NCBI GenBank assembly: GCA_027083445.1
Contig: JALWOP010000156.1
Span: 1 to 64,000 of the forward strand
Direction of reading: 5' to 3'
Length of the DNA stretch: 64,000 nt
Source: Planctomycetota bacterium
Lineage (GTDB): Bacteria > Planctomycetota > UBA1135 > GCA-002686595
In this document: positions 1 to 64,000 of the stretch, in pieces
Layout of the letters: every line of letters begins with the position of its first letter
How positions within the stretch are numbered: position 1 is the first letter of the stretch
The notes under the pieces: generated by a model
Databases searched by the model: none
Told to the model about the DNA's origin: nothing
What the model saw: only the letters and a program-made list of their open reading frames with translations
Translations under genes and position numbers: made by a program

Positions 1-23
1 CCCTGGCCCCATCGTGGACCTCT

Positions 24-2363
24 ATGCTCCGCCTCGTCGCCCTGCTCCTCCTCTCTCTTCCTCTCCTGGGCCAGGCCGATGCACGCAATGTCCAACAGGG
101 CTCTCCCATCCCCGCTGGGGGTTACAGCGCCCCACCCCGGGTCGTGCAGCTCCCCGACGACACCTGGCTCGCCGTTCTGACCACGGGCAAGGGCCCTGCA
201 GGGGATCGCGGGCGACACATCGTCAGCCGGCGTAGCCCCGATCGAGGTCAGAGCTGGGAGGGGGGAATCGATATCGAACCCGCCGGCGAACGCCCCTCTC
301 TCTGGGCACAGCCCCTACTCCTTCCATCGGGTCGGGTCGTCGTCTTCTATCTCCAAGGTGATCTCGCTGCCGCGAAGGAGCGGATCAGCCGATCCGGAGA
401 CCTAGCGCTGCGTTACTCCGATGATGGCGGCCGGAGCTGGTCCGAGCGCATCCTCCTTCCCCTCCCGGAGACGGTCCTCGCCCGTGAGCAGGACCCTGGT
501 GGCGACGTAGACGGGCTTCTTGGAACCGGCCGTCCCCTGTTCACCGCCGGGAGCGTGCTCCTGCCCTTCAGTAGAATCGGCTCCTCCCCCGACGAGCGGA
601 CCGAGGTGTGGGTCCTTCGGTCGGAAGACCTTGCCTCCCTGGATGATCCGGCGGCAGCCCACTGGCAGCTCTTCCCGGCCGGGGAAAAGGGCTTGCACGG
701 GGCCGGACCGATCACCACCGATCCCTGTCTCGCCCCGCTCCCTGGGAGAGGTGTGGCCTGTGCCATGGCCACCACGTTGGGGTATCCCCTCCTGGCGCTC
801 AGTCCCGATGGTGGCCGAACTTGGAGTGCTCCCCGCCCGCTCCGAGATCGCCGGGGACGACCGATCCGCCATCCCCGCGACAGCGTAGGCCTGTGGCGCT
901 TCGGGCCGGATCGCTACCTGCTCTGGACCCGCGAGGATTCGACTCCAACTGCGGAAAGCGGCAGGTGCAACCCGGCCTGGATCCGGGGCGCACGCCTCGT
1001 CGGCGGTGAGCTGCGTTTCGGCCCCCCCGAGATCCTGCTCTACGACCCCGACCCGCACACGGCTCCGAGCGATCCCGACCTCGTGCTAGGAAGAGACGGG
1101 TCCGTGAGTGTGGTCGTGAGCCGAGGGAGCGTCCTCCAAACCCACCCCATCGCCCCTTCCCTGCTCACCCAGCTCTTCACGACCTCCCCCGCGGAAGGTC
1201 CCCGGCGCGAGGAGCTACCCGGTTTCGTCGCCCAGGGGGCGGGTGGCACCTCCCTGGCCGCTGCTGGAAAGCTGCGCGGCGGCTGGACCTGCGAGGCCTG
1301 GCTCCCGGCCCAGGCCGAGCCGCCGTTCATCGTGGCTCAGGCCCAGGATGGGGCAGGCTCGATGGCGCTCTTCCTCGATTCCGATGGTTCCCTCGGATTG
1401 ACCCTCGCCGATGGGGATCAAGAGGTAACGGTGCGCAGCCAACCCCAGGCCCTCTCCGCCGGCAAACCCCATCACCTGGCCGTCATCGTCGATCTCGGAC
1501 CCGGGATCGTGCGCTGGATCGTCGATGGCCAGGTGCTCGACGGCGGTGAAAGCCTGGCCCGAGGATGGTCACGCATCGAAACCCGCTCACGCCCTGCCCG
1601 GGACGAGAAGCTCCTGGTCACCGATCCAGCCCAGGCTTCGATCCTGATCGAGAACGGTGACCGCTACCACCTGGCGGTACAGGCGCCGCGCAACGGCCTC
1701 CTAGTCCCTATCGGTAGGGCACAGGAACTCCGCGCGCCTTACGGCAGGGTGCGTCAGGTGGGTTTCATCTCCACCGGGGTCGGCTTTCAGGCTTCGTCGG
1801 ATCCGGGGGTTCCCTCCGACGGCCATGTACGGCTGCACTACGCCGATGGATTCTCGCAGGACTTCATCTGGAACCTGCGAGACTCCGATGGATCGGGTCG
1901 TGGAACAGCCGTCGGTCTCGTCCCGGAGGTCTGGACCTTGGTGCGGACCGATGGAAGCGAACAGTGGCCGGGGAGACGACTCTACTGGCAGTCCTTTCCG
2001 GCCGACGCCGACCGCGAACTCGTCGCCATTGAGTTCGACGCTCGCCCCGCCCAGGATGCCGATGGCAACGACGCCGAGTTCGCAGTCCTGGCCGTCTCGG
2101 AGACGCCGAGTTTCAGTCCCCTGGATGCTCCCCTCGTCCCCATCGAGCTCGACGCGGACTCCTGGAACGCGGACCTCTTCGCCGCAAGCGCTACAGACAA
2201 CGCCGGGCGCGGTTTCCGGCGGATCCCCCTGCGTCCAGCGGTAGCCATGCAGGCGATCGAGGTCCTCACCCGCGCCCCACTCGTAGTCGGCGACGCGCCT
2301 CTACGGGCTGTCCACTACGGACGTGCCCTGCTCGCGGCTGAGATCCTGGCACTCGAACGCTGA
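24..2363 (+). CDS. Secreted sialidase-like (BNR/Asp-box) protein with LamG-like domain
   Basis: A signal peptide occupies residues 1-20 (cleavage after ADA), so the protein is exported. Three Asp-boxes of the form SxDxGxxW are visible near residues 71-78, 132-139 and 260-267, spaced as in the six-bladed sialidase propeller. A LamG/concanavalin-like region follows at about 415-540, and the extreme C-terminus (YGRALLAAEI) resembles the closing strand of another LamG domain. The family usually removes terminal sialic acids or related sugars outside the cell; I did not identify the full arginine triad, so the substrate is open. It starts only 23 nt into the window, so its promoter is outside. It is convergent with the M3 peptidase gene. 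It could also be a non-catalytic carbohydrate-binding propeller. Confidence 0.78.
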   Translation: MLRLVALLLLSLPLLGQADARNVQQGSPIPAGGYSAPPRVVQLPDDTWLAVLTTGKGPAGDRGRHIVSRRSPDRGQSWEGGIDIEPAGERPSLWAQPLLLPSGRVVVFYLQGDLAAAKERISRSGDLALRYSDDGGRSWSERILLPLPETVLAREQDPGGDVDGLLGTGRPLFTAGSVLLPFSRIGSSPDERTEVWVLRSEDLASLDDPAAAHWQLFPAGEKGLHGAGPITTDPCLAPLPGRGVACAMATTLGYPLLALSPDGGRTWSAPRPLRDRRGRPIRHPRDSVGLWRFGPDRYLLWTREDSTPTAESGRCNPAWIRGARLVGGELRFGPPEILLYDPDPHTAPSDPDLVLGRDGSVSVVVSRGSVLQTHPIAPSLLTQLFTTSPAEGPRREELPGFVAQGAGGTSLAAAGKLRGGWTCEAWLPAQAEPPFIVAQAQDGAGSMALFLDSDGSLGLTLADGDQEVTVRSQPQALSAGKPHHLAVIVDLGPGIVRWIVDGQVLDGGESLARGWSRIETRSRPARDEKLLVTDPAQASILIENGDRYHLAVQAPRNGLLVPIGRAQELRAPYGRVRQVGFISTGVGFQASSDPGVPSDGHVRLHYADGFSQDFIWNLRDSDGSGRGTAVGLVPEVWTLVRTDGSEQWPGRRLYWQSFPADADRELVAIEFDARPAQDADGNDAEFAVLAVSETPSFSPLDAPLVPIELDADSWNADLFAASATDNAGRGFRRIPLRPAVAMQAIEVLTRAPLVVGDAPLRAVHYGRALLAAEILALER

Positions 2364-2386
2364 GGGGAGGGGGAGGCCCCTGGGGC

Positions 2387-4387
2387 CTAGTCCAGACCGA
2401 GGGAGCGCAGGAAGGCCTCGGAGTTCGGCTTCCGCCCGAGAAAGTCCGTTACGAGCTCCAGCTCGGGCACGGTGCCGCCCCGGGCGAGCACCTTGTGACG
2501 GTAGTCGGCCGCCGTTTCGGGGTTCATGATGCCCTCCCGGCTGAAGCGGCTGAACATGTCCGCGGCGTAGACCTTGGACCACAGATAGCCGTAGTAGCCC
2601 GCCGCATAGCCCACCAGATGTCCGAAGGAGCTCTGGTTGTGGAGGTTCTTGACGACGGGAAAGACCCGCGTCTCGCCGTAGATGCGCTCACGGACCGCGT
2701 TGGTATCGACGTCACCCGTCGGATCGCTGTGGAAGGTGAAGTCCATCAAGCCGAGGTAGACCTGCGCCTCGGTGGCCAGGCCCGAACCCAGATTCTTGGC
2801 AGCAACCATGCCGTCGAGGATCTCCTTGGGCAGCGGCTCCCCCGTCTCGTAGTGGCGCGCGAAGCGCCCCAACACATCCGCATTCCAGACCCAGTTCTCC
2901 AGCATCTGACTCGGCGCCTCCACGAAATCCCGCGCCACATGCGATCCCGAGAACTCGTAGTAGTCCACCTCGGTCAGGATGGAGTGCAGGCAGTGGCCAA
3001 ACTCGTGGAAGAGAGTCTGCACCTCCCGGTGGGACATCAGGGAGGGTTCGGTCGCGGTCGGCTTGGTGAAGTTGCAGACGAGCGCGACGCGGGGCAGGGT
3101 CAAGCTGCCGTCCAACCAGCGTTTGCGCGGGCGTAGGGGAAAGTTCGCGGCGTGGCTGTACTTGCCCGGCCGGGGGTGCAGATCGAGGTAGAACTCGCCC
3201 AAGAGGCGGCCGCTCGCCTGATCGTGAACTTGGAAAAGGCGCACGTCCTCGTGCCAGAGGAGAGGTGTCCCAGCCTCGCGAGCCTCCTCGGTGATCTCGG
3301 TGAAGCGGATCCCGAATAGATCCTGGTAGACGCCGAACATGCCATCGATCACCGCCGCCATGGGGAAATACTCGCGTAGCTTCTCGGTGTCGACCGCGTA
3401 GCGCTCGCGCATCAGCCAGTTGCGGTAGAAGGAGAAGTCCCAGGCGTACAGTTCGGCATCAGGATCCCCCGTGTGCTCGCGCTTGGCCGCGGTGAACTCG
3501 GCCAGATCCGCCAGGGCCTTCTTGCGCAGGCGCGGACGCAGATCGTCGTAGAAGGCGATCACGTTCGCGGGGTTTTCGGCCATGCGGGTCTCGGTCTGGT
3601 AGGCCGCAAAGGAGGAGTAGCCCAGAATGCGAGCCTTCTCGGCACGCAGGTGCAGCATGCGCTCCAAACGTTCGACGTTCCCCGAACCTCCCCGCAGACC
3701 GTAGAGCAGGGAGAGCTTGCGGCGCGTCTCGGGGACCTCGCAGTAGCCGAAGAAGTAGCTCGGCGCGGCTCCCTTGAGGGTGGCTTGGTACATCCCTGCC
3801 GACTGGGGCAGGCTATCGAGAAAGCGCTTTGGAACCCCCTTGGACTCCTCCGGAGAGAGGAAGGCGGTGGTTTCGTCCTCGTCGATGGCCTGGCGAAACG
3901 CAATCCCGAGATCGGTCAGCTCCCGATCGATGGCGAGCAGCCGCTCGCGAGCAGCCTCGTCGAGCCCCATCCCACCGCGACGGTAGTCCCGCAGGAGAAC
4001 CTCGAGGTAGTGGCGATCGACCCCTTCCAACTCATCGATCTTGGGCTCGAAGGAGAGCAGGACCTCATAGATGCCACGGTTCTTGTAGAGTTCGTCGAAC
4101 CAGTTCGAGAGGTCCGCTTCGGCTTGCCGACCGCGCTCTCTCTCGACCGAGTCGGTGGAGACCTTCGAGAGGAATCCCACCATGCGCGCATCGAGAAAGC
4201 AGCGCGCTTGAATGTCGTCGATCGCCCGGACCGAGTTCTCGAAGGTGCGCTCGGCGGGGGGACGCGCGAGAAGACGCTCGACCGCCTGGTTGGCCTCGGC
4301 CAGAACATCAGCGATCGGGGAGAGCGTCTCCTGGGCCGGAAGCATGGCTGAGAGGAGGAGAGCGGTAGGGATTCGACGGAGGAACAT
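2387..4387 (-). CDS. M3 family metallopeptidase (oligopeptidase A/Dcp/thimet type), exported
   Basis: The 666-aa product has a hydrophobic signal sequence (residues 1-19, ending LPAQ) and the M3 zinc motif HEFGH at 461-465. The third ligand is expected at Glu490 in the conserved context FVEAPSQ, 25 residues after the second His, which is the usual M3 spacing. Such enzymes cleave short peptides inside a closed channel. E. coli relatives are cytoplasmic, so the signal peptide suggests a periplasmic role here, as is common in Planctomycetes. The ATG lies 7 nt downstream of TAGAAT (4395-4400, minus strand), which fits a leaderless transcript. The length matches the family. Confidence 0.9.
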   Translation of the reverse strand: MFLRRIPTALLLSAMLPAQETLSPIADVLAEANQAVERLLARPPAERTFENSVRAIDDIQARCFLDARMVGFLSKVSTDSVERERGRQAEADLSNWFDELYKNRGIYEVLLSFEPKIDELEGVDRHYLEVLLRDYRRGGMGLDEAARERLLAIDRELTDLGIAFRQAIDEDETTAFLSPEESKGVPKRFLDSLPQSAGMYQATLKGAAPSYFFGYCEVPETRRKLSLLYGLRGGSGNVERLERMLHLRAEKARILGYSSFAAYQTETRMAENPANVIAFYDDLRPRLRKKALADLAEFTAAKREHTGDPDAELYAWDFSFYRNWLMRERYAVDTEKLREYFPMAAVIDGMFGVYQDLFGIRFTEITEEAREAGTPLLWHEDVRLFQVHDQASGRLLGEFYLDLHPRPGKYSHAANFPLRPRKRWLDGSLTLPRVALVCNFTKPTATEPSLMSHREVQTLFHEFGHCLHSILTEVDYYEFSGSHVARDFVEAPSQMLENWVWNADVLGRFARHYETGEPLPKEILDGMVAAKNLGSGLATEAQVYLGLMDFTFHSDPTGDVDTNAVRERIYGETRVFPVVKNLHNQSSFGHLVGYAAGYYGYLWSKVYAADMFSRFSREGIMNPETAADYRHKVLARGGTVPELELVTDFLGRKPNSEAFLRSLGLD

Positions 4388-4429
4388 GCCCTCGATTCTA
4401 GTCGCCGCCGAACCCCTAGTGGGGCCGGC

Positions 4430-4831
4430 TCAGTTCTGGGGAGGAGCGTCTAGCGCATCCAGTTCGAGAACCGCGACGCCGTCGACGACGGGAACCCGCT
4501 CGACACTCGCGCCAACCAGGCCTCCCAGGAGTTCGCCCAGAGCGCGACCCGTGCCTTGGGGGCGGCACGGTTCGCTGACGATCTCGACGCGACGCGAACG
4601 GTAGCCCGCAAGCGCCACCTCGACGTAGGTGGTCCCATCCGAGGCGCAATCGATCACCGCGGGAAGCTGGATCTGCTCGCCGGCCGCAGTCGTGCAGGTG
4701 GCCCCCTCGGGCACGCTCACCACCGTCATCGAGTGCTGTCGTGACGGCGGGGTAATGCAACCGCCGCTCACGTAGCTGGCACTGAGGAGAGCGACCCCAA
4801 GCAGGGTCCTGTGGAGCGTGTTTCGCCGCAT
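4430..4831 (-). CDS. Small putative lipoprotein with PEGA-like sequence
   Basis: The 133-aa product starts MRRNTLHR and has a hydrophobic stretch ending in SGGC (Cys25), which reads as a lipobox. The mature part, with VSVPEGATC followed by a VEVALAGYRSRRVEI segment, resembles a PEGA surface-layer-type beta fold: PEG-A motif, then a strand ending in a glycine-tyrosine turn. No catalytic residues are visible. An upstream in-frame ATG at 4858 would give 142 aa and has a -10-like TAGGAC just before it; I prefer 4831 because it gives the better signal peptide. It lies downstream of the SGNH hydrolase gene on the same strand, separated by a GC-rich repeat stretch. Confidence 0.62.
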   Translation of the reverse strand: MRRNTLHRTLLGVALLSASYVSGGCITPPSRQHSMTVVSVPEGATCTTAAGEQIQLPAVIDCASDGTTYVEVALAGYRSRRVEIVSEPCRPQGTGRALGELLGGLVGASVERVPVVDGVAVLELDALDAPPQN

Positions 4832-4874
4832 CATATCGGGTCTCTCGGCCAATCTCATTCGAAGCTGAAGTCCT

Positions 4875-4945
4875 ATCCAAGGCCCCCCCGCGGGGGTTTC
4901 CCGGGGGGCTTCCCGCCGGGAGGGTACCCCGGCGAGTTTCCCTGG
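4875..4945. repeat. GC-rich degenerate short tandem/inverted repeats, possible terminator
   Basis: The stretch contains the palindrome CCCCCGCGGGGG and several imperfect copies of a GGNNTTCCCGG-like unit, mixing short direct and inverted repeats. It lies between the stop of the SGNH hydrolase gene (4964) and the lipoprotein start on the minus strand, so the hairpins could end the upstream operon. There is no T-run to support a classical Rho-independent terminator. Read on the plus strand it would encode a Gly-Phe-Pro repeat, but no credible gene runs that way. Confidence 0.4.
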
Positions 4946-4963
4946 CTCACGGATCGTGGGGGA

Positions 4964-5923
4964 TCACTCCCCCCGGAGGAACTGCGCCAGGTAGGCCGCA
5001 ACACGGCCGTTTGCCTCTCCATTCGGATGGGTATCGAAGACGCTGGCCCAATACCCGGTCAAATCCTGCTGGTCACCGAAGGCTTCGGCCAGATCGATCC
5101 ATTGCACCCCCAGTTCCGCGCAGAGCTCGGCGGCGGCCTCATCGATCGGCCGAAAGGGGTTCTTTCTCCTGTCGGTCAGGTGAGGGTATCCCGCCACCAG
5201 GAAGCGCACCCCCCTGGCGGCACAGGCATCCCGCATACGCACAATGGCCCGTCGGACACGCTCGCCCCCGCCCTGCTCCCACTGCTCGCGGCTGATCTGG
5301 GGAGTCCTGCGCGCTAGCTGCTTGCCCAGCACCCGCAGCGCAGCCTGTTTGATGCGCACGTTGAGCCACTGCAGGAGGGCTGAGTGCAGAGGAAAGCCGT
5401 ACATGCTGTCGATGACACCGTCCGGATCGATGGCGTCGTAGTGGGGCGGCGGATCGACGTCATTGCTGTAGAAAACATAGACCACCACGTCCGGATCCAG
5501 CGGCAGCGCGTCCAGTTCGAGGACCGCCGCCACATTCCCGGCGTTGTAGCCCGGGACCCCCAGGTTGAGCACCTGGGCCTCGCCCAGCGCTTCCTGAAGG
5601 CGAACTGCCAGGGTGTCCGGCAGGTCGACCGCAGTCCCGAAGACGAACGAATCCCCCACCAAGGCCACACGCAGCTTGCCGGCCTCACGGGCAGGAAACT
5701 CCTCTCCCCGGTAGCCACGGGAGTTGAACTGGATGTCGAACCCCTTGTAGAGCGTTCGAAACCCGGGCCGGAACTCGCTGGAGAGTCCCTCCCGCTGACT
5801 GATGCGGAACGGAGTCACACCGCAGGCAGGGACACGTCGACGCAGATAGAGCTCCGGCACCGCCAGCAGGACGAGGGGCAGGAGGATGGAAAGCAGGATC
5901 CGCTTCTTCGTGGGCGGAGTCAT
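4964..5923 (-). CDS. Membrane-anchored SGNH/GDSL hydrolase
   Basis: The 319-aa product has one N-terminal membrane segment (about residues 9-24), then SGNH blocks: GDSF with the nucleophile Ser92, NLGVPGYNAGN (block II, 120-130), a SND in place of GxND around Asn154, and DTH near the C-terminus (Asp297 and His299). These enzymes are esterases, lipases or carbohydrate O-acyl hydrolases; the substrate cannot be read from sequence. The start codon overlaps the MFS stop by 4 nt (ATGA at 5920-5923), so translation is probably coupled. The long open frame upstream to 6934 is only the antisense continuation through the MFS gene. The MFS partner suggests the pair processes and moves a lipid or glycoconjugate. 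Confidence 0.85.
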   Translation of the reverse strand: MTPPTKKRILLSILLPLVLLAVPELYLRRRVPACGVTPFRISQREGLSSEFRPGFRTLYKGFDIQFNSRGYRGEEFPAREAGKLRVALVGDSFVFGTAVDLPDTLAVRLQEALGEAQVLNLGVPGYNAGNVAAVLELDALPLDPDVVVYVFYSNDVDPPPHYDAIDPDGVIDSMYGFPLHSALLQWLNVRIKQAALRVLGKQLARRTPQISREQWEQGGGERVRRAIVRMRDACAARGVRFLVAGYPHLTDRRKNPFRPIDEAAAELCAELGVQWIDLAEAFGDQQDLTGYWASVFDTHPNGEANGRVAAYLAQFLRGE

Positions 5924-7245
5924 GACGGGGAATGGTAGCCCAGGCCCGAAACGGGACCGAGTTGCCGCTGGAGTGAGCGGTTGAGCACGAGGTGCACCAC
6001 CAGGAACAGGCCTGCAAAGCCGCAGAGCGCCTTGGAATAGCCGTAGAGGTCGATCAGCCATCCCAAGGTGGGACCGAGGACGACGAAGAGCAGACGTACA
6101 CCCAGACTGGCGATCGAGTTCGCCGTGGCGCGGAACTCGGTCCGCACCCGGGAGTTGAGTCCGTCCTTGATCACGACCTGAGTCAGCCCCCGGCCGACCT
6201 GGAAACAGAAACCGAAAAGCACCGCACCGAGGGCGGTCCAGATCCCCGGACGGAGGGTGCACAGCCCCATGCCCAGATAGCCCAGGACAGGCAGCCAGCC
6301 GATCAGACGCAGGGTAGCCTGAGCGCCCAGCCGCTGCTCGATGCGGTGTGCGGACCCCCCCACCAAGGCCACGACCAGGTTGTAGGCCGCCCACAAGACG
6401 CCGAAGAGCCCGAGCGGCACCCCCGTCTCTTTCCAGATGCCCTGGAAGGCCCAGACGGCGATCAGGGTAGCCAAGCCGTAGGCGACTAGATCGAAGAGGA
6501 TCAGCCGCAGGAGCGGGGATTCGGTCACGAGCTCGCGCACGATCGTGCGCAGGTTTTCGAGATGTGTCGAGGCGTCGAACCTCGCTCGCGGAGGCTCGTG
6601 GAGGCCGAGTATGATCAGGAGAGGCACCCACCCGACGACAGCGTTGACCAGGGCAACCTGCCGTAGCGAGACGAGAACCAGGGCACCGCCGAGCAAGGCC
6701 GCGACCGTCTCCCCCGCCTGCATCCAAAAGAGTCGCCGGCCGAGAAGGCGCTTCTGAGTCACCGGTTCGCCCAGGGCCTCCAAGGAGTCGTAGAGCAGGG
6801 CGACATCGGTGCCCGAGTAGAGGCTCACCGCCACAGCAGCCAGGAGTTCGAAGGCGGCAAAATCCCAGAATCCACGACCCTGGGCGAGCAGGACATAGGC
6901 CACGCCGTGCATGACCCCCGCGACGATGAGGCATCCTTTGCGTCCCAAGAGGTCGCTGGCGTAGCCGGAGGGAACCTCCAAGATGACCACGGCGATGGCG
7001 AAGATCGCCTGCAGGCGCAGGACCCCCGACATACCCAGCCCGTGGGCCGAGAGGTACGGCACGATGACGGGCATGAAGACCATGAACATCCAGGCGAAGC
7101 CGAGCGCTTGAATGCGCGGGACGTTCGCCCGCAGGCGCTTGATGGTCTGGGTGTCCACTGCTCCTCGCTCGCTTTCCTGAGTGCCGGCTGCCGCTGGGGA
7201 GTCCTTCGCCTCCCCCATGGGAAATGGGCGAGAAAGGGGGTTCAC
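5920..7245 (-). CDS. MFS transporter
   Basis: The 441-aa protein shows about twelve hydrophobic segments after a hydrophilic N-terminus of about 40 residues. The loop SDLLGRKGCLI, near residue 100, matches the MFS signature between helices 2 and 3 (GxLaDrxGrkxxl). The substrate is not predictable. Translation starts at GTG 7245, or at ATG 7218 nine codons later. A -10-like TAGCCT (7264-7269, minus strand) sits in the 50-nt gap after the auxiliary lipoprotein gene, so this gene and the coupled SGNH gene may have their own promoter while also being read from the Mla-like operon. Confidence 0.85.
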   Translation of the reverse strand: MNPLSRPFPMGEAKDSPAAAGTQESERGAVDTQTIKRLRANVPRIQALGFAWMFMVFMPVIVPYLSAHGLGMSGVLRLQAIFAIAVVILEVPSGYASDLLGRKGCLIVAGVMHGVAYVLLAQGRGFWDFAAFELLAAVAVSLYSGTDVALLYDSLEALGEPVTQKRLLGRRLFWMQAGETVAALLGGALVLVSLRQVALVNAVVGWVPLLIILGLHEPPRARFDASTHLENLRTIVRELVTESPLLRLILFDLVAYGLATLIAVWAFQGIWKETGVPLGLFGVLWAAYNLVVALVGGSAHRIEQRLGAQATLRLIGWLPVLGYLGMGLCTLRPGIWTALGAVLFGFCFQVGRGLTQVVIKDGLNSRVRTEFRATANSIASLGVRLLFVVLGPTLGWLIDLYGYSKALCGFAGLFLVVHLVLNRSLQRQLGPVSGLGYHSPS

Positions 7246-7295
7246 TGCCGCCCGATCGGCGAGAGGCTAGCAGAAAGGAGCTCGGGCGATCCCCT

Positions 7296-7871
7296 TCAGC
7301 GGGCGGCGTTCAGGGCGCCGGCGATCTCATCGGCCGCTGCCGTGACGAGGCGCGCCAGAGCGGCCCGTGTTGCACGGGCCACGGCCTGACCCGAATCCCT
7401 CTCGATCGGCTCACGTTCTTCGAGCCGCGCCCGCAGCAGGGTGGTCCCCTCGGCATCGGCCAGATGAAGGTCCAGAGCCACACGCGCCTCGTGGGGAACG
7501 AGCTGTTCTTCGAAACCGACCAGTTCGAGGTCGAGGGCCGGCGCGGAAACCTCTTGGGTCTCCCCCACGCCGTGCCTTTCCAGGAGCTCGCTCCGTAGTC
7601 CTCGAACCACCCAGACCAGGGGCAGCTCCGTCCAGCGCCGCGTCTCGTAGTAGCCGAACTCTACCTCTCCATTGCGCCACACCATGCGGTCCCGCAAGTG
7701 GCGCGAAGCCGTCAGATGGTCCCAGCGCAACGCCGAGGTTCCGGACACCTCAACCGCAGGCTCCTGGGGCAGAGCCGCACTGAAAAAGCGCAGCGGCTGC
7801 GAGTCGCCCGCGCCCAGGCCGGAGAGGCAGCCTGCCAGAAGGAGGACGAGGGAAAGCCACAGGTACTTCAT
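7296..7871 (-). CDS. ABC-type transport auxiliary lipoprotein (PqiC/LptE-like role)
   Basis: The 191-aa product has a lipoprotein signal with LAGC lipobox (Cys15). The mature domain has the pattern of the ABC-transport auxiliary lipoprotein family that accompanies MCE operons: an early strand with LRFFSAALP, RWTELPLVWV in the middle, and a C-terminal helix. It probably sits at the outer membrane as partner of the MlaD-type MCE protein. Its start overlaps the MCE stop by 4 nt (7868-7871), so it is translationally coupled and the last gene of the transporter core. The family call rests mainly on operon position plus lipobox and size. Confidence 0.75.
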   Translation of the reverse strand: MKYLWLSLVLLLAGCLSGLGAGDSQPLRFFSAALPQEPAVEVSGTSALRWDHLTASRHLRDRMVWRNGEVEFGYYETRRWTELPLVWVVRGLRSELLERHGVGETQEVSAPALDLELVGFEEQLVPHEARVALDLHLADAEGTTLLRARLEEREPIERDSGQAVARATRAALARLVTAAADEIAGALNAAR

Positions 7872-8950
7872 TTCTTGCTGGGGAGGGGCCGGGGGGAATC
7901 GGGAGCGCGACCCTGGAGGAAGACCCCCGGTTGGCGATCGATGGTCGTGACCAGGGTCTGAACCTCGAAAAGAGTCTCACGCAGAAGCTGGAGGGTTTCG
8001 CGCAGTTCCCCAGCCATGCCGTTTCCCGTCAGGGATCCCACATCCGCCAGGGTACGCCGCAGAGCTCTGCTCGTCGCGGGTAGATCCGCCTCCTCGAGCG
8101 CGAGGCGGCCCTGCCCCAGGAGGTCGCCGGCGTCCTTGCGAATGCCGCTCACATCCGCGGCCATGCGTTCGAAGAGTCCCCCCTCGGCACCGAGCTGATC
8201 CAAGAGGCGATCCGCCTTCCAGAGCCCCTCGCGCAGGGCGTCGAGATCCTGAGTCACGCTCTCCACCAGGTTGGCCGCCTGCGCCTCCTCCAGGAGAGCG
8301 TCGAGTCGCTTCACGGTTCCCTCCAGTGCCTCGAGAGTCTCCACCATCGCGGCCTGGGAGGCGGCAACGTCCAGCGCCCCCACCTGACGCTCAACGGTCC
8401 GCGTCATCTCCGTGAAGGCCGCCAGGGCCTCGGGCAGGGATCCCGAGAGCGAGTTGAAGCTCTCCTCCATGTTCTTGAGGGTCGAGGGGGTCGACGGCAG
8501 GTACCCCCGCGGTGCTTCGAAGGAGAGCGGCGGCGGCGGAGCGGCATCCGGAAAGAAATCGACCAGGAGGAACTTCACCCCGGTCACCCCCGTCGTGGCC
8601 AGCTTCACGCGCAGATCCTGGGGAGAGTCGGATTGATAGCTCTTGATCTCCGACCGCGTCCCCAATCCAAGCCGCACCATCGCGTCGACATAGATGTCGG
8701 CGGTCACTTGAACGAGGCGATGGTCGGGAGCGATCGTGATGTCCTTCACGACCCCGATCGTGACGCCTCGCATCTTGACCGGAGCGCCGACTTCCAACCC
8801 TTGAACCGACTCATCGAAGTAGGAGACTCGCTCAACGCGATCCCGAGACAAGCGTCGTGCACCCAGGTAGAAGAGAGCCGCCACGCCGGTCGCAAGTGTC
8901 AGGCTAACCAGCAGCCCGATCTTCCAGTAGTTCGTTTCCTGGACGATCAT
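7868..8950 (-). CDS. MCE-domain (MlaD-like) lipid transport protein
   Basis: The 360-aa protein has an N-terminal membrane anchor (about residues 9-28) followed by one MCE domain (about 38-125). It includes the typical EVGAPVKMRGVTIGVVKDI stretch, where a V-x-G/R-G-V-x-VGxV-like core is visible. The C-terminal 200 residues are helical with heptad character (LESVTQDLDALREG), which in this family forms a tube or needle. The role is to bridge the inner membrane ABC transporter and outer membrane for lipid movement. It overlaps the ATPase stop (8947) and the lipoprotein start by 4 nt each. Confidence 0.9.
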   Translation of the reverse strand: MIVQETNYWKIGLLVSLTLATGVAALFYLGARRLSRDRVERVSYFDESVQGLEVGAPVKMRGVTIGVVKDITIAPDHRLVQVTADIYVDAMVRLGLGTRSEIKSYQSDSPQDLRVKLATTGVTGVKFLLVDFFPDAAPPPPLSFEAPRGYLPSTPSTLKNMEESFNSLSGSLPEALAAFTEMTRTVERQVGALDVAASQAAMVETLEALEGTVKRLDALLEEAQAANLVESVTQDLDALREGLWKADRLLDQLGAEGGLFERMAADVSGIRKDAGDLLGQGRLALEEADLPATSRALRRTLADVGSLTGNGMAGELRETLQLLRETLFEVQTLVTTIDRQPGVFLQGRAPDSPRPLPSKK

Positions 8951-9690
8951 CCAAAGTCTCCTGCCGGCAGCCGGCGGAAGAAGGTACGCACCGAGAGATT
9001 GGGTGGATTGTCGCGCAGCTCCCGGGGCTCTCCCTGCGCAATGATGCTCCGTGCTTGCCGATCCAGCATCACACAGCGTGTTCCGATCTTGAAGATGCTC
9101 TCGAGCTCGTGAGTCACGATGACCACGGTCATCCCCAGGCTGCGGCTGAGTGCCAGAATCAACTCATCGAACTCGACGGCGCTGACCGGATCGAGCCCCG
9201 CAGACGGCTCGTCGAGGAAGAGCAGATCGGTCTCCAAGGCCAAGGCACGTGCGATCCCAGCGCGCTTCTTCATCCCGCCGGATATCTCCGAAGGCAGGTG
9301 ATTCTCATAGCCGTCCAGGCCGACCAAGCGCAACTTCCAGCGCACGATCGTCTCGATCGTGCGCCTGTCGAGGTCGGTCCAACGCCGGAGGGGAAGCGCC
9401 ACGTTTTGCGCCAGAGTCATCGAACCGAAGAGGGCCCCCGATTGGAACATCACGCCGAAGGGAGGACGGCCTCCGACCACGCGGAGCGGATTGCCGACCC
9501 CCTCGATTTCGATCGTGCCCGCCAACGGCTTTTCCAGCCCGATCAGATGGCGCAGCAGCGTGGATTTTCCGCATCCCGACCCGCCGAGGATCAGGAAGAT
9601 CTCGCCGCGATGCACGTCGAAGGTCAAGCCTTCCTGGATCGCAACGCCGTCGTAGCCGATCGATAGATCCCGCACCTCGATGACGTTCAT
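8947..9690 (-). CDS. ABC transporter ATPase, MlaF-like
   Basis: The 247-aa protein has Walker A GGSGCGKST at 36-44, a Q-loop near MFQSGALF, the signature ISGGMKKRAG, Walker B LLFLDEPSAGLDP and the H-loop THELE. The SGGMKKR signature and the MFQSGALFGSMT context are characteristic of MlaF-type ATPases that energise MlaE permeases. The ATG at 9690 is chosen because it falls 2 nt after the permease stop and gives the standard length; the open frame extends further upstream only as antisense to the permease. It is the second gene of the transporter operon. Confidence 0.93.
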   Translation of the reverse strand: MNVIEVRDLSIGYDGVAIQEGLTFDVHRGEIFLILGGSGCGKSTLLRHLIGLEKPLAGTIEIEGVGNPLRVVGGRPPFGVMFQSGALFGSMTLAQNVALPLRRWTDLDRRTIETIVRWKLRLVGLDGYENHLPSEISGGMKKRAGIARALALETDLLFLDEPSAGLDPVSAVEFDELILALSRSLGMTVVIVTHELESIFKIGTRCVMLDRQARSIIAQGEPRELRDNPPNLSVRTFFRRLPAGDFG

Positions 9691-9692
9691 CC

Positions 9693-10814
9693 CTAGACCC
9701 CGAGCAGGTTGTAGAGGATCGAAAAAGCCGTGTCCGTCAGGACCAGGTAGAACATCGTCGCAACGACTGCGGAGGTCGTGCTGCGTCCGACCTCTTCCGC
9801 TCCGCCACGGGTGGCCAGGCCACGCTCGCAAGCGGTCAAGCCGATGATCGCGCCGAAGACAGCCCCCTTGAACACCCCGCCGAAGATGTCCCCCAGGCCC
9901 AAGGCGTTCTGCACCGCACCCAAATAGGAACGGTAGGTGACTTCGAGTTGGCTGGTTGCGATCAGCATCCCCCCCGCGATGCCGACCGCATCGGCCAGGA
10001 GGGTCAACATGGGGACGACGATCGTGAGAACGATCACCCGGGGAAAGACGAGGTAGCGATAGGGTGAGAAGCCCAGAGTACGCAGGGCATCGATCTCCTC
10101 GGAGACGCACATCGTGCCCATCTCCGCCGCGATGGAGGCTCCCGACCGTCCGGCGACGACGATCGCCGTCATCAGAGGCGCCAACTCGCGGGTCAAGGAG
10201 AGGCTGACGAGGTCAGCGATGAGGGAGTCCGCTCCAAACTGGGCCAACTGGAGGGAGGCCTGAAAGGCGGTGATCAGGCCGATCAAGAAGGCGATCAAGA
10301 GCACGATCGGCGCCCCGTCCGTTCCGTGGCGCTCCAGGAGCCTCCAGATGCCGCTCCAATTGAGGGTCTGGGGTCTGCGCAGAGCCGAGAGCCAGGCGCC
10401 GCTCAGGCGTCCGACGAACTCGAGGATGCGCCGAGCGACCAGGAGCTTGTTCACCGTCTCACGCCCGATCTGGTGCAGGAGGCCCTCGTGGACGGGCGGC
10501 GCTTGCAGGCAATCCCGGGCAGCCCGTTCGGTGTAGAGATCGAGGATCTGTGAAACGGAGCCGCTGGCGCCGACGAAGCTCACCGCAGCTCCCCCGCGCA
10601 TGGCATCCCCCCAGGCCTCGGCCAGGATGGCGGCGGCCCCACCATCCAGTCGGCGCACCCCGGATAGATCGAGCTGTGTCGCCGAGGGAATACGGATGAC
10701 CCGCCCGAGTTCCTCCCGCAGGCGCGGGGCTCCCTCATAGGTCAGTTCGCCCTCGATACGCACCAGAGTCCCCTCCGGTCCGACGGCGACCTCCTCGACG
10801 CTGAACTCGACCAC
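9693..10814 (-). CDS. MlaE-type permease with N-terminal STAS domain
   Basis: The 373-aa product starts at GTG. Residues 1-95 form a STAS-like domain (LDLSGVRRLDGGAAAIL resembles the MlaB/SpoIIAA phosphoacceptor region, with Ser/Asp in the loop). Residues 130-373 are the MlaE/DUF140 permease, with the conserved amphipathic segment and RELAPLMTAIVVAGRSGA. In E. coli the STAS protein MlaB is separate and binds the ATPase; here the two are fused. It is the first gene of the operon MlaE-MlaF-MlaD-lipoprotein. A -10-like TAGCGT about 44 nt upstream overlaps the promoter of the divergent gene. Confidence 0.92.
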   Translation of the reverse strand: MVEFSVEEVAVGPEGTLVRIEGELTYEGAPRLREELGRVIRIPSATQLDLSGVRRLDGGAAAILAEAWGDAMRGGAAVSFVGASGSVSQILDLYTERAARDCLQAPPVHEGLLHQIGRETVNKLLVARRILEFVGRLSGAWLSALRRPQTLNWSGIWRLLERHGTDGAPIVLLIAFLIGLITAFQASLQLAQFGADSLIADLVSLSLTRELAPLMTAIVVAGRSGASIAAEMGTMCVSEEIDALRTLGFSPYRYLVFPRVIVLTIVVPMLTLLADAVGIAGGMLIATSQLEVTYRSYLGAVQNALGLGDIFGGVFKGAVFGAIIGLTACERGLATRGGAEEVGRSTTSAVVATMFYLVLTDTAFSILYNLLGV

Positions 10815-10856
10815 GCCGCCGAGTCTCGCGCCTGATGCCGCCGGGTTCCAGCCTGG

Positions 10857-10870
10857 AGACGCTAGGCTCT
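10857..10870. promoter_or_regulatory. Overlapping divergent -10 elements centred on CTAG
   Basis: The sequence ACGCTAGGCT holds TAGGCT (10863-10868) on the plus strand and TAGCGT (10859-10864) on the minus strand, sharing the CTAG core. The plus element is 6 nt before the GTG of the D-threonine aldolase-like gene, implying a leaderless mRNA; the minus element is 44 nt before the MlaE permease start. No clear -35 was identified. Two polymerases could not occupy both at once. Confidence 0.5.
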
Positions 10871-10874
10871 GGAT

Positions 10875-12035
10875 GTGGCACCCTTCTCCAACCTCGACCC
10901 GGCCCGGTACCGCCTACCCGAGCGAGCAGGTTCGGACCTGCTGACGCCCTGCCTCGTCGTCTGGATCGACAAGGTGCGCCGGAACGTCGCCCAGGTGATC
11001 GACGCCCTCGGGGGAACGCCCGATCGTTGGCGACCCCACCTCAAGACGACCAAGCTTCCGCCCCTCTGGGACGAACTCGTGCGCGAGGGGGTTCGCCACT
11101 TCAAGGTGGCCACGACCCGCGAAGCCCGCGTCCTGCTCCAGAGCCTTGCCCGCAGCGCCGTCGAGGGCGACGTCCTGGTGGCCTATCCCCTTCTGGGCCC
11201 CAACCTGGCCGCCCTAGGAAAGCTCGCCGAGACCCACTCCAGATGCCGGTTGTCGGTCCTGGTGGAAGACCTGACCCTCCTGCCCGAGATCTCCCCCCAC
11301 CTGGGCCTCTTCATCGACATCAATCCCGGGATGGACCGCACGGGGATCCCCATCGACCAGACCCATCGCATCCTCACCCTGGCGCGAGCCGCAGGCAGGC
11401 GCCTACGCGGGCTGCACTTTTATGACGGGCACCAAGTCGGCCCCCAGCCGGAGCGCCGAGCCGCCATCCACGCCGGTTATGACGCCTTGATCGCTCTCGT
11501 CACCATGCTCCGGGCGGAGGGCATCGAAGTGCCCGAGATCGTGACCTCGGGCACGCCGGCCTTCCTGGCCGCCGCCCAGCACTGGCCCCTGCGACGTCTC
11601 GACGGAACGGTCCATCGCGTCTCCCCCGGCACCGTGATCCTGCATGACGGACGCTCCCAGGAATTGAATCCGGATTTCGCCCTCCAGCCGGCGGCCCTGC
11701 TCTACACGCGGGTGGTCAGCCAGCCGCGGGAGGGCCGGTTCACTTGTGACGCGGGCTCCAAGTCGCTCGCTGCGGAGGCCGGGAATCCCTGTGCCCATGT
11801 CCTTGGACATCCAGACTGGGTCCCAGCGATACCCAGTGAAGAGCATCTGCCCATCGATGTGCCGGGGGAGGCGATGCCCGTGCTCGGCGAGGAGCTGCTG
11901 TTGATCCCCAGGCACGTCTGCCCGACGGTGAACCTTGCCGAAGAGATCCTGCTCCTCGACGGCGAGAACTGGCTCGGCGTCGCCCCCGTGGAAGCCCGAG
12001 CCCACGACCTGCTCCCCCCCTGGGCGCAGCGCTGA
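10875..12035 (+). CDS. PLP-dependent D-threonine aldolase / D-serine dehydratase-like enzyme
   Basis: The 386-aa protein has the fold-type III PLP-barrel start, with the cofactor motif RPHLKTTK at 53-60, and a C-terminal HVCPTVNL (His347, Cys349). This is the zinc or metal site of the DSD1/D-threonine aldolase family. Family members cleave D-3-hydroxy-amino acids to glycine plus aldehyde, or deaminate D-serine. The two activities cannot be separated from sequence alone. Initiation is at GTG 10875, six nt after TAGGCT, which suggests a leaderless transcript. No pathway partner adjoins it; the next gene is convergent. Confidence 0.85.
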   Translation: MAPFSNLDPARYRLPERAGSDLLTPCLVVWIDKVRRNVAQVIDALGGTPDRWRPHLKTTKLPPLWDELVREGVRHFKVATTREARVLLQSLARSAVEGDVLVAYPLLGPNLAALGKLAETHSRCRLSVLVEDLTLLPEISPHLGLFIDINPGMDRTGIPIDQTHRILTLARAAGRRLRGLHFYDGHQVGPQPERRAAIHAGYDALIALVTMLRAEGIEVPEIVTSGTPAFLAAAQHWPLRRLDGTVHRVSPGTVILHDGRSQELNPDFALQPAALLYTRVVSQPREGRFTCDAGSKSLAAEAGNPCAHVLGHPDWVPAIPSEEHLPIDVPGEAMPVLGEELLLIPRHVCPTVNLAEEILLLDGENWLGVAPVEARAHDLLPPWAQR

Positions 12036-12043
12036 GGGGACGC

Positions 12044-13498
12044 CTAGGCCTCCGGTGCCGGCTGCAACCCCTTCTGCGGCGCTACCTCGGCAGCGCCACC
12101 GCCCTCCTGCTCCGCCTCTTCGACCAGTCGGGTGAGGGAGCAGTTGTAGGCCGAGGCGCGGTGCTGGGCTTCGAGCTGGGAAAGGTTCTCGGTGATGACG
12201 CGGTCCAAGGGATCCGCGTTCGTGGTCGCGGGTAAGGCCTCGCGGCCGGTGATCGCATCGATCAAGTCCAGCACGCGGATCCTCTCGGGAGTGCGTGCCA
12301 GGGTCAGGGGCTGATCCGTGTCGCTCTCCTCGCCACGGACGATGAGCCCATGCGCGACCAGGGGGTCGACCACCTCCTCGATCGTTCCCTCCGGGACCTC
12401 GAGCTCCTCCGCCAGGGCGCGGATGCCCGGGAGGGCTGAACCGCGTAGAAAGCAGCGAGCCACGCGGGTCGCAACCCGCACGGCCAGGATCTCCAAGGTC
12501 CTGGGATCGTGCTCGCGTACCCGGCGCAGCTCACGATGGATCGGCTCGACCTGGTGGGCGTAGGCCACCTCGGCACCAAGCAACACGGTAGCCCAGGAGG
12601 TGTACAGCCATAAGAGGAAGATCGGCAGCGCTGCGAAGGTGGAGTAGATCGCGTTGTAGTTGGCCACTCCCAACTGAAAGCGTACGTGCAGGACCTGCGC
12701 CAACTGCCAGATGCTCCCGCCGACGAGCCCACCCAGGAGCGCGCTGCGCACGCGCACTCGGGTGTTCGGCATGAACAAGTAGATGAAGGTGAATCCTAGC
12801 CAGACCGCGATCAGCGAGCTGCAGCGAGCATAGAATCCGAACAAGGCATCCAACCCGAAGCGTTCTCGTACGGACCCGATCACCTCCGGGTTCTGAAGTG
12901 CCGTACTGACCGCCGTGGCCGCCACGAGCAGGATGGGGACGACGATGCAGATCGAGAGATAGTCCGCGACCTTACGGATGAAGGTGCGTGAACGACGCAC
13001 CCCCCAGATATCGTTGAAGGTGCGCTCGATCGAGCTGAGCAGCTTGAGCACCGTGTAGAGCAGGACGAGCAGGCCGAAAACGCCCAGGCTGCTGACCTTG
13101 GTGTTCTCTACGAAAGCGAAGAGTGTATCGATCCCTTCGCGCAGCTCTCGCCCAGCCGCGTCGGCCCCATCAGCCGCACCGAGGGTCTGGTTCAGGAAGG
13201 GCTGGATGACCTCGGTCTGCAGCGCATCATAGGCGCCGAGCCCCTTGGCAACCGAAAAGGCGAAGGCCAGGAGGGGAACGATCGAGAGGACGGTGATGAA
13301 GGTCAGGGAGCCGGCCCGCATCAGGAGCTTGTTCTCCTCGATGCCCTTGGAGGTCAGGAAGACGACCCGCCCGAGCCGATAGAGCCCCCTGCGCGGCAAC
13401 CGCGTGGTGCCGGTCTCGGGAGACCAGACGTCACGGGCCAGAAAACGGCTGATCCCGGACCAGCCGCGCTGAAACCAACCGGAGCGCTCTTGGGACAT
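12044..13498 (-). CDS. YihY/virulence factor BrkB family membrane protein
   Basis: The 484-aa product has the YihY/BrkB core at about residues 50-330 with six hydrophobic segments, including AGSLTFITVLSIVPLLAFAF early, a YTVLKLLSSIERTFNDIWGVR stretch in the middle, and the LLWLYTSWATVLLGAEVAYA helix. This family was once annotated as RNase BN in error; its real function is unknown. A C-terminal extension of about 150 residues has winged-helix character (LAEELEVPEGTIEEVVDPL) and ends with a charged tail. It lies 39 nt downstream of the PGPGW-type gene on the same strand and probably shares its transcript. Confidence 0.88.
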   Translation of the reverse strand: MSQERSGWFQRGWSGISRFLARDVWSPETGTTRLPRRGLYRLGRVVFLTSKGIEENKLLMRAGSLTFITVLSIVPLLAFAFSVAKGLGAYDALQTEVIQPFLNQTLGAADGADAAGRELREGIDTLFAFVENTKVSSLGVFGLLVLLYTVLKLLSSIERTFNDIWGVRRSRTFIRKVADYLSICIVVPILLVAATAVSTALQNPEVIGSVRERFGLDALFGFYARCSSLIAVWLGFTFIYLFMPNTRVRVRSALLGGLVGGSIWQLAQVLHVRFQLGVANYNAIYSTFAALPIFLLWLYTSWATVLLGAEVAYAHQVEPIHRELRRVREHDPRTLEILAVRVATRVARCFLRGSALPGIRALAEELEVPEGTIEEVVDPLVAHGLIVRGEESDTDQPLTLARTPERIRVLDLIDAITGREALPATTNADPLDRVITENLSQLEAQHRASAYNCSLTRLVEEAEQEGGGAAEVAPQKGLQPAPEA

Positions 13499-13537
13499 CC
13501 GCCAAAGGATCGGCTGTATCCTGCTCGAGGTGAAGGG

Positions 13538-13963
13538 TCAATCCCTGGGAGCCATCAGCGGAGCCCTGCCGGAGCGCCTGCGGACGCAGTTCAGGAGGCG
13601 TCGCACCCGCTCGCGCCGCAGGAGGGCCCGCTCCAGGCGGCGCTTACCGGGGAATTCGAGCACGATGAGGCCCGCTAGCAGGGTCAGGAGCCCCTGTCCG
13701 GGCAGGACGAGCATGGCCAGGCCGGCCGCCAGCAGCAGCAGCCCCAGGACCATGCGCAGACCCCGTAGGGCCCAGCGCAGGGCCCGATGCCGGTGAGCCC
13801 AGGGTGAGGGAGGAGCTTCCAGTCTCAGGAAATAATCCGCGGGTATGCGAGCGATGAGGAGGGGAACCGCCAGAAGAGAGAGCACGGAAATAGCCACACC
13901 CACCCCTAGGACGACTTCCGCCCAGGGGCCTGGCCAGGTCAGCTCGAGCAAGGAGAGATGCAT
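13538..13963 (-). CDS. Small PGPGW-type transmembrane protein
   Basis: The 141-aa protein has two or three hydrophobic segments (about 18-38 and 68-100) and the motif LVLPGQGLLTLLAGLIVLE, which matches the PGPG-W/LPGPG core of the putative transmembrane PGPGW family. A basic C-terminal tail follows (KRRLERALLRRERVRRLL). Function is unknown. The ATG at 13963 faces the divergent AT-hook gene across a 180-nt gap. TAGGAT, about 36 nt upstream, is a candidate -10. Confidence 0.7.
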   Translation of the reverse strand: MHLSLLELTWPGPWAEVVLGVGVAISVLSLLAVPLLIARIPADYFLRLEAPPSPWAHRHRALRWALRGLRMVLGLLLLAAGLAMLVLPGQGLLTLLAGLIVLEFPGKRRLERALLRRERVRRLLNCVRRRSGRAPLMAPRD

Positions 13964-14078
13964 CCAGAGTCCGGGAGAGCTTGGTACTCCATAATCCTAG
14001 TCCCTCCTGGCAAAAGCCTCCTCCGTTCCCGCGAGAGGTTAAACTCACGAATGGAAAGCAAAGTCTCGGGTTTCATCG

Positions 14079-14107
14079 TTGAAAATCGAAGCCGGGGTCG
14101 ATACGAA
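14079..14107 (+). promoter_or_regulatory. Sigma70-like promoter of the AT-hook gene
   Basis: TTGAAA (14079-14084) and TACGAA (14102-14107) are separated by 17 nt. This is the clearest two-part promoter in the window. The ATG of the AT-hook gene follows 36 nt after the -10, leaving a leader of about 30 nt. The region is visibly AT-richer than its surroundings. Confidence 0.5.
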
Positions 14108-14143
14108 TTCCGTCCTCTCTCGGAATCTACCCCCCAGACTCCT

Positions 14144-14644
14144 ATGCCTAAGAAAAACACCGAAGCAGAAATCCAAGCCCTCGTCGACACGTTCGTCGCG
14201 GAGCTTTCGGGACTGATCCAAAGGTCCGCCGTCGAAGCCGCCATGGAGGCGCTGAGCGGTTCGCTCGGGGCCCCCGTCAAGCGTGGCCCGGGCCGCCCGC
14301 GGAAGACCGCAGCACCTGCCGCCCCCAAGGCCACCGCCACTGCGCCCAAAAAGCGCAGCAAAAGGGGACGCCGCTCATCCAAGTCCGTTGCGCGCATGGC
14401 GGAACGCGCACTCCAATACGTCAAGAGCCATCCCGACTGCTCCGTCGGTGAGATGGGTAGGGCCTTGAACACCACCACCAAGGAACTCCGTCTGCCCTTG
14501 ATGAAGCTGACCGCGGAGAATCTGATCCACACGGTCGGACAGAAGCGCGGGACGCGCTATCGCCCCGGCGCCGGTAGTGCGCGCAAGGCAGCCCCCCGCA
14601 AGAAGGCGGCCAAGAAAGCCACCCGCCGCAGGAAGAAGAAGTAG
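14144..14644 (+). CDS. AT-hook / histone H1-like DNA-binding protein
   Basis: The 166-aa basic protein has four parts. An N-terminal acidic/hydrophobic helix spans 1-40. A canonical AT-hook core RGPGRPRK lies at 47-54. A compact domain at about 83-140 (AERALQYVKSHPDCSVGEMGRALN, then KLTAENLIHTVGQKRGTRY) reads as a winged helix. The Lys/Arg/Ala tail (148-166, ending RRRKKK) resembles eukaryotic H1 and bacterial H1-like proteins. The likely role is nucleoid organisation or broad transcription control. ATG 14144 is chosen because the open frame upstream has no gene-like sequence and a promoter lies in it. A 15-bp hairpin follows 102 nt after the stop. Confidence 0.82.
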   Translation: MPKKNTEAEIQALVDTFVAELSGLIQRSAVEAAMEALSGSLGAPVKRGPGRPRKTAAPAAPKATATAPKKRSKRGRRSSKSVARMAERALQYVKSHPDCSVGEMGRALNTTTKELRLPLMKLTAENLIHTVGQKRGTRYRPGAGSARKAAPRKKAAKKATRRRKKK

Positions 14645-14746
14645 TTCGGAAAAGCCACCTCCCGCATTACGCCCAGGTCATACGGCCCATCGGGCCGCTC
14701 CTGTGGAAATGCAAGGAGAGGCCGGCAGCAACGGCTATGAACCCAA

Positions 14747-14780
14747 GGGGGCGGGCTGGGTCGACACCCAGCCCGCCCCC
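14747..14780. terminator. Perfect 15-bp GC-rich hairpin
   Basis: GGGGGCGGGCTGGGT (14747-14761) is followed by the loop CGAC and its exact complement (14766-14780). It lies 102 nt past the stop of the AT-hook gene and about 200 nt before BlaI. The stem is very stable, but GTTCCG rather than a T-run follows, so it is either an atypical terminator or a roadblock separating the two plus-strand units. Confidence 0.6.
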
Positions 14781-14926
14781 GTTCCGATCGCCGGCACCCC
14801 AGGCACGGCATCCGTCGAGGGAGACCTTCTTTCGTGCAGTTGGGGGACAGGTACTTTGACGCACCTCGGGGGTCATGGGTTGGAATCAGAAGCACCTCTG
14901 GAGCGCCATGGAGGGGGGGCCAAAAA
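14781..14926. other. Non-coding stretch upstream of blaI with repeat-like motif
   Basis: The 335-nt gap between the AT-hook gene and blaI holds the hairpin above and then no credible gene. At 14839-14862 lies TGGGGGACAGGTACTTTGAC. This resembles short sequences (GGGGACAGGTAC-type) that I recall as dispersed repeats near REP-associated transposases in many genomes; no such transposase is present here. The recall is from memory and no search was run. Confidence 0.3.
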
Positions 14927-14946
14927 AATACAGGGGTATTCTTGTA
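14927..14946. promoter_or_regulatory. Candidate BlaI operator upstream of the blaI-M56 operon
   Basis: AATAC-AGGG-GTATT (14927-14940) is a perfect inverted repeat, and TACA (14929-14932) with TGTA (14943-14946) gives a second, wider TACA-N10-TGTA dyad. Known BlaI/MecI sites carry TACA/TGTA half-sites. The position, about 35-50 nt before the repressor start, fits autoregulation. The sites are short and could be chance. Confidence 0.4.
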
Positions 14947-14979
14947 GCATGGTCGGGCAGCAGTGGTATCCCTGGGGTC

Positions 14980-15372
14980 ATGGGCCACGACGACCTCCCC
15001 GACGCTGAATTCGACCTGCTGGCGGTCCTGTGGAACCAGGGTCCCGCCACCCTGCGCGTGGTGCGCGAGGCCCTGGCGGAGCGCCGGCCGATGACCCATG
15101 GCGCAGCGGCTGTCTTGATGGGCCGCCTCGAAGAGAAGGGCCTGGTCGAGCGCACGGGCGAGAAAGAGGGCAAGGCCTTCGTCTACCGTGCCCGTCCCGT
15201 CGCCCAGGGCCGACTGCGAGCCCGCATCGAGGACCTGGCCCAGCGACTCTTCGGCGGCGATCCCATCGGACTGGTCTCCTCGCTCTTTGGAGAGAAGCCC
15301 CCCACGGCCGAGCAGGTTGCCGACCTCGAGCGCCTGCTCGCCGACCTCAAGCGGCGCCGGAGGAGGTCATGA
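14980..15372 (+). CDS. BlaI/MecI/CopY family transcriptional repressor
   Basis: The 130-aa protein has the BlaI winged helix: LPDAEFDLLAVLWNQGPATL at the N-terminus, TLRVVREAL, and the recognition region HGAAAVLMGRLEEKGLVER. A helical dimerisation region ends in a basic cluster. Such repressors hold off their own operon until the partner M56 protease cleaves or triggers them. ATG 14980 gives the usual family length; an upstream in-frame ATG at 14875 would overlap the candidate operator. The stop overlaps the M56 ATG by 4 nt, giving coupled translation. Confidence 0.9.
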   Translation: MGHDDLPDAEFDLLAVLWNQGPATLRVVREALAERRPMTHGAAAVLMGRLEEKGLVERTGEKEGKAFVYRARPVAQGRLRARIEDLAQRLFGGDPIGLVSSLFGEKPPTAEQVADLERLLADLKRRRRRS

Positions 15373-17222
15373 ACGGATCGACCTGGCTCGCTTGGCTCCT
15401 ACCCCAGGCCCTGCAGGTGGCCGTCGTCGCCCTGGTGGTGGCTCTTTGCCTGCACCTTCCCCTGGCGCGTCGAGCCGGCGTCAGACTGGCGTTGCTCGCG
15501 GTCCTCGGGCTGAAACTCGCTTGCCCTCTCCTCGTCGCCCCCACCTCTCTTTTCGGGCTCTCCTTCATCGCCCCGGCTACGCGAGCGCTCCAGGCATCGG
15601 TTCCCGGACCGGCGGCGCTCTTTCAGCAAGTCCAGGAACCCCACGGGCGTGCCGAGGAGGCTCGCTCCGCCACCTCCCAGGCGACCTCCACGCCACCCGC
15701 GAAGAGCCCCCCCGCCTCGACCTGGGCCGACCGGGCACTGCTCCTCTACCTCTTGGGTGTGCTCGTCGGAACGGCCCGAATGCTCTCCGCGGGGCGGTTC
15801 CTGCACCGCATCGGGAGGGAGGGCCGACCGCTAACACAGGTCGAGGGATTCGACGCCAAGGGAGCCGCGATTCGCACGAGTGATCGAGTCTCGGCACCCA
15901 TCTGCTTCGGCATTCTTCGCCCGACGATTCTGCTCCCCGAGGAGTTCGAGGGGCGGATCAGCGCCGAGATGCGCCGCACGGTCCTCTTGCACGAGCGGAC
16001 TCACCTCGCCCTGCGCGACCCCCTCTGGCTCGCGGTCGCACGACTCCTGCGCATCCTCTGGTGGTTCCACCCCGCCGTCTGGTGGCTCACGCCGGCCCTG
16101 CGGCGGGTGCTCGAGGATCGTTGCGACGAGCGCCTCCTGGCCACCCTCGATCCGGTGCGATACGGCGAAACCCTCCTCGCCGTCGCCTCGCGGCTCTCCG
16201 CTCCTTCCCTCCCCGGCCTCAGCCTGAGCATGGCCCAGCGCGAGCACGTTCTCGCCGCACGCCTGCGCAGGATTCTCGACCCCGACTTCCCCAAAGCCAA
16301 GAGGACCCCGATGTCCGTCTACGCCCTCCCCCTCCTGCTCGCCATTACGCTGGTACCCGCAGCCCGCCCCGCTCAGGACGAAGCTCTGCGAGGCGAAACC
16401 GGTTCGTCTCAGCCCTCCCTCGAACAGTCCGTCGACCGCGCCCTGGCCCATCTCGTTCAAACCTCAGGGTTGGAGAAGGCCGCAGTGGAAAGTGACGCCC
16501 TGACTCTGCTCGCCCTCTTGGGCGGGGGTGAGACCTCGCAGAGGGGACCCCATCACAAGGAGCTCGCCAAGCTGCGGGCGCGAGTCCGCGACGCCGTCGG
16601 CACCGGCGACTCAGCCTTGACCCCGGGCGAGGCCCTCGCGGCCGCCGCCCTGGCCGAGCATTACGTCCTCAATGGAAGCCCCCGCGAGGAGCAGATCGAT
16701 GTCGACCACGCCGTCACCCGCGCGGTAGCCACCCTCGAGACGCCCAAGGCGGATCTGGGCGCCTCCTTCTGGTCGGTCATGACCCTGCTCTCGGCCGAGA
16801 CCAGCGCCCCGGCCATGGATCATCTCCAAGACTGGTTCCCCCTGGGGACGACCCAGGGCGCGGCGGGTTGGAGCGAGAACGCGACACGAGCCGCTTCTGT
16901 CTTCCTCTACCTGGCCACGGGCGGCTCTGCCGACTCCCCCGACCTAAAAGCCCAGGTCCACTCCCTCTCGGCCGGGTGGGAACCGACCGAGGATCCCTGG
17001 GGAACCGAACTCACGGCCCTCGCCCTGTTCCAGGTGGGCGGCCCCCCCTGGCATGAGTGGAACGCTTCCGTGCTCGAGAAGTTGGAGTCAAGCCTGCGCG
17101 AAGATGGCAGCTTTCCGGCCTCCTCGAGTCTCGACGCGCGCAGCGCCCAAGCCCTGCTCACCCTGGCCTTGGAAGTGCGCCACCGCTATGCACGGGTCGT
17201 CTCGGGCTCGGAGAGGCGCTGA
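15369..17222 (+). CDS. M56 (BlaR1/MecR1-like) membrane metalloprotease with C-terminal alpha-helical domain
   Basis: The 617-aa product has membrane segments at about 10-30, 38-58 and 122-140, then the gluzincin motif HERTH at 208-212. The conserved follow-up (ALRDPLWL, ILWWFHPAVWW, and EDRCDERLLA as probable third ligand region) is all typical of M56. A fourth membrane segment is near 317-333. BlaR1 normally ends in a penicillin-binding sensor; here residues 340-617 are instead Ala/Leu-rich with repeated helices (VDRALAHLVQTSG, VTRAVATLE, TRAASVFLYLATGG, ARSAQALLTLALEV). This looks like a prenyltransferase/squalene-cyclase-type alpha-toroid. No SxxK sensor motif is visible. It presumably inactivates the adjoining BlaI on an unknown signal. 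Confidence 0.87.
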   Translation: MNGSTWLAWLLPQALQVAVVALVVALCLHLPLARRAGVRLALLAVLGLKLACPLLVAPTSLFGLSFIAPATRALQASVPGPAALFQQVQEPHGRAEEARSATSQATSTPPAKSPPASTWADRALLLYLLGVLVGTARMLSAGRFLHRIGREGRPLTQVEGFDAKGAAIRTSDRVSAPICFGILRPTILLPEEFEGRISAEMRRTVLLHERTHLALRDPLWLAVARLLRILWWFHPAVWWLTPALRRVLEDRCDERLLATLDPVRYGETLLAVASRLSAPSLPGLSLSMAQREHVLAARLRRILDPDFPKAKRTPMSVYALPLLLAITLVPAARPAQDEALRGETGSSQPSLEQSVDRALAHLVQTSGLEKAAVESDALTLLALLGGGETSQRGPHHKELAKLRARVRDAVGTGDSALTPGEALAAAALAEHYVLNGSPREEQIDVDHAVTRAVATLETPKADLGASFWSVMTLLSAETSAPAMDHLQDWFPLGTTQGAAGWSENATRAASVFLYLATGGSADSPDLKAQVHSLSAGWEPTEDPWGTELTALALFQVGGPPWHEWNASVLEKLESSLREDGSFPASSSLDARSAQALLTLALEVRHRYARVVSGSERR

Positions 17223-17254
17223 CTCACAGCGTTCTCCGGGGGGCCGCGGCGAGT

Positions 17255-18346
17255 TCAACGATTGACCAGGAAGTGGCAGATGTCCCCCTCCTGCATTACG
17301 TAATCCCGTCCCTCGACGCGCAGCTTTCCCGCCGCCTTGATCGCGCTCTCGGTCTCATGCTCGACCAGATCATCGACGGAATAGACCTCGGCGCGGATGA
17401 AACCCTTCTCGAAGTCGGAGTGGATCTTGCCCGCCGCCACGGGGGCGGTATCTCCGGCCTCGATCGTCCAGGCCTTGATCTCCTTCTCTCCGGCGGTGAA
17501 GAAGGTCTGCAGGCCCAGCAGCTTGTAGGTAACCTGGAGCAGGCGCGGAAGGGCGAGCTCGGTGATGCCCAGCTCCTCCATGAACATCGCCCGTTCCTCG
17601 CTCTCCATACCGGCAAGTTCGCACTCGATGTCCCCGCACATCGGCAGCCAGTCGGCACCGACCTTCTCTGCGTGACGTGCGACGGCCTGGGCGAACTCCC
17701 CCTTGCCCTCGAAGTCGTCGTCGGCCACGTTGGCGACGTAGAGCGTGGGCTTGATCGTCAGCAGGAACAGGGGTTTGAGGGCCGCGCGCTCCTCGTCCTT
17801 CCACTCCACACTGCGCAACTGCACACCGTCCTCGAGTAGGGCCTTGGCCCGTTCGAAGAGCTCTTTCTGGAAAACCGCCTCCTTGTCCCCGGTACGTGCC
17901 TTCTTGGAGACCCGGTCCACGTTGCGGCTGACCGTCTCCAGATCCGCCATCGCCAACTCGAGTTCGAGCACCTCGATATCGCCGGCGGGATCGACAGCCG
18001 ACTGACGCCCGAGGTCCGTGCGCTCGAAACACTGCACGACGTGCATCAAGGCGTCGGTCTCCTTGATGTGCCCCAGGAACTTGTTGCCCATGCCCTCACC
18101 CCGTGAGGCCCCCTCGGCCAGGCCGGCGATGTCCACGATCTGCACCCGAGCCGGCACGATCTTGTCCGTCTCGATGAAGCGGTGGATGACTTCGAGACGT
18201 TCGTCCGGAACGTCCACCTCGGCCAGGTTGGGCTCGACGGTGCTGAAGGCATAGGTGGCGCGTTCCGCACCGGACCCGGTGGCGGCGTTGAAGATGGAGG
18301 TCTTGCCGATGTTCGGCAGGCCCACGATTCCACAGGCGAGACTCAT
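17255..18346 (-). CDS. ychF: YchF/OLA1 family ATPase (translation-associated)
   Basis: The 363-aa protein carries the YchF P-loop GLPNIGKTS at 9-17, the G3 region DIAGLAEGASRGEGMGNKFL, and the C-terminal TGS domain ending LRVEGRDYVMQEGDICHFL. YchF prefers ATP because its G4 motif is NxxE; here the matching site reads NVADDD, with Asp in place of Glu. YchF binds ribosomes and affects stress responses. It is a single gene, convergent with the M56 gene. TAGAAT, about 50 nt upstream of the ATG, is a likely -10. Length and motif order are fully typical. Confidence 0.96.
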   Translation of the reverse strand: MSLACGIVGLPNIGKTSIFNAATGSGAERATYAFSTVEPNLAEVDVPDERLEVIHRFIETDKIVPARVQIVDIAGLAEGASRGEGMGNKFLGHIKETDALMHVVQCFERTDLGRQSAVDPAGDIEVLELELAMADLETVSRNVDRVSKKARTGDKEAVFQKELFERAKALLEDGVQLRSVEWKDEERAALKPLFLLTIKPTLYVANVADDDFEGKGEFAQAVARHAEKVGADWLPMCGDIECELAGMESEERAMFMEELGITELALPRLLQVTYKLLGLQTFFTAGEKEIKAWTIEAGDTAPVAAGKIHSDFEKGFIRAEVYSVDDLVEHETESAIKAAGKLRVEGRDYVMQEGDICHFLVNR

Positions 18347-18435
18347 GATGGCGGTGCTCCAGGCCCCCTTGGCCGGGCGAAGCGGGCGACCATTCTACGC
18401 TCCCCGGCCGCGAGGATCAGCCGTACCATGAAGGA

Positions 18436-21400
18436 GTGAGACGAACCCTCTGCGCTCTGCTCCTGGCCGCCCCCCCCGTGGCGGCGCAAGGAATCGATTT
18501 CGCCCGGGACATCCGTCCCATCCTGTCCGAACATTGCTTCGCCTGCCACGGCCCCGACTCCGCCAGGCGCAAGGCCGACCTGCGGCTGGATCGCCGAGAG
18601 GGGGTGGACGCTGTCGCCCGCGGAACCGACAGCGAGCTCCTCTATCGCATCACGACTGACGATGCGGACGAGCGCATGCCGCCCGAGGAGTTTGCCAAGC
18701 CCCTCAGCCAGGTCGAAACCGAGACGCTCTCGGCATGGATCTCCGCCGGGGCACCTTGGAAGGATCACTGGGCCTTCATCCCCCCCGTTCGCCCACCCGT
18801 GCCCGAGGCAGGCGCAGGCTGGGCGCGCGGTCCGATCGACGCCTTCATCGCCGCGCGGCTCGAGCGCGAACAGCTCACCCCCTCTCCGGAGGCCGACCGA
18901 GAGACCCTGCTGCGCAGACTCAGCTTCGACCTGACGGGACTGCCTCCGACCCTGGAGGAATTGGACGCCTTCCTCTCCGACACCAGACCCGATGCCTATG
19001 AACGCCAGGTCGACCGCCTGCTGGCTTCGCCCCACTACGGCGAACACATGGCCTCGACTTGGCTCGATCTCGCGCGCTATGCCGACACGCACGGCCTGCA
19101 CCTCGACAATGAGCGTTCGATGTGGCCCTACAGGGACTGGGTCGTCAAAGCCTACAACGACAACATGCCCTTCGATCGCTTCACGATCGAACAGCTCGCG
19201 GGCGACCTCCTGCCCGATGCAACCCCCTCCCAGGTGATCGCCTCAGGCTTCAACCGCTGCAATCCGACCTCGGCCGAGGGAGGGATGATCGCCGAGGAGT
19301 ACCTGACGATCTATGCCCGGGATCGTGTCGATACGACTGCAAGCGCCTTCATGGGGCTGACCCTGGCCTGCACCAAGTGCCACGATCACAAGTACGACCC
19401 CTTTGACATGCGGGAGTACTACGGCCTCGTCGCCTTCTTCAACTCGCTCGACGAGGAAGCCAGCGACCGCAACATCCCCAACCCCAAGCCCTTCGTACGC
19501 GTCCCGACCCAGGAGCAAGCCTGTCGACTCGCAGAGATCGACTCGAGCCTGGAAGAGCTGGAAACAGCCATCGCGGCCCCCATGCCCGAGGTCGACGCCA
19601 GGCAGGCGCTCTGGGAACGGGAGTGGCACGGGCGCCTCGAGGATCGCTGGCGGATCCTCGTCCCACGGGCCGCAACGGCGAACGCGGGGAGCAGCCTGGT
19701 CGTACAGCCGGACGACTCGGTGCGCGCGCAGGGCAACCCACCGGCCAATGACACCTATGTCATCGAGGCCTACGCGGGAGAGGCGCGCATTACCGCCCTG
19801 CGACTCGAAGTCTTCGCACCACAGGACTCCCTTCCCGGCAGGGCCGCGAACAGGAACTTCGTCTTGACCGAGTTCGAGCTCGAGGCCTATCCCGTCGGCC
19901 GGCCCGAGGAGGCCCAGCCCGTTCCCTGGGCGGGCGCCGTAGCCTCCTACTCCCAGCCCAACTGGCCCATCGAGGCTGCCATCGACGGAGACCCCAAGAC
20001 CGGTTGGGGCGCGCTTGGCCGGAGCGGTGACCGCAGCGCGGTCTTCCTGCCGACCGAGCCCTTCGGCTTTCCCGGCGGAACCTGTCTGCGCATCCGCCTG
20101 CGCCACGACTCGGTACACGCCGCACACCTCCTGGAGCACTTCCGCCTCTCGGTCACGCCCGACCCGGACCTCTCCCTCAGCCGGCTGGGCCCCTGGTTCC
20201 AGCTCGGAGTGCTCCCAGCCGCGGACGGACGTGCCGCTCTCGCGAAGACGGACGGACCCGAGGGCAGCACCCCCCTGGCCGAGCGCATCGAGAGCGGAGA
20301 TGGAGACTGGCGCCCCGCCCCACAGGTGGTCGACGGACAGATCAATACCTTCAAGAACGAAACGGGTGTCGTCTACCTCTTCCGCACGATCGAAGCCTCC
20401 AAGCCGCGCATCTTGCATGTGGGCCTGGGCAGCGACGACGGAGTCCGTGTCTGGCTGAACGGAGAGCTGGTCCACGACAATCCCGCCGCCCGCGGCGCCG
20501 CCCTCGACCAGGATCTCTTCGATCTCGCCCTGCACGAGGGCACCAACGAGCTCTTGGTCAAGGTCGCCAACTACGGCGGAGCCTTCGGCTTCGCGTTCCG
20601 CCGCTTGGGTGAGGACCCCCCCGATCTTCCTTTGGAAATCGCTCTGGTTTTGGAGCGTGACCCGGGAGGGCGCAGCGCCGAGGACAATGCGCTCCTGCGG
20701 CGCTTCTTCCGGAGTGTGCACGCCCCCCGTTGGATCGCACTGACCGAGAAACGGACGGAGCTCCAAGCGGAACGCGCCGCCATCGAAGAGCGCATGCCGA
20801 CCACTCTGGTCAGCCGGGAGCTCGCCACGCCCCGCAAGGCGTACGTCCTGCTCCGTGGTGCCTACGACCACAAGGGGGAGGAGGTATCACGCTCCGTACC
20901 GGCGGTCCTGGGGCCGATGCCCGAAGGCGCGCCCCAGAACCGGCTCGGGCTCGCCCGCTGGCTGGTATCGCCCTCCCACCCTTTGACTGCGCGGGTCGCC
21001 GTCAATCGTTTCTGGCAGCAGCTCTTCGGGGTCGGCATCGTCAAGACCAGCGAGGATTTCGGTTCCCAGGGTGAGTACCCGGTCCATCCCGAGCTCCTCG
21101 ACTGGCTGGCCGTCGAGTTCGTCGAGTCCGGTTGGGACGTCAAGGGCATCCTGCGCGAGATGGTCCTGTCGGCCAGCTACCGCCAGGCAGCCACGGTCGA
21201 TCCAGTCCTCTACGAGCGAGACCCCGAAAACCGCCTACTCGCCCGCGGTCCGCGCTTCCGCTTGCAAGCCGAGGAGATCCGGGACATGGCCCTGCTCACC
21301 TCGGGCCTGCTCGTCGACGAGCTGGGAGGCCCTCCGGTTCGACCCTATCAGCCTGACGGCGTCTGGCATGCGGTGGCCTACACCTCGAGCAATACGGCGC

Positions 21401-21888
21401 GCTATCGACAGGATGAGGGACCAGCTCTCTGGCGCCGTAGCCTCTACACCTTCTGGAAACGCACCGCGCCTCCTCCGGAGATGACCGCCTTCGACTCCCC
21501 CAGCCGCGAGGCCTGTACGACGCGGCGCTCGCGCACCGTGACCCCCCAGCAGGCCCTCGTCCTGTGGAACGATCCCACCTTCGTCGAGGCGGCGCGCAAC
21601 CTGGCTGCTCGCGCCCTGCGCGAGGGTGGCTCCAGCGATGCGGAGCGTCTGCGCTTCGCCTACCGCACGGTGACCTCGCGGGTCCCGACACCGCGCCAGG
21701 CCAACGAACTCGCCCGGGCCTTGGACGGGGCTCGAGCCCGCTACCAAGGCCGCATCGATCAGGCCAGAGCGCTCATCGCGGTGGGCGCCTCGCCCAAACC
21801 AGAGGACCTCGATGCGGTCGAACTGGCGGCCTGGACGCACCTCGCCACGATCCTCTATTCACTCCCGGAGACCCTCACCCGCGGCTGA
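18436..21888 (+). CDS. Planctomycete PSCyt1-DUF1549-DUF1553 protein (c-type cytochrome-like)
   Basis: The 1150-aa protein has a signal peptide (1-18), then PSCyt1 with CFACH haem motif at 34-38. DUF1549/PSCyt2 (about 135-345) ends in the conserved [12 protein letters not shown], a second CxxCH. A long central region (about 370-740) contains discoidin-like and PA14-like pieces ([16 protein letters not shown]). DUF1553/PSD1 spans about 840-1110, with [20 protein letters not shown] and [13 protein letters not shown]. These proteins are almost confined to Planctomycetes and relatives and are paired with DUF1501 proteins, probably in polysaccharide or sugar oxidation; biochemistry is lacking. GTG 18436 is six nt after TACCAT, supporting a leaderless start. 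The DUF1501 gene follows 4 nt after the stop. Confidence 0.93.
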
Positions 21889-21892
21889 GACC

Positions 21893-23335
21893 ATGCACCC
21901 GATCCACCAACGCCGGTCCATGCTGAACCGCCGCAGCCTCCTGCGGGGAACCCTCTCCGCCCTCGGCGGAGCCACGCTCGGTGCTCTCCTGCCCCGAGAG
22001 GCCCTGGCCGACAGCGGTGGCATCCTGCCCGCCCCCCACTTCCCTCCGCGTGCCAAGCGTGTGATCTCCCTCTTCATGTCCGGTGGGCCCAGCCAACAGG
22101 ACATGTGGGACTACAAGCCTCTCCTGCGTGACCGTTTCGACCAGGACCTGCCCGACTCGATTCGCAGGGGTCAGCGCATCACGACGATGACTTCCGGGCA
22201 GACCCGCTTCCCGGTGGCACCCAGCAAGTACAGCTTTGCCCAGCATGGTGAATCCGGCCAGTGGATCTCCGAGCTGCTGCCCTACACGGCGAAGATCGTC
22301 GATGAGCTGGCGGTGATCCGCTCGATGTATACCGAGGCGATCAATCACGACCCGGCGATGACCTTCTTCCAGAGCGGGAGCGAGCAGCCCGGGCGGCCGA
22401 GTCTCGGTGCCTGGCTCTCCTATGGGCTCGGGTCGATGAATGAGGACCTACCCACCTATGTGGTCATGACCCCGACCTGGACGGGGCGCCGCGAGGCACA
22501 GGCTCTCTTTTCTCGCCTTTGGGGCACAGGCTTCTTGCCCACCAGGCACCAGGGGATCGCCCTGCGCTCCCAAGGCGATCCGATTCTGTACCTCAGCGAT
22601 CCGCCCGGCGTGTCGCGTGACGACCGTCGTTCCATGCTCGAGACGATCGAGGCCCTCACCGAGGTGGACGCCGCACGGCTGGGCGATCCCGCCCTACACG
22701 CCCGCCTGGAACAGTACGAAATGGCCTTCCGCATGCAGGCCTCGGTGCCGGAGCTCGTCGATCTGGGCGATGAACCCGAATCGGTTCTCTCGCTTTATGG
22801 ACCCGATGTCCACAAGCCTGGGACCTTCAGCGCCAGCGCCCTCCTCGCCCGGCGCCTCATCGAACGGGGCACACGCTTCGTCCAGATCTATCACCGCGGC
22901 TGGGACCAGCACTTCAACGTCGCCCAGGATCTCCCCAACCAGTGCCGGGATATCGATCAGGCCTGTGCCGGCCTGATCCTCGACCTGAAGCAGAGGGGCT
23001 TGCTCGAAGACACCCTCGTCCTCTGGGGCGGGGAATTCGGCCGCACGGTCTACTGCCAAGGTCCCCTGACCCGCGAAAACTACGGTCGCGATCACCATCC
23101 GCGCTGCTTCACCTGGTGGATGGCCGGCGGTGGCGTACGCGGGGGACTCTCGCATGGAGTCACCGACGACTACTGCTACAACATCGTCGAGGACGGCGTC
23201 CACGTTCACGACTTGAATGCGACGATCCTCTACCTGCTCGGTATCGACCACGAGCGCCTCACCTACCGCTTCCAAGGACGCGACTTCCGCTTGACGGACG
23301 TCCATGGTCGCGTCGTACGCGAGTTGCTCGCCTGA
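21893..23335 (+). CDS. DUF1501 family exported protein (sulfatase-like fold)
   Basis: The 480-aa protein has a Tat signal with RRSLLRG near residues 14-20. The mature part shows [16 protein letters not shown], then [11 protein letters not shown] and [23 protein letters not shown], all hallmarks of DUF1501, a family related to alkaline phosphatase/sulfatase folds. It is the obligate companion of the preceding DUF1553 gene (4-nt gap). ATG 21893 is preferred; ATG 21920 (MLNRRS) is also possible and still keeps the Tat motif. Function is inferred only as extracytoplasmic processing with its cytochrome-like partner. Confidence 0.9.
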
Positions 23336-23355
23336 GCAGGCCCCGGACTTGGGTT

Positions 23356-26283
23356 TCAGGGCTTTTGGATCTGCCCCTTCCCGGAGCGTCCATCCATCTC
23401 GACCACTACAGGTTCGTCAAAGCGCAGGTGACGCACCGGACCGACTGTACTCAGCGCGGGCGCAGCGTGGAGCCACTCCCAGTCGAGTGTGCCTTCACCC
23501 GCATCCGGATTGACGGTGAAGTAGCCGACATTGCCCGAGGTCAGGTTCTTGAAGAAGTGCGTGCCCTGGGAGGGTTCGACAACGATGTCCTCGAAGCCCG
23601 CCTCCACGATGGCGCGCGCACCGGCGATCTGTCCCCAGCTCACCGGAATCCCCAGCGCCGGGTCAGCCGAACCCCAGCGGCCCACACCGATCAGGATGTA
23701 GGAACGGCCCTCTCCCCGCAGGACGGCGTCGAGGCGCCCGACCTCCTGGGCCACCTCCACGCTGCGACTGCGGTCGAAATTCTCACGCTGGACGACGATC
23801 AGATCATGGGTGTCGCTGATACGACCGTTGCCCAGCACCTTGCTACTCGAACAGAGCAGGGCCTCGGGCGGAAGTTCCCTGAGCTGGGTCGAATCTCCAC
23901 CCCAGCCGTGGGCCAGGGGCCGCAACTGCAAGAGTGCAAACTGCCCCCTCTCGCCTCGAGCGGGCAGGTTGCCTGCGAACTCGATCTCGACCGGTCCCCC
24001 GGCCTGCTCCCCGCACCGCCGCAGGAGCTCGACGAGGAGCTCCGCCAAGGGGAACGCGCCGTGTTGCAAGACCTGAGCGAAGGTCACCAGCCGTACTCCG
24101 GCCCGCGAGATGCCCTCGACGATGCGGTCGTCCTCCGCCACATAGGTCGAAGCCAGCCAGGGCAGGGGTCCATCCTCGGCCTCGTCGAGCGGGAGGCGCA
24201 CGAGCTCTGCCGCTTCCCCGTCGAGATCGAGGGCCCAGAAATCACGCTGCGCGCTCTGGAGGGCGTTGTGCACACTCGAGAAACCGATGATGCTGCGCGG
24301 ATGGCGCGGGCTGAAGCGCAGGCAGGCCTCGCCACCAACGACCGCCTTGCCCATCCCCAGAGCTACGGCGGCAACCCCATCCTCGATCGCCTGCCCCGGT
24401 TCGGGGTAGTAGTTCAAGCTCCGTGCGACTCCGGCGAAGTCAGGATAGAAATAGCGCCCGTGAGTGCGGCCCACGAGCTGCTGCACAATGACACCCATGC
24501 GCTCTTCGTCGAGCTGATGGCCGGTCGCCGCTAGATAGGCCTTGGCTCGGGATGAGAAGGCCGAAGCGTAGACCTGTTGCACCGCTTCGGTCAGCCGGCG
24601 GTAGCGCGCATCCAGCTCGTGATCGTTGTTGGCGAGCATGAGGGTCTGATAGATGCCCGCGAAGGGCTGGCTGCGCGAATCTTCCATCAGACTCGAAGAG
24701 CGCACGGCCAAGGGAGTCCGGACTCGCTGCAAGTACTTGCGCAGGTCGTTGCCCGCCTCCCGCGGAAAGGGCGCCTGGCCGAAGAGCTGGCGAATCACTT
24801 CCTCCGGTCGATCCTCCGCGGCGAACTCGCGCAGGAAATCGTAGTCGAGAAACTCATCGAAGACGCCGGTGGCCAGGACGACACAGGGAGGAACGTAGAT
24901 GTCGACATCGGGGAAGCTCTCCTGCATCCCCGTGCGAGCCAGAACCTGATTGATGAAGGAGAGACCGCGCGCCTTGCCCCCCATCGGCCCCGTTCCGATG
25001 CGCGTGATCGAAACACGGGGATCGAAGTTCTTGCGATCGAAGTCATTGATGACGGTCGCTGCGCGACGACGGCGGCGCTCCTCCAGAGCCTCCAGGATCC
25101 TGCCGCGCAAGGCTGCGGGATCATCGTGGTAGCGCGTCAAGGCATCCTGGATCTGCCCGGCCAGCACCGATTCCGTGCGCGCTCGCAACCAGGCCTGCAA
25201 ATCTCCCCGCTCGGTAGCCCGCAGGAGGGTCGCGTCATCCGCGCGCTCCAGGGCGCGAACCAGGTCCCGCATGTGCGAGACACGGTCGACTTCACGGCCG
25301 GCCTCGTTGCGCAGGATCAGATCTCCGAATCCGAGCCTGCGTGCCAAGACCTTGCGCAGCTCCGCCACCATGGCGGGTGCTCCCTTGAGGAGGAAGGCCG
25401 CGCCCAGCCGGTGCGCACGCTCCTCGTTCTCCGGTCGGCTGGATTGAATGACCAGCCGCACGTTGGGTCGACTTTCGTGAATCGCGCCGCAGAGTGCGAA
25501 TCCGGCCTGCGAGTCGATCCTGCCGCCATGGGGAAACTCGACGTCCGAGATGACCCCGAGCAGATAGTCTCCGTACTGCTCGAACCAGCGCCAGGCGGCC
25601 TCGTAGGTCGTTGCGTGGAGCACCTTGGGCCGGGCTCGCATGCGTATCATGCGCTGAGAGAGAGAGAGGTCGTCCTCCTGGAGACGGCGCGCGTATCCCT
25701 GGAGCTCGGCCTGGATCGCCGGCAGGAAAGCCGAGTAGTAACTGACGTTGTCCTCGACGAGGAGGAGAATGGGAACGGCCTGAGTGCGAGTGTCCTCGCC
25801 GACGTTGAGCCGGTCCTCGACCACCTGGGTGATGGTTGGAAAGAGACGCACATCTCCCTGCCAGAGGTAGATCCCATCGAGCGCATCGTGCCCCTCCTCG
25901 GCCTCCAGCTCTCGTAGGTCCCGCGCGGAGTAGGCGAGGGCAATAACCGGTACGGCGCTCCCGCCCGCCCTGACTCGCCGGAGCAGTTCCAGCACTCCAC
26001 CCTCGCCGGGGTGGATGCTGCTGATGACAAGGTCGAAGCCCTCGTCATCCCCAAGGCGCTCCAGGGCCTCCTCGGTGTCATAGACCTGAACGAGGTCGGG
26101 CACGCGGCGGCGCCCGACCTCGAGGAAGTGTGCCAGAATCGTCTCCACCACCCGACCGTCCTCGGCCAGGACGAAAGAGTCGTACAGACTGGAGACCAGG
26201 AGGATGCGCCGCACCCGGTGGCGCATGAGCTCCTGGAAACCGCTCCGGGGGGCTGCGCGTGGGATGTGACGCTCCTCGCTCAT
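23356..26283 (-). CDS. Receiver-receiver-PPDK N-terminal domain fusion protein
   Basis: The 975-aa protein has two receiver-like modules. The first spans about 24-140 (RRILLVSSLYDSF, then LVISSIHPGEGG and VPVIAL). The second spans about 170-345 (PILLLVEDNVSYY, VISDVEFPHGG, VIQSSRPENEERA). A PEP/pyruvate-phosphate-dikinase ATP-binding domain follows at about 425-780, with GPMGGKARGLSFI, AVRSSSLMEDS and LLQLRPL. The last 170 residues contain ILIGVGRWGSADP and EPSQGTHFFKNL. The phospho-His and PEP-utilising domains of true PEP synthase or PPDK are absent, so it may be a regulatory kinase-like protein. It starts 5 nt after gdhA, so the two are co-transcribed. To my knowledge the architecture is uncharacterised. 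Confidence 0.85.
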   Translation of the reverse strand: MSEERHIPRAAPRSGFQELMRHRVRRILLVSSLYDSFVLAEDGRVVETILAHFLEVGRRRVPDLVQVYDTEEALERLGDDEGFDLVISSIHPGEGGVLELLRRVRAGGSAVPVIALAYSARDLRELEAEEGHDALDGIYLWQGDVRLFPTITQVVEDRLNVGEDTRTQAVPILLLVEDNVSYYSAFLPAIQAELQGYARRLQEDDLSLSQRMIRMRARPKVLHATTYEAAWRWFEQYGDYLLGVISDVEFPHGGRIDSQAGFALCGAIHESRPNVRLVIQSSRPENEERAHRLGAAFLLKGAPAMVAELRKVLARRLGFGDLILRNEAGREVDRVSHMRDLVRALERADDATLLRATERGDLQAWLRARTESVLAGQIQDALTRYHDDPAALRGRILEALEERRRRRAATVINDFDRKNFDPRVSITRIGTGPMGGKARGLSFINQVLARTGMQESFPDVDIYVPPCVVLATGVFDEFLDYDFLREFAAEDRPEEVIRQLFGQAPFPREAGNDLRKYLQRVRTPLAVRSSSLMEDSRSQPFAGIYQTLMLANNDHELDARYRRLTEAVQQVYASAFSSRAKAYLAATGHQLDEERMGVIVQQLVGRTHGRYFYPDFAGVARSLNYYPEPGQAIEDGVAAVALGMGKAVVGGEACLRFSPRHPRSIIGFSSVHNALQSAQRDFWALDLDGEAAELVRLPLDEAEDGPLPWLASTYVAEDDRIVEGISRAGVRLVTFAQVLQHGAFPLAELLVELLRRCGEQAGGPVEIEFAGNLPARGERGQFALLQLRPLAHGWGGDSTQLRELPPEALLCSSSKVLGNGRISDTHDLIVVQRENFDRSRSVEVAQEVGRLDAVLRGEGRSYILIGVGRWGSADPALGIPVSWGQIAGARAIVEAGFEDIVVEPSQGTHFFKNLTSGNVGYFTVNPDAGEGTLDWEWLHAAPALSTVGPVRHLRFDEPVVVEMDGRSGKGQIQKP

Positions 26284-26288
26284 CGATG

Positions 26289-27900
<1,612 letters not shown>

Positions 27901-27910
27901 GTCGGCCTGC

Positions 27911-27920
27911 ATGCTAGCGT
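27911..27920. promoter_or_regulatory. Second CTAG-centred divergent promoter
   Basis: ATGCTAGCGT provides TAGCAT on the minus strand (27916 to 27911), 10 nt before the zinc-ribbon ATG, and TAGCGT on the plus strand (27915-27920), 63 nt before the alpha/beta hydrolase. The arrangement mirrors the one at 10857-10870: the two -10-like elements share CTAG. No -35 was assigned. Confidence 0.45.
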
Positions 27921-27983
27921 CTGTTTCGCCCTCTGCGGGTACGCAGAATCACCCCCGGGTTCTGCGCAGGCCGCAGGAGAACC

Positions 27984-28712
27984 ATGCCCTGGCCCCCTCG
28001 ATCCATACTCAACCATGTGGGAGAGCACCTAGCCCACCGCCTGAGCCTCCCCGAGGGGGGTGCTGAGGCGCTGGTCGTCATCGGCCACGGGGTCACCGGG
28101 CGGCACGACCGCCCCTACCTCGACCAGTTGGCCGGATCTCTCCTCTCCCAGGGGATCGGCGCCCTGCAGGTCTCTTTCGCCGGCAACGGAGACTCCCAGG
28201 GACGCTTTGAGGAGTGCACGATCAGCAAGGAGGTCATGGAGCTGGGCTCTATCCTCGATCAGTTCAGCGGGTATCGGCTCGGCTACGCGGGACACAGCAT
28301 GGGAGCGGCCGTGGGGGTCCTGAGAGCCCGTTTCGACCGGCGTATCGCCGCTCTCTGTTCCCTGGCGGGGATGGTCCACGTCCACGACTTCATGCAGCGC
28401 ACCTTCGGCAAGCAAAGCGCCGGGGATCCCATGTTGGGCAAGGAGGCCTGCCCCCTCTCACCCTCGCTCCTGCACGATGCCGAGGTGATCGGCGACACCC
28501 TCGAAGCCGCTCGGGCGATCACCATCCCCTGGCTCTTGATTCACGGCACCCAGGACGAACTGGTCCCCATCTCGGATTCCGAAGCGGTCCTGGCTCTGAA
28601 CCCACGGGCCGAGTTGGTCCGGATACCGGAGGCCGACCACCGCTTCTCCGGGCAGGTCACCGCCATGGCCGCAGCCGCGGCGCGCTTCTTCGCCGGCGCC
28701 CTAGGGGGCTAG
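27984..28712 (+). CDS. Alpha/beta hydrolase
   Basis: The 242-aa protein has the alpha/beta-hydrolase order. The oxyanion-side motif VVIGHGVTGRHDRP is near residue 32, nucleophile elbow GHSMGAA at about 101-107, acid residue in LLIHGTQDELVP, and catalytic histidine in EADHRFSG near 215. There is no signal peptide, so it is cytoplasmic. The closest general type is the esterase/lysophospholipase-like group with a small cap; the substrate is unknown. The 5' leader is about 55 nt if the divergent -10 at 27915 is used. It is convergent with the next gene. Confidence 0.87.
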   Translation: MPWPPRSILNHVGEHLAHRLSLPEGGAEALVVIGHGVTGRHDRPYLDQLAGSLLSQGIGALQVSFAGNGDSQGRFEECTISKEVMELGSILDQFSGYRLGYAGHSMGAAVGVLRARFDRRIAALCSLAGMVHVHDFMQRTFGKQSAGDPMLGKEACPLSPSLLHDAEVIGDTLEAARAITIPWLLIHGTQDELVPISDSEAVLALNPRAELVRIPEADHRFSGQVTAMAAAAARFFAGALGG

Positions 28713-28725
28713 CCCCTGCTGCGGG

Positions 28726-30231
28726 TTAGAGGGTTCGAATCTCGTCCAGCCAACGCTGCAAGCGGTGTTGGAGCTGTGGCAGGGACTCGCGGGTGACCGC
28801 TTCGAGCACAGTGACCGGATGCTCGCCGGCTCCGATCCGCCCCAGGATACGGGGTGCATCCGCGGGCCTTCCCTCCAGGAGGTAGGCGGCGAAGGCATAG
28901 GAGACCAGGAGGTCCTCGTCCCCCATCGCGTTCACGTCCCGGCCGAGCAGGAAGACCAGGTCGGGAGCGTTCTCCGCGGCCAGGACCTCCGCGGCAATGG
29001 CCAGCCAATCCGCATCCGGAGCCTGTAGACGAGGCCAGAGGGTCGTTTGGCGCGCCGCCGAATAGCCGTTACGCCCGAAGAAATAGGTCAGCCGCGTCCC
29101 GGTCAAGTAGCGCGCCAGGTAGAGCCCCACCCCCTCCCAGATCCATCCCTGATCTGCGTCGATCCCGTAGGCATCCATGAGCAGCGTGCCCAGGGTCTGT
29201 CGGGCTGCCCCGTCGAGCCTCCGCGCCGGGTTGGCATCCCACTCCCCAAGTCGCACGGGTGAGCCGAGCCAACCACCGGCGGCCTGTTCCAAGAGGGCTC
29301 GCGTGGAAGCGTCCACCCCTTGGAGGTGGCCGAGTAGCACGTTGCGTTCACCCGGGTCGCTTAGAAGGTAGATCGTATAGCCGGCGCGGTGCCCCCGGGC
29401 AACGCCGAAGACGCTGCGGAACAGGCCCGCGACCGCCTCGCTGACGCGGGCGGTGCGGCCGACCTCGTCGGGAGGAGTCGTGCCGAGGACGCGTACACCT
29501 TGAGTGCGCAGGGCGGCCTGCCAAGTCAGCCCCATCGCCAACTCATCGGAGTCGGGCTGCAAGGGCTGTGGAACCGGTACGCCGGCCAGGGAGGCCCGCG
29601 CAAGGGCCCGGATCCCGCGCCGCCTCTCGGCCGCCCGCACCGTCTCTTCCAAGACCCAGCGCTCCCCCAGGCGCCGCTCTCCGAGGAGCCCGTGCAGAAG
29701 AGCATCGTCGGGTTGGACCAGAAGCAGCATCCGCAGGGGTTCGTGGCGCTGCTCGGGCTTCAAGAAGCGACCCTCGCGTTCCAGCGCGGTGAAGAGCTCC
29801 AACTTGAAGGGCTCGATCAATCGGGTCAGGCGTTGCCGGTACTCCTCCAGCGCCGGCTCGGACGCAAAGTTGCGCGGCAGGTGATAGGTATCGGCCTGGT
29901 GCCAGCCTCGCCCCCGGGGATAGAACTTGAGCGTGCGGCGCGCCCCGCGGTGCCCCTCGTCCACCCGTAGAATCATCCGCGCCAGGCGATCCTCCTCCAG
30001 GTAGAGTCGATGCTTGCGACACCACTGCGCCAGCTCCCAGAGCTTGGGAACGAGAGCGCTCTCCCCGGCCTTGAGCATGCGCTCGAAGCGTCGGCGAGCC
30101 TCCCGAGTACGCGCCTCGACCGTGTCGAGGCTTGCATCCTGCCGCATGGCTCCCACGGCGGGAGACGGAAAAGCAAGAGATGGAACCAGAACCAGCGCGA
30201 GAAGGAGCGGACGGATGAGGACCGTATTCAT
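28726..30231 (-). CDS. Exported protein of unknown function
   Basis: The 501-aa product has a signal peptide (about 1-28, ending AVGAM) and no family I can name with confidence. The N-terminal half is helical and rich in Arg/Leu, with a TPR-like look (ARMILRVDEGHRGARRTLKFYP). The C-terminal half contains IWEGVGLYLARYLTG and LVSYAFAAYLLEGRP, reminiscent of the helical end of gluzincin-type DUF1570 proteins, but no HExxH is present. An alternative ATG at 30243 adds four residues. The stop is 14 nt from the convergent hydrolase stop. Confidence 0.65.
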   Translation of the reverse strand: MNTVLIRPLLLALVLVPSLAFPSPAVGAMRQDASLDTVEARTREARRRFERMLKAGESALVPKLWELAQWCRKHRLYLEEDRLARMILRVDEGHRGARRTLKFYPRGRGWHQADTYHLPRNFASEPALEEYRQRLTRLIEPFKLELFTALEREGRFLKPEQRHEPLRMLLLVQPDDALLHGLLGERRLGERWVLEETVRAAERRRGIRALARASLAGVPVPQPLQPDSDELAMGLTWQAALRTQGVRVLGTTPPDEVGRTARVSEAVAGLFRSVFGVARGHRAGYTIYLLSDPGERNVLLGHLQGVDASTRALLEQAAGGWLGSPVRLGEWDANPARRLDGAARQTLGTLLMDAYGIDADQGWIWEGVGLYLARYLTGTRLTYFFGRNGYSAARQTTLWPRLQAPDADWLAIAAEVLAAENAPDLVFLLGRDVNAMGDEDLLVSYAFAAYLLEGRPADAPRILGRIGAGEHPVTVLEAVTRESLPQLQHRLQRWLDEIRTL

Positions 30232-30358
30232 GGCCGGAGTCATGGCATGGCGGGTCGCGGGTTTCCGGGCGCAGCGGAGGCGGCGGATGGAGGCGGCGAG
30301 TAGCTCCTAGCATCCAGACGCCCCGGCCCCCCTGCTGTAGCCGCCTTTCCCCGAAAAG

Positions 30359-31195
30359 TCACCGGGAGGTTTCGTCCCGCTCCCAGACATAGGCAGCCAG
30401 GTTCGCCGCCATGCGTCGCGCGCGCCGACGCACGAGGAGTTGCACCGCCCCGTAGAGCGGCACCAGGGGCCACAGACGCCAAGGGAGCGCGCGAGCCTTG
30501 CCCAGAAGACCCGTCCCACTTGCCCGCTTGCGTGCCCACAGGTCGGGGAATGAACGTTGCAACTCGAGGGCACCGAGTCGACTGCGAGTCTTGATCCGCA
30601 CCAGGGAGCGCAGGTCGCGGGGCACGACGACGACACTTTCCGCATCCTCGATCCGTTGGATCTCCTCCGGAGAGAAGTGCGCACGCACATAGCCGTCGTC
30701 CGAGATCACCGAGGGAAAAGCGCCGAAGCGTTCACGCCCCTCGCGCGAGAGGGCGTAGAGGCCGCAGCCCACGTCCCCCGGCTTGCGCCCATGCAGCGCG
30801 AGCCAAACCGCGTAGTAGGCCCGCACGAGGAGGCCTGCGCCTCGGGTATCGAGACGCGCCACCGGTTCCGCCGCCACAGCGCCTCCATCCAAGGCCGCGA
30901 GAACCTTGGCCAGGGCCTCGCCGCGAATGCCGATGTCGGCATCGAGATAGACGCGGGGAAAGTGGAGAGCGGCGCCGTCGCCCGCATTGAGCGCCGCCGT
31001 CTTGGAGGCCTCCCCGATCTCGAGGGTCTCGACGCGCGGTGCAAAGGCCCGAGCGACCTCCGCCGTACGATCTCGGCATCCGTTGGGAACGACCAGAACC
31101 TGTACATCCGTGGGGAGCCCCTCCAACAGCCCCTCCAGGGTGCGCCCCAGCACGCGCTCCTCATCATGAGCGGGAACGATGATCGTGGCGGGCAC
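30359..31195 (-). CDS. Family 2 glycosyltransferase
   Basis: The 278-aa protein begins with the GT-A start TIIVPAHDEERVLGRTLEGLL and has VVPNGCRDRTAEVA, the KTAALNAGD stretch and DADIGI as the metal-binding DxD equivalent (near 88-90). ISDDGYVRAHF is likely the acceptor-side motif. The C-terminus has a short hydrophobic helix (LWPLVPLYGAVQLLV), so it may be membrane-associated. Donor and acceptor sugars are unknown. It starts at GTG, 11 nt after the lipoprotein stop, so the two are probably co-transcribed. Confidence 0.85.
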   Translation of the reverse strand: MPATIIVPAHDEERVLGRTLEGLLEGLPTDVQVLVVPNGCRDRTAEVARAFAPRVETLEIGEASKTAALNAGDGAALHFPRVYLDADIGIRGEALAKVLAALDGGAVAAEPVARLDTRGAGLLVRAYYAVWLALHGRKPGDVGCGLYALSREGRERFGAFPSVISDDGYVRAHFSPEEIQRIEDAESVVVVPRDLRSLVRIKTRSRLGALELQRSFPDLWARKRASGTGLLGKARALPWRLWPLVPLYGAVQLLVRRRARRMAANLAAYVWERDETSR

Positions 31196-31206
31196 GGATG
31201 GGGCTC

Positions 31207-31593
31207 CTACAGGCGCGACTCGATGGATTCCAGCAGGAGGCCGGCCTTGCGTCTATTCTCGGAGCCGTCGAAAGTACCGATGCGTACCCTGAGCCGCGTC
31301 CATCCCCCCGGCTGCTCCACGAGGTGAACGCGGTAGCCGCTCTCCTCGATCGTGACTCGGTCTTGCTCCTCGGTCAGCTCGAGGGGTAGGTTTTCCGGCA
31401 GGCGATAGCCGCGTGCGGCCAGAGCCTCCTTGCACGCCTTCCAGACGCGGTTGATCGGCGCCTGGAGGTCTTTCACGGCCTCGTTACGCTCGTACTTGAC
31501 GACACCGTAGGTCGCGCCGGCCACGGCGGCTACGACGCACCCTCCGAGGGGACAGGTCAGGAGAGCCGAGAGAAGGATGCCTTTCGCATTCAT
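31207..31593 (-). CDS. DUF3568-like lipoprotein
   Basis: The 128-aa protein has a lipoprotein signal peptide with PLGGC lipobox (Cys19). The mature part, VVAAVAGATYGVVKYERNEAVKDL followed by VWKACKEALAARGY and RLRVRIGTFDGSENRRKAGLLLESI, matches the small DUF3568 lipoproteins. These begin with a Gly-rich YxxG stretch and end in an R-I-G-x-F-G-D-like strand. Function is unknown. ATG 31593 is chosen because the residues encoded upstream do not form a signal peptide. TACGCT, 18 nt upstream, is a possible -10. It is followed directly by the glycosyltransferase gene. Confidence 0.75.
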   Translation of the reverse strand: MNAKGILLSALLTCPLGGCVVAAVAGATYGVVKYERNEAVKDLQAPINRVWKACKEALAARGYRLPENLPLELTEEQDRVTIEESGYRVHLVEQPGGWTRLRVRIGTFDGSENRRKAGLLLESIESRL

Positions 31594-31717
31594 CGCAGAT
31601 CGTGCCGGAGCAGCGTAGCGTGAACGACCCGTGAAGCGAAAGCTGGAATCACCAGCTTCCACGGCGCAGGTTTGGTCTCCGCTCCGTGCCTCCCGCCGTG
31701 CTAGAGTGCTGGCTCCC

Positions 31718-34700
31718 GTGGGGAATCCTCTTCGTCACTCCGTTTGGCGCCTCTTGCCCGGCGGCGTCTTTCTGCTCCTGGCCGCCAGCTTCACCTGGCT
31801 CTGGCTCCAGGGGCGGGAGCGGGGCGTGCGCGCTCTCGAGCGGGAGACGCGCCAATTCGCGGAGCAGACGGCCCTCCGCCTCGAAGACACGGACGACTAC
31901 CTGCACGCGGTCGCCCGGCAGGTCAAGGTGGGCTGGAGTGAGGGAGCCAGCACCCTGCTCCATTTCACATCCCTCGCCGAGGACCTGCTCGACTACTACC
32001 CGGCGGCTCTCGCCTGCCGCTGGATCAGCCCGGGCCAAGAGACCGTGCGGTTCATCCCCAGGCCCAGCGATGACCTGTTCCCGACTTGGCGCAACGAGCG
32101 GGAGGATTCCGACGGGGCACTTCAGGCGATGATCCATGCCTCCCTCCAGGAGGCTCGCCGCACCGGCAGGGCGGCCTACTCTCCCCCCCTTGGAAGGACG
32201 GGGGGTCCCGGCTACGTCGAAGTCTACTTCCCCCTCGGCGACGACGCTCACGACGGCTTCGTCGGCCTCTACTACTCCCTCGATGCGATCACTGGGGGAT
32301 TCAGCGAGACGATTCAGACACGCTTCGACTACACCCTCCTGTGCAGCCAGGGTGGCGACAGCGGGCCGGCGTGGTGGTTTGGATCCCAGGGACCGGGCCG
32401 GGGAAAGCTTGCCCGTCGCCCGCACCAAGCATCCCACGCCATTCGTATGGCTCCCCACATCTGGCAGGCCGTGCTCTCTCCCAAGCCGGGGCAACTCATC
32501 GAGAGCACGACTCTGGCAGAAAACCTCCTCTTCGGCGGAGGTCTCCTCTTGGCAGCCGTCCTGGCGTGGATTCTGCAGCGCTCGCTGCGTTCAGCGGAAG
32601 ACCTGGCGGTCAGCGAGAAGCGCTACCGCCGTATCGTCACGGACCTGCCGGATTTCCTGTGTCGCTATCGCCCGGACGGAACGATCACATTCACCAACGA
32701 GGCCTTCGCCTCGCGCCTCGGTACGACGACCGACGACCTCCTCGGCCGAAACCTATTCGCCCTCTACCCCGAGGAGTTGGACAAGAGAGACGCTTTCGAT
32801 GAACGTCTCTCCCGGGGTGAGGAACGAATCGTCCAGCGCTATCTCCCTCCGCGTGAGGGTCACCGAGGGCGCTGGGAGCGGTGGCATGAACGCGGCATCC
32901 AGGATTCCGCCGGCACGTTGGTCGAGATCCAGGCCGTGGGCTACGACATCACTCCCGTTCGTGAAGCCGAGGAACGCCTCCGCCAGAGCCAGGAACGCTA
33001 CCAGGCCCTCGTAGAGGCCGGACCCGACGGACTGCTCATCCACCGCGATGGGGCTATCGTCTATGCCAATAGGGCGCTAGCGCAACAGATCGCCCGCCAG
33101 TCGGCCCTGCAGCTCATCGGAACCCCGGTCGCCGAACTCTTCCCGCCCTCGGACTACCGCGAGTTCTCCAGACTGGTGGAGGCATCCCTGGCGAGCGGCC
33201 GAGCTCAGCGCTGCGATGACATCCGCATCCTGCACCGGGAAGGACGGCGTATCGACGTCGAGATCATCCTCTCTCGCATCGTCTTCGATGGGCAGCCCTG
33301 CGTGCAAACCGTCGTTCGCGATGCGACCGAACGCAAGCAGGCTGAACGGGCCTTGCGCGAGAGTGAGAACCGCTTCCGCACGATCATCGGCTCGATCGGT
33401 GATGCGATCCTTCTTCATGACCGGACGGGGGCCATCATCGAGGCCAATGGGCGTGCCGGTGAACTCTTCGGCCTGGAACGGGATCTCCTGGAACACCAGG
33501 ATTTGGCGGCGCTCATGGCCTACCCCACGGCCGCGGCGGTCGGCTCTCTGCGGGAGCATTTCGCTGTCGCCCGCAAGACGCAGGAGCCCCAGCTCTTCCA
33601 GTTTGAAGCTCGGCGGGGCCCAGAGGAGCGCTGGTGGGCGGAGGTCCATCTGCGGCCGGTCGTCCTCGAGGGTCGCAACCTCTTGCTCTCGGTCATCCGC
33701 GACATCTCCAGCCGCAAGCAAGATCAAGAGGATCTGCGAGCAGCCCGCAATCGCCTGGACTGCCTGCTCTCGACCGGTCCAACGATCATCTACAGTCGCA
33801 GCGTGGGTCCCGATTCCCGTCTCACCTTCGTCAGCCGCAGTTCCAGCCGCTTGGTGGGCCTACGCGCCGAGGCACTGATCGAGGATTCCCAGCTCTGGCG
33901 CGCAGCGATCCATGAGGGTGACCGTCTGCGTTTCGATGCGACCCTATCCGAGGCGGAGCTCCGCGGAACGCGCTTCTCCTGCGCCTATCGTCTTACGACG
34001 GCATCGGGTGAGCAGATCTGGATCCAGGACGATGCGCTGCTCCAGCGCGATGCCGAGGGCCGTCCCCAAGAGTGGGTCGGCTGCTGGCGCGACATCACGG
34101 CGAGTAAGCGCACCGAACAGAGTCGGGACTTGATGATCCGAGAGCTCGACCATCGTGTGAAGAACGTCCTGGCCGTGGTCCTCTCCCTGCTCGAGCAGAC
34201 CCTCCGAGATCTCTCGCCGAGCGACTCCTTTGAGCAGGTATTCCGAGGACGTATCAAGGCCCTCGCCCATGCCCACGCTGCCCTCGCCAAGGGTGAGTGG
34301 GAAGAGGTCGAGCTGGCGGACCTGGCCGGACGCGTGCTGGGAACCCTCGTGCCGCCGGGACAGCTCTCGCTCGTCGGTCCCCGGTGGACCCTTGCCGCGA
34401 GAATGGCGAGCCCACTTGGCCTGGTGCTCTATGAGCTCGCCATCAACGCCCGCAAGTACGGCGCTCTGCTCAGCCCTGAAGGCCGTATCGACCTCACGTG
34501 GCGGATTGCGGGTGAGCACCTTTCGATCGTCTGGCGCGAGCTGGTCCCCCAATCTGCGCCGTCCGAGACTTCGGAGGTGGACGAGGGCTTTGGATGGCGT
34601 CTCGTACGAGGGCTCGTCGAGCACGAGCTGGGAGGCCGGATCACCTCCCGCATGGGTCCCGGTGGACTCGAGATCACGATCCTCCTCGACCAGGTGGAGG

Positions 34701-34783
34701 CCTCCCCGAGCCCCACCGACGGGGAAGACGTCGCGCAGGATGCAGGCCGGGGTGGGGACGCCCGTTCCGGCGCCCTCCAGTGA
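31718..34783 (+). CDS. Membrane-bound HWE-family sensor histidine kinase with four PAS domains
   Basis: The 1021-aa protein has two membrane segments (about 9-28 and 266-287) enclosing an extracytoplasmic sensor domain of about 230 residues. Four PAS domains begin near 297, 423, 548 and 676. The dimerisation and phosphoacceptor helix RELDHRVKNVLAVVLSLL follows with His812. The ATP-binding domain has N-box ELAINARKYGAL, then SPEGRIDLTW, VWRELVPQ and GWRLVRGLVEHELGGR. The ELxHRVKN box, ARKYGAL and WRE pattern identify the HWE family. No receiver domain is attached and no regulator adjoins, so it is an orphan kinase. GTG 31718 is chosen because TAGAGT is 10 nt upstream and a signal-like start follows; GTG 31631 is the alternative. 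Confidence 0.9.
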   Translation: MGNPLRHSVWRLLPGGVFLLLAASFTWLWLQGRERGVRALERETRQFAEQTALRLEDTDDYLHAVARQVKVGWSEGASTLLHFTSLAEDLLDYYPAALACRWISPGQETVRFIPRPSDDLFPTWRNEREDSDGALQAMIHASLQEARRTGRAAYSPPLGRTGGPGYVEVYFPLGDDAHDGFVGLYYSLDAITGGFSETIQTRFDYTLLCSQGGDSGPAWWFGSQGPGRGKLARRPHQASHAIRMAPHIWQAVLSPKPGQLIESTTLAENLLFGGGLLLAAVLAWILQRSLRSAEDLAVSEKRYRRIVTDLPDFLCRYRPDGTITFTNEAFASRLGTTTDDLLGRNLFALYPEELDKRDAFDERLSRGEERIVQRYLPPREGHRGRWERWHERGIQDSAGTLVEIQAVGYDITPVREAEERLRQSQERYQALVEAGPDGLLIHRDGAIVYANRALAQQIARQSALQLIGTPVAELFPPSDYREFSRLVEASLASGRAQRCDDIRILHREGRRIDVEIILSRIVFDGQPCVQTVVRDATERKQAERALRESENRFRTIIGSIGDAILLHDRTGAIIEANGRAGELFGLERDLLEHQDLAALMAYPTAAAVGSLREHFAVARKTQEPQLFQFEARRGPEERWWAEVHLRPVVLEGRNLLLSVIRDISSRKQDQEDLRAARNRLDCLLSTGPTIIYSRSVGPDSRLTFVSRSSSRLVGLRAEALIEDSQLWRAAIHEGDRLRFDATLSEAELRGTRFSCAYRLTTASGEQIWIQDDALLQRDAEGRPQEWVGCWRDITASKRTEQSRDLMIRELDHRVKNVLAVVLSLLEQTLRDLSPSDSFEQVFRGRIKALAHAHAALAKGEWEEVELADLAGRVLGTLVPPGQLSLVGPRWTLAARMASPLGLVLYELAINARKYGALLSPEGRIDLTWRIAGEHLSIVWRELVPQSAPSETSEVDEGFGWRLVRGLVEHELGGRITSRMGPGGLEITILLDQVEASPSPTDGEDVAQDAGRGGDARSGALQ

Positions 34784-34888
34784 TGAGGATGAACCTCTTC
34801 AGCGTCAGCATGCTCTGCGAAGGTCACAAGCAGTCGTGCTGAATGGAATCCCCCGGAATGGGGCGCCTCCGCCGGGAGAAGGTTTCTC

Positions 34889-37690
34889 TCAGTGAAGTTC
34901 GAGGATCACGTCCTTTGCGCGGTTCTCGGGAGTCACCTCTAGGCTCTGGACCTCACCGTTCTCGAAGCGGCACTCGACCACGGTACGGTAGGGGGCGTGG
35001 AGCCGGAAAGAGACGTTCCAGTCGACCGGCCAGGCGGGGAGGAGGTGAATCGTCTTCCCATCCGTCTGCAATAGCATCGCCTGCAGAGTCTTCATCAGGA
35101 CGCCCCCGTGGTCCTGGTCGGGAATCCAATCGTAGTTCGGGCCCCAGAAGGCGGGGAATCGGGAGCCCGCGTGCTTGCTCCGGGCGCGGGCGACCAGAGA
35201 TCGGCGCGCATCCTCCGCCAACCCCAGATAGGCCATGAACAATTCGTCCTGTCGCCAACCGAAGTTACCCCGGTCGAGGCGATGCTCGAGAGCGGCGATG
35301 CCCAGGGCGGCGTCGGGGGTGGCGAAGCTAACCCGGCGGAAGGGGAACACGGCGTAGAGCTCCGGATTCTCGATGTTGTGCTTGGCCGCGAAACGGGCGG
35401 CGGGGGCCAGCATTCGGACGCCGTCCACTTCCTGAACCGGAAGCGGAGGAAGCTTGTCGCGCAGCGCGGACCAGGCGTTCCGTCGGTCCTCGCCGAGAAG
35501 GTCTCGCCGCCCGGGAAGCGGAAGGGCCAGGAGGCGCTCGGTCACCGCATGCAGCCCGGCGACTTCGGGCATGGGGTTGGTGCAGTCCCACCAGGTCTCG
35601 AGGGCCTGAGCCGGGTGCATGAGGAGCTTGCCGTTTTCGTCGAGGTCGTAGTGCAGGTCGAAGAACTTCAGAATCTCGTCGGCGGCTGGCAGGAGGGTAT
35701 CGGCGAGAAAGGTCTCGTCGAGGGTGTACTCGTAGTCATCGAGCATCATCCACAATAGTTCGAGCCCGCAGACCCACTCCCACTTGTGCCAACGGCTGGT
35801 TTGCAGCTTGTCTTCCCCACGTTCGGAGAAGGGGGTCCATCCATAGGTCTCCGAGAACACTTCACCCCAAAAATAGACGCACTCGGGCAGGAACGCTCCG
35901 GCGTGCCCGAAGGTGCGCTGGGTCCGGTAGCGGCAGAGCGGCAAGAGATCGACCGCGTACATCTTGAATAGCGGCTGGAGCAGATCGAAGTCCCCGCTCA
36001 TGCACATGCTGAGATAGGGCAGCCGCGTGTTCTGCCACCAGTAGCCCGGGCCCCAGCGGCGGTAGTCGGCATCTCCGGGCGCCCCTGGGAAGGGAACGGT
36101 GAAGAGCGAACCGTTGAACTTGATGGGATACCGGCCGCGGCCCGCGCAGGCGTCGATGAATCGTTGCAGCGCGTAGGCTCGGCCGACCACGAAGGTATCG
36201 TCGAGAATCTCCGTGCTACGCCGTGCAACGCATTCCCCATTGACGTAGAGGGCGGAACTACCATCACGACCGTCGGCGATCGCTGCTACGTGCACCCAGC
36301 GGCCACGGGGCAGGACGTTCTCGGCCGTCACGACTCCCAGGTCGGTGATCAGGCGTAGGCTGCGTCCTGGATAGGTATCGAAGAGGAAACCGTCATCGCT
36401 CCCCGGGGTGATCTTGTCGACCAGCCGGACCCCAGCGGCAGGGAGGTCCGCCGTCTTGATCCAGGCCTCGATGCTGAGGCCTTCCCCGGGCGTCCAACCC
36501 GAGGAATCCGGGATCGTTCGAGGTTCGGGGACTGACTCCGAGAACCGCGTGTCGCCCATGGAGTCCGCGACGGTCTTGCTCCGCTCGGTGTGCGCGAGGG
36601 CACGAACCTCCGCCACGCTGAGCGCACGATCGAAGAGGCTGACGCGTCCGAGGGTACCGACGAAACGATGGCCGCCCCCCTGGTCCATCCCCACCTTCAC
36701 CGGGTGGTGGTTGGGGGGGACGACCCGCCGTGGCTCCGCACTCTTCGACGGAGAGATGTGGATCCAGCTCCGGTCCCAGAACTCCGCCCACCACCGCTCG
36801 TGTGCGGTGCGTCGGGAGGCCGCCGGCTGCGAGTCGGTGTCTGCGATCAGAGCGTCCATGCGCTCCAGCCAATCCGCCGGCGTGGAGGGGTGAACGGTCA
36901 AGACATGGATGTCGAACCGCGGGTGTCGCGCCGCCTCCAGGCGCAGGTGTTCGGCGTCGAGTGGCTGCGCCCCTTCGGCCTGAATGACGGCTCCGAAGGT
37001 GCGGTGGAGCAGGGGGTCGGGACGCTCGAATCCGCTGGTGCCCTGGATCTGCGCCGTGAGTGCCGGCCCAACCGAGCGGGTGTTGTGGTGGAACCAGCCG
37101 ATGCGACCCGGCAGGGGATCGATCAGGCTGTCCGGTCCCACCACGGTGGGACCGTGCAGGTTATTCGGCCGAGAGCGGTCGAGCATCACGTCGCTGACCT
37201 CGACGCGGGGCAGTTCCTGGGGCTCCAATCGCCAGCGCTCGATGGACGCGGTGGCGGTCATTGGCCGCGGCCCGTCCACCGCGACGTGGATGACGGGGTG
37301 CAGTGCGTCGACCCACACCCGCAACGCTGTCGCGGTGTCTCCTTCCCCGTAGCGAACCTCGAGCGTGGCATCCCGCAGGTGCAACTGCTGCCGGAAGGGC
37401 TGCCCGGAGAGCAGGGGGCTCGGGTCGAGCGAGACGCGAACCCGGCCGACTTTTAGAAGGCGACCATTGTCTCCCCAAGAGTCGGATTTGCCGATGAGGA
37501 AGACGAGGTCTCCTTCGGGCTCGATCCAGGCGTTCAGCGCGATGTCGCCGTTCCCCAGGGGCATGGACGCTGAGGCGTCGGGCCCTGGTGAGTCCCAGAC
37601 GACATCGTACTGCGCCTGCGCGCACACCGGCGACGCTGCGAAAACAGCGGCCAGGACGGCCAGGACGGCGAGGCACTGGACCATCCGCAT
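34889..37690 (-). CDS. Exported DUF5703-type glycosidase with inserted LamG-like segments
   Basis: The 933-aa protein has a signal peptide (1-25). An N-terminal beta-sandwich region (to about 310) contains VWDSPGPDASASMPLGNGD and DNGRLLKVGRVRV, typical of DUF5703/GH95-like families. Residues 325-490 look like LamG material, but the closing half (LGRVSLFDRALSVAEVRAL) comes before the opening half (GLSIEAWIKT to LYVNGECVARRS). From about 490 the sequence returns to a six-hairpin barrel, with AYALQRFIDACAGRGRYPIKFNG, GYWWQNTRLPYLSMCMSGDF and a C-terminal sandwich. ATG 37690 gives the signal peptide; the open frame upstream to 38011 looks unrelated. It probably cleaves a sugar polymer outside the cell. 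Confidence 0.82.
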   Translation of the reverse strand: MRMVQCLAVLAVLAAVFAASPVCAQAQYDVVWDSPGPDASASMPLGNGDIALNAWIEPEGDLVFLIGKSDSWGDNGRLLKVGRVRVSLDPSPLLSGQPFRQQLHLRDATLEVRYGEGDTATALRVWVDALHPVIHVAVDGPRPMTATASIERWRLEPQELPRVEVSDVMLDRSRPNNLHGPTVVGPDSLIDPLPGRIGWFHHNTRSVGPALTAQIQGTSGFERPDPLLHRTFGAVIQAEGAQPLDAEHLRLEAARHPRFDIHVLTVHPSTPADWLERMDALIADTDSQPAASRRTAHERWWAEFWDRSWIHISPSKSAEPRRVVPPNHHPVKVGMDQGGGHRFVGTLGRVSLFDRALSVAEVRALAHTERSKTVADSMGDTRFSESVPEPRTIPDSSGWTPGEGLSIEAWIKTADLPAAGVRLVDKITPGSDDGFLFDTYPGRSLRLITDLGVVTAENVLPRGRWVHVAAIADGRDGSSALYVNGECVARRSTEILDDTFVVGRAYALQRFIDACAGRGRYPIKFNGSLFTVPFPGAPGDADYRRWGPGYWWQNTRLPYLSMCMSGDFDLLQPLFKMYAVDLLPLCRYRTQRTFGHAGAFLPECVYFWGEVFSETYGWTPFSERGEDKLQTSRWHKWEWVCGLELLWMMLDDYEYTLDETFLADTLLPAADEILKFFDLHYDLDENGKLLMHPAQALETWWDCTNPMPEVAGLHAVTERLLALPLPGRRDLLGEDRRNAWSALRDKLPPLPVQEVDGVRMLAPAARFAAKHNIENPELYAVFPFRRVSFATPDAALGIAALEHRLDRGNFGWRQDELFMAYLGLAEDARRSLVARARSKHAGSRFPAFWGPNYDWIPDQDHGGVLMKTLQAMLLQTDGKTIHLLPAWPVDWNVSFRLHAPYRTVVECRFENGEVQSLEVTPENRAKDVILELH

Positions 37691-37694
37691 GACA

Positions 37695-37954
37695 GGGGTG
37701 GCAGTATCTCGGAGGTGTCCCCGCAGCGGTAGAGGTCGTTGCAGGCGGGGAAGGAGTCGATCGCTTGGCGGCAGGTTCCGGGGTGGCTTTTCAGGAGGGA
37801 CTTCCCCTCGGCATCGATGCCGGCCATCGCCCGCAGCCAGACCTGACGTTGCCTCTTCCCCGGCCAGGTCGACCGTGATCTTGGCGATGCCGAGCTCTTC
37901 CGCAAACGGCGAGATTGCGATCCGGGGGTGGTCGGCGCTCTTCGTGGCGTCCAT
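37695..37954 (-). pseudogene. Possible degraded ORF upstream of the DUF5703 gene
   Basis: One frame reads from ATG 37954 with PRIAISPFAEELGIAKITVD, which looks protein-like. Near 37855 the coding appearance passes to a second frame (QVWLRAMAGIDAEGKS and TCRQAIDSFPACNDLYRCGD) and ends by 37695. This would be one gene split by a single-base shift. The family is not recognised and the signal is weak; it could be chance in GC-rich DNA. Confidence 0.25.
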
Positions 37955-38168
37955 GTCGATGAGATTCCGTTCTCTACGCCTTCCTACACGATGCCCGCCC
38001 GCCTCCAGCATAGTCCCCTATGGGGTGAAGCACGCCATCATGCCGGAAGGGGCCCGTGCCGTGACCGTTCGTCCAGAGGGATCCCTTTGGCCCGGGTTGA
38101 TGAGCACCGTGTCCCAGTCCCCCGCCGGAGAGTCGGTGATGTGGCATCTCCTGCCGCCACCGCATCGC
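37955..38168. other. Unassigned stretch in the 680-nt gap
   Basis: Between the possible ORF remnant and the duplicated tail no supported gene or RNA is seen. Open frames here carry no recognisable motif. Base composition is somewhat less GC-biased than in neighbouring genes. Confidence 0.4.
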
Positions 38169-38249
38169 GCCACGCGCATCGGGAACCCCTTGACCCTCGC
38201 CCTCTGCGGCCCCGCTTTCGATGCGATCCTTGCCTCCTTGGCGGTCGAT
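38169..38249 (+). pseudogene. Duplicated C-terminal tail of the adjacent secreted protein
   Basis: This stretch encodes ATRIGNPLTLALCGPAFDAI and a few further residues. It matches the last 27 residues of the next gene (40608-40688), differing at only a few positions in both protein and DNA. Nothing upstream in this frame resembles the rest of that protein, so it is a remnant left by a tandem duplication and deletion, or the far end of a lost paralogue. It has no start codon or ribosome-binding site of its own. Confidence 0.65.
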
Positions 38250-38372
38250 TGGACGCAGGGCAACACCTTGCCCGAGGGCTGCAAGGAGGAGGAAGGGCCG
38301 AAGGCGGGAAGGGCGAGGGAGCGCGAGTTCCTCGGTGCTTTCATGCCCCATCATTCCCGATAGCATGGGTAC

Positions 38373-40691
38373 ATGGCTCCCTTCCGTCTCACGATTCCCT
38401 TCCTGCTCCTCGGGTGCTTGATCGCCGCCACGCCGGCCTGGGCGTCGAGGCCGCCGTCGGTCCAGGACCCCGCCCCCACCCAAGCGGAAAGCACCACCCT
38501 CGACGGCGTCGGCTTCACCGCCACCTTTCCAGCAAAGTGGCACGGCTGGGAGAGCGCGAATGGGCATGTGTATTTCCTGGACATCCAGGAGACGCCGGTG
38601 GACTCCCTGCGCAACATGGCCGATGGCAGGATCAGCCTGCTGGTGACGTCGACCGCGACGGTGACACCGGAGCAGTTGGCCGGCGAACGGGTGACCGCCG
38701 GCAAGGCGCCCTTCGAGTCGGATGGCTTCCAGTTGGCGGAATCCTTCCCCACCACTCGCAATATCGGCGGCACCAAGCGTGCCGGCCAAGCCATGCGCTG
38801 GGATTCCCCTAAGGAGGGAAGTGCCGCTGTCCGCCAGGAGTACTACCTTTGGGTGGCCGGAGATTGGATCTTCGCTGCCACCCTGAGTGGATCCGAAGGC
38901 GAAGGCGCTTCCTTCGCGGCCGTCAGCGAAGTGATGGCGAACTTGGTGGTCAAGGATTTCGACCCGCAGGCGCTGCGCACGGTTTGGATGGGGAGGCATT
39001 ATTTCCAAGTTCCGGCGCTGACGCCGACGCAGATCCTGTGGGATCAGCAGCCGCATGTGGCCATGACTTGGGTTCCTGGATTCATCGAATTGCTCCTCAT
39101 GCCGCAGGGGTATCAAAAAAACGGGGAGGAAGCTGCGTTCCACGAGATGATTGACCACGAGGCGAAGGTTGCCTTAGGTGCTACTGTCCCCCCGCGCCCC
39201 ATCTTTCGCTGGCATGACGGGGGGATTGTTCGAGGTACCGCCTACTCCACCAAACCTGCTGGGGAGTCCGAAGAGATTGCCGTGCGTGTCTGGTACGTAC
39301 CGGCCGAGAAGGAATTCCTCGTCATCGCCAGTACCCTGAAGGACCCGAGGTACAAGGCGGCCATGGATGCCGAACTTGCCCGTGTCTGGGAGAACCTGCA
39401 TGTGGAGGGTTTCGAGAGGCACCTGGCCCGCTTCGAAGGCCATGGCCTGAGTTTCCTCCACGACCCGATATTGAGACTCCAAGAGAAGTCGCAGCCAAAC
39501 GGTCACCGCGTGCAGCTCGAGGCATATAAGAGCGAAGCCACTTTCTCCTTCACGGTCCGAGACGGGCTCGACACCAGTGATCTCGATGCCACCCTCGCCA
39601 CCCTGCTACAGGAGATGGTCATCAAGGAAAACCCGATCTTGGCCAAGCCTGCGGTAGAACGCATGAATGGGAGTTTCCTCGGCCAGGAAGGCGGTCTTAG
39701 CGCTTCCTTCTCACGAGACGGTAAGGAGAGGAAGATCTACCTCTACGGCTCTCCCCTGGCCGACGGCAAGCTCGCCTTGGCCGAACTCACCACCCGTGCC
39801 GAGGACAAGCAGGACAACCTGTTGATCTTCGCCAACCTGTTGGCCCAGACGAAAACCGTGACCGTCACCCCCCAGGTAGTGAAGTTGAAGTCATGCCACT
39901 TCATCTTCCGAGCGGATCACGACTGGGGGCTCGATCTGGAACCCGTTTCCCCCACTCCGTACCTTAGCCCTTCGTACCTGGCCCCTTCGCTTCTGCATGG
40001 TGAGGATACGATAATCCACATCACTTCCGAGTCCGGCGTCGCGAGCCGCGCCCACTCGGAGATCAGCGGTGAGTTGATAGATGCCGATCCGGTGGAACGC
40101 CTGGGAGTCATCGCCAACGAGACCCTGGACTGGACACAGAGGGTCGACCGGGGTGATTCCTACACGATCGGAGAGGCCTTCGGCGCCACCTTGCCCCTCG
40201 CCGGCAGTTTCGCTTTGCTGCGCCAATACGACCGAAGCAATGGGCCCGATCGGGGACGCGTCCGCTTGTACATCTTTGCCACCGCGAAGGAAATCATCCG
40301 GATCCGGGTAAGGAGTCCGGTGGATGCGGATCCGGCGCTCGAGGCCGATATCCAGGAATTCCTGGCATCCCTGACGCCCACCTCGCAATTGGACCACGAG
40401 AACATGAAGCCGCGCGCGGTAGCCAGCGGGACGGGATTCCATATCACCCTGCCTCCCGGCTACACCTTCCAGCGTTCACCCCAGGCCGACGGCCCCGACC
40501 TGCGCATCCAAACCGCCGGACGGGACGACGCCGTGCTTGAACTGTCCGTGGTCGGCGCCGATGCCGCCGGCCCCGACATCGTGGAGTGCGACGGCCTCCG
40601 CATCCGCGCCACCCGCACCGGCAACCCCGCCGCCCTCGCCCTCTGCGGCCCCGCCTTCGACGCGATCCTCGCCTCCTCGGCCGCCGACTAG
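38373..40691 (+). CDS. Large exported protein of unknown function
   Basis: The 772-aa protein has a signal peptide (1-24, ending AWA). The mature part appears to be three or four repeated alpha-beta modules of about 170-200 residues, each with a strand such as FTATFPAKWHGW, FSFTVRDGLDT or FHITLPPGYTFQRS. These recall PsbP/DUF1795-like folds, but I cannot name the family. The C-terminus (LALCGPAFDAILASSAAD) is duplicated upstream at 38169-38249. ATG 38373 lies six nt after TAGCAT, in line with the leaderless starts elsewhere. The next gene is convergent across 118 nt without genes. Confidence 0.72.
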   Translation: MAPFRLTIPFLLLGCLIAATPAWASRPPSVQDPAPTQAESTTLDGVGFTATFPAKWHGWESANGHVYFLDIQETPVDSLRNMADGRISLLVTSTATVTPEQLAGERVTAGKAPFESDGFQLAESFPTTRNIGGTKRAGQAMRWDSPKEGSAAVRQEYYLWVAGDWIFAATLSGSEGEGASFAAVSEVMANLVVKDFDPQALRTVWMGRHYFQVPALTPTQILWDQQPHVAMTWVPGFIELLLMPQGYQKNGEEAAFHEMIDHEAKVALGATVPPRPIFRWHDGGIVRGTAYSTKPAGESEEIAVRVWYVPAEKEFLVIASTLKDPRYKAAMDAELARVWENLHVEGFERHLARFEGHGLSFLHDPILRLQEKSQPNGHRVQLEAYKSEATFSFTVRDGLDTSDLDATLATLLQEMVIKENPILAKPAVERMNGSFLGQEGGLSASFSRDGKERKIYLYGSPLADGKLALAELTTRAEDKQDNLLIFANLLAQTKTVTVTPQVVKLKSCHFIFRADHDWGLDLEPVSPTPYLSPSYLAPSLLHGEDTIIHITSESGVASRAHSEISGELIDADPVERLGVIANETLDWTQRVDRGDSYTIGEAFGATLPLAGSFALLRQYDRSNGPDRGRVRLYIFATAKEIIRIRVRSPVDADPALEADIQEFLASLTPTSQLDHENMKPRAVASGTGFHITLPPGYTFQRSPQADGPDLRIQTAGRDDAVLELSVVGADAAGPDIVECDGLRIRATRTGNPAALALCGPAFDAILASSAAD

Positions 40692-40809
40692 ACCCCGATC
40701 TTGCCTTACCTCATCCCATCAGGCGGCCCCAGATCCTGATCCGGAAGGGCAGCCGAATCTGCAGATTGCCCCCAAAGTAGGACCACCCACCAAGACCCTT
40801 GGTGCCTCA
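40692..40809. other. Non-coding convergent gap
   Basis: The 118-nt gap contains no gene. It is poorer in GC than the flanks and includes GCCCCCAAAGTAGGACC and GGTGCCTCACT. These look like the sort of sequence found at ends of insertion elements, but no transposase or matching second end is present. Confidence 0.3.
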
Positions 40810-42252
40810 CTAGAGTAGAGGACTGAAAACTCCGGCCGCGTTCTCCCACAGTCGGGTTCCCAGCCCCCGCTGCGCGACCCGCTCCCAACCCACGCGGCGG
40901 GAACGCTCGACATAGCCCATCTGCATGAAGCGCAGTTGGCTGGCAAAGTCGCTGTCGTAGATCAGCGTGGAGACCTCGTAGTTCAAATCGAAGCTACGCT
41001 GGTCGAAGTTGGCCGTCGTCACCAGCGCTAGACGCCGGTCCACCGTGAGGGTCTTGGCGTGCAGCAGACCGTCGAGGAACTCGTGGATCTCCACGCCCGC
41101 CCGCAAGAGGGATGCGTAGTGGCTGCGACTGACCGCCGCGACGAGCTTGGAGTCGTTACGCGCGGGCAGGACCAACACAACGCGCACGCCGCGCCGCGCA
41201 GCCGTACAGAGACTGGCCACCTCCGCCGGACCCGGGACGAAGTAGGGGGTCGTCAGGACCAACTCCTCGGTCGCCCGGTGGATCGAAGCCAAGGACATCT
41301 GCTCGAGCGCTTCGCTGTCGTGGCTCGGACCGGTGGGCAGGACCTGTACCGGGACGCCACCCTCCTGGGGGGTGGGACTGATTCCCAGGGCATCCTTGGG
41401 ATAGGTATCGGTTTCGGCATGCCAGTCGGTCACAAAGATGTCCTGGAGATCCCGTACCGCCGGTCCCACGACACGCAACATGCAGTCCACCCACGGCGCG
41501 TACTTGCGCTTGGGCGCAAAGGAAGCCGAAGCGATGTTCTGTGAGCCGGTATACCCGATAGTCCCATCGATGATCGCCAGCTTGCGGTGGTTGCGCAGGT
41601 CGATCCGCGAGACGAGCATGCGCAGGATGCTGACCGGCAAGGCACGCACCACCTCGACTCCGGCAGCCCGCAACCGCCCGCAGGTCTCCGAGCGGAGGAA
41701 GGCCCGCGAACCCACATCATCCAAGAGCAACCGGCAGTGCACTCCGCGGCGGGCGGCCCGCTCGACCGACTCGGCCACGGTCCTGCCAGCCTCGTCATCG
41801 AGCCAGATGTAGAAGAGCAGGTGGCAGTGCTCCCGGGCCGCATCGATGTCGGCGATCAAGGATTCCAAGACCTGCTCCGTATCGCTCATCAGCGTGAGCA
41901 GGTTGCCCGGCCGGGGCGGGGCTCCGCCCACAGCGGAGGCGAGGGAGACCTCGGCCTGGTACTCGGGAAGCTGCGCCACCTGGTGGGCGCGTGGCCGGAG
42001 GTGGGCGGTCTCCTCGATCAGCCTCTGATTCAACTGTTCGCGCTCACGCCGACGCCGCCCCCCCACGACCGTCTCGCCCATCAGGAACCAGAGCACGATG
42101 CCCACGCCGGGCAGGAAGAAGAGCACCATCAGCCAGGCCAGGGTGCTGGCCGGTTTGCGCGCTCCCTTGAGCAGGACGCGCAGGGCGACGCCCCAAGCCA
42201 GGGCCGCCCAGGAGGCCGCCACGGCGGGCCACCACTCAGAGAGCAAGTGCAC
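40810..42252 (-). CDS. cls: Cardiolipin synthase (phospholipase D superfamily)
   Basis: The 480-aa protein has two N-terminal membrane helices (about 5-25 and 38-58, with LAWLMVLFFLPGVGIVLWFL). Two HKD motifs follow: HRKLAIIDG near residue 221 and HAKTLTVD near 395. This layout and length are those of bacterial ClsA-type enzymes, which condense two phosphatidylglycerols, or PG with another phospholipid, at the inner membrane. GTG 42252 is preferred to ATG 42288: it gives the normal Cls start, and GAGAAT lies six nt upstream. It diverges from nagA. Confidence 0.93.
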   Translation of the reverse strand: MHLLSEWWPAVAASWAALAWGVALRVLLKGARKPASTLAWLMVLFFLPGVGIVLWFLMGETVVGGRRRREREQLNQRLIEETAHLRPRAHQVAQLPEYQAEVSLASAVGGAPPRPGNLLTLMSDTEQVLESLIADIDAAREHCHLLFYIWLDDEAGRTVAESVERAARRGVHCRLLLDDVGSRAFLRSETCGRLRAAGVEVVRALPVSILRMLVSRIDLRNHRKLAIIDGTIGYTGSQNIASASFAPKRKYAPWVDCMLRVVGPAVRDLQDIFVTDWHAETDTYPKDALGISPTPQEGGVPVQVLPTGPSHDSEALEQMSLASIHRATEELVLTTPYFVPGPAEVASLCTAARRGVRVVLVLPARNDSKLVAAVSRSHYASLLRAGVEIHEFLDGLLHAKTLTVDRRLALVTTANFDQRSFDLNYEVSTLIYDSDFASQLRFMQMGYVERSRRVGWERVAQRGLGTRLWENAAGVFSPLL

Positions 42253-42311
42253 CCCGCGATTCTCCCGCCTGGGCGGGTCCCCTGGCAAGGGCAGGGGGTA
42301 GCCTGCTCCTG

Positions 42312-43421
42312 ATGTCCCCAGAGCTTCTTCTGCCCGACGCCATCCTCCTGCCCACAGGCCTCGTCTCGGGGGTTTCCCTCGGGATCGAGGAGGGTCGCAT
42401 CACGCACATCGGTCGGCACACGGGTAGCGCTTCGCCCCGGCGCCTCGCGGGAACCCTCCTCCCCGGCGCGATCGACATGCAGGTCAACGGGGCCGGGGGG
42501 CGCGATGTGGGCGAAGGGTCGGTCGAAGCCCTCGATCGAATCGCGACCACGGTGCTCGCCGGCGGAGCCACCGCCTTCCTGCCGACCCTGATCTCGGCCC
42601 CCTTCCCCCTCCTCTTGGAACGGCTGCGCGCCGTGGCGCGTTGGATCGAATCGGGTCCCACGGGCGGAGCCCAGCCCCTGGGGATCCATCTCGAAGGACC
42701 CTTCCTGGAACTGGCGGGTGCCCACCCGCCCGAAGCCTTGATCGATCCCACCCCCGAGCGGATCGAGGCCATCCTGGACGCCGCGGCGGGACACCTGGCC
42801 CTCGTGACCCTGGCCCCGGGACGGGAGGGTGCCGTCGAGGCGGTGCGCTCCCTGACCGCCGCCGGGGTGCGCGTCTCCCTGGGCCACGGGGCGGATGCAG
42901 GCGCCTTCACCGCCTGTGTCGATGCGGGGGCGACCCTCGTGACCCACCTCTTCAACGCGATGAGCCCGATCCACCACCGCCGCGCCTCCTTGGCCCTCGC
43001 AGCCCTCGATGATCCGCGGCTCCTCTGTGGTGTGATCGCCGACGGTCAGCACCTCTCCGCACCGGCCCTGCGCCTGGCCTGGCGCATCCTCGGGCGGCAA
43101 CGCATGCTCCTGGTCACCGACAGCAGCGCACCGGCAGGATGTGGGGACGGCACCTTCCTTCTGGGGGATCGACGCGTAGAGGCCCGGGGGGGCGTGGTCA
43201 CCGACGAGGAGGGGGGCCTGGCCGGTTCCGCTGCGCTCATGCGGGACGTGGTCGCCGGAATGGGAGCGGCGGTGGAGGAACTCGAGCCCGCCGACTGGGC
43301 CGCCCTCACCAGCACGAACGCCGCCCGTGCCCTGGGGCTCACCACCGAACTGGTCCCCGGGGCCCCGGCCCGCTTCAGCCTGCTCGGCCCCCATGGAGAG
43401 TGGTCGGCACGGATCGCTTGA
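42312..43421 (+). CDS. nagA: N-acetylglucosamine-6-phosphate deacetylase
   Basis: The 369-aa amidohydrolase converts GlcNAc-6-phosphate to glucosamine-6-phosphate plus acetate. Metal and catalytic motifs are in place: DMQVNGAGGRDV in the early barrel, GIHLEGPFLE (Glu near residue 128), SLGHG, THLFNAMSPIHHR, and the catalytic aspartate in VTDSSAPAG. No nagB or phosphotransferase gene adjoins, so amino-sugar breakdown genes are scattered. ATG 42312 is seven nt after TAGCCT. The cls gene diverges from here. Confidence 0.95.
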   Translation: MSPELLLPDAILLPTGLVSGVSLGIEEGRITHIGRHTGSASPRRLAGTLLPGAIDMQVNGAGGRDVGEGSVEALDRIATTVLAGGATAFLPTLISAPFPLLLERLRAVARWIESGPTGGAQPLGIHLEGPFLELAGAHPPEALIDPTPERIEAILDAAAGHLALVTLAPGREGAVEAVRSLTAAGVRVSLGHGADAGAFTACVDAGATLVTHLFNAMSPIHHRRASLALAALDDPRLLCGVIADGQHLSAPALRLAWRILGRQRMLLVTDSSAPAGCGDGTFLLGDRRVEARGGVVTDEEGGLAGSAALMRDVVAGMGAAVEELEPADWAALTSTNAARALGLTTELVPGAPARFSLLGPHGEWSARIA

Positions 43422-43481
43422 CCCCCCCGACTGACCGCGAGAGGAGGCCTTGCTATCCTCCCCCCAAACCGCGGAGAGACC

Positions 43482-45173
43482 ATGGCCAAGAGCGACAGCA
43501 GCGAGACGAGCGAGCGGCAGAACTTCATCGAGCGGGAGATCGAATGCGATCTGGCCGAAGGGCGCGTGACTCGCGTGCATACGCGCTTCCCCCCCGAACC
43601 CAACGGCTATCTGCACATCGGTCACGCCAAGGCCATCTGCGTCGACTTCGGGTTGGCCCGGAAGTTCGGTGGAGTCTGCAACCTCCGCTTCGACGACACC
43701 AATCCCACCAAAGAGGACGTCGAGTACGTAGAGGCCATCCAGGAAGACATCCGCTGGCTCGGATTCGATTGGCAGGACAACCTCTACTTCGCCTCGGGTT
43801 GGTTCGAGGATCTCTACCGCTTCGCCGAGCACTTGGTGCGCGAAGGGAACGCCTACGTCTGTGACCTCTCGGCCGACCAGATCCGCGAGTACCGCGGGTT
43901 CCCCGAGCCGGGTCGCAACAGCCCCTACCGGGATCGCTCACCCGAGGAAAACCTGGACCTCCTGCGGCGCATGCGCGCCGGAGAGTTCCCCGACGGGTCG
44001 CGCACCCTGCGGGCGAAGATCGACATGGCGTCGCCCAACATCAATCTGCGCGACCCGGTGCTCTATCGCATCCTGCGCGCCCACCACCACCGCACCGGCG
44101 ATGAGTGGTGCATCTACCCGATGTACGACTTCGCCCATGGGCAATGCGATGCCCTAGAGGGCATCACCCATTCCCTGTGCACGCTCGAGTTCGAAAACCA
44201 TCGTCCCCTCTATGACTGGCTCCTCGAGCACCTACCGATCGAGAAACGGCCCCGTCAGATCGAGTTCGCACGCCTGAAGCTGACCTACACCATGGTCTCC
44301 AAGCGCAAGCTGTTGCAACTGATCGAGGAGCAGGTGGTCGAGGGCTGGAGCGATCCGCGCATGCCCACCCTGCGAGCCATGCGCCGACGTGGCTACACCC
44401 CCGCCGCCATCCGCAACTTCTGCGCCGGAATCGGAGTGGCCAAGTTCAACAGTACGGTCGATCTGGTCGTGCTGGAGAACGCACTGCGTGAGGATCTCAA
44501 CAGGATCGCCCTGCGGCGCATGGCGGTCCAGCGCCCCCTGCGAGTCACCCTCACCAACTGGCCCCAAGGACGTGTGGAGGAGCTGGAGGCGGTCAACAAC
44601 CCCGAAGATGAGAGCGCGGGGTCACGCAAGGTCCCCTTCAGCGGCACGCTCTACATCGAAGAAGACGACTTCCGCGAGGAACCGCCGCCCAAGTTCTTCC
44701 GACTCAAGCCGGGGGGGCGCGTGCGCCTGCGCTATGCCTACGTCATCACCTGTGACGAGGTCGTCAAGGACACCGAGGGCCGCGTGGTCGAACTGCGCTG
44801 CCGCTATCACCCCGAAACCCTGGGAGGAGGCAAGCCCGCCGAGGGGGGCAAGGTCAAGGGCATCGTGCACTGGGTCAGTGCCGCCCACGCCGTGGAGGCG
44901 GAGATTCGTCTCTATGACAACCTCTTCGCCAAGCCGGACCCCGAAGAGGTGGCCGAGGGCGGACACTGGCGCGACAACCTGAACCCGAAGTCGCTCGAAG
45001 TCCTGCCTTCGGCGAAGCTCGAACCGAGCCTGGCTGAGGCCAAGAAGGGCGAGCGCTTCCAGTTCGAGCGCCTGGGGTACTACTGCCGGGACACGGAGTC
45101 TCCCGGGCTGGTCTTCAATCGCACGGTCACCCTGCGCGATACCTGGGCCAAGATCGAAAAGCGGGGCTCCTAG
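43482..45173 (+). CDS. glnS: Glutaminyl-tRNA synthetase
   Basis: The 563-aa class I synthetase shows [20 protein letters not shown] with HIGH at 45-48, the KMSKS-equivalent MVSKRKL at 271-277, and the C-terminal anticodon-binding barrels ([17 protein letters not shown], then GIVHWVSA). The [13 protein letters not shown] stretch separates GlnRS from GluRS. Its presence means glutamine is charged directly, so an amidotransferase route is not required for Gln-tRNA. A leader of about 17 nt carries GGAGAG, and TATCCT lies upstream at 43454-43459. Length is close to the E. coli enzyme. Confidence 0.97.
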
Positions 45174-45183
45174 CCACGGCACC

Positions 45184-45735
45184 ATGCAGGCCGCGCTTCG
45201 GTTCGCCCATGCCATCGACGCCTTGCACCGCGGCCTGGCGCGCGTCGTTGCCTGGCTCACCCTGGCGATGGTCCTGGTCGGAGCCTACAACGCTCTGGCC
45301 CGCTACATCGGACCCTCGCTGGGGCTCTCCCTGGCCTCGAACGCCTACCTGGAGTTGCAGTGGTACCTCTTCAGCCTGGTCTTCCTGCTGGGAGCGCCCT
45401 ACACCTTGCAGAGCGGCGGCCATGTGCGCGTCGACGTGCTCTACGGGAGTCACAAGCCGGTAGCCAAGGCCTGGATCGATCTCGTTGGAACGCTGCTCTT
45501 CCTCTTGCCCTTCTGTGCGGTAGCCACCTGGTATAGCTGGCAGTTCGCCATGCTCAGCCTTGGCGAGCACGAGGTCTCCTCGGATCCCGGCGGCCTTCTC
45601 CGCTGGCCGATCAAGCTGGTCGTTCCGGTGGCGTTCATCCTGGTGGGCCTGCAAGGCATCGCCGAAGCGATCCGCAGCCTTGCGATTCTGCGTTCTCCTC
45701 CCGGCGACAAGGAACGAGAGGGAGAGGCCGCATGA
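45184..45735 (+). CDS. dctQ: TRAP transporter small permease (DctQ)
   Basis: The 183-aa protein has four hydrophobic helices, with the DctQ patterns LELQWYLFSLVFLLGAPYTL, VRVDVLYG and PIKLVVPVAFILVGLQGIAEAI. It is the small membrane subunit of a tripartite ATP-independent uptake system. The gene begins 10 nt after glnS and overlaps the dctM start by 4 nt (45732-45735). The matching binding protein is probably the product of the gene at 51245-52369, on the other strand. Confidence 0.92.
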   Translation: MQAALRFAHAIDALHRGLARVVAWLTLAMVLVGAYNALARYIGPSLGLSLASNAYLELQWYLFSLVFLLGAPYTLQSGGHVRVDVLYGSHKPVAKAWIDLVGTLLFLLPFCAVATWYSWQFAMLSLGEHEVSSDPGGLLRWPIKLVVPVAFILVGLQGIAEAIRSLAILRSPPGDKEREGEAA

Positions 45736-47069
45736 GCACCTTCCTCGGACCGCTGATGTTCATCGTGGTCCTGCTCCTGATCTTCGTCGGCTTCCCCGTC
45801 GCCTTCACCCTGGGAGGCGTCGCCCTGATCTTCGCCTTTCTCGGAGTGCAGGCGGGACTGCTCGATTGGAGCCTGTTGGGCGCCTTCCCCGACCGCGTCT
45901 TCGGGGTGATGTCCAACCAGATCCTGCTGGCGGTGCCCTTCTTCATCTTCATGGGCACCCTGTTGCAGCGCTCGCGATTGGCCGAGGATCTCCTGCGCAC
46001 GATCGGGCTGCTCTTCGGTCCGCGCCGGGGCGGCCTCGCCCTGGCCGTGGTCTTCGTCGGTGCGCTCCTCGCTGCCGCGACCGGTGTAGTCGGAGCGTCC
46101 GTCGTGGCCATGGGCATGATTTCCCTGCCGATCATGACCCGCTACGGTTACTCGGCTCCCCTCTCGACGGGGGTGATCTGCGCCTCGGGAACCCTGGGCC
46201 AGATCGTGCCGCCCAGCGTCGTGCTGGTCGTGCTCGCCGATCAACTCGGGGGCCTCAGCGTCGGAGACATGTTCATCGGAGCACTGCTACCCGGCCTGAT
46301 GCTGGCGGTGTTCTATGCGATCTACGTGGCCCTGGTCGCCTGGCGCCATCCCGAGGCCGCGCCTGCCATTCCCAAGTCCGAGCGCGAGAGCGTCCGGAAT
46401 CTCCCGCGCGAAGTGCTGCGCGTGATGCTGCCTCCCCTGGTGCTGATCCTGGTCGTCCTGGGCAGCATCTTCGCCGGCATCGCCACACCGACGGAGGCCG
46501 GCGCGCTCGGCTCTGTGGGCGCCATGGCCCTGGCAGCGATCAATCGCAGGCTCACCCGGAAGGCTCTGGGGGAGACGATGCAGGAAACCATGCGGCTCAC
46601 GAGCATGGTCGTCTTCCTCTTGATCGGTTCGACCGCCTTCACCCTCGTGTTTCGTGGTTTGGCAGGGGACCTGTGGATCAAGGAGTTGCTCACCGGGCTG
46701 CCCGGCGGCCGCATCGGACTGCTGCTCGTAGCCAACCTGGCCGTCTTCCTGCTTGGATTCTTCATCGACTTCTTCGAAATCGCCTTCATCATCCTGCCCT
46801 TGATCGTCCCCGCCGCCGAAGCCCTGGGGATCCAGGGACGCGAGATGATCTGGTTCGGCGTGATGATCGCCATGAACCTGCAGACGAGCTTCCTGACGCC
46901 CCCCTTCGGTTTCTCGCTCTTCTACCTGCGCGGGGTGGCCCCCAAGGAGATCACGACCGCCCAGATCTACCGCGGCGTGCTCCCCTTCATCGCCATCCAA
47001 CTGATCGGCCTGGCGCTGGTGATCCTCTTCCCCCAGATCGTGCTGGGGCTCCTGCCCTCTTCGCCCTGA
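45732..47069 (+). CDS. dctM: TRAP transporter large permease (DctM)
   Basis: The 445-aa protein has twelve or so membrane segments and typical DctM stretches: SNQILLAVPFFIFMGTLLQRS, SGTLGQIVPPSVVLVVLADQ, FFIDFFEIAFIILPL and QTSFLTPPFGFSLFYLRGV. It forms the ion-coupled channel with DctQ. It is translationally coupled to dctQ by a 4-nt overlap, and convergent with the DUF1501 gene 38 nt beyond its stop. Confidence 0.95.
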   Translation: MSTFLGPLMFIVVLLLIFVGFPVAFTLGGVALIFAFLGVQAGLLDWSLLGAFPDRVFGVMSNQILLAVPFFIFMGTLLQRSRLAEDLLRTIGLLFGPRRGGLALAVVFVGALLAAATGVVGASVVAMGMISLPIMTRYGYSAPLSTGVICASGTLGQIVPPSVVLVVLADQLGGLSVGDMFIGALLPGLMLAVFYAIYVALVAWRHPEAAPAIPKSERESVRNLPREVLRVMLPPLVLILVVLGSIFAGIATPTEAGALGSVGAMALAAINRRLTRKALGETMQETMRLTSMVVFLLIGSTAFTLVFRGLAGDLWIKELLTGLPGGRIGLLLVANLAVFLLGFFIDFFEIAFIILPLIVPAAEALGIQGREMIWFGVMIAMNLQTSFLTPPFGFSLFYLRGVAPKEITTAQIYRGVLPFIAIQLIGLALVILFPQIVLGLLPSSP

Positions 47070-47107
47070 CCCGGCTCGGAATCAGCCAAGCGCGAGCGGC
47101 GACAAAC

Positions 47108-48481
47108 TCAGGCCAGAATCTCCTCGATCACCCGGCCGTACACATCGGTCAGGCGGAACTCCCGGCCCGCGTAGGGGTAGGTCAATTGCTTGTGGTCGAG
47201 GCCGAGGAGATGGAGGATCGTCGCGTGCCAGTCGTGCAAGGAGACGGCTCCTTCGACGGCCTGTGCGCCGTGCTCGTCGGTCGCGCCGTAGCTCATGCCG
47301 CCCTTTACGCCGCCGCCCGCCATCCAGGTGGTGTAGCCGCGGTTGTTGTGGTCACGGCCATCACCGTTCTGGGCGTAGGGCGTACGTCCGAACTCGCCGG
47401 CCCAGAGCACGAGTGTCTCATCCAGCATGCCCTTGCGCTCGAGGTCCTCGAGCAGGGCCGCGATCGGTTGGTCGATGGCCCGACAACTGGCGGGGAGCGC
47501 CGTGCGCAAGTTGCGGTGGTGATCCCAGCCTCCCTGGTTGAGCTCGATGAAACGCACTCCCTTCTGTGCCATGCGCAGGGCGATCAGGCATTGGCGCGCA
47601 AAGGCGTCCGTACCCTTCTGGCCGACGCCGTAGCGTTCCAAGGTCTCCGGCTTCTCGCTGCCCAGATCCAAGAGCTCGGGCAGCTCCGCTTGCATGCGGA
47701 AGGCGAGCTCATAGGACTCGATCACGCCCTCGATGGTGTCCTGGTCACCCTCCTTGCGCCGCTTGTAGTCCCGATTCAGCCGTTGGGTCAGATCGAGCTC
47801 GCGCCTCTGGAGCTTGCGCCCCAGGCGAGGGTTGGTGATGTCGCTCACGCCGGGGTCCGACTCACCGCCCTGTCGCAGAAGTCGACTCTCCCGCTCGACG
47901 CCGATGCGCAATCCCTGCACCGTCGCGGGCAGGAAGGCGTTGCCGTAGTTCTGGGCCCCACCCTGGGTCGTGGGAGGGTTCAGCGTGATGAAACCCGGCA
48001 GGTTCTCGTTCGATCGCCCCAGGCCGTACAGGATCCAGGATCCCATCGAGGGTCGCACGAAGCGGGTGCTGCCGGTGTGCATCTCTAGGAAGGCCTGGGG
48101 GTGGGCGGGCACGTCGGTCTGCATGCCATGCAGGAGGCACAGCTTGTCCGCATGCCGAGCCAGACCCGGCAGAAGCTCGCTGATCCAGAGGCCGCTTCGG
48201 CCGCTGCGAGTGAACTCCCAGGGAGATCCCAGCAGGGCGCCGCCCCTGCCCCGCCCATCGACGACGCGCTTGCCGTCGTCTCGACGCAGGGCGGGCTTGT
48301 AGTCGAAGGTATCGACGTGCGAGGGCCCGCCGGTCATGCAAAGGAAGATGACGCGCTTGGCGTGGGCCCTACGCCGCGGGAGGTTCCCGCTCCAAAGTCC
48401 GCGCAGGGCCGTCAAGGCAAAGCCCCCCCCAAGGGCCTGGAGAGCTTCGCGGCGGGAGAGGTCGTGGTTCGGTCTCTGCAT
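47108..48481 (-). CDS. DUF1501 family exported protein (second copy)
   Basis: The 457-aa protein has a Tat-like signal (SRREALQALGGGFALTA) and DUF1501 hallmarks: FLCMTGGPSHVDTFDYKP, GEFGRTPYAQNGDGRDHN, and LGLDHKQLTYPYAGREFRLTD. It is shorter and distinct in sequence from the copy at 21893, so the two are paralogues rather than a recent duplication. ATG 48481 follows 4 nt after the stop of the DUF1553 gene, repeating the order cytochrome-like gene then DUF1501 seen in the first module. The open frame upstream is antisense to the partner. Confidence 0.93.
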   Translation of the reverse strand: MQRPNHDLSRREALQALGGGFALTALRGLWSGNLPRRRAHAKRVIFLCMTGGPSHVDTFDYKPALRRDDGKRVVDGRGRGGALLGSPWEFTRSGRSGLWISELLPGLARHADKLCLLHGMQTDVPAHPQAFLEMHTGSTRFVRPSMGSWILYGLGRSNENLPGFITLNPPTTQGGAQNYGNAFLPATVQGLRIGVERESRLLRQGGESDPGVSDITNPRLGRKLQRRELDLTQRLNRDYKRRKEGDQDTIEGVIESYELAFRMQAELPELLDLGSEKPETLERYGVGQKGTDAFARQCLIALRMAQKGVRFIELNQGGWDHHRNLRTALPASCRAIDQPIAALLEDLERKGMLDETLVLWAGEFGRTPYAQNGDGRDHNNRGYTTWMAGGGVKGGMSYGATDEHGAQAVEGAVSLHDWHATILHLLGLDHKQLTYPYAGREFRLTDVYGRVIEEILA

Positions 48482-48485
48482 GGTT

Positions 48486-51128
48486 CTAGCCTCGATAGCG
48501 GAACTCGGCGGACTGGAAGAGGGCCTGTGCGAAGGCACTCCAGGCTCCCTGAACTCCATCGCCTGTCTTGCCTCCGCGCCGCGTCATACGCTTCCAATCG
48601 CGCAGGAAAGCCAGGACCGCGTTGCGCTCGGCGGGTGTGGGAAGACGAGAGAGAGCCCGCTCGAAGGCCAGATCGATGCGCTCCTCTTGGCCCTCGGCCT
48701 CCGCCTGCAGACGACTTGCGAAAGCATCCGCGGCCTCCATGACGCTCTCGTCGTTCATCAAGAAGAGCGCTTGGGTCGCCGACAGGGTGACCTCGCGGGT
48801 ACCGGTGACGAAGGATGGATCAGCAGCGTCGAAGCATTCCAGAGCGTGGGGCAGGTGATCGCGGAGGATGGGCAGGTAGACCGAGCGGACGTGCGTATCC
48901 TCGGTCAGGCGCCGCAACACCCCCTCTCCTCTCGGACTACCGCCGATCAGATTGATCGGAGAGCCGGCCGGACGTTCGAGCTCGAGTTCTCCGGCCACGA
49001 AGAGCAGGGCGTCGCGCATCGCTTCGGCCTCCAACCTGCGCGCAGGCATACGCCAGAGGTACAGGTCATCGGGGTCGCTCTCCTCGTCGTGCTCGTTGCC
49101 ACGAGTATCGAGTCGATAGGTTCGGCTCAGCACGATGCTCCGGATGAGACCACGGGTGGACCAACCCTCCTCGACGAAGGTGACCGCCAGCCAGTCGAGA
49201 AGCTCTGGGTGAGTCGGGAGCTCACCGCTCTTGCCGAAGTTGTCGGTCGAGGCCACGATCCCCCGGCCGAAGAGCTTGGACCAGACTCGATTGACCCAGA
49301 CGCGGGCAGTGAGCGGGTTCTCCTTGGAGGCGATCCAGTTCGCGAGTTCTAGGCGGCCACTGCCCCTCCGGATGAACGGCGTGGAGTCATCGCAAAGCAC
49401 CTCGGGGAAGCCTCGGTGCACGATCTCACCCGGCGAATCGATCTCGCCTCGGATGAGGACGGGTAGGTTGCGGGGCCTTCCCTCCGCCACCCCCATGGCG
49501 ACCCGGTTGGCTGCTGTCGGGCGGCCCTGATCGTCGAAGCGTTCCAGGAGGTCGAGGAGCTGAGTCTGAGCGCTGCGCGCGACGAAGATTCGGAAGCGAT
49601 TGCCATCGTCCATCTCCTCCATCGCCCGCATCGGCTCGGCTTGGGCATCCAGGCTAAGGAGCCGGTCTTCATAGAACTCCCGCAGCTCAGCGGTCATCGT
49701 CGGTCCGGCGCTGAGGTGGGCCTGGTCCGGCAACTCGATCAGCTCGCGGGGCTGTTGATTCGCCGGGCTCCGGAAGGTGCCGTAGAGCGTACGGGTGCTG
49801 GCCAGGATGCCGGCCAGGGCGTAGTAGTCTTCGCTGTGGATCGGATCGAACTTGTGGTCGTGGCATCGGGCACAGGAGACCGTCAACCCGAGCATGCCGC
49901 GCGAGATCGCGTCGACCTGTTCGTCGATGAGGTCCACACCGAACTGCAGCGGACTGCGAGTGGTGTGGCTCTTGGGACCCAGGGCGAGAAAACCTGTGGC
50001 GATGAGCTTCTGCGCGCGGTCGTCGGCATCCTCGGCCGGCAAGAGGTCGCCGGCGAGTTGTTCGCGCAAGAACTCATCGAAGGGCAGGTCCTTCTCGAAG
50101 GCCTCGATCACCCAGTCCCGGTAGCGCCATGCATGGGGATAGAAGACGTTCGAGTCGCGTCCGCTCGATTCCGCGTAGCGGGCGACATCGAGCCAGTGCC
50201 GACCCCAGCGCTCCGCGAAGCGTGGCGAATCGAGGAGGCGATCGACGACGCGCTCATAGGCGTCGGCGGAATCATCTTCTTGAAAAGCGTGTAGCTCCTC
50301 GGGTGTCGGAGGCAGGCCGGTCAGGTCGAAAGTGACCCGGCGCAGCCAGCTCCCCCGATCGGCGTCCCGCACCGGCTCCAACCCCTTCTCATCGAGCTTG
50401 GCCGAGATGAAGTCGTCGATCGGTGAGAGACTCCACCCCTCGCGGCTCGTCGCGGGTGGATCGGTCTTGACCGGTCGCTGGAAGGCCCACCAACTGCGTG
50501 CCTCCTCCAGCTCCGAAGCGCTGAAACCATGGGTCGAGGAGTCGAGAGATCCCTCCTGTTCCGAAGTGCCCGACTCCGGCACGGGTGCACCGAGTTCGAT
50601 CCAACGTTCGATGATGGCGACCTCGTCCTCCCCGAGCGGCTCATCGGGAGGCATGGCGAAATCCTCATCCACCCGGCGAATGGCTTCGACCATGAGGCTC
50701 TCCCCCAGATCCCCCGGTACCAAGACCGCCCCCGAAGCCCCGCCCTTGGCGATGGCCGCGGCACTGTCGAGCTTCAACCCCGCCCGGACGCGGCGCGCAC
50801 CTTCGGAGTGGCACTCGTAGCAGTGCGCCGCGAGGATCGGCTGCACCTCTTGGGTGTAGAGCTCGAGCCCTGCGGGATTCGATGCCGGCTCGGAGGCATC
50901 GGACTGGGTGGACCCCTCCCTCTCCGAGAAGTCCTCCTGGGTAAGGACCCCGTCACCATTGCGATCGAGGCTCCGCAGGAGCCGGCGCCTTCCCTGGGGG
51001 ATCTCCTCGCGGGTGACGCGCCCATCACCGTCGCGGTCGAACCGCAGGGAAATACGTGCCCAGGTCAACTGGGAGGGATCTTGAGTGGGAAGAGCTGCGG
51101 TCAGGGCCGCCAGGAGGGTCGTGAGCAT
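48486..51128 (-). CDS. EF-hand/PSCyt1-DUF1549-DUF1553 protein (second copy)
   Basis: The 880-aa protein has a signal peptide (1-15), then two EF-hand loops (DRDGDGRVTREE at 31-42 and DRNGDGVLTQED at 55-66). PSCyt1 follows with CYECH haem motif at 103-107. DUF1549 (about 190-400) ends CARCHDHKFDPI, and DUF1553 (about 590-850) has NRVWSKLFGRGIVASTDNFG and ATQALFLMNDESV. It lacks the large central insertion of the first copy. Calcium binding plus haem suggests an extracytoplasmic redox role with the adjoining DUF1501 protein. ATG 51128 gives the signal peptide. Confidence 0.92.
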   Translation of the reverse strand: MLTTLLAALTAALPTQDPSQLTWARISLRFDRDGDGRVTREEIPQGRRRLLRSLDRNGDGVLTQEDFSEREGSTQSDASEPASNPAGLELYTQEVQPILAAHCYECHSEGARRVRAGLKLDSAAAIAKGGASGAVLVPGDLGESLMVEAIRRVDEDFAMPPDEPLGEDEVAIIERWIELGAPVPESGTSEQEGSLDSSTHGFSASELEEARSWWAFQRPVKTDPPATSREGWSLSPIDDFISAKLDEKGLEPVRDADRGSWLRRVTFDLTGLPPTPEELHAFQEDDSADAYERVVDRLLDSPRFAERWGRHWLDVARYAESSGRDSNVFYPHAWRYRDWVIEAFEKDLPFDEFLREQLAGDLLPAEDADDRAQKLIATGFLALGPKSHTTRSPLQFGVDLIDEQVDAISRGMLGLTVSCARCHDHKFDPIHSEDYYALAGILASTRTLYGTFRSPANQQPRELIELPDQAHLSAGPTMTAELREFYEDRLLSLDAQAEPMRAMEEMDDGNRFRIFVARSAQTQLLDLLERFDDQGRPTAANRVAMGVAEGRPRNLPVLIRGEIDSPGEIVHRGFPEVLCDDSTPFIRRGSGRLELANWIASKENPLTARVWVNRVWSKLFGRGIVASTDNFGKSGELPTHPELLDWLAVTFVEEGWSTRGLIRSIVLSRTYRLDTRGNEHDEESDPDDLYLWRMPARRLEAEAMRDALLFVAGELELERPAGSPINLIGGSPRGEGVLRRLTEDTHVRSVYLPILRDHLPHALECFDAADPSFVTGTREVTLSATQALFLMNDESVMEAADAFASRLQAEAEGQEERIDLAFERALSRLPTPAERNAVLAFLRDWKRMTRRGGKTGDGVQGAWSAFAQALFQSAEFRYRG

Positions 51129-51244
51129 GGTCTTGGAGCGGGCAAGGGCCGGCAGCAGTCGAAACCTACCGGCCCCTCCACGGTTCTGCTCCCGTCGCGA
51201 ACGGTCATCCCAGAGGAGCACACGGGGCTCACCCGGCCCGATGC

Positions 51245-52369
51245 TCAGGAAAACTCGAAGCTGGCGTAGGAGAGCTCGCTGGTACCGAACCAGGCCGTGC
51301 TCTCACGTTGAAACGCCTGCCAGTGCTGGTAGATGTCGCGGTAGGTGGCATCGGCGGCGGCCTGGGAGGCGTAGAGATCGAGGGCCGCCTCCCGCGCCCC
51401 CTCCATGATCTCGACGCTGTAGGGGCGCAGGCGGGTCCCCGAGGCCTTCAAGCGCTGGAGCGCCGCGGGGTTCTTGGCGTCGTAGCGCTGCTGCATGGTC
51501 GCCGCGGCCTGGGCGGAGGCAGCGGCAAAGACCTCCTGGTAGGCCTTGGGCAGGCTCGCCCAGGCATCCAGGTTGACCAGGAAGGAGAGCGACGGCCCCG
51601 GCTCCCACCAGCCGGGGTAGTAGTAGTTCTCGGCTACGCGGTGAAAGCCCAGCTTCTCGTCATCGTAGGGACCGACCCACTCCGCGGCATCGATGGCACC
51701 CCGTTCGAGGGCCTGGTAGATCTCGCCGGCGGCGACGTTCTGGGCGTTGACGCCGAGAGCTTCCATCACCTTGCCCCCCAGCCCGGGGATCCGCATGACC
51801 AGCCCCCGCAGATCGGCAAGCTTCTCGACCCTGCGCCGGAACCAGCCCCCCATCTGGGCGCCGGTGTTGCCGCAGGGGAAACTGATGACGTTGAAATCGG
51901 CGTAGAGGGCGCGCACCTTCTCGAGACCCCCGGCTTCGAAGAGCCAGGCATTCTGCTGCCTGGGAGTGAAGCCGAAGGGCAGGCAGGTATCGAAGGCCAA
52001 GGCGGCGGCCTTGCCTAGATAGTAGTAGCCGGCGGTCTGACCCACCTCGACTGCGGCACGCTGCACGCCGCTCATCACTTCGAGGCTCGGAAGCAACTCG
52101 CCCGCTTGATAGGGGGTGATTTCGAAGGCGCCATCCGTCATGGCGGCGACGCGCCCCGCAAGGACATCGCAGGCCCCATAGATCGTGTCCAGGGAAGCGG
52201 GGAAGCTCGAGGCGAGCCGCCAGTTGATCCGCTTGCGGGAGTGAATGGCGGGACCGCCGCTGGGGGCCGCTCCACCGCGTAGGACTCCCGCCCCCGCGGC
52301 GCCGACCAGGCCCGCGGCCGCTCCGACCAATCCACCGGTGAGAAAGAGACGCCGATCGCTTGCACTCAT
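51245..52369 (-). CDS. dctP: TRAP transporter substrate-binding protein (DctP/TakP-like)
   Basis: The 374-aa protein has a Tat-type signal (DRRLFLTGGLVGAAAGL), so it is exported folded. The mature part has the DctP pattern; MRIPGLGGKVMEALGVNAQ and WVGPYDDEKLGFHRVAENYY with PGWWEPGP resemble the TakP group that binds 2-oxo acids or lactate through calcium. Substrate is inferred only. It lies about 4 kb from dctQM on the opposite strand, separated by the DUF1553/DUF1501 pair, and has no permease of its own nearby. Confidence 0.9.
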   Translation of the reverse strand: MSASDRRLFLTGGLVGAAAGLVGAAGAGVLRGGAAPSGGPAIHSRKRINWRLASSFPASLDTIYGACDVLAGRVAAMTDGAFEITPYQAGELLPSLEVMSGVQRAAVEVGQTAGYYYLGKAAALAFDTCLPFGFTPRQQNAWLFEAGGLEKVRALYADFNVISFPCGNTGAQMGGWFRRRVEKLADLRGLVMRIPGLGGKVMEALGVNAQNVAAGEIYQALERGAIDAAEWVGPYDDEKLGFHRVAENYYYPGWWEPGPSLSFLVNLDAWASLPKAYQEVFAAASAQAAATMQQRYDAKNPAALQRLKASGTRLRPYSVEIMEGAREAALDLYASQAAADATYRDIYQHWQAFQRESTAWFGTSELSYASFEFS

Positions 52370-52627
52370 GGGTTGATCTCAGGCGCGGTGGCGCGCACGC
52401 TCCGTTTCTCGATTCTCGTTTCTCGAGGCCCCCATTCGAAGCGTGCCTGCAAGCCCCGCGCGCACCGCCTTCCGACTAGTCTTCCCACGTCGCATGCATG
52501 CCTCCGGGGTATCGTAGCGTGCCGGCCGAACGGTGGAATCCAAGGCCGCCGACAAAGCAGCGCTTCGAGGTCCCCCCACGGAAACCCCAGCCCTACCCCC
52601 GGCGCACTCCGCGAGTCGGTCACCGGC
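52370..52627. other. 258-nt gap upstream of dctP
   Basis: No gene is supported. The stretch contains GACTAGTC and CGCATGCATGC palindromes near 52475-52502 that could be operator-like, and it must hold the dctP promoter. No clear -35/-10 pair was identified. Confidence 0.35.
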
Positions 52628-54913
52628 TCACTCCTGCGGCACGACCTGCGCCACGACTCCGCCCTGCCGATCGATCAAGTCCCACATGCCGAGGTTCGGA
52701 TAGCCGGCGAGTGCGACACCGTCCAGGAAGTCGGTGGCGAAGTTTCCGAAGTTCTCGATCACGACCTCGCCACTCTCATCGATGAACTGTGGGGTCTGCT
52801 CCTCGGTAATGACGAAGGCCATGCCCTCGACGTGCGTTCTGGCAAAGAGGTAGGCGGGCTCGACGACGATCTTGCCTTCGCGGTCGAGATATCCCCAGCG
52901 GCCTTCACGCAGGAACGGCGCCAGGGCGGAAGCGAAGTCGCCGGCCCGTTCGAGGGTCGCCGGGATGACCACCTTGCCGGACCGATCGATGAAGCCGGTG
53001 GCACCCTGAACTTGAATCCGGGCTCGTCCCTCGTGGAAACTGGCGACGTCCTGGAACTGGAAGGGGAGCGCCATGGCACCCTCTTGGTCGACGAAGCCGA
53101 GCAGCCCGGTCTCGGGGTCCGAGACCAAGCAGAGGCCCTCCGAGAAGGCGGCGGTGTTCGCGAAGCGCGGTTCGATGCGCAGGGTTCCAGTGCGGTCCAC
53201 GAACCCGTAGCGTCCATCTCGGCATACCGCCGCAAGACCCTCTGAGAACGGCCGGGCATCCGAGAAGCGACCAGGGAAAGCCAATTCGAGGCTCTCGGGG
53301 TCGCGGTACTCGAAGCCCTCGCCGAACACCTCCCAAGGGATGGGGTCGCTCTCCCTTAGGTTCGCGGGTAGCTCGTCCGAGGTTCCTATGGAGTGCAACT
53401 CGGTTCTCTCCGGATCGGAACCCGGAGTCACGTCCAAGTAGCTCGGAACGTCTACACGGAGTCGTCCGGCGTAATCGGGAAGATCCCGCTCAAGGATTTG
53501 CTGCAGGCGCGCCTCGTTGCGAAGCCAGAAAGTGTTCGACTCGCGCAGAGCACCATCGAGGTCACCATCCCGCCGGTACGCCTGCTCTGCCTCGTAATCG
53601 GCCCTGACCAGAGTGAACCTCTCCTGGATCTCCTCTAACTGGAACGAGCCGACGGGAAGATCGATGGAGTACACCCAGATGCGGTCGTCCGATCCGGGTC
53701 GGATCAAGACCTCATCGCCACCGTTCACCCGCGATCGTTCGAGCGCCTGCTGCCGCAACGGGAAGACGTCGACCAACTTGCCGACGGTCAGGGGTTGGGG
53801 ATCGTCATCGTCGAACTTCCGGTATTCGGCCAGTACCGCGCCCTCGCGTCCGCGAGCCGCCTCCCGTTCCCAGTCCGCCGCCGGCACATTCAGCGGGTCC
53901 CAGACGATGTCACCGCTCTCCGACACCCACCCGACGGAACTCAGGATTCGAACGGCCGCGAAGCCACGATCGAAGTCTCCCGCCTTGGCGAAACACGGAA
54001 AGATCACCCAGTCGCCCTGCGCATCGACATACCCCCAAGCGCCGGTCTTCGCATTCTGGGCCGCGGCCAGACCGCCGCAGAAGCAGCCGGCGGCACGGAT
54101 CGATTCCGGCATTCGCAGGCTACCGTCAGGATCCAGCCACCCCCAGCGACCGTCGCGGCGGACCGCCACGGCTCCGGGCCCGGTCGGGAAGGCCACGTCG
54201 TCGAACCAACCCTCGTGCAGAGGCCGACCCCCCTCATCCAGCAGGCGCAAGCGCTGAGCCGACCGATCGGGTCGATGCAGGTAGCCGCCTGGGAAGCGCG
54301 TCAAGATGCCCTCCTGCTCGAAGAGGGTCCGGCCTTCCCGATCGATGGCGATGGAAACGACCTCGGTGTCGACGCCGACTCCGATGCGGGTCGAGCTGGT
54401 GGCGGCGAGACCGCCGATGAAAGCGGATGGCAAGCTGGCGCTGAAACGTTGAGGAAGGATGACGCGGCCTTCCGTATCGAGATAACCCGCAAGGCCCCCA
54501 CTCCGGAACGCCGCCAGCCCTTCCGAGAAGTCGCCTACCTCGTCCCAATAGCCCTCTTCGCCGCCGAGGCGATGGCCCTCGCGATCGACAAGCGACCACC
54601 TCCGATGCCCTTCCCCGGGTTCCCGCACGGCCGCGAAGCCGCCGTGGAAGTCACGCGCTTCCCAGAAGGGTCCCTCGATCACGATCTTTCCGTCCGGACC
54701 GATGAAGCTCCAGTTCGATCCCCTGCGCACGGCGGCCAGCCCCTCGTGAAAGCGGCGCGCTGCACGGAACCGAAAGGGAATCGCGACCTCGCCATCCGCG
54801 CTCACATATCCCGAGCGACCGCCCAGGGAGACCGGCAGGAGCTCGGAGGATACCCGAGTGGGCAGGCAGACCGTCGAAGCGACGGATGCCAGGACGAGGC
54901 AGAGAGAGATCAT
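52628..54913 (-). CDS. Exported WG-repeat protein
   Basis: The 761-aa protein has a short signal peptide (about 1-16) and many WG-type repeats of 30-40 residues: a G-Y/F-V/I-D core, a charged turn, an I/V-P strand, then F-x-E/D-G-L/A-A-V (FHEGLAAVRRG, FSEGLAAFRSG, FDRGFAAVRIL, FSEGLAAVCRDG). Repeats sit in two blocks, about 30-330 and 510-750, with a non-repeat linker of about 150 residues (LERSRVNGGDEVLIRPGSDD) between them. WG-repeat proteins have no settled function. ATG 54913 is eight nt after TAGCAT (54922-54927, minus strand), which fixes the start; the open frame upstream is not gene-like. Confidence 0.88.
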   Translation of the reverse strand: MISLCLVLASVASTVCLPTRVSSELLPVSLGGRSGYVSADGEVAIPFRFRAARRFHEGLAAVRRGSNWSFIGPDGKIVIEGPFWEARDFHGGFAAVREPGEGHRRWSLVDREGHRLGGEEGYWDEVGDFSEGLAAFRSGGLAGYLDTEGRVILPQRFSASLPSAFIGGLAATSSTRIGVGVDTEVVSIAIDREGRTLFEQEGILTRFPGGYLHRPDRSAQRLRLLDEGGRPLHEGWFDDVAFPTGPGAVAVRRDGRWGWLDPDGSLRMPESIRAAGCFCGGLAAAQNAKTGAWGYVDAQGDWVIFPCFAKAGDFDRGFAAVRILSSVGWVSESGDIVWDPLNVPAADWEREAARGREGAVLAEYRKFDDDDPQPLTVGKLVDVFPLRQQALERSRVNGGDEVLIRPGSDDRIWVYSIDLPVGSFQLEEIQERFTLVRADYEAEQAYRRDGDLDGALRESNTFWLRNEARLQQILERDLPDYAGRLRVDVPSYLDVTPGSDPERTELHSIGTSDELPANLRESDPIPWEVFGEGFEYRDPESLELAFPGRFSDARPFSEGLAAVCRDGRYGFVDRTGTLRIEPRFANTAAFSEGLCLVSDPETGLLGFVDQEGAMALPFQFQDVASFHEGRARIQVQGATGFIDRSGKVVIPATLERAGDFASALAPFLREGRWGYLDREGKIVVEPAYLFARTHVEGMAFVITEEQTPQFIDESGEVVIENFGNFATDFLDGVALAGYPNLGMWDLIDRQGGVVAQVVPQE

Positions 54914-55159
54914 CGCACTGCATGCTAGCAGTGGATGAGAAGGGCCGCCAATCTCGCTGACGGGAGGGCATGCAGGCGTGGGCAGGGGCGACTTCCCAGT
55001 GAGCGCGGCGCAGAAGCAGCAAGCCCGATACAGAATGCACCGCGGCCTCCCGAGCGCTTCACCTCGGAACACACCATGGTCGAAAGCCACCAGGGGGCTT
55101 GTGGCTGGGCATGGGTTCCTATATTCGTGCACCCACAAGTGACGTCCGGCATCAACCGT
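54914..55159. other. Gap between WG-repeat gene and arsR remnant
   Basis: The minus-strand -10 of the WG-repeat gene lies at 54922-54927. The rest has no supported gene; CCTATATTCGT near 55119 is the most AT-rich spot and may be the old promoter of the arsR/acr3 unit. Confidence 0.35.
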
Positions 55160-55395
55160 ACCTTTGGGGTCTGCAGCGCCCCCCTTCGCCTGCGCAGCCT
55201 GCACCTCCTGCTCGGGCTGGAGATGTGCGCCACGGACCTGGTCGAGGTGTACAGGGAGGGCCGTTGGTGTTTCTACTCCCCGACCGAGGCCCGGGCGCAT
55301 TTCGCCGCCGGATCCTCGGCTGCCGGGAAAGCTGCTTTGCAGAGGTGCCCGAGCTCGCGCGAGAGCCGCACGAATCGGGCAGTCGCGAGCGATAG
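55160..55395 (+). pseudogene. Degraded ArsR-family repressor gene
   Basis: In one frame the reading LRLRSLHLLLGLEMCATDLVEV matches the first helices of ArsR winged-helix repressors. It runs straight into YREGRWCFYSPTEARAHF, the wing. The recognition helix and following helix, about 25 residues in normal ArsR, are missing between codons ending 55249 and starting 55250. At about 55299 the homology moves to the next frame (FRRRILGCRESCFAEVPELA, stop at 55393-55395), as if one base were lost. This is the usual ArsR C-terminus. The remnant ends 28 nt before the acr3 start, as expected for an arsR-acr3 operon. No intact start codon is evident. Confidence 0.68.
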
Positions 55396-55423
55396 GCAGT
55401 CGCTGCCCCACCGAGGTGAATGA

Positions 55424-56482
55424 GTGACGAGTGACTCCATCTGTCCCCGCGGAAGGCTCTCCTTCCTCGATCGTTTCTTGACCCTGTGGATCTTCCTCGC
55501 CATGGCACTGGGAATCTTCCTGGGCTGGTCGATCCAAGGTGTCGAGGCGTTCATCCAGCGCTTCCAAGTCGGGACGACGAACATCCCCATCGCCGCCGGG
55601 TTGATCCTGATGATGTACCCGCCTCTGGCCAAGGTGCGCTACGAGGAGCTGGGGGATGTCTTCCGCGACTGGCGTGTACTCGGGCTCTCGCTCATCCAGA
55701 ACTGGATCGTGGGACCGATCCTGATGTTCTTCTTGGCGATCACCTTCCTGCGCGGCTATCCCGACTACATGGTGGGCCTGATCCTGATCGGGCTGGCTCG
55801 CTGCATCGCCATGGTGATCGTCTGGAACGAATTGGCTCGTGGCGATAGCGAGTATGCCGCCGGGCTGGTCGCCTTCAACAGCGTCTTCCAGGTGCTCTTC
55901 TACAGCCTCTACGCCTGGATCTTCATCACGTTGCTGCCGCCCCTATTCGGCTTGAGTGGCAGCCTGGTCGAAGTGAGCATGGGGCGCATCGCCCAGAGCG
56001 TCTCGATCTATCTCGGCATCCCGTTCCTCTCTGGAATGCTCACGCGCTTCCTGCTGCTGAAGAGGCGGGGCCGGGAGTGGTACGAGGGCGTCTTCATCCC
56101 CAGGATCAGCCCCCTCACCCTGGCAGCCCTGCTTTTCACGATCGTGGTCATGTTCAGTCTCAAAGGAGACCTGATCGTCGAGATTCCCCTCGACGTGCTG
56201 CGCATCGCGATTCCGCTCCTCTTCTACTTCGTCGTCATGTTCCTGGTCTCCTTCTGGATGGGTCGCCGGGTCGGAGCGGACTACTCGAAGACAGCCACAC
56301 TCTCTTTCACAGCAGCGAGCAACAACTTCGAACTGGCCATCGCTGTGGCCGTAGCGGTCTTCGGGATCGATTCCGGGGAGGCCTTCGCCGCCGTCATCGG
56401 CCCCCTGGTCGAAGTTCCGGCTCTGATCGGCCTGGTCAACGTCGCCCTCTACTTCAGGCGGCGCTTCTTCGCCGGGACGTGA
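55424..56482 (+). CDS. acr3: ACR3-type arsenite efflux permease
   Basis: The 352-aa protein has ten hydrophobic segments and ACR3 signature stretches: [48 protein letters not shown] with the essential cysteine in the RCIAMV context, and [20 protein letters not shown]. It exports As(III) from the cytoplasm. GTG 55424 follows GAGGTGA; an overlapping ATG at 55420 is out of frame. It follows a broken arsR, so expression may be unregulated. No arsC is adjacent. Confidence 0.93.
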
Positions 56483-56667
56483 TGAACCCAGGTCTACCTG
56501 CCAGGTGCGGCGCGGACGGTGCACCCCGGTAGGCCGAATCGGATTCGGTGGGGAGCGCCGCGAGACGGGGTCCTGCGAACATCGTTCGGCCAGGATGGGT
56601 CGCTTGTCACCTGGTCCACTCGCCGTTCCGCCGGATCGAATACCCTGGCCGACCAGGAGGCACGAAC
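56483..56667. other. Leader region of the methionine-lyase-like gene
   Basis: The 185-nt gap contains the inverted repeat CCGAATC-G-GATTCGG (56534-56548). TACCCT (56641-56646) is a -10 candidate before GGAGG (56656-56660) and the ATG. I saw no fold matching a known SAM or SAH riboswitch, though I could only inspect by eye. Confidence 0.35.
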
Positions 56668-57903
56668 ATGCAGCACTTCGATCCGATCGAGTCCCTCGCG
56701 AACATGCGCCACGAGTTCGGTGAACACGGCGGCGTCAACATGTCCATCGAGACGAGCACGACCTTCACCGTCATGGATGCCGAAACCATGCCGGAGATCT
56801 TTCAGGGACATTTCGGGCCGGAACAGGGGGGTTGCTACCTCTACGGGCGGCATTTCAACCCTACCGTCTATGTGCTCGGACGGCAGATTGCCGCCCTGGA
56901 AGGAGCCGAGAGTGGATACTGCACCGCGAGCGGTATGAGCGCCATCGCCGGGACCGTGATGCAGCTCTGCTCGAGCGGCGATCACATCGTCTCAAGCAGC
57001 ACGGTCTACGGCGGGACCTTTGCCCTCTTCAAGGAGTACCTGCCCGAAAAGTGCGGCCTCTCGGTCTCCTTCGTCGATGCCGGCGATCTGTCCGCCGTGG
57101 AGGCAGCTTTCACCGAGCGCACCAAGCTGCTCTATGTGGAGGCGATGTCCAATCCCACCCTGCGGGTGGCGGACATTCCCCGCCTGGCGAAGATCGCCCA
57201 TGCCCACGGCGCCCAGCTCGTCGTCGACAACACCTTCTGCCCGCTGATCCTGTCTCCGTTGCAACTCGGCGCCGACATCGTCATCCACAGCCTGACCAAG
57301 TTCATCAACGGTGCCTCGGATGCCATCGCCGGTGCCGTCTGCGGATCGACCGACTTCATTTCGAGCCTGATGGACCTGCACCAAGGATCCTTCATGCTCC
57401 TGGGACCCACGATGGATCCACGCGTGGCCTATAGCATCAGCATGCGCCTGGCCCATCTGGGGCTACGTGTGAGCGAACACAGCCGCCGCGCCCTCACATT
57501 CGCTTCACGGCTGGAAGAGCTGGGCCTACCGGTGATCTACCCCGGACTGCCGACCCACCCCGACCACACCCTCTTGGATGGCATGCGCAACCAGGGCTAC
57601 GGCTGGGGTGGCATCTTCTGCGTCGACCTCGAGACGTCCGCGGAGGCGAGTACCTTCATGGAGCTGCTGCAGAACAAGGACCGTTTCGGGCTCATGGCCG
57701 TCAGCCTGGGCTTCTTCGAGACCCTGCTCTCCTGCTCCGCCCTCTCCACCTCCAGCGAGATGACTCCAGAGGAGCAGGCCCGAGCCGGAATCCGGCCGGG
57801 CCTGGTCCGTGTCTCGATCGGCTATACCGGCAGCCTCGAGCAGCGCTGGAGCCAGATGGAGGACGCCCTGCGCAAGATGGGCCGCCTTCCGGCGGGGAGC
57901 TGA
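56668..57903 (+). CDS. Cys/Met-metabolism PLP enzyme (methionine gamma-lyase-like)
   Basis: The 411-aa fold-type I enzyme carries the Cys/Met-metabolism pattern. Substrate tyrosine context YLYGRHFNPTV lies near residue 58, followed by the cofactor loop TASGMSAIAGTVMQL, DNTFCPLILSPLQLGAD, and the PLP lysine in HSLTKFINGASDA (Lys211). The Tyr/Arg and FINGASD features suit methionine gamma-lyase or an O-acetylhomoserine sulfhydrylase-like enzyme; the reaction is undecided. The strong GGAGG spaced 7 nt from ATG 56668 fixes the start, so this gene has a leader, unlike the leaderless set. It is convergent with the acidic coiled-coil gene (6-nt gap). Confidence 0.88.
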   Translation: MQHFDPIESLANMRHEFGEHGGVNMSIETSTTFTVMDAETMPEIFQGHFGPEQGGCYLYGRHFNPTVYVLGRQIAALEGAESGYCTASGMSAIAGTVMQLCSSGDHIVSSSTVYGGTFALFKEYLPEKCGLSVSFVDAGDLSAVEAAFTERTKLLYVEAMSNPTLRVADIPRLAKIAHAHGAQLVVDNTFCPLILSPLQLGADIVIHSLTKFINGASDAIAGAVCGSTDFISSLMDLHQGSFMLLGPTMDPRVAYSISMRLAHLGLRVSEHSRRALTFASRLEELGLPVIYPGLPTHPDHTLLDGMRNQGYGWGGIFCVDLETSAEASTFMELLQNKDRFGLMAVSLGFFETLLSCSALSTSSEMTPEEQARAGIRPGLVRVSIGYTGSLEQRWSQMEDALRKMGRLPAGS

Positions 57904-57909
57904 AGGCTC

Positions 57910-58947
57910 CTACCATTCGAGAAGCTCTTCGTCGCCGAGCAGCTCGGCGTGTTTCACGGTGACGATCAAGTCGCGGAAGTCCTCACGTCGTTCGAGACGC
58001 TGACGCCGTTCTTCGATCTCCACGCGTAGCTGCGCGAGTTCCTCTCCGGCCGCCGCGATCTCCGTTTCGATCAGCAAATCGAGGCGCTGCCGCAGTTCGA
58101 CATCTTCCTCCTGAGTCAGCTCGAGCTCTCCGTCATCGAGGTGCTCCAAGAGAAAGGCCGTCAGCTCGACGCGTCCCTCTTCCAGGGCATAGGCCGGCCC
58201 CGCAGATTCGATCGCCCGCTCCAGGATTTCGGGATCTTCTTCGGCCCACGCGACAAGCTCCTCGAACTCCATTTCCTCGGGATCCAAATCGTCCAGGCCT
58301 TCATCCGCACGCTCCCAAGCGACGGCGTAGAGCCCGCCGGCCATAGCCAACCAGCGCTCCGATTCCTCCCAGATTGCGAGCTGCTCTTCGGCCGCTTCCG
58401 GTCCCTCCTCCAGGATCCGGTCGATCCACTCAGCACGGGCCTCCTCTCGGTTCTCCCCCTCGCAGAGATAGTCGTGGCGCTCCTCTAGCTCCACCAGCTC
58501 CTCCTCGACCTCTTCGAGCTCCTTCCAGCGGATCTCCTGCCGCAGGTCGAACCAGCGCTCGAGTGAGTCCGCCAACTCCTGGTCCACCCGATCACGCTCG
58601 GAGAGCGCCTCCTCTTGGAGCTGCTCTTCTCCCTCTTCCCGCGCCTGGTCTGCCCGATCCTGGGCTTCAAGGACCGCGTCGACGCGGTCATCCACTTCGA
58701 TCTGCAAGGCCTCCTGCTTCAACAGGAGCGCACGCAACTCCGGCGGGGCCTCCCGCAGACGATCGAGGTAATCGGCGTGCTCCTCGAGGAACTCCTCGGC
58801 CTCCTCGGGATCCCTTTCCAGCGCCTCCTCGATACGCTCCGCGACCTCTGGAGCACGAATGCGCAGGTCGTTCAGGGCTTCCTCCAAGCGAGGGTCGAGA
58901 TCGGTGGAAGCAAGGGTCAAGGCCAGAAATAGAAGTGCAGAGATCAT
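57910..58947 (-). CDS. Exported acidic coiled-coil protein
   Basis: The 345-aa product has a signal peptide (1-15). The rest is extremely rich in Glu, Leu and Arg, with long predicted helices and heptads (LEEALNDLRIRAPEVAERIE, RQRLDLLIETEIAAAGEEL). Only one cysteine is seen in the mature chain. No family is recognised. It is translationally coupled to the anti-sigma gene (4-nt overlap at 58944-58947), so it should be made with the ECF sigma pair. This suggests it is the effector or a regulator of that envelope response. Confidence 0.75.
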   Translation of the reverse strand: MISALLFLALTLASTDLDPRLEEALNDLRIRAPEVAERIEEALERDPEEAEEFLEEHADYLDRLREAPPELRALLLKQEALQIEVDDRVDAVLEAQDRADQAREEGEEQLQEEALSERDRVDQELADSLERWFDLRQEIRWKELEEVEEELVELEERHDYLCEGENREEARAEWIDRILEEGPEAAEEQLAIWEESERWLAMAGGLYAVAWERADEGLDDLDPEEMEFEELVAWAEEDPEILERAIESAGPAYALEEGRVELTAFLLEHLDDGELELTQEEDVELRQRLDLLIETEIAAAGEELAQLRVEIEERRQRLERREDFRDLIVTVKHAELLGDEELLEW

Positions 58948-59474
58948 TGCGACTTGTCCTCGAAGAGACGGGGAATGGGAAAGGCGAGATAGCTTTGGGG
59001 GAGGGAGCCTCCCGGGTAGGCGCTCCTTCGGTTAGTGCGACGGCGAGCCCTGCGGAAGCTCCCGCGCATCGGGGGCGAAGCGGCCAGACGAGCGCGCAGG
59101 GCCCGTGCCGATTGGAGGAGGGGAGCGCCGCGCGGGAAGCTCGCCGCTGCTGCACTGTTGAATGATCGGGGGGAGGTTTGGCGCGTGGCGGACCCACCCA
59201 AGCCTGCGATCCAGAGACAGGCACTAAGGATTCCGGCTGCTGCCAGGATGTGCAGGCTGCGTTTCTGTAGGGGCCGGGCTCCCAAGCAGGGTCCAGCCAG
59301 AGCCCGTCCAGTCAGAGCCAGTTCAGTCAGAGCCAGCATCTCGGCCAGCCGGCGGGCACCCTCATCCTGGCCCAGGTCCGCCAAGAGCTCCTGCGAACGA
59401 TCGCAAGAGAGCTCCCCACTCGAGGCCAAGAGCACCTCTCGCTCACTCGGGCTCATCGATCGGTCGACGTTCAT
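58944..59474 (-). CDS. Putative membrane anti-sigma factor
   Basis: The 176-aa protein has an N-terminal cytoplasmic region (1-70: MSPSEREVLLASSGELSCD, then RRLAEMLALTELALTG) that resembles the sigma-binding half of anti-sigma factors. One membrane helix follows (about 74-95) and then a basic, low-complexity extracytoplasmic tail. No zinc-binding HxxxCxxC motif is visible, so it is not a ZAS type. Assignment rests on topology and on 4-nt overlaps with the sigma gene and the coiled-coil gene. Confidence 0.65.
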   Translation of the reverse strand: MNVDRSMSPSEREVLLASSGELSCDRSQELLADLGQDEGARRLAEMLALTELALTGRALAGPCLGARPLQKRSLHILAAAGILSACLWIAGLGGSATRQTSPRSFNSAAAASFPRGAPLLQSARALRARLAASPPMRGSFRRARRRTNRRSAYPGGSLPQSYLAFPIPRLFEDKSQ

Positions 59475-59953
59475 AGCTGGGCCTCCAATTCATCGCGTAG
59501 GCGCTTCATCGCCAGGTGCATGCGTCCCAGGGCGGTTCCCAGGGGAACACCCTGATACTCGGCGATCTCCCGGAAGGTGAGCCCCGCTTCCATGCGCAGG
59601 CGCACCACCTCCCGCTGGGCCTCGGGCAGCTCCGCAACCCGCTGCCTCAGAAGTCGGGCCAGGTCCCGTACCTCCGCTTGGTGCGCGGGCCCCGCCCCGG
59701 GAGCCTGGGGCTCGAGAGCACCCAGCGGTTCACCCTCGATCGGAAGCCGTCGGCGCCAGGCGTCGATGCGCAGCCGCCTGAGTACGGTGCGGACAAAGCC
59801 GCTGACCGCCCGCTCGCCCCCCTCCGCCTCGACCCTCTCCCAGACCCGCAGCAGGGTTTCCTGGATCAGATCGGGACGATCGCGGCGGTCGAGCTGCACC
59901 TCTCGAGCGCAACGTTCGACCTCGCGCTGAATCAGGGACCAGGAGTTCGGCAT
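59471..59953 (-). CDS. ECF-family RNA polymerase sigma factor
   Basis: The 160-aa protein has sigma region 2 (DRRDRPDLIQETLLRVWERV, which contacts the -10 and core polymerase) and region 4 (LPEAQREVVRLRMEAGLTFR, then EIAEYQGVPLGTALGRMHLA, a helix-turn-helix). There are no regions 1 or 3, so it is a typical ECF factor. It heads a three-gene operon with overlapping stops and starts: sigma, anti-sigma, acidic coiled-coil protein. The stimulus is unknown; the exported third gene points to the envelope. Confidence 0.93.
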   Translation of the reverse strand: MPNSWSLIQREVERCAREVQLDRRDRPDLIQETLLRVWERVEAEGGERAVSGFVRTVLRRLRIDAWRRRLPIEGEPLGALEPQAPGAGPAHQAEVRDLARLLRQRVAELPEAQREVVRLRMEAGLTFREIAEYQGVPLGTALGRMHLAMKRLRDELEAQL

Positions 59954-60026
59954 GGGCTGCTCGGCCCCCTACACGGAGGGGGCACGGAGCTATTGATCCC
60001 CAGCCGGGAAAAGTTACGCCTGCCCC

Positions 60027-61958
60027 TCAGCGATTGCCTTCGAGGGGGTCCCAATCATCACTGCGGAAGGAGGGGGCCGGCAATCCATCGCCGTTGAAAA
60101 GGTTGCCCTGGTCGGTCGCTCCCCAGCAGTAGCGCACGGCCACGGGGCTGGGGACCTCGTCCGAGCGCACCAACACCGTCTCGCCTTCGATACGGGCTTG
60201 GGCGGGGTGGAAAACGTGGTCCTCCCCAGCCACGGTGAAGTGTGCCGGTCTCCCCTCGGCGTGCAGACCCTGGGCGTGATCGAAGTGGCAGCGAACGGTG
60301 TCTCCCACTACGAGCAGGGCACGATAGGTGGGCCCCCAATACTCGAGGTCGACCCCATAGTCCCGTGCCAGCGCGATCCTGGCCAGACGGTCTCCGACAT
60401 CCTGCTTGTTGCGGGGATGGATGTCGGAGGGGTTCCCGATGTCCAGAGTCACCGCCATGCCCGTGTTCGGAAGGTCCAGAGCTGCGGACTGCGCTTCGCG
60501 TATCGCCGCCAGCTCACCCCGGTCCCCCCCGTAGCCGAAGGGTGCCAGCCGGACGAAGTAGAAGGGGAAGTCGCCCTGTCCCCAGTGGCGGCGCCAGTCG
60601 GTAATCATCGCCGGAAAGAGCCGCGCATACTGCTGCGCACGACCACGGTTGGATTCTCCCTGGTACCAGAGAACACCGCGCAGGGTATAGGGGATGAGGG
60701 GAGCGATCATGCCGTTGAAAAGCGCCGTGGGATAGTTGGCATGGAACCAGTCCTGGGTGGGAAAGGCTTCGAAATCCCCGATGGGGCTACCCGGTTTGGC
60801 CCGCCATCGGCCGCCTAGATCGATCCCGCCCTCTTCCTCCTTGGGGTGGAGACGCAGCTCGGTGCCACCTCCAATCGCCCCGACGCCGCCCGTATCGACG
60901 ACGCAGACGACGAGCAGGTTCTCCTCGCCGGCCCGAACACGCTCCGCGGGTATCGCGTAACGGCGCGGCGTTCGGTACTGGCCGAAGATCGTCGTGCCGG
61001 CAACTCGCTCCCCGTTCAGAAAGACCTGGTCCATATCGTCGATCGGACCGAGCTCGAGCATCAGCTCCTTGCCTGCCCAATCCGTGGGGATGGTGATACG
61101 CCGGCGGAACCAGTAGCTGCCGTCGAAGCCGCCCTGGCCGAAATCCTGAAACGTCCCGGGGAGGGTCACGCGCGGCCACTCCTGGTCATCGAACTCCGCC
61201 TGCATCCAGCCTTCCCGGTTGCCGAGGTCGGCTTCGAACCAGCGCTTCCACCAGCGAGTCTGGCGTTCGAGCAGTGACGGTCCGCCCTCCTCCGAGTGGG
61301 CATCGATCGCAGCGAGCGCCGGCTGAAACTCCTGGACGGGGGCCAGTCCCTCGCGGCTGGTCCAGGATTCCGCCACCGTGCCGCCCCAGTTGGATCCGAT
61401 CAGTCCGACGGGAACGCCGAGGTGCTGCTCTATGGAGCGCCCGAAGAAGTAACCCACGGCGCTGAACGAGGAAGCGGTTTCGGGCGTCACCGCCGCCCAG
61501 TTCCCCGAAAGCTCCGACTTGGGCTGCATGGCGATGGAGCGCCCCACATCGAAGATGCGCAAGCGTGGATCGTTCGCCGCGGCGAGTTCCTGCTCCCCGT
61601 TACGAACGGCGCGCAGGGGAAACTCCATGTTCGATTGTCCACTACAGATCCAGACCTCACCGATGAGCACATCCTCGAAGGCCAGGGCGTTGTTCCCCTC
61701 GACCCGGAGGGTGTAAGGGCCACCCGCCTCCGGGGTGGGCAAGCGCAAGCTCCAACGGCCGTCGCTGCCCGTAACCGTCTCACGCCCCTCCTCGGACCAG
61801 GAACCCTGGACATGCACATGTTCTCCAGGTTCGCCCCTGCCCCAGATCGCCACCTTCGTCTGGCGTTGCAGCACCATGTGATCCCCGAAGATGGGGGCAC
61901 AGGTCACGTCGGCCGCGGCGGGAAGAGAGAACACGAGGAAGAGAAGGAGTCGCAGCAT
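60027..61958 (-). CDS. Exported sialate O-acetylesterase
   Basis: The 643-aa protein has a signal peptide (1-16) and the SASA/SGNH-type nucleophile motif CSGQSNMEF with Ser109. An N-terminal beta-sandwich precedes it (VLQRQTKVAIWGRGEPGE). A middle carbohydrate-binding-like segment has WFRRRITIPTDWAGKELMLE and DDMDQVFLNGERV. LRGVLWYQGESN and the late DIHPRNK give the catalytic Asp/His. These enzymes remove O-acetyl groups from sialic acids or plant and algal sugars. ATG 61958 is six nt after TATCCT (61965-61970, minus strand). Confidence 0.93.
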   Translation of the reverse strand: MLRLLLFLVFSLPAAADVTCAPIFGDHMVLQRQTKVAIWGRGEPGEHVHVQGSWSEEGRETVTGSDGRWSLRLPTPEAGGPYTLRVEGNNALAFEDVLIGEVWICSGQSNMEFPLRAVRNGEQELAAANDPRLRIFDVGRSIAMQPKSELSGNWAAVTPETASSFSAVGYFFGRSIEQHLGVPVGLIGSNWGGTVAESWTSREGLAPVQEFQPALAAIDAHSEEGGPSLLERQTRWWKRWFEADLGNREGWMQAEFDDQEWPRVTLPGTFQDFGQGGFDGSYWFRRRITIPTDWAGKELMLELGPIDDMDQVFLNGERVAGTTIFGQYRTPRRYAIPAERVRAGEENLLVVCVVDTGGVGAIGGGTELRLHPKEEEGGIDLGGRWRAKPGSPIGDFEAFPTQDWFHANYPTALFNGMIAPLIPYTLRGVLWYQGESNRGRAQQYARLFPAMITDWRRHWGQGDFPFYFVRLAPFGYGGDRGELAAIREAQSAALDLPNTGMAVTLDIGNPSDIHPRNKQDVGDRLARIALARDYGVDLEYWGPTYRALLVVGDTVRCHFDHAQGLHAEGRPAHFTVAGEDHVFHPAQARIEGETVLVRSDEVPSPVAVRYCWGATDQGNLFNGDGLPAPSFRSDDWDPLEGNR

Positions 61959-61995
61959 CTGCCCAGGATAGCCCTTCCTCGCCGCAGCGGCGGGC

Positions 61996-63642
61996 TCACT
62001 TCAAGCGGCACAGGTCCGCGAGCCAAGCCCGGGCACCGGCGCTCCAGTCGTGCCAGAGTTGAGCCAGTTCCCTGTCCCCCGCGGCCTCGGCGATGCTCGT
62101 GCGCAGGTGCTCCTCACCACTCAGCGCCCGAGCGTAGTAGGCGTAGTCCTCGGGCCTGGGGTCGGCGATGGCCAACGCCGTCCCGATCGTCGCTACCGCG
62201 CTGCGGCGCATCTCCTCGGGATCGATGCGCTCCAAGCGGTCCAGGCTGGTGTGATACCAGGAGGGTGTGAAGTGCCAGAAGAGGACGGCGGGCACGCCAC
62301 GTTCCAGGAAAACGTCGTGATCCGAGCCCCCTTCCCAGGGGTTCTCGGAGATTCGCCAGCCACCGAGGTAGCCCGCCAAGCAGGCCATGGCACCGCGGGC
62401 AATGGTAACGATGCCACTGGGATGTAGCCGCTCCTCCTCGACATCCCCCGCGCCCCAAATCGTGTGCGCGTCGGGGGCCAGGGTGCGAATCGCACCCGGA
62501 TCGGGCGGACGCTCCAGGAGCAACGGTGAACCACCGTACGCCGCAGCGTCTCCCGCCGCCGATAGGGTCAGGGCCGCCACCGGTTTGCGGGCGGTGTTGG
62601 AGAGCCAGCACTCGGCTTCCTTGATCTGTGGCCCCCACAGGAAGACGACCGAGCGCGCCGGGCGCGGGAGATCTCCCGCCTCGATCGCCGCGGCCAAGTC
62701 GAGGGCCCCCTCGAGGCTGGCCGCATAGCCGCTGGCGTTGTCCGAAGCTCCGGCGTACTCGATGTGGCTGGAAATGACGACCGCCTCCTCGGGTCGACTC
62801 GCGCCGACGATCGTCGCCGCGACCATGAGCAGCGGCCGCTCCTCGTGGTCGACCTCGGCCTGCACATGGAGCTTGGCGCCGCCCTTCTCGATCGCCTCCC
62901 CGATGCGGTCGTGACTGCGGTGCGAGATCTGCAGCACCGGTAGCGTCTCGCCTCTGGGGTAGACCCGGAAACGCAGGGCATCCTGCAGCAGTTCGCCGCT
63001 CTCTGGGTCGGTGTTGTAGCTCGCCAGGGATGAGGAGAGGACGGCTACCGCGCCTCGCCCCTTGGCCCGGCGCAGGATGTCGCTGCGGGCCGGCGCGTCG
63101 GTGACGAAGATGCTTCCCTCGACGATCTCGGAGAGGTTCAGGGCCACCGGCCCCGAAAGGTCACAAGCCGGGGCACCGAGGGGGAGCATCAAGCGCTCGA
63201 CATCGGCCTGATCCTCGAAGGAGTGCAGCACCGTCTTGGGGCCGCCAGGCTCCTCCAGGGTGACCCGCGCGCTTTTCGGCGTCCAGCAGTCGAAGGCCTC
63301 CTCGACGACATACTCTTCGAGCTCCAGGCCCGCCCGCGCACCAAAGCCGGCCGCGGCAAGCTGCGCCAAGAGGTGCGTGCGCACCGCCTCGTAGCCATCG
63401 CTACCTTCAGCGCGGTAGAAACGATCCGCGTGGGCCAGGAACCGGGCGGCTCGCTTGACGTCGAAGGCGTCGTAGAGCTCGGCCACCGTGCGGGCAGGCC
63501 CCCCTCCATAATCCACCAGAGACGGGCCGCGCTCCCCTTCCGGTGCGGCGGCCGCACGGGTAACTCGTTGCTCCTGCGCATCGGCGCAGAGCGAGACGAG
63601 GAGCAGGACGCAAGAGCAGGTGCAGGAATGGCGAAGTTTCAT
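61996..63642 (-). CDS. Exported M28-like protein with degenerate active site
   Basis: The 548-aa protein has a signal peptide (1-22) and an M28 peptidase fold. A PA-like domain spans about 140-260. Zinc ligand candidates are His293 (SSHIEYAG) and Asp301 (DNASG), with GGSDHDVFLERGVPAVLFWH late in the chain. Two usual active-site positions look changed: the W-x-P-E-I-type Glu reads Gln339 (LWGPQI), and the L-x-L-D-M-V-G Asp reads Ser361 (LTLSAAGD). If these alignments hold, it is probably not a normal aminopeptidase. Start ATG 63642 diverges from the last gene. Confidence 0.75.
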   Translation of the reverse strand: MKLRHSCTCSCVLLLVSLCADAQEQRVTRAAAAPEGERGPSLVDYGGGPARTVAELYDAFDVKRAARFLAHADRFYRAEGSDGYEAVRTHLLAQLAAAGFGARAGLELEEYVVEEAFDCWTPKSARVTLEEPGGPKTVLHSFEDQADVERLMLPLGAPACDLSGPVALNLSEIVEGSIFVTDAPARSDILRRAKGRGAVAVLSSSLASYNTDPESGELLQDALRFRVYPRGETLPVLQISHRSHDRIGEAIEKGGAKLHVQAEVDHEERPLLMVAATIVGASRPEEAVVISSHIEYAGASDNASGYAASLEGALDLAAAIEAGDLPRPARSVVFLWGPQIKEAECWLSNTARKPVAALTLSAAGDAAAYGGSPLLLERPPDPGAIRTLAPDAHTIWGAGDVEEERLHPSGIVTIARGAMACLAGYLGGWRISENPWEGGSDHDVFLERGVPAVLFWHFTPSWYHTSLDRLERIDPEEMRRSAVATIGTALAIADPRPEDYAYYARALSGEEHLRTSIAEAAGDRELAQLWHDWSAGARAWLADLCRLK

Positions 63643-63701
63643 GCAGGCGAGGCGATCGAGACAGGTGAGAGACCCCAGTCTCGCATGGGGACGCAGGACT
63701 G

Positions 63702-63714
63702 GCTAGGTCCTAGC
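63702..63714. promoter_or_regulatory. Palindromic GCTAGG-T-CCTAGC in divergent promoter region
   Basis: This perfect 6-bp inverted repeat around one base lies between the divergent M28-like gene and the last gene. It could be a regulator site, or it may carry TAG-type -10 halves on both strands, as at 10857 and 27911. The -10 used by the plus-strand gene is more likely TAGGCT at 63772-63777. Confidence 0.35.
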
Positions 63715-63787
63715 GGGGCCGTGCAGCTTGGAACGGGGCGGTAGCTCCACCTCCACGAGCCTTTCTGGCGCTAGGCTGGGGCCTCGT

Positions 63788-64000
63788 ATGGGCCGCTTCT
63801 TCCGCTTTCTGTTGGGTCAGCTTGGGGACTTTCTCCTCGGGATCGCTCTCACGCTGCTGCTGTTCCTCTTCGTCGAGGGAGGACTGCGAATCGCCGGCTA
63901 CGGCGATTCCGCGGCGATTCCTCCCCCTCGGCACCTGACCGCGGGCTTCGATCCCTCTACGCACATCTTCGAGCCCGACCCCGAGCATCCCGGCGGTTGG
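63788..64000 (+). CDS. N-terminus of membrane-anchored protein, cut by window end
   Basis: 71 codons are visible. MGRFFRFLLGQLGDF leads into one long membrane segment (about 15-30, LTLLLFLFVEGGLRI). GYGDSAAIPPP and a His/Pro-rich stretch follow. This start looks like the membrane-anchored SGNH-type hydrolases of this genome, but the catalytic part is outside the window, so no function is assigned. TAGGCT is 10 nt before the ATG. Confidence 0.6.
   Translation, partial: MGRFFRFLLGQLGDFLLGIALTLLLFLFVEGGLRIAGYGDSAAIPPPRHLTAGFDPSTHIFEPDPEHPGGW

What the first reader, a model, noticed from the sequence alone, without database searches (positions are those of the whole stretch)
15369..17222. BlaI-M56 pair whose sensor is replaced by an alpha-toroid-like domain
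The M56 protease has HERTH and coupled BlaI, but instead of a penicillin-binding sensor it ends in about 275 Ala/Leu-rich residues with repeated helices, like prenyltransferase or terpenoid-cyclase barrels. A candidate AATAC-AGGG-GTATT operator precedes the operon. It may sense a lipid or other ligand rather than a beta-lactam.
Basis: partly seen in the sequence, partly recalled or inferred. Interest (0 to 1): 0.62.

Follow-up and report, generated by a model that had tools for sequence, protein, structure and literature searches.

The report
BlaR1-like protease receptor with toroid sensor
A bacterial gene pair related to the switch that turns on penicillin resistance carries, in place of the penicillin-sensing part, a domain descended from a ring-shaped protein family related to squalene-hopene cyclase; the same combination recurs across this bacterial phylum and suggests an undescribed kind of envelope-signal receptor.

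Summary
14980-15372 encodes a BlaI-type repressor and 15369-17222 an M56 (BlaR1-type) membrane protease that keeps the active-site residues (H208, E209, H212, E249, D253). Its C-terminus (336-617) has no penicillin-sensor motif. The toroid reading is supported by homology: the C-terminus aligns over 237 columns with a planctomycete family of membrane-anchored toroid proteins (hhalign 98.1%, E 1.4e-13; paralogue control 0.3%), and that family's profile matches squalene-hopene cyclase (E 2.8e-10). AlphaFold was too weak to show the fold. Eleven further genomes of the phylum carry M56-toroid fusions, with BlaI directly upstream wherever that DNA is present; the M56 tree rejects a single origin (p-AU 0.0007). 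The operator is of the canonical BlaI class: TACANNTGTA is perfect in 18 of 59 related promoters (0.05 expected); here it has one mismatch inside an extended palindrome. This copy is a stripped outlier: it keeps 22 of 60 family-invariant residues (other fusion toroids 35-53) and has lost the conserved aromatic motifs. Best reading: a BlaR1-like receptor whose outside input domain is an alpha-toroid, with its own operon as the only visible target. The ligand is unknown; a lipid is possible but not favoured by the evidence.

The parts
14927..14940 (.). candidate BlaI operator AATACAGGGGTATT; its core TACAGGGGTA is one mismatch from TACANNTGTA
   Evidence: only match in the window at up to 1 mismatch and only exact copy in the genome; TACANNTGTA is perfect in 18 of 59 related BlaI upstreams against 0.05 in shuffles
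14980..15372 (+). BlaI/MecI-type winged-helix repressor, 130 aa
   Evidence: PF03965 E 7.1e-17
15360..15366 (+). likely ribosome-binding site (GAGGAGG) of the M56 gene
   Evidence: sequence itself
15369..17222 (+). M56-toroid fusion protein, 617 aa
15369..16373 (+). M56 membrane protease part, residues 1-335; hydrophobic helices at 14-32, 40-58, 123-141, 314-332
   Evidence: PF05569 E 7.1e-29; hydropathy
15990..16004 (+). zinc motif HERTH (H208, E209, H212); third ligand E249 at 16113-16115, D253 at 16125-16127, R298 at 16260-16262
   Evidence: aligned with BlaR1 8exp; invariant in the aligned fusions
15543..15722 (+). region equivalent to extracellular loop EL1, about residues 59-118
   Evidence: lies between TM2 and TM3; role by analogy with BlaR1 (PMC9834060)
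16374..17219 (+). extracytoplasmic C-terminus, residues 336-617, with a divergent alpha-toroid domain (homology over residues 373-613)
   Evidence: hhalign 98.1%, E 1.4e-13 against solo toroids; HMM E 1.2e-15 for the ORF; control 0.3%

Best explanation
A BlaR1/MecR1-like signalling pair. BlaI represses its own operon from a TACANNTGTA-type operator. The M56 protein sits in the membrane with its zinc protease facing the cytoplasm and its C-terminus outside. A change in the outside toroid domain (bound ligand, protein partner or envelope stress) is passed through loop EL1 and TM3 to the protease, which cleaves BlaI and derepresses the operon. Shown: the gene pair, conserved protease residues, predicted topology, toroid homology, recurrence in 12 genomes, operator class. 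Inferred from S. aureus BlaR1: BlaI cleavage and the signal path. Unknown: the input and any target beyond the operon.
For: Protease residues aligned with BlaR1 and invariant in the fusions; C-terminus after the last helix; toroid homology with a negative control; 11 further genomes with fusions, BlaI upstream in all where the DNA is present; more than one origin of the fusion in the M56 tree, which suggests selection for the combination; operator class; in one relative an ExbD gene and an anchored toroid gene stand directly before BlaI-M56; BlaR1 mechanism in PMC9834060.
Against: No experiment and no known ligand. This copy keeps only 22 of 60 family-invariant residues. AlphaFold is of low confidence. 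No target outside the operon was found. No orthologue of this particular copy was found, and the locus is not conserved beside ychF in 13 relatives.
Confidence: 0.6

Rival explanations
1. The toroid of this copy is vestigial: the input domain is degenerating and the protease is constitutive or responds through its membrane part only.
For: 22 of 60 family-invariant residues kept, 18 lost in gaps, QDGxW and aromatic motifs gone; very long branch in the toroid tree; no orthologue found.
Against: The ORF is intact with the same codon-position composition as the M56 part; homology still runs to the last residues and the GGPxWxxWN and LEVxxRYARV stretches are kept.
Confidence: 0.2
2. The toroid is an enzyme (terpenoid cyclase or lyase type) that is tethered to the M56 protein rather than a sensor.
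For: Family profile matches squalene-hopene cyclase; the other fusions keep the conserved aromatic motifs.
Against: The domain sits where BlaR1 carries its sensor; this copy has lost those motifs; no substrate-pathway genes lie beside it.
Confidence: 0.08
3. It is an ordinary beta-lactam sensor with an unrecognised penicillin-binding domain.
For: BlaI-M56 pairs classically control beta-lactam resistance; one fusion (L074) has a penicillin-amidase-family gene downstream.
Against: No SxxK or KTG motif; no sequence match to the sensor domain of BlaR1; homology to toroids instead.
Confidence: 0.03
4. The toroid is a protein-docking domain, as in complement TED, that reads a partner such as an anchored toroid or ExbB/ExbD-type energised complex rather than a small molecule.
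For: The profile also matches TEP1 and C3d; the PD40-toroid, ExbD, BlaI, M56 gene order in L117; pocket residues lost in this copy.
Against: Only one such gene cluster was seen; the main fusion clade keeps the pocket-type residues.
Confidence: 0.3

Closest known systems
BlaR1-BlaI / MecR1-MecI (S. aureus, B. licheniformis)
   Same: BlaI-type repressor coupled to an M56 membrane protease with HExxH...E...D, topology pattern, TACANNTGTA-type operator
   Different: No penicillin-binding sensor; an alpha-toroid-family domain instead; no resistance gene beside it
M. tuberculosis BlaR1 homologue (BlaI-BlaR)
   Same: M56 protease without a penicillin-binding sensor (PMC9834060)
   Different: That protein lacks an equivalent sensor domain; here a toroid takes that place
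Planctomycete TM-anchored toroid proteins with SQHop_cyclase_C similarity (own-genome example L058)
   Same: Homologous toroid over nearly its whole length, including the LEVxxRY tail
   Different: They carry one N-terminal helix and a Pro/Glu-rich linker instead of an M56 protease, and keep the conserved motifs
Squalene-hopene cyclase
   Same: Remote homology of the toroid family (E 2.8e-10)
   Different: Single toroid; most of the family-conserved motifs are missing in this copy; fused to a membrane protease

Membership tests
Peptidase family M56 | PF05569 domain with HExxH, downstream Glu and Asp | tested here: met
   E 7.1e-29; H208, E209, H212, E249, D253 aligned with BlaR1
BlaI/MecI repressor family | Penicillinase_R winged helix coupled to M56 | tested here: met
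   PF03965 E 7.1e-17; 4-bp overlap with the M56 gene
BlaI/MecI repressor family | TACANNTGTA operator at its own promoter | tested here: met
   one mismatch from the consensus inside a longer palindrome; consensus validated on 59 related promoters
BlaR1/MecR1 beta-lactam sensors | C-terminal penicillin-binding sensor with SxxK and KTG | tested here: not met
   motifs absent; no match to the sensor
BlaR1/MecR1 beta-lactam sensors | Proteolysis of BlaI on induction | not testable with these tools
   needs experiment
Alpha-toroid (SQHop_cyclase_C-like) domains | Sequence homology to the family | tested here: met
   hhalign 98.1% over 237 columns, control 0.3%; HMM E 1.2e-15
Alpha-toroid (SQHop_cyclase_C-like) domains | Alpha-alpha toroid fold | tested here: inconclusive
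   all-helical model, pLDDT 56, pTM 0.52; PDB matches include squalene cyclases, complement C5 and MstE but none below E 0.001
Alpha-toroid (SQHop_cyclase_C-like) domains | Family-conserved motifs (QDGxW, NPYxAWRY, DxYYW, GGRVYSTA) | tested here: not met
   22 of 60 invariant residues kept; these motifs lost

The most novel reading that the evidence does not exclude
An undescribed class of BlaR1-like receptors in this phylum in which an alpha-toroid domain, recruited more than once from an envelope protein family found in most of its genomes, senses a non-beta-lactam signal; the window copy has rebuilt its pocket for a different input.
Probability: 0.4. Interest if true: 0.65.

Novelty: new variant of a known kind. 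Interest (0 to 1): 0.5.

Why it matters
BlaI-M56 pairs are usually read as beta-lactam resistance switches. A recurrent toroid version supports the view of the M56 protease as a platform with exchangeable outside domains (PDZ, TPR and others are also seen), warns against annotating such genes as resistance regulators, and gives a handle on the function of the phylum's very common but uncharacterised anchored toroid proteins.

Tried and rejected
AlphaFold of the C-terminus alone (pLDDT 43.8) and with one viral-contig homologue (55.9): too weak to prove a fold. Viral-contig scans for more toroid homologues gave only two contigs with the same protein. The idea that this copy is its own independent fusion from a solo toroid is suggested by higher identity to solo toroids (26-30% against 17-21%) and the shared tail, but is not established: the toroid tree does not reject one origin of all fusions (p 0.12) and the M56 tree does not reject grouping it with the main fusion clade (p 0.225). 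Regulon search: the exact palindrome occurs once in the assembly, and perfect TACANNTGTA sites in the fetched fusion neighbourhoods lie only at the BlaI promoters. A weak hit of my BlaI model beside the solo toroid L053 reads by eye as an ArsR-like protein and was dropped. Gene order: in 13 relatives no homologue of the pair lies within 1.5 kb of ychF. No sigma-70-like promoter was found upstream. Five literature searches found no description of this architecture; most subscription papers are not in that library.

Full report
What is there. The ORF at 15369-17222 (+) starts with an ATG that overlaps the stop of a 130-aa ORF at 14980-15372 (ATGA), with GAGGAGG just upstream. The first gene is a BlaI-type repressor (PF03965, E 7.1e-17), the second an M56 protease (PF05569, E 7.1e-29, residues 18-300). 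Four hydrophobic segments at 14-32, 40-58, 123-141 and 314-332 put HERTH (208-212) between TM3 and TM4 and leave residues 336-617 after the last helix. The phmmer alignment to solved S. aureus BlaR1 (8exp) pairs H208/E209/H212/E249/D253 with H201/E202/H205/E242/D246. R298, invariant in the aligned fusions, is probably the counterpart of R293/R294. The published BlaR1 structure has the protease facing the cytoplasm and the C-terminal sensor outside (PMC9834060).

The C-terminus. Alone it hits nothing in Pfam or NCBIfam and contains no SxxK or KTG. In relatives, blastp found a family of membrane-anchored proteins at E 6e-12 and weaker, one of them in the window's own genome; these carry SQHop_cyclase_C matches. 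A profile made from that family without the window protein hits it at E 1.2e-15. hhalign of the single sequence against 16 solo toroids gives 98.1% over 237 columns; the C-terminus of an M56 paralogue of the same genome gives 0.3%. The family profile, without the window sequence, matches squalene-hopene cyclase at E 2.8e-10; with fusions and the window sequence added it reaches 2e-15 and also matches TEP1 and, weakly, complement C3d. The toroid reading therefore rests on homology. AlphaFold gave an all-helical model of low confidence (pLDDT 43.8 alone, 55.9 with one homologue). Its PDB matches include squalene cyclases, complement C5 and the terpene cyclase MstE, but none passes E 0.001.

Recurrence. 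The same HMM finds toroids on the C-termini of M56 proteins in genomes G115, G139, G044, G142, G030 (two in tandem) and G006; a phylum search adds G310, G365, G323, G004 and G156. With the window's this makes 12 genomes from six families. BlaI lies directly upstream in all 11 where the upstream DNA is present. The phylum search scored only two candidates per genome, so the number is a lower bound. All named relatives found with the protein are Planctomycetota, so the window very probably is too. In the M56 tree one origin of all fusions is rejected (p-AU 0.0007); in the toroid tree it is not (p 0.12). The window protein has a long branch and its place is open in both. Other M56 proteins of the group end in PDZ, TPR, SHOCT-like or secretin-like stretches. 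In one relative (L117) an ExbD gene and a PD40-toroid gene stand immediately before BlaI-M56.

How this copy differs. Of 60 residues invariant in the 16 solo toroids, the other fusion toroids keep 35-53; this one keeps 22, with 18 in gaps. The QDGxW, NPYxAWRY, DxYYW and GGRVYSTA motifs are gone, whereas GGPxWxxWN and LEVxxRYARV remain. Composition by codon position is unchanged along the ORF, so it is still coding, but whether it still binds the family's ligand is doubtful.

Operator. AATACAGGGGTATT at 14927-14940 has a TACAGGGGTA core. Across 59 BlaI upstreams of related loci TACANNTGTA is perfect in 18 and has one mismatch in 8, against 0.05 and 1.3 in shuffles. Six of the fusion loci have perfect sites and two more have one mismatch. 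The exact palindrome occurs once in the genome, and perfect sites in the fusion neighbourhoods occur only at BlaI promoters, so the visible target is the operon itself. The assembly is 87% complete, so other targets could be missing.

Mechanism. By analogy with BlaR1, an outside event on the toroid moves EL1 (about residues 59-118 here) and TM3, the protease becomes able to cut BlaI, and the operon is derepressed. This step is inference. What the toroid reads is unknown: lipid, glycan and protein inputs are all open, and loss of the conserved residues makes a plain terpenoid ligand less likely for this copy.

Novelty. Five literature searches found no description of this architecture. It is a new variant of the BlaI-M56 kind. 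It is not a member of the beta-lactam-sensing BlaR1 family, whose defining sensor was tested and is absent.

Noticed in passing
L117 (G004:C63) 3-10462: Gene row TPR, ExbD, PD40-toroid with a membrane helix, BlaI, M56, then a coiled-coil protein: ties anchored toroids to ExbD and to a BlaI-M56 pair.
   Followed up: partly
L077 (G030) 1317-4913: M56 protein of about 1199 aa with two toroid domains in tandem, with two perfect TACANNTGTA sites just upstream of its BlaI.
   Followed up: partly
L114 8183-9733 (own genome, contig C2): Solo TM-anchored toroid with a Pro/Glu-rich TonB-like linker; 331 of 392 sampled genomes of the phylum give a match to the M56-toroid model, mostly to such solo toroids.
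   Followed up: partly
window 9696-10814: MlaE-type lipid-transport permease with STAS domain about 4 kb upstream of the operon; no evidence of a link to it.
   Followed up: no
L074 5761-8001: Penicillin-amidase-family gene about 200 bp downstream of an M56-toroid fusion on the same strand.
   Followed up: no
window 13958-14641: Lys/Ala/Arg-rich 228-aa ORF without Pfam match that looks like a histone-type DNA-binding protein, just upstream of the operon.
   Followed up: no
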